NCBI GenBank assembly: GCA_902774125.1
Contig: CACYHD010000013.1
Span: 1 to 35,961, forward strand
Length of the DNA stretch: 35,961 nt
Origin: an uncultured Lachnospiraceae bacterium
Lineage (GTDB): Bacteria > Bacillota > Clostridia > Lachnospirales > Lachnospiraceae
Direction of reading: 5' to 3'
Shown: piece after piece, positions 1-35,961 of the stretch
How the letters are laid out: each line of letters starts with the position of its first letter
How positions within the stretch are numbered: position 1 is the stretch's first letter
The notes under the pieces: model-generated
The model's input: the letters and a program-made list of their open reading frames with translations, nothing else
What the model was told of the DNA's origin: nothing
Database searches by the model: none
Program-made: the position numbers and the translations under genes

Positions 1-66
1 TGTAGACGAAAAAACCATAGCAACAGTTAGCGCTATAGCAGTTACTCTCTTGAATCCTTTTTTCAT
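1..66 (-). CDS. Exported protein, N-terminal fragment
   Basis: Only the first 22 codons are in the window; the gene runs off the left edge. They encode a typical Sec signal peptide start: MKKGFKR, then an Ala/Val/Leu-rich hydrophobic stretch ending near SST. A strong Shine-Dalgarno (CGGAGGAAG) sits 2 bases before the ATG block, which fixes the start at base 66. A promoter and a terminator-like hairpin lie in the roughly 97-base leader. The mature protein is not visible, so no function can be given. Confidence 0.7.
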   Translation of the reverse strand, partial: MKKGFKRVTAIALTVAMVFSST

Positions 67-104
67 AACTTCCTCCGTAATATAAACAGTTTTTAGACTA
101 CAAA

Positions 105-141
105 AAGGATTGCCCCCTCTCGTAGGACAATCTTGTTTTTT
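105..141 (-). terminator. Terminator-like hairpin in the leader of the left-edge gene
   Basis: The arms are AAGGATTG (105-112) and CAATCTT (128-134), extended inward by CC/GG pairs. Each side is followed by a U-rich run (TTTTTG on the minus strand, GTTTTTT on the plus strand). Read on the minus strand it lies between the predicted promoter and the start codon at 66, so it could attenuate that gene. It could also simply be a bidirectional terminator. Confidence 0.45.
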
Positions 142-169
142 CCGTACCTTCGATATATCAAGACTAACA

Positions 170-198
170 TATATAGTAGGCTCATTAAAGGTGTGCAA
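170..198 (-). promoter_or_regulatory. Sigma-A-type promoter for the left-edge exported gene
   Basis: The -35 box is TTGCAC (193-198) and the -10 box is TATATA (170-175), with exactly 17 bases between them on the minus strand. Transcription would start near base 163 and give a leader of about 97 nt. Confidence 0.5.
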
Positions 199-252
199 TT
201 ACTTACGCAAGAAAAAAAGACACTTTTTAACTTTCTTTTTGCGACCAGAGTA

Positions 253-281
253 TTGTCAATGCAAAATAATAAATGTATAAT
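253..281 (+). promoter_or_regulatory. mscL promoter
   Basis: The -35 box TTGTCA (253-258) and the -10 box TATAAT (276-281) are separated by 17 bases, 37 bases before the mscL start codon. Confidence 0.65.
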
Positions 282-317
282 TTTATTAGCGTAAATTTTA
301 GGAAGGGAGAATTGAAT

Positions 318-728
318 ATGCTAAAAGAATTTAAAGAGTTTGCACTAAAAGGAAACATGATTGACCTAGCAGTCGGCGTTATCATCGGTGGCGCTTTCAA
401 GGGATTGGTAGATGCTTTGGTTTCATGCATCATAATGCCAATTATTTCTATCTTCACTGGCGGAATCGACTTCAGTGAATGGGCAATAACAATCCCAAGA
501 TGGATTGGCAATGGCCCTAGTGCTAGAATCAGCTTTGGTATTTTCCTATCACAAGTTCTTAACTTTATTATTATGGCATTCGTTATCTTTTTGATGGTTA
601 AGTTTGTTAACAAGCTAAGAAAACCTGACGAAGATATCGCTGTTACAACTAAGATTTGTCCTCATTGTAAGGAAGAAATCAATGCTGAGGCTACTAAGTG
701 TCCACATTGTACAGGTGATGTAGAATAA
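318..728 (+). CDS. mscL: Large-conductance mechanosensitive channel MscL with zinc-ribbon tail
   Basis: MscL forms a homopentameric inner-membrane pore that opens under hypo-osmotic shock to release solutes. The 136-residue product begins MLKEFKEFALKGNMIDLAVG, the conserved MscL amphipathic N-helix and start of TM1 with the AVGVIIGGAF segment. TM2 (about residues 75-100) ends in VNKLRKP. The C-terminus carries a two-CxxC element (CPHC, 11 residues, then CPHC), which would bind one zinc ion; such tails occur in some Firmicute MscL proteins. The ATG at 318 is chosen over the longer frame because GGAAGGGAGA lies just upstream and family homology begins there. It stands alone between its own promoter and terminator. 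Confidence 0.93.
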   Translation: MLKEFKEFALKGNMIDLAVGVIIGGAFKGLVDALVSCIIMPIISIFTGGIDFSEWAITIPRWIGNGPSARISFGIFLSQVLNFIIMAFVIFLMVKFVNKLRKPDEDIAVTTKICPHCKEEINAEATKCPHCTGDVE

Positions 729-748
729 TAAGAAGTTATTCAGTTTAT

Positions 749-779
749 AAAAAGACTTGCTCTAGGGCAAGTCTTTTTT
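749..779 (+). terminator. Rho-independent terminator of mscL
   Basis: The stem AAAGACTTGC / GCAAGTCTTT has the short loop TCTAGG and is followed by a T-run, 22 bases after the mscL stop. Confidence 0.85.
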
Positions 780-853
780 ATAATATATACACTTTATTAT
801 TAAAATTTTTGACTTATAATAATATAGAGATTATTCGTACGGAGGATTTTATA

Positions 854-2416
854 ATGTTCAAAAAACTATTATCACTGCTAGTGATTGTCGGCCTTATAGC
901 CACATCATTACCAGTACGAAACGTCAGTGCCCAAAACGGCCCGGACCCAGATTATTCATATCTTTTTGTATCTATTGGAGATGCAACTTATTATCTATAT
1001 TCTTCTAACCAGGCCAACAACACAATCGAAAAGCCTGACGGACTAGACTACGACAAAACTACTAATACACTTACAATGACAAACTTTTCTAGCAGTTTTT
1101 CGTCAATTACAGGAACGAATATGGGCGACGACTTTACAATAAACGTCCAGGGCAAAAACATTTTTAAGAGTATGTCCTTTTCTACATATGACTACAACAA
1201 CAGCGTAACCATCACGGGAACAGGCTCATTGACATTGAACAAAAACCAGCAGTTCAACGGCCCTGCTATTTCCCTTTCTGCTTACAAAACAAATTCTAAG
1301 ATTGTAATTGAAGATGGCGTTGGAATCGACATTCACTCACCTACTAACATCGGTGCAATTGCTGTAACAATGGCTAAAGAAAAAAACGCCATTCAGATAA
1401 AAGGTTCTCAAATGGTTTCTTCTATGGAAAGCATTTCTAACGATGTTGTAAACTACAACGAGGAATGTAGTTATGGTTTTGACCCTTCTCCAAGTCATTA
1501 CAACACTGTTGCGGACCTAGACGAGTACAAGGATTCCAACAACAAGACATGGGGTGTCAAAACAATAAATGGTTCAAGCAAAACATATTACAAGATTTAT
1601 AACTCTTATGAAATAACTTCCGGTGTTTTTGTAGTTGAGCCGGATGAGACTTACTGGGATGACAACGCATGGCAGGAAGTTCAAAAAAGCCATGACGAGT
1701 TGCCTAGCGATTTTGTTTTTACCGGTCGCAAGTTTAGTGGTGTGAAGAAAACTCCTAACTGGGACAGCCTATATCGTTGCAATATAGCTGGTCAGACCGG
1801 AACATTCGTCTACAGCGAAACTACAGAAATTGATGGTGACAATAACTATTATGATGTATGTAATGTATATAAAGTTTACGAAAGCGATGACATTGGCAAC
1901 ATCTTAGTTCCGGTCAAAGATATGTACAACTTAGAGAGTTTGCCTAGCAATGTTACTCCTGTATCTACAGAATTGTACAATTACACTTTGGCAACAAGCG
2001 ATCTTGTTATGAATATGGACGCTGAAACAACTACTACCCAGACAACTACACAGGCAACTGAGCAGACAACAAAAACTACTAAGCCGCAGGCACCTACAAC
2101 TACGAAGCCTTATGCCGTAGTTAAGCCAGTGCCTCCTAAGGCATCAATCAAAAAGATTAGTGCCAAGAAAAAGGCTCTAAAGGTTAGCTGGAAAAAAATT
2201 AGTGGCGTTAACGGATACCAAGTTAATTACGCCAAAAAGAAAAGTTTCAAGGGCGGCAAAACGATAACGATAAACAAAGCTAACGCACAGTCCGTCACTA
2301 TCAAAAAGCTTTCAAAAAAGAAAAAATACTTCGTACGAATTAGAACATTCTACAAAGTTGGTAACGACATGAGTTGCTCAGCTTGGAGCAAAGCTAAATC
2401 CAAAAAAACAAAATAA
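854..2416 (+). CDS. Secreted protein with Thr-rich linker and fibronectin type III-like C-terminus
   Basis: The 520-residue product has a clear signal peptide (MFKKLLSLLVIVGLIATSLP, likely cleavage after VSA near residue 27). Residues about 30-390 are rich in Ser, Thr, Asn and aromatic residues with alternating beta-strand character; no family is recognised there. A Thr/Gln/Pro linker follows at about residues 393-435. The last 85 residues look like one FnIII module (SIKKISAKKKALKVSWKKIS, then GYQVNYAKKKSF, VRIRTF), unusually rich in lysine. The ATG at 854 is supported by GGAGG at 841-845. No sortase signal or transmembrane tail is visible, so it is probably released or held on the wall by charge. 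The linker style matches that of the GH87 protein at 29405-32125. Confidence 0.8.
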   Translation: MFKKLLSLLVIVGLIATSLPVRNVSAQNGPDPDYSYLFVSIGDATYYLYSSNQANNTIEKPDGLDYDKTTNTLTMTNFSSSFSSITGTNMGDDFTINVQGKNIFKSMSFSTYDYNNSVTITGTGSLTLNKNQQFNGPAISLSAYKTNSKIVIEDGVGIDIHSPTNIGAIAVTMAKEKNAIQIKGSQMVSSMESISNDVVNYNEECSYGFDPSPSHYNTVADLDEYKDSNNKTWGVKTINGSSKTYYKIYNSYEITSGVFVVEPDETYWDDNAWQEVQKSHDELPSDFVFTGRKFSGVKKTPNWDSLYRCNIAGQTGTFVYSETTEIDGDNNYYDVCNVYKVYESDDIGNILVPVKDMYNLESLPSNVTPVSTELYNYTLATSDLVMNMDAETTTTQTTTQATEQTTKTTKPQAPTTTKPYAVVKPVPPKASIKKISAKKKALKVSWKKISGVNGYQVNYAKKKSFKGGKTITINKANAQSVTIKKLSKKKKYFVRIRTFYKVGNDMSCSAWSKAKSKKTK

Positions 2417-2425
2417 TAAATAATA

Positions 2426-2478
2426 AAAACATCTTATATATGACGCTATAGTATTGGTCATTTATAAGATGTTTTTTT
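2426..2478 (+). terminator. Rho-independent terminator of the secreted-protein gene
   Basis: The stem AAACATCTTATA / TATAAGATGTTTTTTT is extended by ATGAC/GTCAT pairs around a loop of about 12 bases. It lies 10 bases after the stop codon. Confidence 0.85.
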
Positions 2479-2503
2479 GCCTTCTTGAGTTCTATCAGGA
2501 TAA

Positions 2504-2597
2504 TATCACATTATATGCGACATTGTTGTTTTGGGCGTCATATGTAATGCGATACTTCACATGTTTTATCACATTGTATGCGATACATCTGTTTTTT
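2504..2597 (+). repeat. Three phased ATGCGAYA repeats upstream of the XRE regulator
   Basis: The core ATGCGACA/ATGCGATA occurs at 2515-2522, 2547-2554 and 2578-2585, spaced 32 and 31 bases, about three helical turns. The outer copies share a longer match (TATCACATT then TATGCGA). The third contains GTAT-GCG-ATAC, a small inverted repeat. Its position directly before the HTH gene suggests an autoregulatory operator; this is inference. Confidence 0.55.
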
Positions 2598-2632
2598 GTC
2601 TAGTATACAATATAACATGAGAGGTGATTATA

Positions 2633-2968
2633 ATGACTATGGAACAATTTGCCCAAAGATTAAGTAGCATCTTACAAGCAGCTAACACAACTGAAAGAGA
2701 TCTAAGTTTGAGGCTCGGTCATAATCCAGGCTACATCAATGCCATATGTACTCAAAAATCATTTCCTTCTATGGAATTATTTTTTGACATTTGTGACGAA
2801 CTCAATATTACTCCACTGGATTTCTTTGAGGAACAAAACACTAATCCAAGCAAAATTAATGAATTGCTTCCATATCTCAATGCTATAAATCCTAAGGAGT
2901 TCGATAATATATCTTCAATCATTAAAGCTCTCGCAGACAAAGAAAAAACAAATGATTCTGAAAAATAA
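2633..2968 (+). CDS. XRE-family helix-turn-helix regulator
   Basis: The 111-residue protein has an N-terminal Cro/C1-type HTH at about residues 4-62 (AQRLSSILQAAN, RDLSLRLGHNPGYINAICTQ, then LFFDICDELNITPLDFF). A short helical tail of about 45 residues follows and may mediate dimerisation. The ATG at 2633 is chosen over the upstream GTG at 2624 because GAGAGGTG at 2619-2626 is then correctly spaced. It stands alone, with three phased repeats upstream and a terminator downstream, which fits a small autoregulated repressor. Its target is unknown. An ATGCGATG word also occurs upstream of the GH30 gene at 4457-4464, but one near-match is weak evidence. Confidence 0.85.
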   Translation: MTMEQFAQRLSSILQAANTTERDLSLRLGHNPGYINAICTQKSFPSMELFFDICDELNITPLDFFEEQNTNPSKINELLPYLNAINPKEFDNISSIIKALADKEKTNDSEK

Positions 2969-3007
2969 GAAAAACATGGCCTTGCTTTTGCAAAGACCAT
3001 GTTTTTG
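2969..3007 (+). terminator. Bidirectional terminator between convergent XRE and GH30 genes
   Basis: The stem AAAAACATGG...CCATGTTTTTG has inner CTT/AAG pairs. There is an A-run on one side and a T-run on the other, so it can serve both converging genes. Confidence 0.8.
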
Positions 3008-3028
3008 TTTGCTATGTTTTTAGCTCGT

Positions 3029-4393
3029 CTAAATAATATATGTTGTTATAGAGTGAGCTGGTACGTCAATCTTAGCACCGTTACCGTCCACATCAATTGT
3101 CATTGTTGCGTCATTGTCTGACTCGCTTAGCACTACTACTACGATGCTTCCATCAGGATTCTTGTAAGCCAAGTTGTAAATGTCATTATCTACATCGTTG
3201 CGAGATAGAATGCGCTTAGCACCTGGCTTGATATAACGTGACAAATGACCAATGAAATAGTATGACCAGTTAAAAATAACCTCGTCAGTGTTTCTATCCA
3301 ATGTGATAGGCGCCTCGCAGAAATTCTCTACGTAGTTAGGGCCTCCTCTCTCATCAAGAAGAAGATTCCAGTCAAGCCAACCTTCATTGTAGTTGTTGAA
3401 GTCGTTAATCATGTTGCGGCCGTATGTCTCGCCGTGAGTCCAAGCTCCGATGTTTTCCTTAGAGCTTGTTCCGCCTGACACATTCATAACCTCAACGCAG
3501 CCCTCTGAGAAAAGAAGGTGCATTTGAGGGAACTTGTCTTTAACCATTGTCAAATTCTCAGACTTTGGTGAAACATACCAGTGATATGCTGCGCCCCAAA
3601 CAACGTCTTCTGCTCCTGGATATGCCAATGTTTCTCTTGTTCTTCTATATAGACCATCTCTGTTGTGATCCCAAATAAGAATCTTAACATCGTCCTGAAG
3701 TCCTTCTTTTTTGAGCTCTTCGTATACATAATCAATAGCTAATCTAGCCTCTTCTGTAGCATTGTACTCACATGATGCCCATGGCTGAATTGCCTCTGGC
3801 TCATTTTGTGTTGTAAGAAGATTGATATCGATTCCTCTATCCTTGAGGCCTTTGATATATTTAACAATATACTTGGCCCAAACAGGATAGTACTCATCTA
3901 ATAGCTTTCCGCCGTGGTCAACGTCCTTAGTGTCCTTCATAAATGCAGGTGGACTCCATGGAGATGCTAGAAGTGTTAGCTGCTCTCCTGCCTTTGCCTC
4001 TGCTGCTTTTATCATTGGGACAATCTGCTTATCATCATGAGACATATCAAATGTAGATAATGAATCATCACCTTCCTCAACATATGAGTAGTATCCTAGC
4101 GCAAAATCACATCCACCTACTGTTGTTCTACCCATGTTGTAAGCTAATCCTTTTTCCTTATCAAAATATGCTTCAATAATCTTTTTTTGGTTAGCTTCGC
4201 TAGTGTTAGAATACACATGTGCTGACGCCTCTGTAAAAGCTCCACCAAATCCCAAGTGAGTCTGAAACTCCTTAGAACTGTCTACAAGTACTGTTGTGCC
4301 ACCTAGAGCAAAATCTTTAGTTAGCTCAACCTCGCCCAATTCCTGCCATGGCTTAAGATCAGCCTTTTTTGATTGAATAATTTTTGCTTTCAT
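3029..4393 (-). CDS. Glycoside hydrolase family 30 (glucosylceramidase-like), cytoplasmic
   Basis: The 454-residue protein shows the GH30 signature set: GFGGAFTEASAH (about 48-59), SPWSPPAFMKDT (about 144-155), TTQNEPEA with the likely acid/base Glu198, and LLFSEGC with the likely nucleophile Glu297. The C-terminal 70 residues form the beta-sandwich side domain typical of the family (VVVVLSESDNDATMTIDVDG). Retaining GH30 enzymes act on beta-linked glucosides, xylosides or beta-1,6-glucans; the substrate cannot be read here. There is no signal peptide, so it likely cleaves imported oligosaccharides or glycosides. An in-frame TAG lies four codons before the ATG, fixing the start, yet the best Shine-Dalgarno (AAAGGAG) is about 19 bases away. 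Confidence 0.88.
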   Translation of the reverse strand: MKAKIIQSKKADLKPWQELGEVELTKDFALGGTTVLVDSSKEFQTHLGFGGAFTEASAHVYSNTSEANQKKIIEAYFDKEKGLAYNMGRTTVGGCDFALGYYSYVEEGDDSLSTFDMSHDDKQIVPMIKAAEAKAGEQLTLLASPWSPPAFMKDTKDVDHGGKLLDEYYPVWAKYIVKYIKGLKDRGIDINLLTTQNEPEAIQPWASCEYNATEEARLAIDYVYEELKKEGLQDDVKILIWDHNRDGLYRRTRETLAYPGAEDVVWGAAYHWYVSPKSENLTMVKDKFPQMHLLFSEGCVEVMNVSGGTSSKENIGAWTHGETYGRNMINDFNNYNEGWLDWNLLLDERGGPNYVENFCEAPITLDRNTDEVIFNWSYYFIGHLSRYIKPGAKRILSRNDVDNDIYNLAYKNPDGSIVVVVLSESDNDATMTIDVDGNGAKIDVPAHSITTYII

Positions 4394-4490
4394 TGTTTTG
4401 TGCTACTGCACGCTCCTTTCATTTATTACCCTATATTTTTATCATACGTAAGCATCATGCGATGCAACCCTTATGTTATTTACAGTCAAA

Positions 4491-4520
4491 TAGAGATTTA
4501 TACTAACGCATAAATCTCTA
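4491..4520 (-). terminator. Hairpin after the AIM24-family gene
   Basis: A perfect 10-bp stem (TAGAGATTTA / TAAATCTCTA) with a 10-base loop lies 22 bases after the stop of the gene at 4543. The minus-strand T-run is short (ATTTGAC), so termination may be weak and allow read-through into GH30. Confidence 0.5.
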
Positions 4521-4542
4521 CTTAACTAAAAATCAATAATTG

Positions 4543-5223
4543 TTACTTATTGTTAACTGGTAAAAACTGAGCAAGAACTCCAGCCATCTGGTTAGCTGGC
4601 ATTGTCTGAAGCCAAACCTTGCCAGGGCCAGTAACTACTGTGTTGAAAAATCCTTCTCCACCAAGTAACTTGTTCTTAAGCCCTGATACAGTTTTAACAT
4701 CAAGAGAACATGTTCCTTCCATTGCAGCGACATATCCTGTGTCTACAATAATCTGCTGACCAGCCTCAAGAGTATACTCCTTGATACTTCCATCAAACTC
4801 TAGGAAAGCTGTTCCCTGTCCGGATAGTTTTTGCATAATGAAACCTTCACCACCGAAGAATCCGCCAGCAATCTTTTTCTGGAAGAATGTTGACAAGTTA
4901 ACGCCGTCAGTTGAAGCCAAAAATGCTGATTTTTGTGCAACGATTTCTTTTCCAGGTCCAATTTCGTAAGCACGGATATCGCCTGGGAATGAAGATGCGA
5001 ATGCAATTTCACCTTGGCCACCTTCAGCTGTATAAGTGTTCTGGAAAGCACTTTCTCCTGATAATGCTCTACCAAACATTTTTCCAATACCGCCGCCTGA
5101 TGTCTTCATCACCATATTAGGTGTCATCCAAGACATAGCGCCCTTTTCTGTCAAAACAGTTTCTCCATCTTCCAGTGTTACAATCACTACTGGTAATGGT
5201 GCTCCTTCAATACTATACTTCAT
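4543..5223 (-). CDS. AIM24 / TIGR00266 family protein
   Basis: The 226-residue protein matches the AIM24 family in layout: MKYSIEGAPLPVVIVTLEDG at the start, GAMSWMTPNMVMKTSGGGIG, then GGQGEIAFASSFPGDIRAYEI and glycine-rich strands (GGFFGGEGFIMQKLSGQG, GGEGFFNTVVTGPGKVW). The fold is a beta-prism-like double barrel; the bacterial function is not established. There is no signal peptide. The ATG at 5223 is chosen over a TTG two codons upstream because GGAGG is spaced 8 bases from the ATG and only 2 from the TTG. It is probably transcribed alone from its own extended -10 promoter. Confidence 0.88.
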   Translation of the reverse strand: MKYSIEGAPLPVVIVTLEDGETVLTEKGAMSWMTPNMVMKTSGGGIGKMFGRALSGESAFQNTYTAEGGQGEIAFASSFPGDIRAYEIGPGKEIVAQKSAFLASTDGVNLSTFFQKKIAGGFFGGEGFIMQKLSGQGTAFLEFDGSIKEYTLEAGQQIIVDTGYVAAMEGTCSLDVKTVSGLKNKLLGGEGFFNTVVTGPGKVWLQTMPANQMAGVLAQFLPVNNK

Positions 5224-5261
5224 ATTCAATTCCTCCGATCAATTAAAATATTTACACTACA

Positions 5262-5289
5262 AGTATACCATAATTAATAATTGGAACAA
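5262..5289 (-). promoter_or_regulatory. Promoter of the AIM24-family gene
   Basis: The -10 box TATACT (5262-5267) is preceded by TGG (extended -10), and a -35-like TTGTTC lies at 5284-5289 with 16 bases between, on the minus strand. Confidence 0.5.
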
Positions 5290-5325
5290 CACTTCTTTAT
5301 AGTTTTTTATTGTTTTTGTGGGCAT

Positions 5326-5361
5326 AAAAAAAGTTGCCGGCATTAAGTCAGCAACTTTTTT
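5326..5361 (-). terminator. Rho-independent terminator of glyS
   Basis: The arms AAAAAGTTGC / GCAACTTTTT flank a loop of about 13 bases. A minus-strand run of seven T follows the stem, six bases after the glyS stop. Confidence 0.85.
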
Positions 5362-5367
5362 ATTTTA

Positions 5368-6765
5368 TTAGAAGTATAGTTTCTTATCGAAGTAATCCTT
5401 AAGATCTTCAATCTTAATTCTCTCCTGCTCCATTGTGTCTCTGTCTCTTACTGTAACAGCTCCGTCTTCTTCAGAATCGAAGTCGTATGTCACACAGAAT
5501 GGAGTACCGATTTCGTCCTGACGACGATATCTCTTACCGATTGCTCCTCTATCATCATATTCACAATTGTAGTATTTGCTCAATTCCTCAAATACCTTTG
5601 TTGCGTTTTCGTTAAGTTTCTTAGATAGTGGCAATACACCAATCTTAACTGGAGCAATTGCTGGATGGAAGTGAAGTACAGTTCTCATATCTGGCTTCTC
5701 TTCTGTACCAATGTTCTCCTCATCATATGCTGCGCAAAGGAATGCAAGTGTAACTCTGTCAGCACCAAGTGATGGTTCGATTACGTATGGTACGTATCTC
5801 TCATGTTTTTCGTCATCGAAGTAAGTCAAATCCTTACCTGATGTCTCGATATGTCTATTTAAGTCGTAATCTGTTCTATCGGCAATACCCCATAGCTCGC
5901 CCCAACCAAATGGGAACTTGAACTCGATATCTGTTGTAGCCTTAGAATAGAATGATAATTCTTCCTTGTCGTGGTCACGAAGTCTCATTTCGTCTTCCTT
6001 GATACCAAGACTTAGAAGCCAATCTCTACAGAATCCTCTCCAGTATTCAAACCACTCAAGGTCAGTATCTGGCTCACAGAAGAATTCTAATTCCATCTGC
6101 TCGAACTCTCTTGTTCTAAATGTAAAGTTACCTGGTGTGATTTCGTTTCTGAATGACTTACCAATCTGTCCGATACCAAAAGGAATTTTTTTACGTGATG
6201 TTCTCTGAACGTTGGCAAAGTTAACGAAGATACCCTGAGCTGTTTCAGGTCTTAGATAAATAGTATCTGAAGCATCCTCAGTAACACCCTGGAATGTCTT
6301 GAACATTAGGTTAAATTCTCTAATGTCTGTAAAATTGTTCTGTCCGCACTTAGGACAAACAATGTTGTTCTCCTTGATATAGTCTGCCATTTCCTCGTGA
6401 GTCCAGCCGTCTAGACCTTTCTCAGGAGTGATGCCATTCTCTTCCATATATTCTTCAATAAGCTGATCAGCTCTGAATCTTGCATGACACTCTTTACAGT
6501 CCATTAGTGGATCTGAGAAGCTTCCCAAGTGACCTGAAGCAACCCATGTCTGTGGATTCATAAGAATAGCACAGTCAACGCCTACGTTGTATGGATTTTC
6601 CTGAATGAACTTCTTCCACCATGCCTGCTTAACATTATTTTTGAGTTCAACACCAAGATTACCATAATCCCATGTGTTAGCTAGTCCACCATAAATATCT
6701 GAACCAGGATAAATAAAACCTCTACTCTTCGCTAATGCTACGATTTTTTCCATTGTTTTTTCCAT
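5368..6765 (-). CDS. glyS: Glycine--tRNA ligase (single-chain, dimeric type)
   Basis: This enzyme charges tRNA-Gly with glycine in the cytoplasm. The 465-residue chain is the alpha2-type class II GlyRS and close to the usual length. Visible motifs are [20 protein letters not shown] near the N-terminus, a zinc-binding pair (CKECHARF and CPKCGQNNF), class II motif 2 ([20 protein letters not shown]) and motif 3 ([12 protein letters not shown]), then the C-terminal anticodon-binding domain. The ATG at 6765 is chosen over the longer frame because AAGAGG precedes it and family homology ([16 protein letters not shown]) starts there. It follows a lipoprotein gene by 28 bases and probably shares its promoter; no T-box for glycine is seen. 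Confidence 0.96.
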
Positions 6766-6793
6766 TTTGATACCTCTTCTTTTATTGTAAATA

Positions 6794-7429
6794 TTAGTCT
6801 TCAATAGTGTAAACTATATAGCTAAGTTCGTCTTCCTTGTTGGCTGTTGTAATAACATTATCTTCGTCCATTGTACAATTGTCGCTGTAGTATTTTACTT
6901 CGCCATCTACCTGAACGCGATATGGTCCGCTCACTACAAGCAAGTAACCATCAGACTCCTCTACAACTTCTGCCTTTTCTTTTTCTTTTTTGTCAGTACC
7001 GGCTTTGATGAAATCACCTTCAAGAACAATATCATCGTTATCCTCTACAGCTCCGATATAAAATTTGCTTCTATCGAAGTTATTAAAGTGCAAGCCATAA
7101 TTCATAAAATCGTATGTTGTCAAAAATTCAAGAACAACCTTGGCTGATTCTGAATCAATGTCCACGTCACTAACTGACGCTGCATCTTCAACAGAAGCGT
7201 AATCGCTATTGTTAAACTTCTCCACCTCTGCGTCGATTTCTTTTTCAAGCTCGTCTTTATCGTAATAATCTTCTTTAAATTTTTCACTTGCTCCATACAC
7301 TACAGAGCCATCACCGTTAATATATATTCCGTTATCACCTGGCTCAAGCTCTATGTCTCCCATATTGCCACAGCCAACTAGTGACAAAACCATAATAACA
7401 GTCATTAACAATCCAACTAATCTTTTCAT
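6794..7429 (-). CDS. Putative lipoprotein of unknown function
   Basis: The 211-residue protein has a type II signal peptide: [20 protein letters not shown], with lipobox LVGC and the modified Cys at residue 20. The rest is acidic (many Asp/Glu), with a charged helical patch near residues 50-70 and beta-rich segments ([20 protein letters not shown]). No family is recognised. The ATG at 7429 is preferred over the upstream ATG at 7441 because GGAG lies 6 bases before it and the upstream ATG has none. It is the first gene of a likely two-gene unit with glyS, an odd pairing of surface protein and tRNA synthetase. Confidence 0.75.
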
Positions 7430-7467
7430 CGTCTTCTCCATTGTAGCTTAGTTTGTAGTACCATAAT

Positions 7468-7496
7468 ATTTTAAACTTATACGTAACTAATTTCAA
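7468..7496 (-). promoter_or_regulatory. Promoter of lipoprotein-glyS unit
   Basis: The -35 box TTGAAA (7491-7496) and the -10 box TAAAAT (7468-7473) have 17-base spacing on the minus strand, about 38 bases before the lipoprotein start. Confidence 0.6.
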
Positions 7497-7536
7497 TGAC
7501 TTTATGCTGATATTTTTAATAAATTCAGCCTTTTAT

Positions 7537-8268
7537 TTAAATAAAATCCAAGGAATTAAAATGCTTGTCGACCTTCTGTGCAATGTAGTCATTCGTAATC
7601 TGTTTGAGCTGGTTTTTGACATTGTCCTTGAGGCCAAAAGCAAACAACTTATTCATAGGCGCCGTCTCGATATATTGAAGGGCATATAATGTCGATTGAA
7701 GCAATTTATCTTGTTCCTTCAATGTGCCGTGACAGTCGCTGCATAGCACTCCATCATGCTTCATGTCAAAATAATCTATATTTTCTTTTTTGCCGCAATT
7801 CTTGCATGTGAAAACATTAGGGTACTCGCCGTTTTCCACTAATATGCGCAATTCAAAAACAGAACGAATAATATCTATATCGAGTTGACCTTTGGCCAAC
7901 GTCTTCATCGTCATGTACAAAAGCGTTAACACTTCTGTTCCATCCAAGTTTTCTTTGCCATAATAGTCTGCCAGTTCCAAAAAATACATTCCTGTATATA
8001 ATGTGTCAGCATCATGCATATCATTGAAAAAGTAGTCACTAATCTTGGCCGAATTAATAGTAAATGAGTTGCGTCCCTGGTACAGAGTAAACTCCCCAAA
8101 AGCCATAGGTTGAGTGCTCGCCAAAAAAGGGCTGTTAGGCTTTCTAGCGCCCCTCGCAAATGCCGAGATCTTGCCCATTTCCTTTGTGAAAATAACAACT
8201 CTCTTATCAAATTCGCCTATGGGCATGGATGAAAGTACCATTCCCACAACTGTTGTTGTATCTATCAA
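7537..8268 (-). CDS. recO: DNA repair protein RecO
   Basis: RecO works with RecR (and RecF) to load RecA on SSB-coated single-stranded DNA. The 243-residue protein has an N-terminal OB fold (VVGMVLSSMPIGEFDKRVVI, then GKISAFARGARKPNS), a helical middle, and a four-Cys zinc site (C155/C158 and C176/C179). The start is a TTG that aligns with the family N-terminus; AAGGA lies about 11 bases upstream inside the end of era, and a shorter AGGA sits just before it. The first ATG is nine codons later and would remove the first strand. The era stop is only 6 bases upstream, so translation is probably coupled. Confidence 0.93.
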   Translation of the reverse strand: MIDTTTVVGMVLSSMPIGEFDKRVVIFTKEMGKISAFARGARKPNSPFLASTQPMAFGEFTLYQGRNSFTINSAKISDYFFNDMHDADTLYTGMYFLELADYYGKENLDGTEVLTLLYMTMKTLAKGQLDIDIIRSVFELRILVENGEYPNVFTCKNCGKKENIDYFDMKHDGVLCSDCHGTLKEQDKLLQSTLYALQYIETAPMNKLFAFGLKDNVKNQLKQITNDYIAQKVDKHFNSLDFI

Positions 8269-8274
8269 TTCCTA

Positions 8275-9186
8275 CTAATCCTTTTCCGGTTGATATCCAA
8301 AATTCTTCATTAAAAAGTCGCTGTCGCGCCAATCTTTTTTAACCTTAACCCAGAGGTGAAGGTTAACCTTTGTATCTAACTGCTGCTCCATCTCATATCT
8401 GGCATTAGTTCCAATTTTTTTCAACATAGAGCCTTTCTTGCCGATAATAATTCCTTTGTGGGAATCCTTCTCACAAATAATAGTCGCTTCAATATCTGTA
8501 ATAGGTCCCTTTTTAGTATTGCGTTCCTTCATAAGTTCTATTGTAACTGCAATGCCGTGTGGTATTTCTTCATTGAGTGCATGAAGCGCTTTTTCTCGAA
8601 TTATCTCCGCCATAATCTGACGCATTGGCTGATCTGTAACAGTATCCTCGTCATAGTACATAGGGCCTTCTGGCAAATACTTGAAAATCTGCTCAACTAC
8701 TGTGTCAGTGTTTTCTCCGCGAAGAGCTGAGGCCGGAATAATCTCGTCAAAATCATAAAGATCCTTGTAAGCAGCAATAAACTCTAGCACCTCGTCTTTG
8801 GCAACACTATCAATCTTATTTATTATAAGAATAACTGGAACTCCAATTCCTTGAAGCTGCTCTGCAATGTGCTTCTCACCTGCTCCTATAAAAGTGTCAG
8901 GCTCGACAAGCCACACAATAACATCTACTTCCTTCAATGTTTTTTGCGCAACATTCACCATATATTCGCCTAGTTTGTTTTTGGCCTTGTGAATTCCCGG
9001 TGTGTCCAAAAACACAATCTGTCCATCGTCACATGTGTATACAGTCTGTATTTTGTTTCGTGTAGTCTGTGGTTTGTTAGATGTTATAGCTATTTTTTGG
9101 CCGATAAGTCTGTTCATCAAAGTAGACTTACCAACGTTAGGTCTTCCGATTAATGCTACAAATCCTGATTTAAAATTATTATTCAT
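8275..9186 (-). CDS. era: GTPase Era
   Basis: Era is a GTPase that binds the 3' end of 16S rRNA and helps 30S ribosome maturation. The 303-residue protein has G1 GRPNVGKS, the switch segment KPQTTRNKIQ, G3 DTPG, G4 NKID, and a C-terminal KH domain containing GIIIGKKGSMLKKIG. Two ATGs lie in tandem (9189 and 9186); the second is better spaced from GAGGTG and is used here. It sits between the M16C peptidase gene (22 bases upstream) and recO, the common era-recO order in Firmicutes. Confidence 0.96.
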   Translation of the reverse strand: MNNNFKSGFVALIGRPNVGKSTLMNRLIGQKIAITSNKPQTTRNKIQTVYTCDDGQIVFLDTPGIHKAKNKLGEYMVNVAQKTLKEVDVIVWLVEPDTFIGAGEKHIAEQLQGIGVPVILIINKIDSVAKDEVLEFIAAYKDLYDFDEIIPASALRGENTDTVVEQIFKYLPEGPMYYDEDTVTDQPMRQIMAEIIREKALHALNEEIPHGIAVTIELMKERNTKKGPITDIEATIICEKDSHKGIIIGKKGSMLKKIGTNARYEMEQQLDTKVNLHLWVKVKKDWRDSDFLMKNFGYQPEKD

Positions 9187-9208
9187 CATTCACCTCTGTT
9201 AGATATTG

Positions 9209-12136
9209 CTATACCAAAACTCTAATATCGTCAAACAAATATTTGTTTTCTTCGATCTGGGCTTTTGAGCCGATTACACATATTGCATTAGGTTCCATTG
9301 CCTTTGTGTAATAATCAGCAAGTTTTCTTATATCCTCAACTGTTGCGCTAAGAACTTGGTCGCGCTCTCTTTGAATATCTTCGTATTTAACATTGGATAT
9401 GTACACACCTAGTTCTCTAGAACATATATCCTCAGTGCTCAAAGGTCTATCTAGTTCGCTTATTGCACCGATAATATACTTGCGCATATCTCTCTCATCC
9501 ACCTCAAAGTTAGCCACATACTTATCCGAATTGATAAATGTATCGCTAGTAGATTTCAAGTTAGGGTCACGGTATGAGCTAAGAACTAATGTTCCATCTT
9601 TGCTTATCTTATTGAAGCAACCGTATGCTCCGCCCAAAACTCTAACATTATTCCACAAATAATCTTTACGCATAATACCGCCTAGTACATTAAGAGCACC
9701 GTCGTATTCTTCCTGGGACAAATCTAAGTAGTTGCCACCACGTGAAACGAACTGAACCTGACCCGGGGTAATGAAAGCTTCATTTTTGATTTCTTTTACT
9801 ATATCCCAGTCTTCTACTTCAGCTGTGTTTTCTCCAAGTTGGTTAATTATATCTAGCGCAAGTTCCTTGACTGCTTCATATGATTCCTTATTTCCTGCGT
9901 AACTAACAACAATATTGTTTTTGGCAAAAGCATATCTGATAACTTCTTGCAACTTGGCAACAAACTGTTCTTTTTTGACATCGTAATTATCTAGCAAGTC
10001 GCACAAGAAATCGTAGAAACCAATTCCTGATACCATATCTAGGTAATAATAATATTTGTTGCTATATGATAGCACTCTGTTACCGCCTACCACATCGCCT
10101 CGCTCTAAGATGTTAGAGTACACTGTAGACTTAGTTTCTTCGAGAATAACCTTGATTCTGTCGCAGTCATCGAACTTAGTTGTGAACAGTATTTCCTTGG
10201 CCAAGTCAAAACTTTCCTTCATCTGATTATAGAAAGTTTTGATTCTAATCTCGCCTCTGTATCTCAGCTTGTTATTAGCAAGGTCGAGAGCTGTTACTGT
10301 GCCAAGAGAAAAGCCACCTGTCAACGTTCCGATAAGAGCATTCAATTCACCGTAGCCGTGACTTTCTGTGTCCAAGCCACCTAGCATCTTTTTCATTAGT
10401 CTCAAATATGGCAAGTATTCCTTAGGCATTTTTTCCTGTACTGTGTTGACACTTACATAACCGATTCCGTTAGTAAATATATCTGTGTAAAGGAATTTAA
10501 CACCGTCTACTTCCTCTTTTTGTGACTTAAACTCTCTAGCTTTTTTGTCCAAATCATCTATTTCTAATAGCGGAATAGTCTCAAGCGCTTCCTTAGATGT
10601 TGGTTCCTCCTGGTATTGCTTGAGTTCCTTTGTTTCTTTTATTAGCTGTTCTATTTCTGCATCAGTCATTGACGCCTTTTGGGCAGCTAAGCGTTCCTTT
10701 AGCTCCTGTTCCTTGCGGGCTGTTAAACCTTTTTTTGGAACCATAGTTACCAAAGAACAATGGTTGTTGTTAATCAAATATTGTTCGATTATTTTTTCAA
10801 GATAATCACCCTCAACTAGCTGCTTGACTTCCTCTGTGATCTTGTTTGTTTCTAACAGAGTCCATGCATCCTTCTCGTCATACAACCAAGCAGACATAAG
10901 TCGTAGATAATACATTAGTCCCTTAGGATAAACGCCAAAGTCTTTTTCTCTGTCCTCGAACTCTATTCCAAAAAGACCTGCTTTAATTGCTTTTTTGTCT
11001 ATTCCATCTTTTACGATTTGTTTGAGAGTTGTATCAACAATCTCTTCAAACTTGGCCTCATCCTCACCTGAAGCAAACTTGGCATAAATAGAAAATACCG
11101 GCTGAACAATATCCTGCTCGTATGTTGAATAAATATCTTTGGCAATTCCAGCATCAAGCAAAGCCTGCTTAAGTGGCGCACCCGGCATATCCATAATTGC
11201 ATATTGGATAAGCTTGATAGCCATTTCTAGTTTAACGTCATTGCTCTTTCCTATTACGTAATTTTTGGAGAAAATATAGTTCTCATTTTCTTTCTGGTCG
11301 TCTGTTATTGCATACTCAAATTCCTTTTTGATTTTGTGGTCAAAAGGTTTCTGAAGATCAACGTGTGAATCAATTTCCAAATAATCATAGTTAGACAAAT
11401 ATTCTGTATCAATCCACTCTAATCTCTCCACAACATCCATATCACCGTATAGATAAATGTAACTGTTGCTAGGGTGATAATATCTTCTGTGGAAATCCAG
11501 ATAATTGTCATATGTCAAATCCGGAATGCTGTCTGGGTATCCACCACTCTCGTAGTTGTATGTTGTATCTGGGAATAATGATCTAAAAGTCACCCTTTCC
11601 ATTACGCCATCAACAGATGAGTGAACACCTTTCATCTCGCTGTAAACAATTCCGTTAATCTTAAGCTCATCTTCAGCACTTTCTATCTCATAATGCCATC
11701 CTTCCTGCTTGAAGATTTTTTCCTCATCATAAATATTAGGATTAAAAACAGCATCCATATAAACGCTCATTAAATTTTTGAAATCCTGATTGTTAGTACT
11801 TGCTACCGGATATACAGTTTTGTCAGGATAAGTCATTGCGTTAATAAATGTATTCATAGAACCTTTGACTAACTCCATAAACGGATCCTTCAAAGGATAT
11901 TTCTTAGAGCCGCAAAGAACTGTATGCTCAATAATATGAGGAACACCTGTCTCGTCCTCAACAGGAGTTCTAAAACCAACACTAAAAACTTTATTGTTAT
12001 CATCATTGGCAAAAACAAGTATATTAGCACCTGTTTTTTTGTGCTTTAACAATATTCCTAGTGAATCTATTTCTTCAATCTTTTTTGTTTCTACTATCTC
12101 ATAAGATTTAAGTTTTTTTATTTGTTCAATATCCAT
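9209..12136 (-). CDS. M16C family zinc metallopeptidase (presequence-protease-like)
   Basis: The 975-residue protein matches the PreP/falcilysin type of M16 peptidases, which are single chains of two pseudo-symmetric halves closing around short unfolded peptides. The inverted zinc motif HIIEH lies at residues 67-71 (within GVPHIIEHTVLCGSKKYPLK), with the distal acidic helix expected around EMKGVHSS. The M16C-associated linker helices follow at about residues 480-540 (many Glu/Lys), then an inactive second half. There is no signal peptide, so it likely degrades peptides in the cytoplasm. The ATG has GGTGGAG seven bases upstream. It heads the M16C-era-recO unit. Confidence 0.92.
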   Translation of the reverse strand: MDIEQIKKLKSYEIVETKKIEEIDSLGILLKHKKTGANILVFANDDNNKVFSVGFRTPVEDETGVPHIIEHTVLCGSKKYPLKDPFMELVKGSMNTFINAMTYPDKTVYPVASTNNQDFKNLMSVYMDAVFNPNIYDEEKIFKQEGWHYEIESAEDELKINGIVYSEMKGVHSSVDGVMERVTFRSLFPDTTYNYESGGYPDSIPDLTYDNYLDFHRRYYHPSNSYIYLYGDMDVVERLEWIDTEYLSNYDYLEIDSHVDLQKPFDHKIKKEFEYAITDDQKENENYIFSKNYVIGKSNDVKLEMAIKLIQYAIMDMPGAPLKQALLDAGIAKDIYSTYEQDIVQPVFSIYAKFASGEDEAKFEEIVDTTLKQIVKDGIDKKAIKAGLFGIEFEDREKDFGVYPKGLMYYLRLMSAWLYDEKDAWTLLETNKITEEVKQLVEGDYLEKIIEQYLINNNHCSLVTMVPKKGLTARKEQELKERLAAQKASMTDAEIEQLIKETKELKQYQEEPTSKEALETIPLLEIDDLDKKAREFKSQKEEVDGVKFLYTDIFTNGIGYVSVNTVQEKMPKEYLPYLRLMKKMLGGLDTESHGYGELNALIGTLTGGFSLGTVTALDLANNKLRYRGEIRIKTFYNQMKESFDLAKEILFTTKFDDCDRIKVILEETKSTVYSNILERGDVVGGNRVLSYSNKYYYYLDMVSGIGFYDFLCDLLDNYDVKKEQFVAKLQEVIRYAFAKNNIVVSYAGNKESYEAVKELALDIINQLGENTAEVEDWDIVKEIKNEAFITPGQVQFVSRGGNYLDLSQEEYDGALNVLGGIMRKDYLWNNVRVLGGAYGCFNKISKDGTLVLSSYRDPNLKSTSDTFINSDKYVANFEVDERDMRKYIIGAISELDRPLSTEDICSRELGVYISNVKYEDIQRERDQVLSATVEDIRKLADYYTKAMEPNAICVIGSKAQIEENKYLFDDIRVLV

Positions 12137-12173
12137 CTCAATACTCCACCTTTTTTATTTTTGACATCTAAAT

Positions 12174-12202
12174 ATTTTACCATAAAAACAAAGAGAAGTC
12201 AT
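12174..12202 (-). promoter_or_regulatory. Promoter of M16C-era-recO
   Basis: An extended -10 (TGG then TAAAAT, 12174-12179) lies 17 bases after ATGACT (12197-12202). The -35 box falls inside the bioY terminator hairpin, so read-through from bioY and initiation here compete for the same DNA. Confidence 0.5.
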
Positions 12203-12220
12203 TGAACGGACTTCTCTTTG
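12184..12220 (-). terminator. Rho-independent terminator of bioY
   Basis: The stem AAAGAGAAGTC / GACTTCTCTTT has a loop of about 9 bases and a following minus-strand GTTTTTA run. It lies 40 bases after the bioY stop. Confidence 0.8.
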
Positions 12221-12259
12221 GTAGTTTATTTTTGTTGTTTTTTTAACTGATAAATTGTA

Positions 12260-12814
12260 TTAGTTGTCAAAAACAGATACGTACTTTTTTACTCTGTTGA
12301 CAATAACAACTGCTACTATCATCTTGGCAACATCTGGAATGATATATGGTATAACGCAATATGATAGTGATGTAGCTAAGTTATAACCTGCAACGTGCAT
12401 AAACCATATTGTTCCAACAACAAAACATAACACATCGCCAATAATCATTGAAACAAAAAGCACAACCATCTTAACTAACTCATTATCTAGTTTAACGCAA
12501 TCATTAACAATGCCAATAACCAAAACAGTCAAAATAAATCCAACAATATATCCACCTGTAGGACCGGCCAAAACACTTGCTCCACCTTTAAATCCAGCGA
12601 ACACTGGAACGCCAACAAGTCCTAAAAGAATGTATGCAGCAAGTGAAACAAGACCTCTCTTTGTTCCTAGTAATCCTGCAATTACAAAAATTGCGAATGT
12701 CTGCAATGTAAAAGGTACAGGTCCAAGTGGAATAGAAATCCATGAACAAATTGCTATTAAAGCTGTAAATAATGCCATCAAGGCAATGTTTTGCGTAGAA
12801 AATAATTTTTTCAT
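12260..12814 (-). CDS. bioY: Biotin transporter substrate-binding subunit BioY
   Basis: BioY is the membrane S-component of ECF-type biotin uptake. The 184-residue protein has about six hydrophobic segments and the family motifs WISIPLGPVPFTLQTFAIFV, GLLGTKRGLVSLAAYILLGL and GVPVFAGFKGGASVLAGPTG. No EcfA/EcfT genes are nearby, so it probably uses a shared energising module encoded elsewhere. GGAG lies 7 bases before the ATG. The gene is divergent from birA and its -35 box is covered by the BirA operator, so biotin should repress it. This suggests a biotin importer rather than a maker, although no bio synthesis gene would be expected in this window anyway. Confidence 0.95.
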   Translation of the reverse strand: MKKLFSTQNIALMALFTALIAICSWISIPLGPVPFTLQTFAIFVIAGLLGTKRGLVSLAAYILLGLVGVPVFAGFKGGASVLAGPTGGYIVGFILTVLVIGIVNDCVKLDNELVKMVVLFVSMIIGDVLCFVVGTIWFMHVAGYNLATSLSYCVIPYIIPDVAKMIVAVVIVNRVKKYVSVFDN

Positions 12815-12899
12815 ATTAAACTCCTTGTCTGCTTATAATGCTATAAGGCTTAATACTTTTTGCTAGCATAATTTTTAGTATATCCTTATTTCCTATAAA

Positions 12900-12928
12900 A
12901 TTATATTCCTACGCTTCGCTATTGTCAA
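12900..12928 (-). promoter_or_regulatory. bioY promoter
   Basis: A near-consensus promoter on the minus strand: TTGACA at 12923-12928, 17 bases, TATAAT at 12900-12905. The -35 hexamer lies inside the left arm of the BirA operator. Confidence 0.85.
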
Positions 12929-12953
12929 CCTGTATTTATTTTTGGGTGACAAT
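12921..12953. promoter_or_regulatory. BirA operator between bioY and birA
   Basis: The inverted repeat ATTGTCAACC (12921-12930) and GGGTGACAAT (12944-12953) has one mismatch and a 13-base spacer. It matches the known Firmicute biotin operator pattern TTGTnAAC-spacer-GTTnACAA. It covers the bioY -35 box and ends about 20 bases before the birA -10 box. Confidence 0.85.
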
Positions 12954-12974
12954 GTTATTATTACAGAATTGTGT

Positions 12975-12980
12975 TATAAT
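12975..12980 (+). promoter_or_regulatory. birA -10 box, predicting a leaderless transcript
   Basis: TATAAT ends 7 bases before the birA ATG at 12988, so initiation would fall on or next to the start codon. No Shine-Dalgarno is present in the short gap (AATCTCT). No good -35 is seen at 17 bases, where the sequence is ATGTTA. Confidence 0.5.
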
Positions 12981-12987
12981 AATCTCT

Positions 12988-13956
12988 ATGAATGTTAAAG
13001 AAAAAGTATTGAAAGAACTAGAAAATAATAAAGGCAGTTTTGTTTCCGGCGGAAGCTTGGCAACAAACCTTAACGTAAGCCGCAACTCTGTGTGGAAGGC
13101 TATTAATGCCCTCAAAAAAGATGGCTACGTTATTGAAGCAAAGTCCAACAAAGGCTATCAACTTATGGAGGACAACGACATATTGTCCACATGGAGTATT
13201 AGCAAGTACTTGAACAATGATTTTGATATTCAAGTTTTTGATCAAGTTACTTCTACTAACACTCTTCTCAAAGAGATGGCCAACGATGGAGCTTGCGAAA
13301 AAACTGTTATTGTCGCCAACGAACAGACTAAGGGCAAAGGAAGAACAGGCAAGTCCTTCTACTCACCAAAAAATTCTGGCGTGTACCTCAGTCTTCTTCT
13401 AAGACCTGATATAACTGCACAAGAATCATTATTTATTACAACTTGTGCTGCCGTTGCTGTATGCAAAGCAATCGAAGATATTTGTGACAAAAAAGCGTAC
13501 ATCAAATGGGTGAACGACATTTTTGTGGATGACAAAAAAGTTTCAGGTATTCTAACTGAAGCTTCATTCAACATCGAAACAAACAAGCTCGATTATGTAG
13601 TTCTAGGTATTGGCATTAATATCGTCACACCTTCTACCGGTTATCCTGAAGATATTGCCAACATTGCTACAAGTCTATTCCACAGCCAGGCTGATAGCAT
13701 CAACAAAAAAAGTATTTTAATCGCACATTTCTTAGATTACTTCTGGGAGTACTATAAAAACTTCCAAGATAAATCTTATGTGCAAGAATATATAGACCGT
13801 TCTATGTTATTAGGCAAGAGCATTGTTATTAAACAAAACAATAACAATATAAAAGCCCTTGCCCTTGATATTGATGAGAACTGCCGACTCAAAGTCAAGC
13901 TAGAAGACAACACAGAAATGTGGTTATCCTCTGGAGAAGTTAGTATTGTAGTGTAA
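12988..13956 (+). CDS. birA: Bifunctional biotin--protein ligase / biotin operon repressor BirA
   Basis: BirA activates biotin as biotinyl-AMP and attaches it to acyl carriers, and with bound effector it represses biotin genes. The 322-residue protein has an N-terminal winged HTH (FVSGGSLATNLNVSRNSVWK, residues about 18-60), the biotinoyl-AMP loop KGKGRTGKSFYSP (about 115-127), KWVNDI with the catalytic-region Lys, KKVSGILTE, and a C-terminal SH3-like domain. The ATG at 12988 is chosen from family alignment. Upstream in-frame starts would put the extra residues inside the operator. The HTH form together with the operator next door supports a self-contained regulatory loop. Confidence 0.95.
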   Translation: MNVKEKVLKELENNKGSFVSGGSLATNLNVSRNSVWKAINALKKDGYVIEAKSNKGYQLMEDNDILSTWSISKYLNNDFDIQVFDQVTSTNTLLKEMANDGACEKTVIVANEQTKGKGRTGKSFYSPKNSGVYLSLLLRPDITAQESLFITTCAAVAVCKAIEDICDKKAYIKWVNDIFVDDKKVSGILTEASFNIETNKLDYVVLGIGINIVTPSTGYPEDIANIATSLFHSQADSINKKSILIAHFLDYFWEYYKNFQDKSYVQEYIDRSMLLGKSIVIKQNNNNIKALALDIDENCRLKVKLEDNTEMWLSSGEVSIVV

Positions 13957-13988
13957 GCACAATGATATTATTACTACAATACTTCTCC
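13933..13988. repeat. Inverted repeat spanning the birA 3' end
   Basis: Arm GGAGAAG-TTA-GTATTGTAGT (13933-13952) pairs with ACTACAATACTTCTCC (13973-13988), about 16 paired bases with a small bulge. It overlaps the last birA codons and lies between convergent transcripts. It has no T-run, so it may stabilise 3' ends or act as a weak terminator. Confidence 0.55.
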
Positions 13989-14022
13989 ATTCTCATTAAT
14001 AACTAATAATTCATAAGTACCC

Positions 14023-14391
14023 TTATTCACATATGGCACATTTTCTAACCGACACCTTGCCGTATTTGCCATTGACATAACGATACTTTTGAGTGACATA
14101 AACATCTAACAACCCTTCCTTGTAATTAACTCCCATTACTTTAATGTTTAGATCACCCTTGCTTCTCAGACTAGTGGCCAAAAGATTAATAAAATGTCCT
14201 ATCATATCTTTATCCGAAGTAATTGAGTTTTGGCCCTGGCTCATAGTTTCTTTGACAGTATGCTTAACTGCTGCTGCCACAGCTCTGTTCAAATCTCTTT
14301 TTCTATTAGTGGTTGATTCCACAGATATAACACTCATTGTGTTAATCATTACTATTACTGCAATTCCTATAAGAACAATAAATTGTTTCAA
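14023..14391 (-). CDS. TadE/F-like membrane-anchored pseudopilin, last gene of the pilus operon
   Basis: The 122-residue protein has an N-terminal hydrophobic helix (MKQFIVLIGIAVIVMINTMS), then charged helices and a beta-rich tail ending YVNGKYGKVSVRKCAICE. Its start directly abuts the stop of the large beta-helix protein, so translation is coupled. The layout (one N-terminal helix, small extracellular domain) resembles minor pilins of Tad systems such as TadE/TadF, but no Glu at the usual mature +5 position is evident. A 33-codon ORF with protein-like composition overlaps its 3' end in another frame (13974-14072). The role as minor pilin is inferred from context. Confidence 0.7.
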   Translation of the reverse strand: MKQFIVLIGIAVIVMINTMSVISVESTTNRKRDLNRAVAAAVKHTVKETMSQGQNSITSDKDMIGHFINLLATSLRSKGDLNIKVMGVNYKEGLLDVYVTQKYRYVNGKYGKVSVRKCAICE

Positions 14392-16938
14392 TCACTCCTT
14401 CACCACCTTTTTTATTTTGCCAGAAAACTGTTTGTTTTCTTTTTTTGTAATCTTATATTTCTTTTTTCTAACAGAAGCCTGTGCTGTCTGTATATCTTCG
14501 TATGTTAGTTCCACCTCGTATTCGTATGTCTCACTATCACTTTTTAGACTCCGTTCTAATTCCTCATACAACTCCTCCTTCCAAATGGAAAAAGGCGCTA
14601 CTGTATCAATGAACTCGTACGAAATAAATCTTACTTCCGTGTGCTTGTACAACCCTTCAAGAATATACACATTCATCTGCTCTGTAACAGTAACATCACC
14701 ACTGTAGCTAGTTGCCTGAAGTGTGAGAGTATATGTCGCACTCTCTTTAGTATTAATATAATTCTGTGTGGACAAATTGCTTCCCTTCGCTATAAGCCTG
14801 CCTTCGTTGTCCTCTATTCTTATGACTCTAACAAAATATGTCACTGCCGTTTTTTGATCATTGGTCACAACAACTTTTCTAGTCAGTTCATCTCTATCCA
14901 AAACAATATTTTGGTCCACGGCATAATACCTGTCCTGAGCTTTCATAAACAATTCCTTAATAGCTATTTCATTCCATATCGCGTAAAGGTCAATATTGCT
15001 ATCCACCAAAATCTTCCCGGACTTGTATGCCAGTCCATCTCCTTGGGCAGTTGTATTCCATGTCATATCGGTATTCAAAACAAACCCATCTCTTGTAATG
15101 TTAGTGGAAACCACGGCAACATACTCATTCCAAAAACCATTTTCATCCTCCGGAAAATTGGCAACAGGATCTAATGAATTGCTATGATATTTGATATCGT
15201 ACAAACGACTTATAATTATATATCTTTTATTGTTTATTCCCTTAATATTCGTAGCATCTCTAAGAGGGATATCTCCTGCAACTACAAACTTTTTTTCAAC
15301 CTTTTCTCCCTTTCTCTCGCTCTCAGGTGTACCGCTGTAATACAACTCCTTAGAAGCCATAGAATCCTTGTAATCCACGTCTACAATTATTGTTCCAGGA
15401 GAAGTTATCGCCGCTTCAACGCGAGCAACATATCCGCTTGTTTTGGCCAATGGTTCTATAACATCTATATGGCGGTCTTTGCATAAGTAAACCATATTGC
15501 TATTGTTTACAAACGCATTCTTTTTGAACTCTAACAATCCGTTTTGATATATGCCTGCACCCCTAGCGCTGTAATTAGCACTAATAGTTCCATCGTCAAT
15601 AACAGCCTTGCCAGTCTCCACAATAGCCATGCCACCGCCGTTGTTTGTAGCTTTATTGTGAATAATATTATGACTACTGAAACTCACACTTCCTATAAGA
15701 AACAATCCACCTCCGCTTGCTTCTGATGTGTTATAAGAAATAGTCGTGTTAGACACCTTCATCATGTTACCGCCTATGCCTTCAACATTGGCAGAAACAT
15801 ATATACCGCCGCCGTATGATACAGCAGAATTATTAGTAATAAACATTGAATCTATATTCACAATAGATTTGTACTTGCTACTCCCCGCACCAATAGAGAT
15901 ACCTCCTCCATTATCTAGAGATTTATTGTCAGTAATAGTGCCACCTCTAAAAAGTGCAGAACCACCACCTTTGCCACTGCCTCCGTTACAGCGAATACCT
16001 CCACCAGCCAACTCAGCTGTGTTGTGAGATATAAGCGGTCCTTTTCCATTAAAGCCGATAATAAGCTTCGCTCCGTATCCGGAAAAAATTCCTCCGGAGG
16101 ACTTGCCCGCTCTGTTTTGATAAATAAGTCCTGATTCGATTCTGCAGTCAGACTCCTCCGTTGCAAAAATAGCTCCACCTTCCTCCTCGGCAAAACAGTC
16201 AGTAATCTTGGAGTCACCTCCCATATTCAGCGCCCCTTGTTCTCCAACATAAATCGCTCCACCCTCTGTGTATGAATAGCAATTATGTATGTTGGCTCCA
16301 TCTTCAATATTCACAATTCCCCCAAGGTTTTTGATAGCTCCACCATTGCCTCCGTAGCAATTAGTGATTTCGCATCTAACTGTCAAATTGCCATAAACTC
16401 TAATAGGGGCAGACTCTGCCATATTCATGCTGTTTTGGGCATCTTTTAACATCGTGTTTTTGTCCAAAACCAAACTCGAATTATTATCTACACAAAATGT
16501 ATCGTTTTGCTGTCTATTGTCAGGAAACGCTCCTCTTGCCCCAACAATGGCAAGCGTCGATCCACGCTCCCCCATATACAACTCAGCTCCGTTGCTGATT
16601 CTTATCATTTTTCTCGGATTATCCGTATCATTGATTGGCGCTGTCCAACCTATTCCTTTTTTTATTTTCCTATCCACTCCCTGCGCATTGATATGAACTA
16701 ATCCTTTTTCAACTCGAACAATGTTAGTAATCGTTATATCCTTTGCTATATCAATGTACATATTAACGCCATCTTTGGCATAGCCCAAAGCCTCATTCAA
16801 GTCCTTTTCGTTTTTCACGACATATGGCGATTGGCTCTTTCCACTTCCGGTCACAGCGCCATAGCAATCTATATTTGCTACAATACATACTCCTATGCTA
16901 AGTACTAAAAGAACACCTATACTTTTTAACCATTTCAT
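14392..16938 (-). CDS. Large secreted beta-helix protein of the pilus operon (putative tip adhesin)
   Basis: The 848-residue product has a signal peptide (MKWLKSIGVLLVLSIGVCIV, cleavage near residue 27). Residues about 60-510 are a right-handed parallel beta-helix with repeated GGAI/GGGI turns (GGNGGAIKN, TEGGAIYVG, EEGGAIFAT, AGGGIRCNG, DNGGGISIG, YGGGIYVSA), as in polymorphic outer-membrane and adhesin-type repeats. Residues about 590-680 resemble an InlB B-repeat (ITRDGFVLNTDMTW, then DSNIDLYAIWNE). The last 165 residues are beta-rich with a Lys-rich end. There is no LPXTG, S-layer domain or transmembrane tail. Being inside the operon, it may be exported by Sec and attach to the filament. 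Function as an adhesin is inference. Confidence 0.75.
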   Translation of the reverse strand: MKWLKSIGVLLVLSIGVCIVANIDCYGAVTGSGKSQSPYVVKNEKDLNEALGYAKDGVNMYIDIAKDITITNIVRVEKGLVHINAQGVDRKIKKGIGWTAPINDTDNPRKMIRISNGAELYMGERGSTLAIVGARGAFPDNRQQNDTFCVDNNSSLVLDKNTMLKDAQNSMNMAESAPIRVYGNLTVRCEITNCYGGNGGAIKNLGGIVNIEDGANIHNCYSYTEGGAIYVGEQGALNMGGDSKITDCFAEEEGGAIFATEESDCRIESGLIYQNRAGKSSGGIFSGYGAKLIIGFNGKGPLISHNTAELAGGGIRCNGGSGKGGGSALFRGGTITDNKSLDNGGGISIGAGSSKYKSIVNIDSMFITNNSAVSYGGGIYVSANVEGIGGNMMKVSNTTISYNTSEASGGGLFLIGSVSFSSHNIIHNKATNNGGGMAIVETGKAVIDDGTISANYSARGAGIYQNGLLEFKKNAFVNNSNMVYLCKDRHIDVIEPLAKTSGYVARVEAAITSPGTIIVDVDYKDSMASKELYYSGTPESERKGEKVEKKFVVAGDIPLRDATNIKGINNKRYIIISRLYDIKYHSNSLDPVANFPEDENGFWNEYVAVVSTNITRDGFVLNTDMTWNTTAQGDGLAYKSGKILVDSNIDLYAIWNEIAIKELFMKAQDRYYAVDQNIVLDRDELTRKVVVTNDQKTAVTYFVRVIRIEDNEGRLIAKGSNLSTQNYINTKESATYTLTLQATSYSGDVTVTEQMNVYILEGLYKHTEVRFISYEFIDTVAPFSIWKEELYEELERSLKSDSETYEYEVELTYEDIQTAQASVRKKKYKITKKENKQFSGKIKKVVKE

Positions 16939-17015
16939 TTATTACCCCCTTTCGTAAAACTTGCGCTTAACTGGCATAACCGCCAACAATGTTTTTCATA
17001 ACCTCTAGCACATTT

Positions 17016-17360
17016 TTATCTGGCATAACCTTCTATCATCGCTTGCTTCTCATAACCACTTCCAAACAAACTAAAAACAGCAAAATCTACATAGTATGTT
17101 AATGTTATATATTTGCTAGGCTGATCTTCATAAATAGTCACATCCTTAACGCTGAGATCATATCCGTTTTTCTTGGCATCATTAACACACTCATTTATTA
17201 TTTGGTCATTACAATTGCTGTCCTCTATTCTGTTGACAACCACGTTGTAGTAATCCTTGGCTCTAGAATCCTGGTTGCTAGAATTGATTATGGATGCAAA
17301 CAAAATGCATGCCAGTGTTACTCCTATAATCATTGAAAAAATTTCTATTGCTATCTTCAT
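17016..17360 (-). CDS. Pseudopilin-like protein (114 residues)
   Basis: A single N-terminal hydrophobic helix (EIFSMIIGVTLACILFASII, residues 6-25) is followed by a soluble part with helix-forming charged residues, two Cys (near 49 and 56) and a beta segment (KYITLTYYVDFAVFSLF). It ends MIEGYAR. The size and layout resemble TadE-like minor pilins. The start lies one base after the stop of the preceding 134-residue gene, so expression is coupled. The two Cys could form a disulfide outside the cell. No family assignment is certain. A 12-base repeat (GGTTATGCCAG then TTAA or ATAA) brackets its 3' end. Confidence 0.65.
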   Translation of the reverse strand: MKIAIEIFSMIIGVTLACILFASIINSSNQDSRAKDYYNVVVNRIEDSNCNDQIINECVNDAKKNGYDLSVKDVTIYEDQPSKYITLTYYVDFAVFSLFGSGYEKQAMIEGYAR

Positions 17361-17361
17361 A

Positions 17362-17766
17362 TTATTCCACCATCACACTTACATACTTGGTGCACACCAT
17401 ACTGTAGTCATTAGTCACCAAACATTTAACTCTGTATATTCCTTTTTTGCTTACATCAACCTGGCCATACGTCTTAACATTGGACGTAATATCCTTGCCA
17501 TCCCAATCCTTGGCTTTGATATGCTGACTCACATCAAAACTGGCATCATTATAATCAGCATATATAATATCTCCCACCTGGATTGAGGGATGCTTATCTT
17601 TATTGGCATTGGCAAAACTGCTGCTGTCAGAACTTATCGCCACATTATAAACGGGCGTTATAGTTTTCCACTTAGTGACCAAAACAACACCAATTAAAGC
17701 CACAGTAAGAGTTCCTATAATTCCGTACAATAAAGCTTCTCCGTGTTCATTCAAAAAAAGCTGCAT
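17362..17766 (-). CDS. EHG-motif pilin-like protein with extracellular domain (134 residues)
   Basis: The protein starts MQLFLNEHGEALLYGI and continues with a hydrophobic helix to about residue 32, then an extracellular part of about 100 residues, beta-rich and Ser/Asp-rich near residues 42-60. The short segment FLNEHG before the helix is shared with the 57-, 45- and 34-residue proteins of this operon, suggesting a common origin of their N-termini. The C-terminal part (GIYRVKCLVTNDYSMVCTKY) looks like an Ig-like or bacterial-Ig strand pattern with two Cys. GGGGGAG precedes the ATG. It may be a capping or minor subunit. The function is inferred from context only. Confidence 0.65.
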   Translation of the reverse strand: MQLFLNEHGEALLYGIIGTLTVALIGVVLVTKWKTITPVYNVAISSDSSSFANANKDKHPSIQVGDIIYADYNDASFDVSQHIKAKDWDGKDITSNVKTYGQVDVSKKGIYRVKCLVTNDYSMVCTKYVSVMVE

Positions 17767-17777
17767 AAACTCCCCCT

Positions 17778-17915
17778 CTAGCCAATTATTTCTCCGAAGG
17801 CCACTAGGTCAAGATTGCTCAAAACCCAAGTTACAATAAACAAAAGCATCACTACACTTACAGCTACTATTCCACTAAGCAAAATACTTCCATGTTCCAC
17901 TACAAACTCTTCCAT
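17778..17915 (-). CDS. Tiny EHG-motif pilin-like membrane protein (45 residues)
   Basis: This gene is too short for normal cut-offs but has a strong GGAGGAAGTT ribosome site directly before the ATG and sits in phase in the operon. The protein starts MEEFVVEHGSILLSGI, has one hydrophobic helix (about residues 10-33) and a short tail (SNLDLVAFGEIIG). The EHG motif and following hydrophobic pattern match its neighbours. It contains no basic residue before the helix and no class III signal-peptide pattern. It is probably a filament subunit or a small platform partner. Confidence 0.65.
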   Translation of the reverse strand: MEEFVVEHGSILLSGIVAVSVVMLLFIVTWVLSNLDLVAFGEIIG

Positions 17916-17924
17916 AACTTCCTC

Positions 17925-18022
17925 CTATCCTGTCACCACATCAACACGTGATAACATATTGATCTATCCTGTCACCTCATCAACGTGTGACAACATATTG
18001 TCTATCCTGTCACCACATCAAG
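17925..18022 (-). repeat. 38-39-bp tandem repeat duplicating the end of a tiny pilin gene
   Basis: About 2.6 copies are present. On the minus strand each contains GTTGATGTGGTGACAGGATA or a close variant, with the conserved TAG triplets at 17925, 17964 and 18002 (spacing 39 and 38). The first copy is the real 3' end of the 34-residue gene; the next two carry ATG-initiated 10-residue frames (17964-17996 and 17925-17957) ending in the same VTG. Each copy can also fold via GTCAC/GTGAC arms. Confidence 0.75.
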
Positions 18023-18106
18023 TACGTGGTAAAATCCTGCTACAATTAACAAGAAAAAAATTCCAATTATAATACACTGTCCCAACTCACTCAACAAATA
18101 CTTCAT
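18002..18106 (-). CDS. Tiny EHG-like pilin-like membrane protein (34 residues)
   Basis: The frame opens MKYLLSELGQCIIIGIFFLL and ends with a short tail (VLDVVTG). TTAGGGAG precedes the ATG and the gene starts 10 bases after the stop of the TadBC-like gene, so it is well placed for translation. Its N-terminus aligns with the EHG proteins, with Leu in place of His (ELG). With only 34 residues it is almost all membrane helix. It could be the major filament subunit, like the very short Flp pilins, or a regulatory peptide of the platform. The tandem repeat array begins in its last codons. Confidence 0.6.
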   Translation of the reverse strand: MKYLLSELGQCIIIGIFFLLIVAGFYHVLDVVTG

Positions 18107-18116
18107 AACTTTCTCC

Positions 18117-19430
18117 CTAATTCAAAACGTTACCTATAGACGATGTAAATACTGATATCATTAAAACCATATCAACCATAATCTTCACGACTCCTAATAT
18201 CATAGGCAACGAGGCATACATCGCTGAGGCTCCTATTCTATCTTGCATTTTCATTTCCTCTGCGTGACCTGCCAGCTTATTGTTGCGATCGATAATAGAA
18301 CTAATCTGTTCTTTGGCCTCGTCCTTTCCTAGCTCATTAATTGAATAAAACATCTTCATTGAAGATTTGACCTCGTCTAGTTCAAACTCCACAAGCAAGT
18401 TATCGTAAGGCTCAATGCCTACCGGATATTTCTCGAAGTCAATCAACAATTTTCTAATAGGCCTCTTCAGTACAAACGGTGCTCGCTCATAAGAATTTTC
18501 AATAGCAGATTGAACTGTATCGTTTTGGAGATTCATCGCAACTTCCCTAATCCAGTCCGGAAAATATTTTTGGAGTTCCTTCTCCAGTCTCTTTTTTATT
18601 TTTTTATACGACAGTTTTTCGCTGATTTTGAGACTCTTGTAATCTCTAAATCCTTGCTCAACAACGTTGTAATATCTCATAACCTGATTGTCACTAAGAC
18701 CTTTGCCCTCCTCTAGCCAGTCTATGTTCATTTTTTGAGTCACAAGATAATACGATGCCATCATCAAAACAATAAGTATAGTTGAGCAAAGTTGATAAAC
18801 TCCGTTAGATGTATACTTGTATTGGGCAGGCACCAAGTATGCTATAAATCCACAAGTTATCAACGTAGAAAAAATCGATATCAAAACGTTTCGCTTAACT
18901 CTTGCTACGTTCTGGATAAAAATCAGCATCCTGTCATTCCAATCCTTGATATCCTTGAGAATAATGTTGATATAGTTTTCGTATTCTCCGCCTCTAAGTT
19001 CTACCTTAATCAAAAACTCATGCAGTGATTTAATCCTCTTGCACTTGAATCTTTCTTCTATAAGGCCAAGTGCTTCCTTGTATATATTTTCGGACTCCTT
19101 GTTGTCAATCATATCTTCAACCTGCTCGATTAGTTTTTTGATATTATCATTTCCAACCTTCCTAGCATCCTCAAGAGCTAATCTTATTTTGGGGCGTTTT
19201 TTGAAGGAATACACCATCTGCTCCATATACAAAACCGCACTTTTGAACTCCTCTAAATAATGGAGTCTCTTCTTTTCTTGTATTTCAAAAAAATAGTTAA
19301 AAACAATTGACGCCGCAATACAAATCAAAAACGATATAGGGTTAAGCTTATATCCCAGGCAGGTCAATGCCACTACAACTATTACTTTTATTGAGTTAGT
19401 TAATAAATTTTTTATTTTTTTCTTAGACAA
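18117..19430 (-). CDS. TadB/TadC-like (GspF-domain) pilus platform protein, apparently fused
   Basis: The 437-residue membrane protein is the likely inner-membrane platform that couples the ATPase to filament assembly. Hydrophobic segments lie near residues 14-48, 190-230 and 400-430. Two cytoplasmic T2SSF-like helical regions are visible: AVLYMEQMVYSFKKRPKIRL to about 185, and a second with FPDWIREVAMNLQNDTVQSA, APFVLKRPIRKLLIDFEKYP, SSMKMFYSINELGKDEA. Tad systems normally encode TadB and TadC separately, so one protein with both halves suggests a compact fusion. The start is TTG, with GAGGA 8 bases upstream and no nearby ATG that keeps the N-terminal helix. Confidence 0.82.
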   Translation of the reverse strand: MSKKKIKNLLTNSIKVIVVVALTCLGYKLNPISFLICIAASIVFNYFFEIQEKKRLHYLEEFKSAVLYMEQMVYSFKKRPKIRLALEDARKVGNDNIKKLIEQVEDMIDNKESENIYKEALGLIEERFKCKRIKSLHEFLIKVELRGGEYENYINIILKDIKDWNDRMLIFIQNVARVKRNVLISIFSTLITCGFIAYLVPAQYKYTSNGVYQLCSTILIVLMMASYYLVTQKMNIDWLEEGKGLSDNQVMRYYNVVEQGFRDYKSLKISEKLSYKKIKKRLEKELQKYFPDWIREVAMNLQNDTVQSAIENSYERAPFVLKRPIRKLLIDFEKYPVGIEPYDNLLVEFELDEVKSSMKMFYSINELGKDEAKEQISSIIDRNNKLAGHAEEMKMQDRIGASAMYASLPMILGVVKIMVDMVLMISVFTSSIGNVLN

Positions 19431-19446
19431 CTTTTAATCCTCGCTA

Positions 19447-20457
19447 TTAAGTTATTACAAAGGGATCCTCAATCCCTGCTAATTGGAATTTGCGCATTAT
19501 GTCTTCTGGCAAATTCTTCGTTAATATCTTTCCATCTTCATAAATCATGACCTTGGTGTTTTTCTCATCTATTCTCGACATACACATTACCTGCGCAATG
19601 CGCCTAGTGATTTTTTCACCATCCTTGACGACGGACTCAAGTTGGACACCGAGGTCTATAAAAGAATAGACGTCATTTTTATTAATACTCTCTCCCATGT
19701 TTCTCAAACGATCAGGAATCTTGCTCGCATCATCGAGATGCAAAGTGGTGAGACAATGTACACCTGCCGAAATGTTTTCAAGCAAATATTTAACCTCCTT
19801 GCCTCTTGTTTCTGCGAGCAACACCCATGTCGGCAACTGTCTCTTACTTGCCTTAAGAGCACTAGAATATCCAAAACTATCGCTAATCTTAATCTCTACA
19901 CAATCCTTGCCCGGATTAATTGCAGAGTATCTTAGTTCTAGATTATCCTCAATTGTATAGACTCTCTCGTAATCCGGAATATAGGATGTTAAATATTTGA
20001 CATACTCCGTCTTGCCTACACCCGGAAGGCCTCCTACAACAACTGTGCAATGGGCCTTTATTGCGTTTTGCATAAAGCAGTCTATCTGAGCCGTACAATA
20101 ATCACTGCTAATTATTTTTTCCTGAGTGATTCTTCGCACAGCTGGAGTTTTTCTTATACTGATACTTGTTCCTGTATTCGTCACAGATTCGTGGAGAATA
20201 GAAATTCTCAGGCTGTCAGTCTCGGCTTCTAACAAAGGATTATTAATATTGAATTGTACGTTCATTAAGTTAGATATTCGTGTGTAAAATTGTTTGATAA
20301 AATTTTCTTCAAGCTCAAAGCCTTCAATCTTATACCTGCCTTTATTAAGGTCATTGACCCATAATGACTGACTCCAATTAATATCTGTTATATTATCATC
20401 TTCAATATATTCCAATAATGGACCGTAGGCTCTATTGGGCAAAGTCAGTTTACGCAT
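19447..20457 (-). CDS. CpaF/TadA-like secretion ATPase
   Basis: The 336-residue hexameric ATPase is expected to power filament assembly at the cytoplasmic face. It has the N-terminal domain seen in VirB11/CpaF proteins (SLWVNDLNKGRYKIEG, then SLRISILHESVTNTGTSISI, RKTPAVRRITQEKI), Walker A GLPGVGKT (143-150), the Asp-box region TIEDNLELR (169-177), a Walker B-like LLAETRGKE (with Glu216) and the His-box GVHCLTTLH (233-241). It is shorter than typical CpaF (about 450) because the leading helical region is absent. GGAGG lies 6 bases before the ATG. It is followed by the TadBC-like gene after 16 bases. Confidence 0.9.
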   Translation of the reverse strand: MRKLTLPNRAYGPLLEYIEDDNITDINWSQSLWVNDLNKGRYKIEGFELEENFIKQFYTRISNLMNVQFNINNPLLEAETDSLRISILHESVTNTGTSISIRKTPAVRRITQEKIISSDYCTAQIDCFMQNAIKAHCTVVVGGLPGVGKTEYVKYLTSYIPDYERVYTIEDNLELRYSAINPGKDCVEIKISDSFGYSSALKASKRQLPTWVLLAETRGKEVKYLLENISAGVHCLTTLHLDDASKIPDRLRNMGESINKNDVYSFIDLGVQLESVVKDGEKITRRIAQVMCMSRIDEKNTKVMIYEDGKILTKNLPEDIMRKFQLAGIEDPFVIT

Positions 20458-20480
20458 ACATTCCTCCTGATACTAATCAA

Positions 20481-20654
20481 CTAATGAATCTTTCCTGCAA
20501 CCGAATCGAATGAAACGGATGAGGAATATCCATCTACTACGCCCTTAACTGCATCGGCAATAATTGGGCCAACAACATAGGCAACACCAACTAGCAACAG
20601 AATACAAACTGCCACAAATATAGTTTTGCCATGTTCTTGCAAAAACACATCCAT
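20481..20654 (-). CDS. EHG-motif pilin-like protein, first gene of the pilus operon (57 residues)
   Basis: This short gene has GGAGGAAG 6 bases before its ATG and is the first frame after the operon promoter. The protein starts MDVFLQEHGKTIFVAV, with a hydrophobic helix to about residue 34, then an amphipathic segment (IIADAVKGVVDGY) and a Ser-rich tail. The size and single-helix layout resemble Flp-type major pilins, but the Glu stands before the Gly rather than five residues after it, so the usual TadV/PilD cleavage pattern is not seen. Promoter-proximal position suggests it is the most abundant product and possibly the main subunit; that is inference. Confidence 0.68.
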   Translation of the reverse strand: MDVFLQEHGKTIFVAVCILLLVGVAYVVGPIIADAVKGVVDGYSSSVSFDSVAGKIH

Positions 20655-20722
20655 ATACACTTCCTCCTTTCCTCTAGCATCAAAGCAACATGTGTGGAAT
20701 TAAACAGAAATACTAAGGCATT

Positions 20723-20749
20723 ATATGTAACATATGTTTTTATATGGTC
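20723..20749 (-). repeat. Diverged copy of the upstream repeat in the pilus 5' UTR
   Basis: TATGTAACATATG then TTTTTATATGGTCA resembles the upstream repeat core (TATGTAACATTCATGC, TTTTATGTCA). It lies about 30-55 bases after the predicted transcription start, on the other side of the promoter from the tandem repeats. Confidence 0.4.
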
Positions 20750-20783
20750 ACAAATACCTTTTGTTGCTTTTGGTAATAACGAT

Positions 20784-20810
20784 ATTATACCCGAGCCAAT
20801 AAAAAGTCAA
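20784..20810 (-). promoter_or_regulatory. Promoter of the pilus operon
   Basis: On the minus strand TTGACT (20805-20810) and TATAAT (20784-20789) are good hexamers, but they are separated by only 15 bases. Short spacing usually weakens a promoter and often goes with an activator. The predicted 5' UTR is about 125 bases. Confidence 0.6.
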
Positions 20811-20850
20811 TAGTTTTTTTGTAATTTTTATCACATATTTTTTTGTTGCA

Positions 20851-20953
20851 TTTTATGTAAACAAGCCCGTAAAACAGTGTATGTAACATTCATGCTTTTA
20901 TGTCAATCGGCGCCAAAAACAGCGTATGTAACATTCATGCTTTTATGTCAATC
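20851..20953 (-). repeat. 45-bp tandem repeat upstream of the pilus promoter
   Basis: Two copies of a 38-base unit at 20871-20908 and 20916-20953 differ at one base. TTTTATGT[C/A]AA recurs at 20851, 20896 and 20941, exactly 45 bases apart, so the element nearest the promoter is a partial third copy. Within a unit, TGACAT and ATGTTA on the minus strand form an imperfect inverted repeat. This is the likely binding region of a regulator. Confidence 0.65.
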
Positions 20954-20958
20954 AAGCA

Positions 20959-21083
20959 ATCGAGTAGGCTGATTCCTACTCGATACCCACTCTGTGTAAT
21001 CACTTCGAATCCACTTCGCTACTTCTCAGTGATTACACGGTCGCCAAGTGAAAATCTCTGTGCAAGCACAGATTTTCGCTTGG
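20959..21083. repeat. Three consecutive hairpins in the 500-base gap before the pilus operon
   Basis: Hairpin 1: ATCGAGTAGG / CCTACTCGAT (20959-20984). Hairpin 2: GTGTAATCACT / AGTGATTACAC (20994-21038) with a 23-base loop. Hairpin 3: CCAAG-GAAAATCT-TGTG / CACAGATTTTCGCTTGG (21044-21083). The cluster looks like a dispersed intergenic palindromic element, not a terminator, since no T-runs follow. The 505-base gap 20655-21159 contains no gene; it holds this, the tandem repeats, the promoter and the UTR. Confidence 0.6.
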
Positions 21084-21097
21084 CTCGTCGTGGATAA

Positions 21098-21134
21098 CAA
21101 AAAATACCTGAAAGAAATGATATCTTTCAGGTAT
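21098..21134 (-). terminator. Rho-independent terminator of the CbiET-like gene
   Basis: The perfect 12-bp stem ATACCTGAAAGA / TCTTTCAGGTAT has a 7-base loop and a minus-strand T-run (TATTTTTTG). It isolates the upstream gene from the pilus operon. Confidence 0.85.
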
Positions 21135-21159
21135 ATAAATAGTGATATTAATTAATTAT

Positions 21160-22068
21160 TTATTTTTTTGCCTCGCCTGTAATAATCCATGGTGATGGCT
21201 GAGCAACAAACACACTGTTTTTGTCAGTCTTAGAAACTGTAATCTGCATAACCTCAGTTACATCAACGCCACACTGACCTAGTGTATATTTGATTTCTGA
21301 TAAAAGATCAAGCTCCAATGTCCAGAAAATAAACTTTGCATTAGGATTGATTCTTAGAACGCTTTCAATATCCTTTTTAATCTCGCCTCTCTTGGCAACA
21401 ATAAATGCAAGTCGTGGAGTTGGGAACTTGGACAATGTATCTTCATCCAAAGAAGTGATCACCTCAACGTTGTGAACGCCAAACTTTTCGATGTTCTCCT
21501 CCATTGTTCGCTTAGAGCCCTCGTCTCTCTCGCCGGCAATAATTGTTCCTTCGTAGGCAATCATTGACGCCTCGATAACAACAGATTCTGCATCAACCAT
21601 TAGAGCCACATCTCTAATATCAAGCTCAAGCTTATTCATAATAACGGAACGAATCTCATGTCCAACGTACTTAACAGTTCCGTGTGAGAAGTTCTCGTTT
21701 TTCATACCAAAAATCATTGATTCGCGAGTGTTCTCGTTAACGATAAAAATAACCGTTGGTCCAGAAATTGGATCATCCATCATATCACTGACCTTGCAGT
21801 GCTTCATCTCTGATGGCTCGTATCCAGTTCCGTAATACATTTCGTAATCACCGTATCCAGCCTCCCAGCATTTGTATAACATGTTGGCATGTGTTTCGTC
21901 TACAAAAACAAGAAGTCTTTTATGTGTAGCTATCAACGCTAATAAATTTCTTTTTTTGCCACATAGATTGGCTATCTTGATTTTTTCTGGAGTAACGTTC
22001 TGTAACTCTGCAACATAACCCATCCAATTTAACATTTGCTGGTTACTAAATTGTACTTTTTCTGACAT
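21160..22068 (-). CDS. Degenerate CbiE/CbiT-like (precorrin methyltransferase-like) protein, role unknown
   Basis: The 302-residue protein resembles a fused CbiE-CbiT (CobL-like) chain. Residues about 28-135 follow the CbiE course (an LLVFVDETHANML strand-turn, YYGTGYEPSEM, then PISGPTVIFIVNE). Residues about 140-300 follow CbiT: HEIRSVIMNKLELDIRDVAL, IIAGERDEGSKRTMEENIEK, then FGVHNVEVI, INPNAKFIFWTLELLSEIK-like and IITGEAKK. However, the SAM-binding glycine motif expected as D-I-G-x-G-x-G is DAESVVIEAS here, so methyl transfer is doubtful. No other cobalamin gene is nearby. An extra helical N-terminus of about 25 residues is present. It may be a repurposed sensor or regulatory protein. GGAGGA lies 8 bases before the ATG. 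Confidence 0.55.
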   Translation of the reverse strand: MSEKVQFSNQQMLNWMGYVAELQNVTPEKIKIANLCGKKRNLLALIATHKRLLVFVDETHANMLYKCWEAGYGDYEMYYGTGYEPSEMKHCKVSDMMDDPISGPTVIFIVNENTRESMIFGMKNENFSHGTVKYVGHEIRSVIMNKLELDIRDVALMVDAESVVIEASMIAYEGTIIAGERDEGSKRTMEENIEKFGVHNVEVITSLDEDTLSKFPTPRLAFIVAKRGEIKKDIESVLRINPNAKFIFWTLELDLLSEIKYTLGQCGVDVTEVMQITVSKTDKNSVFVAQPSPWIITGEAKK

Positions 22069-22174
22069 AGTATAGTCCTCCTTCGCCGCTCTTCTTCACT
22101 AATAATATTTTATCACAACAAAGGCTGGATTTCGACCAAATTCTGCTACTCTTTATAATAATGCCACAAGGAAA

Positions 22175-22237
22175 AAGCCCTCTGTTACGAGGGCTTAGGG
22201 AGAAATTATGAAACTAAATGTTGGTTTTGTTAATTAA
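22175..22237 (+). other. Hairpin followed by a ribosome site and 9-codon frame
   Basis: The perfect stem AAGCCCTC / GAGGGCTT (22175-22196) is followed at once by AGGGAGA and a 9-codon frame (22208-22237, MKLNVGFVN). A TATAAT lies just upstream at 22154-22159. On the minus strand the same hairpin has a TTTTTCC tail and could be a second terminator for trpB. Which strand is used is unclear. Confidence 0.35.
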
Positions 22238-22250
22238 TACTGCGACATAC

Positions 22251-22287
22251 AAAAAAACAATGCTCCAGCATTATACTGAAGCATTGC
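22251..22287 (-). terminator. Rho-independent terminator of trpB
   Basis: The stem CAATGCTTCAG / CTGGAGCATTG (one G-U pair) is followed by seven T on the minus strand. It lies about 20 bases after the stop. Confidence 0.85.
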
Positions 22288-22307
22288 TTGTAATATTAAT
22301 ATTTACT

Positions 22308-23681
22308 TTAGTCTACCTTAGGAAGCTTAGATAAGCTCTTAGCAATTTCCTCATCAGAAGGTAGATAATTCTCCATCTCGCCGTCGTGGAACTTCTCATA
22401 TGCAACCATATCGAAGTATCCTGTACCTGTAAGGCCAAAAACAATTGTTTTTTCCTCACCAGTTTCTTTGCACTTAAGTGCCTCGTCGATAGCAACCTTA
22501 ATTGCGTGTGAACTTTCTGGTGCTGGAAGGATTCCCTCAACTCTTGCAAATTCCTCAGCAGCTGCAAAAACATCTAACTGAGTAGCTGTTCTAGCTTCCA
22601 TCAAGCCATCATCGTATAGCTGTGAAAGTGTAGAACTCATACCGTGATATCTAAGTCCACCTGCGTGGTTAGGTGCTGGAATATAGTCAGAACCCAATGT
22701 GTACATCTTAGCTAGTGGGCAGATAGCACCAGTATCACAGAAGTCGTATGCATACTTACCTCTTGTCAAACTTGGACATGACTGTGGCTCTACAGCGATA
22801 ATCTGGTAGTCAGCCTCACCCTTAAGCTTCTCGCCCATAAATGGAGCTATAAGACCACCTAAGTTAGATCCGCCGCCTGCGCAACCGATAATAATATCAG
22901 CCTTCTCGCCAAGCTTGTCCAATGCAGCCTTTGTCTCAAGACCGATTACTGACTGATGTAGCAATACCTGGTTAAGAACAGAACCAAGAACATATCTGTA
23001 ACCATCGTTCTTAACTGCAACTTCAACAGCCTCAGAAATTGCACAACCCAAACTACCTGTTGTTCCAGGATGCTCAGCATTAATCTTTTTGCCGATTTCT
23101 GTATCCATTGATGGTGATGGTGTAACGCTTGCGCCGTATGTTCTCATAACTTCACGACGGAAAGGCTTCTGCTCGTATGAAACCTTTACCATGTAAACCT
23201 TACAATCCAAGTCAAAGTATGAACAAGCCATTGACAATGCTGTACCCCACTGGCCTGCACCAGTCTCTGTTGTAACACCCTTCAAGCCCTGCTTCTTAGC
23301 ATAGTAAGCCTGAGCGATTGATGAGTTAAGCTTGTGGCTACCACTTGTATTGTTACCCTCAAACTTATAGTAAATCTTAGCTGGAGTTCCTAGCTTCTCC
23401 TCCAAGAAATAAGCTCTTACTAATGGTGATGGACGATACATCTTATAAAACTTAAGAATCTCTTCTGGAATATCAAAAAATCTTGTTGTATCGTCTAGTT
23501 CCTGCTGAACCAACTCCTTACAGAAAACCTCCTCTAGTTCTTCTGCCTTCATTGGCTCCAAAGTTGCCGGGTTAAGAAGTGGTGCTGGCTTATTAATCAT
23601 ATCCGCTCTAAGATTGTACCACTGTGTTGGCAACTCCTTTTCATCCAAATATGTTTTGTATGGAATGTTTTTGTTTGGCAT
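22308..23681 (-). CDS. trpB: Tryptophan synthase beta chain, TrpB2 type
   Basis: This PLP enzyme condenses indole with L-serine to form tryptophan. The 457-residue chain belongs to the longer TrpB2 branch that lacks a paired TrpA. The PLP Lys is in GSHKLNSS (Lys117), the catalytic Glu in TETGAGQWGTA (Glu139), the phosphate-binding loop is GCAGGGSNLGG, and GLTGTGYFDM lies near the C-terminus. The start at 23681 is chosen because AAAGGAGG precedes it; the longer frame runs into the T-box leader. No trpA or other trp gene is adjacent, so it probably rescues free indole or serves an unpaired route. Expression is governed by a UGG-specifier T-box, so uncharged tRNA-Trp should raise it. Confidence 0.93.
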   Translation of the reverse strand: MPNKNIPYKTYLDEKELPTQWYNLRADMINKPAPLLNPATLEPMKAEELEEVFCKELVQQELDDTTRFFDIPEEILKFYKMYRPSPLVRAYFLEEKLGTPAKIYYKFEGNNTSGSHKLNSSIAQAYYAKKQGLKGVTTETGAGQWGTALSMACSYFDLDCKVYMVKVSYEQKPFRREVMRTYGASVTPSPSMDTEIGKKINAEHPGTTGSLGCAISEAVEVAVKNDGYRYVLGSVLNQVLLHQSVIGLETKAALDKLGEKADIIIGCAGGGSNLGGLIAPFMGEKLKGEADYQIIAVEPQSCPSLTRGKYAYDFCDTGAICPLAKMYTLGSDYIPAPNHAGGLRYHGMSSTLSQLYDDGLMEARTATQLDVFAAAEEFARVEGILPAPESSHAIKVAIDEALKCKETGEEKTIVFGLTGTGYFDMVAYEKFHDGEMENYLPSDEEIAKSLSKLPKVD

Positions 23682-23743
23682 AATGTGCCTCCTTTCAAAA
23701 AATATGTGGCTGGGAAGGATTTTTTTAGCACTGATAAAGCAAT

Positions 23744-24030
23744 AAAAAAATCCCGTCCCACAGTAACTGCTGGGACAGGATAATAAATACTCCTGCGGTG
23801 CCACCCGGCTTGACAAAAATGTCCTCTCTCTCGTGCTGTAATCTTATGATTATTAACACGCTGACCTTGTTCACGGAGTGTCTTCTCCGTCTCACATAAC
23901 AGGCTAACCTGCTCCGATCGCCCTCCGAAGTCCATTCACTACAATATACTATCACTGCAATCTCACCACCTGCAGTTCTCTGTAGACGTAACTATTATAG
24001 CTACTTACTCTTCATCAACGGTTTAATGCT
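23744..24030 (-). promoter_or_regulatory. Tryptophan-specific T-box riboswitch
   Basis: Read on the minus strand: stem I with GATGAAGAGTAAGTAG, then an AG-bulge/GGTGGTGAGA-type distal loop region. The specifier context is GTGAA-TGG-AC, with the UGG (Trp) codon at 23932-23934. The conserved T-box GGGTGGCACCGC lies at 23795-23806, within the antiterminator. Terminator TCCTGTCCCA / TGGGACGGGA plus T7 lies at 23744-23780. The specifier fits the downstream trpB. Confidence 0.92.
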
Positions 24031-24036
24031 ATAGCA

Positions 24037-24065
24037 AATATACCTTATAACAGCCCAAATGTCAA
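24037..24065 (-). promoter_or_regulatory. Promoter of the T-box-trpB transcript
   Basis: TTGACA (24060-24065), 17 bases, TATATT (24037-24042) on the minus strand. Start near 24030, just before stem I. Confidence 0.75.
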
Positions 24066-24122
24066 TTATTAAACATTTTAACATGAACTATCTTGCTGCT
24101 GTTCGCTATTAACATTGGCTGC

Positions 24123-25211
24123 TTATATATTTTTTACTTCAATAATAGTTCCGCCGCCTAGTACTACTTCGCCGTCGTATAACACAACTGCTTGGCCTTT
24201 GGTCATGGCTCTTACCGGCTCGTCGAACTTAACTTGAACATTGCCATCTTCCATAACAGTAGCAACAGCACTTGTCAGTTTTTGGTGATAGCGTGTTCTC
24301 GCGCTAACCTTGATTGGCTCTGTTGGTGCGTGACCACTTATCCAGTTAAAGTCATCGGCAACAAGACTGTTTTTGAACAAATCTTCATTGTCTCCTATTA
24401 CAACCTGGTTAGTTTCAGGTCTCACCTCAACTACATAGTTGCGGCCCTCTCGACCTTTGACCTGAACGCCTCTTCTCTGGCCAACAGTATAATGGTAGTA
24501 ACCTTTGTGCGTTCCTATTACATTGCCCTCAATATCCACGAAGTCGCCTTCTCCAACATGCTGACCGGTAAAGTCTTCTAGAAAGCTGGCATAATCTCCA
24601 TCAGGGACAAAACAAATATCCTGACTTTCTTTTTTGTCGGCTATTGCAAGTCCGTACTCCTCCGCCTTGGCTCTAATCTCGTCTTTGGTAAACTCGCCGA
24701 GCGGAAAATCAGTCTCCGCCAACAAGTCCTGTGTCATGTGATATAAAACGTAGCTTTGGTCCTTGCTCTCATCAAGGCCTGTCAAAAGCTGATAACTATC
24801 TGTCGCCTCGTCATATCTGATTCTAGCATAGTGACCTGTCACTACAAGCTCGCAGCCTAGTTCTTTGGCTCTTCTATGTAACTCGTCGAACTTCAAATAT
24901 CTGTTGCAGTCAATGCAAGGATTAGGTGTTTTGCCGCACATATAAAAATTGCAAAACTTATCCATAACCTTTTCCTTAAATCTGGCTTTGAAGTTAAAAA
25001 CATAATAAGGAAAACCTACCTTAATGGCAACGTTTCTGGCATCCTCAACGTCACTCAATGAACAGCAAGTTTTTTCTGTATCTAGGCTAATGTCATCGTT
25101 GTCGTACAACTTCATTGTAACGCCGATTGGATCATAACCTTTGTCTTTCATAAAAACGGCAGCTACACTACTGTCTACGCCGCCGCTCATTGCTATTAAA
25201 GCTTTTTTCAT
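24123..25211 (-). CDS. mnmA: tRNA-specific 2-thiouridylase MnmA
   Basis: MnmA adds sulfur to U34 of tRNA-Lys, -Glu and -Gln in the cytoplasm. The 362-residue protein has the PP-loop MSGGVDSSVAA (8-18), the catalytic nucleophile region NPCIDCN (Cys102) and the second active Cys in SQDICFVPDGDY (about 200), and a C-terminal beta-barrel ending VLGGGTIIEV. The ATG at 25211 is chosen over a GTG three codons earlier because the GTG overlaps the nadA stop region and AGGTGG is best placed for the ATG. It follows nadA by one base. A cysteine desulfurase often sits near these genes but none is seen here. There is no clear terminator before the trpB leader. Confidence 0.95.
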   Translation of the reverse strand: MKKALIAMSGGVDSSVAAVFMKDKGYDPIGVTMKLYDNDDISLDTEKTCCSLSDVEDARNVAIKVGFPYYVFNFKARFKEKVMDKFCNFYMCGKTPNPCIDCNRYLKFDELHRRAKELGCELVVTGHYARIRYDEATDSYQLLTGLDESKDQSYVLYHMTQDLLAETDFPLGEFTKDEIRAKAEEYGLAIADKKESQDICFVPDGDYASFLEDFTGQHVGEGDFVDIEGNVIGTHKGYYHYTVGQRRGVQVKGREGRNYVVEVRPETNQVVIGDNEDLFKNSLVADDFNWISGHAPTEPIKVSARTRYHQKLTSAVATVMEDGNVQVKFDEPVRAMTKGQAVVLYDGEVVLGGGTIIEVKNI

Positions 25212-25212
25212 A

Positions 25213-26127
25213 TTAACCACCTAGCTTAATCATCTCATCGATTGGCTTTTTGGCTGCTACAATTGTAGCCTCATCCATCTCTATAACATCACCACTTGTT
25301 CCCTTGATGCAGTTGAGAACATCAACTAATGTTGTAGCTCTCATATTGTGGCAAACACAGTCCTTGGACATAGCATAGAACATCTTGTCTGGACATGCCA
25401 ACTGCAAATGAGACACAATGCTGTTTTCTGTACCGATAATAAATTCCTTGGCGTCGCTTTCCTTGGCATAATTCATAATACCTGTTGTTGAGCCAACATA
25501 GTCTGCATGCTTAACAACCTCTGGCTTACACTCAGGGTGAACTAAGAACAATGCATCCGGATGTTCTTCTTTAACCTTGAGAACATCGTCCTCGTTAAAC
25601 TTAGCATGAGTTGGGCATCCGCCATTGAGAAGCTTGATCTGCTTTTCTGGAAGCTGATCTGCAATCCAACTGCCCAAGTTACAATCAGGAATAAATAGAA
25701 TCTTATCATTATCTATCTGCTTGCAAATCTTAAGAGCTGATGATGATGTTACACAAACATCACAAATAGTCTTAAGCTCGCTTGTTGTATTAATATATGC
25801 TACAACTGTATGATCAGGATATTGTTTTTTGACCTCAGAGATAAGTTCCTTATCCATCATCTCTGCCATAGGACATCCCGCATCTTTGTTAGACAAAATA
25901 ACCTTCTTATCAGGTGATAGCATCTTAACTGTCTCTGCCATAAATCTAACGCCACACATAATAACTGTTTTGTTAGGCATGTCTTGAGCCTTAACTGCAA
26001 GAGCATAACTATCTCCTGTGAAGTCTGCCACCTCAAGTATTTCAGGATTCTGATATACATGAGCTAGAATGCCAATATCATTTTCTTTTTTCAATCTCAA
26101 TATTTCTTTTTGAATATCACTAATCAT
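25213..26127 (-). CDS. nadA: Quinolinate synthase NadA
   Basis: NadA uses a [4Fe-4S] cluster to condense iminoaspartate with dihydroxyacetone phosphate into quinolinate for NAD synthesis. The 304-residue chain has the three expected cluster Cys: AGCPMA (Cys85), LNGGCPTH (Cys171) and CHNMRATTL (Cys259), plus the usual start GILAHVYQNPEILEVADFTG. The length fits the short single-domain form. nadB and nadC are not beside it, which is unusual since they often form an operon; they must be elsewhere or replaced. TAGGAGAG precedes the ATG. It is nearly coupled to mnmA, both linked by iron-sulfur/sulfur chemistry. Confidence 0.95.
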   Translation of the reverse strand: MISDIQKEILRLKKENDIGILAHVYQNPEILEVADFTGDSYALAVKAQDMPNKTVIMCGVRFMAETVKMLSPDKKVILSNKDAGCPMAEMMDKELISEVKKQYPDHTVVAYINTTSELKTICDVCVTSSSALKICKQIDNDKILFIPDCNLGSWIADQLPEKQIKLLNGGCPTHAKFNEDDVLKVKEEHPDALFLVHPECKPEVVKHADYVGSTTGIMNYAKESDAKEFIIGTENSIVSHLQLACPDKMFYAMSKDCVCHNMRATTLVDVLNCIKGTSGDVIEMDEATIVAAKKPIDEMIKLGG

Positions 26128-26221
26128 TGTAACTCTCCTATTACATATTTTTGCCCGAAGGCTTAGCGTACGCTACTATTCTATCATATATTTTTTTATT
26201 CTTCCTTATATCATTGCATTT

Positions 26222-27595
26222 TTATGCTTGGGCCTTATCTCGCGGGTTGATAACGCTTAGTTTTTTCCACTTGCCTTTTCTGTATCTGTAGTAGCTGAAT
26301 GTTCCATTCAAAAACCATGTAATACCTGTCGCGTAGAACACTCCGTACATTCCAATAAACGGAATAAGCGTTAGTGGATATGTAAAAACAATTCGGCCTA
26401 TACACTCTACTATACCTGTGTATAGCGAGAACGCTGCATCTCCTGCACCGTTGAGCACGTTTCGTGTCGGATATATCATTCCCAAGAAGCCGTAGAACAA
26501 TGATGTTATGCGCAATCCGTCAATTGCGTAACCGAGTGTTTGGGCATCGTTGCCAAAAATAGAAACAATCGGCTGAGTGAATACCCAGAATATAACAACA
26601 ACGACTCCAGCAATAATGAAGTTCATTACATTAGCACTCTTGAATCCTTTTTGGACTCTGTCAATACGACCGGCGCCAATGTTCTGTCCTGTGTATGATG
26701 CAAGTGCGGCACCAAGTGACATAAATGGCTGCTGAACTAGTGATTCGATTCGGCCTACAATTGTAAATGCTGTTGTAAAAACAGCTCCGTATGTATTTAC
26801 GATTGCCTGCAAAACAATAAGTGAGAATGAAATCATTGAGCTTTGCAAAGCAACAGGAATTCCCAATCTGCATGCTCTTGCCACAATTGGCTTAGATGGC
26901 TTGAAATGTTTTTTCTCCAGTCTGAAAAACGAGTTCGTTCTGTGGGCATACGTAATACAAAGAATGGCCGACACATATTGTGCAACTACCGTTCCAAGCG
27001 CCACACCCATTATTCCTAACGGTATAACAAGAACAAACAAAAGGTCCAATCCAATATTCAATATACTTGAAATAATCAAAAAGATCAGTGGTGACTTGGA
27101 ATCTCCAAGACCTCTCAAAATACTAGACGTTCCGTTATAAAATCCCATTCCAAGTGATCCAATAGCAATAACTCGCAAGTACAAAACCGCATCGTCTAAA
27201 ATGATTTTGTCAGTCTGCATCAGCGTCAATATAGGCCTTGCCAAAAAGAATCCCAATGCAAAAACAAGAATGGATGCAATACCGATAACTGTTACTGCTG
27301 TACCTATTGTTTCCTTAACTTTTTCTTTTTGATTAGCGCCAAAATATTGGGAAATAATTATACCGATTCCAACAGACAATCCACCCATTAAAGAAAAGAA
27401 AAAGAATGTAAGAGAGTTAGTTGTTCCGATTGAACCCAATGCGTTATCTCCAACAAACTTGCCTACTACAATGGAATCCACCAGATTATAAAACTGCTGA
27501 AAAATATTTCCTATAAACAAAGGAAGCGCAAACTTTAACAAAAGTTTGTATGGCGTTCCCTTAGTCATATCTTTTACAAATCTATCCTTAGCCAT
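26222..27595 (-). CDS. MATE-family multidrug/cation exporter
   Basis: The 457-residue membrane protein has about 12 hydrophobic segments in two halves, typical of MATE (DinF/NorM-like) antiporters that export drugs or metabolites using Na+ or H+ gradients. Family signatures are FALPLFIGNIFQQFYNLVDS in TM1, VVGKFVGDNALGSIGTTNS, and the second-half counterpart MSLGAALASYTGQNIGAG. The C-terminus is basic (YYRYRKGKWKKL). The start has GCAAGGAGACA just upstream. Substrate cannot be read. It is 65 bases from thiN and may be transcribed with it, as no clear terminator separates them. Confidence 0.92.
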   Translation of the reverse strand: MAKDRFVKDMTKGTPYKLLLKFALPLFIGNIFQQFYNLVDSIVVGKFVGDNALGSIGTTNSLTFFFFSLMGGLSVGIGIIISQYFGANQKEKVKETIGTAVTVIGIASILVFALGFFLARPILTLMQTDKIILDDAVLYLRVIAIGSLGMGFYNGTSSILRGLGDSKSPLIFLIISSILNIGLDLLFVLVIPLGIMGVALGTVVAQYVSAILCITYAHRTNSFFRLEKKHFKPSKPIVARACRLGIPVALQSSMISFSLIVLQAIVNTYGAVFTTAFTIVGRIESLVQQPFMSLGAALASYTGQNIGAGRIDRVQKGFKSANVMNFIIAGVVVVIFWVFTQPIVSIFGNDAQTLGYAIDGLRITSLFYGFLGMIYPTRNVLNGAGDAAFSLYTGIVECIGRIVFTYPLTLIPFIGMYGVFYATGITWFLNGTFSYYRYRKGKWKKLSVINPRDKAQA

Positions 27596-27660
27596 TGTCT
27601 CTCCTTGCTACTTATCCAAGTGCCACATCTACTATCATCACAACAAATCCTATTGCAATC

Positions 27661-28278
27661 TCAAAAAACTTTAACTAATAATGCTCGCCCTTGTCCTACA
27701 CTAATTTCAGCTTTTTTGCCTGTCAGTACTTCGTTGCTTGTCGCATACTGATAGCCCGGAGTGATAACTCCTTTTTCTAGCGTAAACTTGGCATTTTTTA
27801 TTGTAACATCCTCTAATGTTCCTTCTATAGCAATTAGGGAAAAATAAGAAAAGCGCTCATCTATTGTCGCCTTGCCATCAACCAATTCCATTATAGAATA
27901 ATCGTCGATTATCATTCCCTTAACACCACTTTGTTCCATAAGGGAAAGGCTGTAAACATTAACAAGAGAATGGTCTAGTCTCTCGCCCACAGCGCCAATA
28001 AGAATTATACTATCAAACCCTCTTTTTATAGCCTCCTTAATTGCAAAAACAGTATCGGTATCATCCTTTTCTCTTGGAAGAACTATTGTCTCAATTCTTG
28101 TCAGCGGCTTTTCTGACGAATCAAAATCTCCCACAATCAAATCCGGAATAATACCTGCTTTTTTGCAATTAACTATTCCGCTGTCGCATGCAATAGTGTA
28201 ATCGCTGTGATTGATATATTGTTTTATTTGTGGCCAATTACTTATTGTAGCTCCGCCTACTATCAAACAGTTTTTCAT
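27661..28278 (-). CDS. thiN: Thiamine pyrophosphokinase
   Basis: The enzyme transfers pyrophosphate from ATP to thiamine, giving the active cofactor TPP. The 205-residue chain has CDSGIVNCKKAGIIPDLIVG, then DFDSS (about residues 30-55, the N-terminal catalytic site), PREKDDTDTVFAI (metal/phosphate binding), and the strand-rich thiamine-binding C-terminal part. The ATG at 28278 is chosen because ATGGAG precedes it and homology starts at MKNCLIVGGA; the longer frame would start within the SDR terminator. There is no TPP riboswitch in its short leader, as expected for a salvage gene. Confidence 0.9.
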   Translation of the reverse strand: MKNCLIVGGATISNWPQIKQYINHSDYTIACDSGIVNCKKAGIIPDLIVGDFDSSEKPLTRIETIVLPREKDDTDTVFAIKEAIKRGFDSIILIGAVGERLDHSLVNVYSLSLMEQSGVKGMIIDDYSIMELVDGKATIDERFSYFSLIAIEGTLEDVTIKNAKFTLEKGVITPGYQYATSNEVLTGKKAEISVGQGRALLVKVF

Positions 28279-28291
28279 AATTACTCCATAA

Positions 28292-28320
28292 TAAAAGCAC
28301 GATACTATTATCGTGCTTTT
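28292..28320 (-). terminator. Terminator after the SDR gene
   Basis: The stem AAAAGCACGATA / TATCGTGCTTTT has a 4-5-base loop and a short minus-strand TTTT run. It lies between the SDR stop and the thiN start. Confidence 0.75.
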
Positions 28321-28371
28321 AATTATATTCATTATATAACAATAAAACAAGAATGTTTTTTTATATAATTA

Positions 28372-29145
28372 TTATACGCAAGTATAACCACCATCAACTG
28401 GAACTGTGATACCTGTTACATAGCTTGAGAACTCTGATGCTAGGAAAATAGTAGCTGTATCTAGCTCGCCTTCCTCACCGTATCTCTCAGCTGGGATAAC
28501 TGTATCAGCGTATGCCTTGAATTCTGGAGAATCCAAAGTCTCTCTTGTAAGATCTGTGTAGAAGTATCCAGGACAAATACAGTTAACTGTAATACCCTTC
28601 TTACTCCACTCACCAGCTAGCGCACGTGTTAGGTTAACAAGTCCACCCTTAGCAGCGTGGTATGGTGATGAACCAGCAATCTTGTTACCAACGATACCGT
28701 ACATAGATGAGATGTTGATGATACGTCCGTATCCTGCTGGAAGCATAGCCTGCTTAGCAACCTCTCTAGCCATCTTGAATGCACCGAATAGGTCAACCTT
28801 CATTTCCCACTCGAAGTCATCATCTGTAATATCTTCTGCTGGAGCGATAGCGCCTGTACCAGCGTTGTTGATAAGAATATCAATTCTACCAAACTTATCC
28901 ATTGTAGCCTTAACTGCGTTAACTACTTCTTCTGTCTCTGTTATGTCACACTTAACTGCAAATGTCTCAACGCCAAACTCTTTGTTGATATCTTCTGCAA
29001 CCTGCTTAACCATATCTTCTCTTCTTGCCAAAGCAACGATCTTGCATCCCTGGTTAGCTAGACCCTTAGCCATCTGAACACCAAGACCTGTTGAACATCC
29101 AGTTACAATTGCAACTCTTCCTTCAAGATTAAAATAATTTTTCAT
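28372..29145 (-). CDS. SDR-family dehydrogenase, gluconate 5-dehydrogenase/KduD-like
   Basis: The 257-residue classical short-chain dehydrogenase binds NAD(P)H. It has TGCSTGLG (15-22, cofactor loop), NNAG (93-96), catalytic Ser near 146-147, YHAAK (Tyr162 and Lys166) and the C-terminal PVDGGYTCV. The opening FNLEGRVAIVTGCSTGLGVQ and the sequence PGYFYTDLT are most like gluconate 5-dehydrogenase/2-deoxy-D-gluconate dehydrogenase enzymes, so a sugar-acid substrate is likely but not proven. GAGGT lies 6 bases before the ATG. It is transcribed alone, between a promoter and a terminator. No other uronate-pathway gene is beside it. Confidence 0.85.
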   Translation of the reverse strand: MKNYFNLEGRVAIVTGCSTGLGVQMAKGLANQGCKIVALARREDMVKQVAEDINKEFGVETFAVKCDITETEEVVNAVKATMDKFGRIDILINNAGTGAIAPAEDITDDDFEWEMKVDLFGAFKMAREVAKQAMLPAGYGRIINISSMYGIVGNKIAGSSPYHAAKGGLVNLTRALAGEWSKKGITVNCICPGYFYTDLTRETLDSPEFKAYADTVIPAERYGEEGELDTATIFLASEFSSYVTGITVPVDGGYTCV

Positions 29146-29202
29146 TTTTGTACCTCGCTTAATAAAAAAAATAGGATTTATCCCGCTTCTGACTTCGTTA
29201 TT

Positions 29203-29231
29203 ATTTTAACAAATTCTATAACATCAAACAA
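29203..29231 (-). promoter_or_regulatory. Promoter of the SDR gene
   Basis: TTGTTT (29226-29231), 17 bases, TAAAAT (29203-29208) on the minus strand, about 58 bases before the start codon. Confidence 0.5.
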
Positions 29232-29303
29232 TCTTATTTGACAAATCTGAAATATTTTAATATTTTTAATCTTCAACATAATATAATTAACTAACACAAA
29301 AGA

Positions 29304-29327
29304 TTGCACTTAATATATTAAGTGCAA
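29304..29327. promoter_or_regulatory. Perfect 24-bp palindrome upstream of the SDR promoter
   Basis: The half-site TTGCACTTAATA is followed immediately by its exact reverse complement. It lies about 75 bases upstream of the SDR -35 box. It has no loop and no T-run, so it looks more like a dimeric regulator site than a terminator. Confidence 0.5.
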
Positions 29328-29343
29328 GTATACATAATACGAG

Positions 29344-29384
29344 AAAAAAGTCTTACTACCGCTCTATTGGTAGTAAGACTTTTG
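29344..29384 (-). terminator. Rho-independent terminator of the GH87 gene
   Basis: The stem AAAAGTCTTACTACC / GGTAGTAAGACTTTT has an 8-base loop and a minus-strand run of T. It lies 20 bases after the stop. Confidence 0.88.
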
Positions 29385-29404
29385 TTAGTTTTTAATTTAT
29401 ACAA

Positions 29405-32125
29405 TTAATTAGCCAAACTATTGTTGTGATTGTAAACAACTTTTTGTAAGCTTGCATTAACCTTAGTCAAAATATTGTCATACAAGTAACTATGTCCAGC
29501 CTGGTTTTGCATAGCTGATGACTGATATAGTTTTGTTGCTATATCAAAGATTGTATATGTGCTAACAGGTGAATAATAAATGCTTCCATCTGATAGCTTG
29601 GCATATACTCTCACCTTCCACTCAGTTGTAAACTCTGTCTTAGTAAAAGCACCAAACTTCATTGTCATCGCGTAGCTTTGGCCGTAAGCAATATTACTTG
29701 AATAGTTAGCTGCTAATTGACCTTTGTTAGTTGCTGTATAGCTTCTTACATATGGTGAGCTGCTTGTGTAATATAGCTGGCTATCTGATATTTTGTTAGC
29801 CAATCCATATACAAGACCTCTCTCTACAACATTTTTGCCGTTGACCTTGTTACCTTGAGTGTATACTGCTCTCATACCTTCTGCAGTAGCGCTCACCTGG
29901 TATCCGTTAACCTCTAGGTCGGCTGTTGTTTTTATCACAGAAGGATCTGCAGTTGTTGGCTGCTTAGTTGTAGTTGGTGGCTGTGTGGTCTGACGTGTTG
30001 TTGTCTGAGCCTGTGTAGTTGTAGGTTGCTTGGTTGTTGTAGGCGCCTGTGTTGTTGTAGGCGCCTGTGTTGTAGGCTCAGGAATCACAGTCTTATATAT
30101 ACCACTTCCCTGATAATTGATAGTAGCGCTATTGTTTTCGTTTTTAACAAGCTCACCACTATATCCGGCCACACCAATGTTGTTAATATTGAGCGTAACA
30201 CTGCAATTTCCTCTAACATATACGCCATCTGTTGCGTTGTAAATGTTGCTGTCTCGTAGATTGATTGTTCCAATGTTTTTCCATGTGTCAATCAAAACAC
30301 CTTCATAAGAACTATCAATTATTGTATTATTGTGAACCTCGAATGTCGCTGGCATATCGTTTTTGGTTGCCCAGAACCAAATAGCTCCAACCGGGTACTT
30401 CCAGTCAAAATGATATGTGCCACATCTAAAAAATGCATTGTCTCTAACCGTTGTTGTTCCTGAGAATAATTCCGCTGTGTCATAATCACTACCAAGACAA
30501 ATTCCCGAACCGTTGTTAACCGTATCCATTCCTATGTTATGGTGAAAAACATTGCCGTCTCCACCGTATGTTGCAAAACAGTTAGCCAACATTGGAAGCT
30601 GAACTGTATTGTAGCAAATCTCGTGACCTGATCCGTTGCCGTACCATGGCCAGATTGCGATTCCATCATCGCCTGTGTTACGAACGTTGTTGTTTTTGAC
30701 TAGACAATTGTTTGTGTTAGAACATAGGTTGATTCCATCTGCGTATGTATCTCTAATTCTACAGCCCTGAATCGTTAGACCTGTTGTATTATCAGTCCAC
30801 AATCCAACTTTAGTATGCTCTATCCAAATGTTTTGGATTACAACATTGCGACTGTTGTTATCGTATGTTCCCGAAAATGCTGCTAGATCCTCATTGTCCA
30901 ATCGAACTGTAGATCCGCCCATCATTCCAAAGTCATAGAACTTAGCTGCATTGTTGTACTGGAAGCCTGCTCCTAATCCTTCGAGAATAGAGTACCACAT
31001 ACCAGCGCCTCTAATTGTCACACCATCTACATAAATTGTCTCTCCCTTAGGAAGTGTAAATCTTCCCTCTGGAATCCAAACTTCCTTGCCTTGACTCTTA
31101 GCTGCTGCTATACAATCAACGATAGCCTGTCTATCACTGTTTCCATCATTGGCAACCGCACCGTAGCTTTTTATAGATAGTGCGTTGGATGGCTTTGTTG
31201 CAGCCGCGGCTACTTCCTCAGTTTCAATAAAGTCGATTGTATAATAACTTGCTGTATTGTCGTTATCTTTTTGGAGCTTAAGCTTAGTTCCTGCTGAAAG
31301 TGTTGTGTCAAAAAGAAAATGGCTTTCGTCAAAAAATCTGTGTCCATTGCCATCTCCCGGTCTGTTAAAAAACGGATAAGCTCCATACAAATGTGCATAG
31401 CGTGATGTAAGCGACAAGCTCTGCATCTTAGAATTATTGCGGTAAAGATTAAGTGTCGCATCAATTCCGTTACCATCACTGCTGTCAGGCATACTATATC
31501 TAATTACTAGCGAGTTGGTTGGCTTAGTTAAAGTGAACTCAACATAGTCACCAGTGTTGTTAAGCTTAACGGCACTTCTTCCGCTAGCCTCAGACTGCAC
31601 GTCAGTCATATACTTAGTACTCTTAGGCAAAAGCTGACCTTTGTAAGATGCTGCTTCTGCTTCGTAAGTTGTGTATGGTACACTTGCTCCAACTCCACTT
31701 AAATCGTAATCAATCTGTCCGCCTTCATTATTCTCTGGCTCAATTCCCATAGCAAGCTCTGCTGCTGACTTGGAAGAATACTTGTTAGGCTGTGTAGTAA
31801 CATAAACATTAGTCTGATCATTAATATAAACCTCGGCTCTGTTATCGCCAGAGTTTATAATAAGACTAAAAGGTGCATTGTTAGCATTGCGCTCGAATGT
31901 CACCTTAAGCCACTTACCCCCATCGCTTGTCATGGAATTACCTGGCCATGGCAAAGCTGCATCAGCATTGTTAGCGTATGCATATGCATGCACATCGCTC
32001 CAATTTCCAGTGTTCAAAAAATACACGGTTGTAGTATCAGCCGCGTATGTCATATTGCTTTTTGTCACATACAATGATGTGAACATCATACAAAAAAGCA
32101 ATACAAAACTAATAACTTTTTTCAT
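29405..32125 (-). CDS. Secreted GH87-type alpha-1,3-glucanase (mutanase/mycodextranase-like)
   Basis: The 906-residue modular enzyme starts with a signal peptide (about 1-28). Residues about 30-112 resemble a starch-binding CBM25/26 (TVYFLNTGNWSDVHAYAY, then WPGNSM). Residues about 152-302 look like a CBM35-type module (YEAEAASYKG, GDYVEFTL). The catalytic beta-helix (about 315-670) has YADGIN with Asp463 and TGDDGIAIW with Asp486/Asp487; as I recall, the GH87 catalytic triad has the same 23/24-residue spacing. A Thr/Gln/Pro linker (about 685-728) leads to a C-terminal module of about 180 residues ending in NNSLAN, unrecognised. It likely attacks alpha-1,3-glucan (mutan or fungal wall glucan) outside the cell. 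GGAG precedes the ATG. Confidence 0.85.
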   Translation of the reverse strand: MKKVISFVLLFCMMFTSLYVTKSNMTYAADTTTVYFLNTGNWSDVHAYAYANNADAALPWPGNSMTSDGGKWLKVTFERNANNAPFSLIINSGDNRAEVYINDQTNVYVTTQPNKYSSKSAAELAMGIEPENNEGGQIDYDLSGVGASVPYTTYEAEAASYKGQLLPKSTKYMTDVQSEASGRSAVKLNNTGDYVEFTLTKPTNSLVIRYSMPDSSDGNGIDATLNLYRNNSKMQSLSLTSRYAHLYGAYPFFNRPGDGNGHRFFDESHFLFDTTLSAGTKLKLQKDNDNTASYYTIDFIETEEVAAAATKPSNALSIKSYGAVANDGNSDRQAIVDCIAAAKSQGKEVWIPEGRFTLPKGETIYVDGVTIRGAGMWYSILEGLGAGFQYNNAAKFYDFGMMGGSTVRLDNEDLAAFSGTYDNNSRNVVIQNIWIEHTKVGLWTDNTTGLTIQGCRIRDTYADGINLCSNTNNCLVKNNNVRNTGDDGIAIWPWYGNGSGHEICYNTVQLPMLANCFATYGGDGNVFHHNIGMDTVNNGSGICLGSDYDTAELFSGTTTVRDNAFFRCGTYHFDWKYPVGAIWFWATKNDMPATFEVHNNTIIDSSYEGVLIDTWKNIGTINLRDSNIYNATDGVYVRGNCSVTLNINNIGVAGYSGELVKNENNSATINYQGSGIYKTVIPEPTTQAPTTTQAPTTTKQPTTTQAQTTTRQTTQPPTTTKQPTTADPSVIKTTADLEVNGYQVSATAEGMRAVYTQGNKVNGKNVVERGLVYGLANKISDSQLYYTSSSPYVRSYTATNKGQLAANYSSNIAYGQSYAMTMKFGAFTKTEFTTEWKVRVYAKLSDGSIYYSPVSTYTIFDIATKLYQSSAMQNQAGHSYLYDNILTKVNASLQKVVYNHNNSLAN

Positions 32126-32171
32126 CCTCTGTCTCCTTCTTTAAGATATTTCGATCAATCCATTCTTGTCT

Positions 32172-32180
32172 ATTATATCA
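32172..32180 (-). promoter_or_regulatory. Extended -10 promoter of the GH87 gene
   Basis: TTGATATAAT on the minus strand gives TG-A-TATAAT, an extended -10 (TATAAT at 32172-32177). No convincing -35 is present. Confidence 0.45.
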
Positions 32181-32240
32181 AGAATTCACAGCAAAAATAG
32201 TATTATCATTCTGTATTGTCTTTCAATATTCACTATGCAA

Positions 32241-32849
32241 TTATATTGTCACTATTTTAGTCTTCAAAACGTTGTATACTCTCGCTATTGGAAGTCCCAC
32301 AACATTGCTATAATCTCCGTTTATTTTTTCCACGTATACGCAGAAATGCCCCTGTATGCCGTAAGCTCCTGCCTTGTCCATTGGCTCTCCTGTAGCAACG
32401 TATGTTTTTATCTCATCCTCAGTCATCGGACTAACATACACATCTGTTTTTTCTACAAAACTATGCTCGCTAGCTTTCCCATTCTCAAGCACAACAAACG
32501 CCACCCCGGTATACACCTGGTGTACGTCTCCCTGCAGCTGACTTATCATCCATGCCGCATCGTCCTCATCCGCTGGCTTCCCCAAAACCAATTCATTTTT
32601 GGCAACAACTGTGTCAGCTCCAATTACAACAACTTTTTCACAGCCCTTAGCTGTTTCAGTATTTTTTATATTTTGTGCAACGTCTCTAGCCTTAGTTAAT
32701 GCCAACTCCTCGGCCAACTTGTCCGGCTCTTTGCAGTTGCTGTTTTCGTCCATCGTTGATGGTATTATTGTAAATTCGATTCCGGCTCTCTCTAGCAACT
32801 CCTTTCTTCTAGGAGACTGAGAAGCCAAAACAATTTTTGTTCCTTCCAT
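32241..32849 (-). CDS. maf: Maf-family nucleotide pyrophosphatase
   Basis: Maf proteins hydrolyse non-canonical or modified nucleoside triphosphates (dTTP/UTP/pseudo-UTP type) and affect septation when overexpressed. The 202-residue chain has SQSPRRKELLERAG near the N-terminus, VIGADTVV, GKPADEDDA, and QVYTGVAFV, then EPMDKAGAYGIQG. The ATG at 32849 is used because GAGGA lies 7 bases upstream and homology begins at KIVLASQSPRR; the upstream ATG at 32873 has no ribosome site and falls in a duplicated segment. It ends the tex-hydrolase-maf unit. Confidence 0.93.
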   Translation of the reverse strand: MEGTKIVLASQSPRRKELLERAGIEFTIIPSTMDENSNCKEPDKLAEELALTKARDVAQNIKNTETAKGCEKVVVIGADTVVAKNELVLGKPADEDDAAWMISQLQGDVHQVYTGVAFVVLENGKASEHSFVEKTDVYVSPMTEDEIKTYVATGEPMDKAGAYGIQGHFCVYVEKINGDYSNVVGLPIARVYNVLKTKIVTI

Positions 32850-32872
32850 ATTGCTGTCCTCACTTGCCTTCA

Positions 32873-32941
32873 TTACTGCTCAAAAAATGTTTATTTCCTA
32901 TCGAGCAATTTACTGCTCAAAAAATGTTTTATTCTATCGAG
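32873..32941 (-). repeat. 37-bp tandem duplication at the end of the hydrolase gene
   Basis: TTACTGCTCAAAAAATGTTT followed by an ATTC...TATCGAG end occurs at 32873-32905 and 32910-32941, offset 37 bases. The stop codon of the hydrolase lies in the copy next to maf. The duplication appears to have shifted the gene end, adding KLLDRK. Confidence 0.75.
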
Positions 32942-33739
32942 AAAATCTGGCGCCTCGTCATAAACAGCGTGAGAAGATCCTTCATAAATATAACAGCCAC
33001 AGCCTGTGTACTGAGCCATATCAAGCGAGTTAGTGTATGGCAAGCACGCATCACCTTTAGCACCGATAGCCATTACTTTTTGGCCCATATCCAAAGGCTC
33101 CTTGCCCGCCTGTGCCCAAGCTTCCTTAATGTTTTCGAAATCCTTATTATAAAACTTAAGAATAGCCTCAAGCTGCGCGATGAACTTGTCACATTCTTCC
33201 TCGTTGGCCCCGAGATGATAGTCCATCAAGGCATCATAATACTTGTCATAATATTCTTTTGTGTAAACCTCCTGGCACGATTGCTCTGCAAGTTGCTTCA
33301 AGTCGCCTGCCTTGGTCAATTCACACCAGCTTCCAATAACATCCTTCGCCTTTCCTTCCACGTGATGCGTTGTAGAAGACAAAACAGCCTTCTCTATTAT
33401 TTCAGGGTGCTTAGTAATAAGTGTTGTGAGAATCATTCCACCCATAGAACAGCCGTTAAAACAAGCCTTTTTCACACCTATTTTTTGCAACAATTCGTAG
33501 GCATCCTCAGCCATCTCCTCAATAGTGTAGTCAGCCGGCATTGCCTCCCTTGTATCCAAAACATATATAGTATAATCCTCGGCAAATGGGCTGTAATAGT
33601 CAACCACCAGCTCTGGAGCTAATGTTATACTTCTCAAGCCAACACCAGGGAGCAAAACAAGATTTTTGCTGCCCTTCCCGAAAGAAAAATATTTCATTGT
33701 TGATCTTTTTGTTTCAATTGTTTGGATTGTAATACTCAT
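32891..33739 (-). CDS. Alpha/beta-fold hydrolase
   Basis: The 282-residue protein shows the alpha/beta hydrolase order: NLVLLPGVGLRS (oxyanion strand-turn), nucleophile elbow NGCSMGGMI (Ser in G-C-S-M-G), acid GAKGDACLPY, and His in EGSSHAVYDEAP. A helical cap is expected at about residues 130-205. It has no signal peptide. The substrate is unknown; relatives include esterases and C-C hydrolases. It lies 14 bases after tex and ends 41 bases before the maf start, so the three are probably one transcript. Its last residues come from a tandem duplication. Confidence 0.85.
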   Translation of the reverse strand: MSITIQTIETKRSTMKYFSFGKGSKNLVLLPGVGLRSITLAPELVVDYYSPFAEDYTIYVLDTREAMPADYTIEEMAEDAYELLQKIGVKKACFNGCSMGGMILTTLITKHPEIIEKAVLSSTTHHVEGKAKDVIGSWCELTKAGDLKQLAEQSCQEVYTKEYYDKYYDALMDYHLGANEEECDKFIAQLEAILKFYNKDFENIKEAWAQAGKEPLDMGQKVMAIGAKGDACLPYTNSLDMAQYTGCGCYIYEGSSHAVYDEAPDFLDRIKHFLSSKLLDRK

Positions 33740-33753
33740 ATTTTACCTACCTT

Positions 33754-35904
33754 CTATAACTTCATTGTCAACTGAATTCGTTTTTTGTCTAAGTCAACGC
33801 TCATAACCTTTACCTCAACAACATCTCCAATGTTAACTACATCAAGAGGATGCTTGACATATTTGTCGCTAAGCTGAGAGATGTGTACCAGGCCGTCCTC
33901 GTGCACGCCAATGTCCACAAAGGCGCCAAAGTCAATTACATTTCTAACTGTTCCCTTGAGAACCATACCCTCTTTAAGATCCTTCATTTCTAATATGTCG
34001 TTGCGAAGTATTGGCTTAGGCATTTCGTCTCTTGGGTCTCTGGCTGGCTTTTCTAGCTCGCCCAAAATATCACCCAAAGTAATTGTGTCAGTTCCTAGCT
34101 GCTCAGCGAGCTTACTCATCTTATCCTTATTTCCGATAATGTCGCGACTTATTCCCTTGATACCGCCGCGAGCTATATCCTCAGCGTTGTATCCGAGAGA
34201 ACTGATCAAGCCTCTTGCAACCTCGTAACTTTCCGGATGGACACTTGTACAATCAAGTGGCTCCTTACCTCCTGCGATTCTTAAAAAACCTGCACATTGT
34301 TCGAAAGCTTTAGGGCCAACTTTGGCTACTTTGAGAAGCTCCTTGCGTGAATTATATCTGCCATTGGCTTCTCGGTATTCGACAATGTTTTTGGCCATAG
34401 TCTTTGTTATTCCTGATATGTATTCGAGAAGTGATGCGGATGCAGTGTTAAGGTCCACGCCAACATTGTTAACGCAATCTTCCACAACATTGCCCAACTG
34501 CTCTCCTAGTTTTTTCTGATTCATGTCGTGCTGGTACTGGCCGACACCGATGGCTTTAGGATCAATCTTAACCAATTCTGAAAGTGGATCCTGAAGTCGT
34601 CTAGCAATTGATGCTGCACTTCGCTGCCCAACATCAAAATTAGGGAATTCTTCAGTAGCGAGCTTGCTTGCAGAATACACTGAAGCTCCTGCCTCGCTGA
34701 CAATGACATAAGAAATGTCCTTGCCAAGTTCCTTGAGCAAGTCTACAATTACAGCCTCTGATTCTCTTGACGCTGTTCCGTTACCCAAAGATATAAGCGA
34801 TATACCATACTTGTCGATTAGTTTCTTTAATGTTTCCTTGGACTGCTCGATTTTGTTTTGTGGCGCTGTTGGGAAAATAACAACAGTATCTAGCACCTTG
34901 CCAGTCTTATCAACTACTGCTAACTTACATCCTGTTCTAAAAGCAGGGTCCCATCCTAGCACTGTCTGGCCAGCGATTGGTGGCTGCATAAGTAACTGCT
35001 TGAGATTCTCGCCAAATACCTTCATAGCACTTTCCTCGGCACGCTCTGTTAGCATGTTTCTGATTTCTCGCTCAACAGCCGGCTGGATTAATCTCTTGTA
35101 ACTATCAGCGATTGCCTCCTTGAGACACTCTGCTGTTGTTGAATCTTTTGTAATAATTGCTTTTTCAAGACATGCCACAACTACGTCGTCCTGGGCTGTT
35201 ACCTTGACAGTTAATATCTTTTCTTTTTCGCCGCGGTTAATAGCTAGAATTCTATGTCCAGGAATCTTGGCTACTCCCTCGCTAAACTCGTAATAATTAT
35301 CGTATACTGTGCTTTCATCTTTGTTTTTGGCCTCGGAGACCAAAACACCGTGCTTAGCAGCCATCTTACGGATTGCAGTTCTAAATTCTGGATTCTCAGC
35401 GATATTCTCAGCTATTATGTCTCTTGCACCTGCGATAGCTTGTTCCACATTTTCTACTCCCTTTTCAGGGTCGACGTAAGCCAACGCCTCCTCCTCAATT
35501 GGCTTCATTGTTTTTTGAAGCATTATAATGTTGGCCAAAGGCTCTAATCCTTTTTCCTTGGCATCTGTAGCGCGAGTTCTACGCTTAGGTCTATATGGTC
35601 TATATAAATCATCTACAGCAACGATTGTTTGGGCCGCCTGAATTTTTTTCAATAGTTCGTCAGTCATCTTACCCTGCTCAGTGATTGAATCGATTACTGT
35701 CTGCTTTTTTTCTTCTAGGTTTCTTAGATACTTGAGACGCTCATCTAGTGTTCTTAGCTGCTCATCGTTGAGTTCTCCCGTTACTGGTTTTCTGTATCGT
35801 GCAATAAATGGAATTGTATTGCCTTCGTCGATTAGTTTTATCGCCGCCTCAACTTGCCATTGTTGCACTTCTAGTTCTTTTGTAATTATCTGTGTAATGT
35901 CCAT
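33754..35904 (-). CDS. tex: Tex-family RNA-binding transcription accessory protein
   Basis: Tex binds nucleic acid and is linked to transcription and stress tolerance. The 716-residue chain has the family domains in order: N-terminal HTH-like helices (IARYRKPVTGELNDEQLR), a YqgF/RNase H-like domain (ILGWDPAFRTGCKLAVVDK-like, about 320-450), helix-hairpin-helix repeats (VDLNTASASLLEYISGI, and the following region), and a C-terminal S1 domain (GMVLKGTVRNVIDFGAFVDI, then GLVHISQLS). AGGAAG lies 5 bases before the ATG. The whole gene fits in the window. Confidence 0.95.
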   Translation of the reverse strand: MDITQIITKELEVQQWQVEAAIKLIDEGNTIPFIARYRKPVTGELNDEQLRTLDERLKYLRNLEEKKQTVIDSITEQGKMTDELLKKIQAAQTIVAVDDLYRPYRPKRRTRATDAKEKGLEPLANIIMLQKTMKPIEEEALAYVDPEKGVENVEQAIAGARDIIAENIAENPEFRTAIRKMAAKHGVLVSEAKNKDESTVYDNYYEFSEGVAKIPGHRILAINRGEKEKILTVKVTAQDDVVVACLEKAIITKDSTTAECLKEAIADSYKRLIQPAVEREIRNMLTERAEESAMKVFGENLKQLLMQPPIAGQTVLGWDPAFRTGCKLAVVDKTGKVLDTVVIFPTAPQNKIEQSKETLKKLIDKYGISLISLGNGTASRESEAVIVDLLKELGKDISYVIVSEAGASVYSASKLATEEFPNFDVGQRSAASIARRLQDPLSELVKIDPKAIGVGQYQHDMNQKKLGEQLGNVVEDCVNNVGVDLNTASASLLEYISGITKTMAKNIVEYREANGRYNSRKELLKVAKVGPKAFEQCAGFLRIAGGKEPLDCTSVHPESYEVARGLISSLGYNAEDIARGGIKGISRDIIGNKDKMSKLAEQLGTDTITLGDILGELEKPARDPRDEMPKPILRNDILEMKDLKEGMVLKGTVRNVIDFGAFVDIGVHEDGLVHISQLSDKYVKHPLDVVNIGDVVEVKVMSVDLDKKRIQLTMKL

Positions 35905-35961
35905 TTTTTCTTCCTTTTCTCGTTTAATATATCACTGATATATTATAACTCATTTGGCAGT

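Follow-up and report, generated by a model that had tools for sequence, protein, structure and literature searches.

What kind of machine is encoded by nine consecutive minus-strand genes, running from position 20654 down to 14023, in an uncultured member of the Lachnospiraceae, a family of major gut commensals whose adhesion machines are, to our knowledge, little known? The initial annotation saw in them a minimal, possibly undescribed Gram-positive filament machine, and we found no description of the cluster in the full-text literature searched, which covered a minority of subscription journals. The window, a stretch of 35961 bp, is the entire contig C13 of a 1.9-Mb assembly that is 92.7% complete. 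All nine ORFs, here named w1 to w9 from 20654 downwards, are present at the positions assigned to them, and the minimal gaps reported between them measure 0–23 nt, apart from two of 86 and 77 nt. Gene calling used a simple ORF/RBS script, which mis-set some starts and missed some genes. The genes on either side look unrelated on reading, as had been stated, and a terminator-like stem-loop (21134-21104) lies between the cluster and the gene upstream. Promoter-like sites were no more frequent than in shuffled sequence, Rfam gave no match, and Pfam and NCBIfam returned nothing above cut-off for w1, w4, w5, w7, w8 and w9. We propose that the nine genes probably specify a compact type IV filament machine, distantly related to Tad, whose role would be to display a modular adhesin or enzyme.

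Judged from their sequences, the nine ORFs are real rather than chance ORFs, because their relatives appear in the same arrangement elsewhere, in other genera. A search with the w3 platform was positive in 36 of 299 sampled genomes of the family at E 1e-5, a 39-row platform profile at E 1e-10 returned the same 36, and, of 298 genera sampled, 35 have the cluster. Few genomes beyond the family have it: four of 391 genomes sampled from the class were positive, two of them not in the family, and the sole positive of the phylum sample (269 genomes) was the window's own genome. A peptide pattern of the ATPase identified 243 stretches encoding an ATPase relative in named genomes, not all of which need be this cluster; the best 80 were fetched. 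Titles of the matches include Lactonifactor longoviformis, Robinsoniella peoriensis, Faecalicatena, Anaerostipes, Roseburia, Agathobacter, Dielma fastidiosa and Erysipelotrichaceae MAGs.

A platform relative is present in 120 of the 121 loci examined. Leaving aside ten duplicates and the one locus without a platform, the non-redundant total is 110 or 109 clusters, depending on the bit cut-off. By the same comparison the nine genes are a conserved cluster, and the synteny expected of such a machine is borne out: ATPase and platform genes are adjacent in 104 of 110 clusters, 97 have a w7-type gene after them and 90 contain a w9-type gene (with a crude gene caller), and the neighbouring genes vary. 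The usual order is w1, ATPase and platform, then w4, w5 and w6 with w7 before or after these, and last w9 and the large gene, either of which may come first; a subset of clusters has the large gene upstream of w1. A Tad locus split by the window is ruled out by flanks that are unrelated and variable, here and in relatives, and none of the missing Tad genes lies just outside the cluster.

The w2 gene (19447..20457) encodes a motor ATPase of 336 aa. It passes the cut-off of PF00437 (T2SSE; E 3e-18, 65.9 bits, cut-off 24.9), its profile aligns with CpaF at prob 99.8 in HHalign, and its structure matches are CpaF, VirB11-type and archaeal T2SSE proteins (E 1e-29 to 1e-32), in keeping with its earlier description as CpaF-like. 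The CpaF/TadA family threshold was not reached (TIGR03819, 73.2 bits, cut-off 373), and in a tree built from 30 of 103 cluster ATPases (thinned, the first 30 of 40) these form their own clade, apart from 21 canonical CpaF. On sequence grounds we place w2 on the CpaF/VirB11 side, not with PilB/GspE. Among NCBIfam models VirB11 scored best with w2, at 86 bits and under its cut-off of 250, and the sporadic distribution and changing flanks fit horizontal transfer, as would be expected of an apparatus linked to a mobile element or conjugation. Such a link is very improbable: no relaxase, coupling protein or integrase was recognised by eye beside the clusters inspected, and mobile-type CpaF loci from the same family (L138-L142) differ in gene content and ATPase branches.

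The second element of the compact machine that we favour is the 437-aa product of w3 (18117..19430), an inner-membrane platform with two T2SSF-type domains. PilC, GspF and ComGB share this architecture of one platform with two such domains. The initial annotation had called w3 a fused TadBC-like platform; the two domains were recovered, the fusion of a TadB with a TadC gene is unsupported. Both halves match the TadB profile in HHalign (prob 96 and 94) and neither matches TadC (1.6 and 7.9); the TadB and TadC profiles match each other at prob 99.8. A better name for w3 is a two-domain GspF/PilC-type platform, and the clusters shown have one such platform and no separate TadB and TadC. Residues 58-168 of the w3 model span the complete N-domains of PilC and OutF; these take the top two Z ranks among 943 chains, level with unrelated helical chains. 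Foldseek returned nothing for the platform at E 0.001, and Pfam T2SSF was seen in 5 of 39 platform members (best E 1e-4). SpoIIIAB also turns up among the platform matches, GspE/GspF-like pairs without pilins are known, and the 34-aa subunits are little beyond a membrane helix, all of which would suit a GspE/GspF-powered membrane assembly that forms no filament and positions or pushes out the large protein, in the manner of SpoIIIAA/AB or a short pseudopilus piston. We consider such an assembly unlikely, given the resemblance of w1 to Flp pilins, which in Caulobacter build filaments from a mature chain of 45 residues, and the pilin-style outer domains of w6 and w7.

The candidate pilins of the proposed filament machine are very short. 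A one-helix protein of 57 aa, counted from its ATG, is encoded by w1 (20481..20654) and is the candidate major, Flp-like pilin. The products of w4 (18002..18106; 34 aa) and w5 (17778..17915; 45 aa) are likewise single helices, starting with M-x6-E-L-G and M-x6-E-H-G, and w6 (17362..17766; 134 aa) joins a start of the M-x6-E-Y/H-G type to a C-terminal Ig-like domain (PF16403, 27.5 bits, cut-off 27). Sorted by size and motif, the clusters yielded 68 distinct sequences of the w1 type, 71 of the 34-aa type, 67 of the 45-aa type and 74 of the w6 type; the short-protein sets, including those in the prepilin motif count below, were selected with a start-motif filter, and a few 34-aa and 45-aa sequences may be spurious ORFs. 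The very short pilin-like proteins noticed at the outset thus recur across clusters. The w1 profile aligns with canonical Flp at prob 82 in HHalign, against less than 8 for unrelated control pairs, and with w4 and w5 at 95.9 and 97.5. The w1 protein had no Pfam match at E 1, and in a HMMER search of the PDB with its profile two Tad pilins came out on top, weakly (E 0.082 and 0.36).

A common start, M-x6-E-Y/H-G, is fixed in the one-helix proteins of about 34–65 aa; the initial annotation did not mention it. Among 227 ORFs chosen without the motif filter, 174 have glutamate at position 7, 125 have tyrosine and 42 histidine at position 8, and position 9 is glycine in 203, serine in 8 and alanine in 4; for glycine at position 9 this unfiltered count is preferable to the 267 of 292 from the motif-filtered set.

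A further candidate subunit, w7 (17016..17360; 114 aa), is pilin-shaped, has no leader and may be TadE-like. Its AlphaFold model (pLDDT 92.7) consists of a 46-residue helix that begins at residue 2, a short helix and three strands; the model had no significant PDB match, with nothing in Foldseek at E 0.001. HHalign gave w7 prob 48 against one TadE-like family and 5.6 against the other, and all other candidates scored below 48 against these families.

Are these subunits processed? We scanned the first 60 residues of the cluster candidates and the first 100 of canonical-locus proteins for a PilFind-type motif, [GAS]-x4-[DE] followed by 14 uncharged residues (the rule given in PMC3244431). The motif is absent from nearly all cluster candidates, with 4 occurrences in 470 (w1 0/68, 34-aa type 0/71, 45-aa type 4/67, w6 0/74, w7 0/100, w9 0/90). 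Among controls drawn from 21 canonical loci, 18 of 19 Flp proteins have it, as do 22 of 28 TadE-like proteins, 40 of 47 together; of the 18 DUF5702-type proteins of canonical loci, none does. Two registers relate w1 to Flp, one with EYG as the end of a leader and one with EYG as mature E5-Y6-G7. HHalign sets EYG over the leader's acidic end, with a shift of one residue from the cut-site glycine; on that view the leader would be short and E5 lost. HMMER pairs it with the mature E5-Y6-G7 of solved Tad pilins, and the leader register is not scorable against the PDB because these chains have no leaders. The Glu-Tyr pair of Tad pilins is reported to be conserved and required for assembly (PMC11067988).

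The mature register raises the thought that the subunits are "born mature", their genes beginning with the mature N-terminal residue or two residues ahead of it, with E7-Y8-G9 of the w1, w4, w5 and w6 types as the counterpart of E5-Y6-G7. Pilins encoded from, or from near, the mature N-terminus would therefore need no prepilin peptidase. We regard this as rather doubtful. The w7 model, with its helix from residue 2, agrees with it, as does glutamate at position 6 in 46 of 100 w7 homologues; the lysine found there in 32 counts against it. If the pilins did need no processing, type IV filaments could do without a step that is regarded as common to them, and the nine-gene set could be among the smallest reconstitutable filament machines.

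The leader register leads elsewhere, to an ordinary if divergent Tad pilus whose short-leader Flp prepilins are cleaved in trans, with E-Y-G as leader end, G9 as cut site and only the position-5 glutamate lost. We judge this quite possible, somewhat short of probable. The HHalign alignment agrees with it apart from the one-residue offset, and G, S and A at residue 9 are the residues that PilFind permits at the cut site (PMC3244431). Against it, the start nearly always spans nine residues, compared with 11 to 41 for 17 canonical Flp leaders as called, and w7 and w9 are without the motif altogether (0/190).

A peptidase acting in trans would have to come from outside the cluster: of the A24 matches listed for the 36 positive genomes of the family, none falls within a fetched cluster region. 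The cell offers two candidate sources. On contig C7 of the same genome lies a canonical locus with CpaF, TadB, TadC, TadE-like genes, TadV and a TadZ-like gene (apart from T2SSE and A24, the names were assigned by reading) and an 83-aa Flp with leader and E5. Besides this locus, the genome has an orphan TadV-like gene near ilvC, in a neighbourhood shared with three other genomes (L245-L248; the L247 contig stops before full ilvC). As reported, no TadV, TadZ, CpaB or separate TadB and TadC was recognised in the nine-gene locus; with a second Tad locus and an orphan TadV-like gene in the genome, such absence does not show a cell without them. The compact Tad-like operon, its synteny and its CpaF/GspF-type parts stand, in a cell that also has canonical Tad. 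With the genome's own TadZ as phmmer query no cluster match was obtained in the window and 38 loci, and by eye no CpaB/RcpC was recognised in the cluster. Eleven of the 121 loci, among them one duplicate, contain an extra conserved gene of 273–324 aa; ten of the eleven have a platform, and there this gene lies upstream of it by three or four genes. Its start resembles a ParA/MinD-type P-loop by eye, and it scored prob 2 against the TadZ profile and E 0.041, under the cut-off, against AAA_31.

Peptidase supply across genomes bears on the same point. Genomes without any A24 peptidase, sought as a sign of peptidase independence, were not found among the 86 ATPase- or platform-bearing genomes tested (36 and 50), all of which have one, as cleavage in trans by the second-locus TadV or the ilvC-side peptidase would predict. 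Peptidase presence is nevertheless hardly informative, because at E 1e-60 canonical CpaF is found in 289 of the 299 genomes of the family (36/36 cluster-positive against 253/263 others, Fisher p 0.6); on the same figures, we rejected co-occurrence with canonical Tad as a sign of shared parts. In the available assembly of G681 (Lachnospira sp. UBA3790) the cluster ATPase is the only T2SSE protein over the cut-off, and processing in trans is favoured there because an orphan TadV-like peptidase is kept and canonical TadC was not found. In G282, a closed genome from the same genus, the sole peptidase is that of the Tad locus, which weighs the other way, although sharing would be compatible with it.

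With Tad (Flp, type IVc) the cluster shares a CpaF-side ATPase, very short candidate pilins that look Flp-like and have no beta domain, a putative TadE-shaped minor component and the E-Y-G triplet found at mature positions 5-7 of solved Tad pilins. Unlike Tad, it has one two-domain platform rather than TadB and TadC, lacks TadV, has candidate pilins without a prepilin motif and comes with a dedicated large secreted partner; its gene order and ATPase clade also set it apart from the canonical Tad locus that these genomes carry. The single platform recalls PilC, GspF and ComGB of the T4aP, T2SS and Com systems, whereas the ATPase is of the CpaF/VirB11 side and long pilins are absent. We regard the cluster as a variant of the type IV filament kind and, because it lacks several of the features that mark Tad, do not file it as Tad. 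It resembles the Gram-positive tad-like loci of Imam et al. 2011, in which prepilin signal motifs are not apparent in any protein (PMC3244431); those loci have tadV, tadZ and rcpC homologues, unlike this cluster, where there is no TadV and TadZ/RcpC were not recognised. MSH loci are noted as being without a peptidase by Denise et al. 2019 (PMC6668835).

The proposed cargo is the 848-aa product of w8 (14392..16938), a predicted secreted protein that combines GG-rich repeats with a conserved domain at its C-terminus (14404-14841). This domain (VRFISxxYxxTLxxxSxW) is present in 79 of 109 clusters and stays constant as the N-terminal parts of the large proteins vary. The remainder of seven large proteins contains ChW, Listeria-Bacteroides repeats, beta-helix, a thioester domain or a subtilase domain. 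No named domain was found in the rest of w8, with no Pfam family at E 1, and its earlier designation as a beta-helix protein was not confirmed; Beta_helix passes the cut-off in relative L067 and falls under it in L055. The conserved C-terminal domain had gone unmentioned in the initial annotation.

The domain is linked to the cluster. Full-length matches (E <= 1e-10 and reaching past model position 100, 31 genomes chosen by hand) were seen in 30 of the 36 genomes with a cluster and in one of the 263 without. The corresponding Fisher value, 4e-34, is inflated, since rows of the profile came from 24 of those 30; among genomes not supplying the profile the link persists, at 6 of 12 against 1 of 263 (p 1e-8). 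The exception, G001, has a w9-type gene beside the match on a 4.4-kb contig of a genome that is 74% complete, so its cluster may be merely unassembled. Three genomes (G038, G122 and G143) have a fetched cluster without the large gene and a C-domain gene elsewhere. Many genomes contain the first half of the domain, a widespread Ig-type repeat, so that only the RFIS-W half is specific. Consistently, the first 67 positions of the profile match Ig/cadherin-type PDB chains, collagenase chains among others, and the RFIS-W half matched no PDB sequence. A discrete cluster, together with a docking-type domain that can mark cargo elsewhere in the genome, could make the surface repertoire of these commensals partly searchable.

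The probable carrier of w8 is w9 (14023..14391), an anchored protein of 122 aa. At L047, L203 and L207 the w9 domain forms the N-terminus of a large C-domain protein, in a single chain, the strongest sign that carrier and large protein would work together; the L203 and L207 fusions are 47% identical and, being related, may be one event, and L047 is distant. Motor and platform homology, conservation and the linkage of large protein and cluster come from computation; with the fusions they fit a compact Tad-related filament or pseudopilus, for which we infer the following steps, adhesion included. The ATPase would drive the platform, which would lift w1 helices out of the membrane to form a thin filament or short pseudopilus, primed and tipped by w4-w7 and w9. 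The large protein, exported by Sec, would dock on w9 through its C-terminal domain, and the filament would thus present an adhesin or enzyme, open to exchange, on the outside of a cell with a single membrane. If the filament retracts at all, the same ATPase would power this, as in Tad. Exchangeable tip modules have been put forward for Kil/Tad pili (Herrou et al. 2025, PMC12075869); there the variable part resides in minor pilins, whereas here it is mostly a separate secreted protein that has a common C-terminal domain and is fused to its anchor in three loci. On the carrier side, 8 of 42 w9 homologues touch DUF5411, with a best E of 8e-5.

In the large secreted protein of the cluster, the w8-type product whose C-terminal domain is conserved, the variable part of the chain carries, at some loci, a domain of the subtilase or the thioester kind (L048:634-4695; L046:10017-13787). 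Judged from these domain assignments, the cargo of the cluster may include an enzyme as well as an adhesin.

A subset of clusters is preceded upstream by a conserved accessory gene encoding a product of 273-324 aa (L050 2440-3324; L190 6361-7182; and nine more loci, one of them a duplicate). By eye, the start of this product is ParA/MinD-like; a family search gave no confident assignment, with AAA_31 at E = 0.041. Within the operon, three copies of a 20-bp direct repeat, 95-100% identical (window 17925-18021), reproduce the end of the 34-aa gene and are placed in the gap ahead of w5. Upstream of w1, a long stretch between genes contains two copies of a 45-bp direct repeat (82%; window 20851-20940), which are possible regulatory sites.

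The window's genome also has an orphan TadV-like prepilin peptidase gene (contig C17:71504-71800; L246 7517-7903), as do three others (L245, L247 and L248), in a conserved amino-acid biosynthesis neighbourhood on the leuC/leuD-ilvC side with no pilus locus around it. In G282, a closed genome of the window's genus, the sole peptidase shown is that of its Tad locus.

Two diverged copies of the cluster occur in each of three genomes (G224, G252 and G103). A third kind of CpaF-like locus is found in the same family, Lachnospiraceae (L138-L142), with a gene order unrelated to that of the cluster; some of these loci have conjugation-type neighbours, as judged by eye, and some a peptidase.
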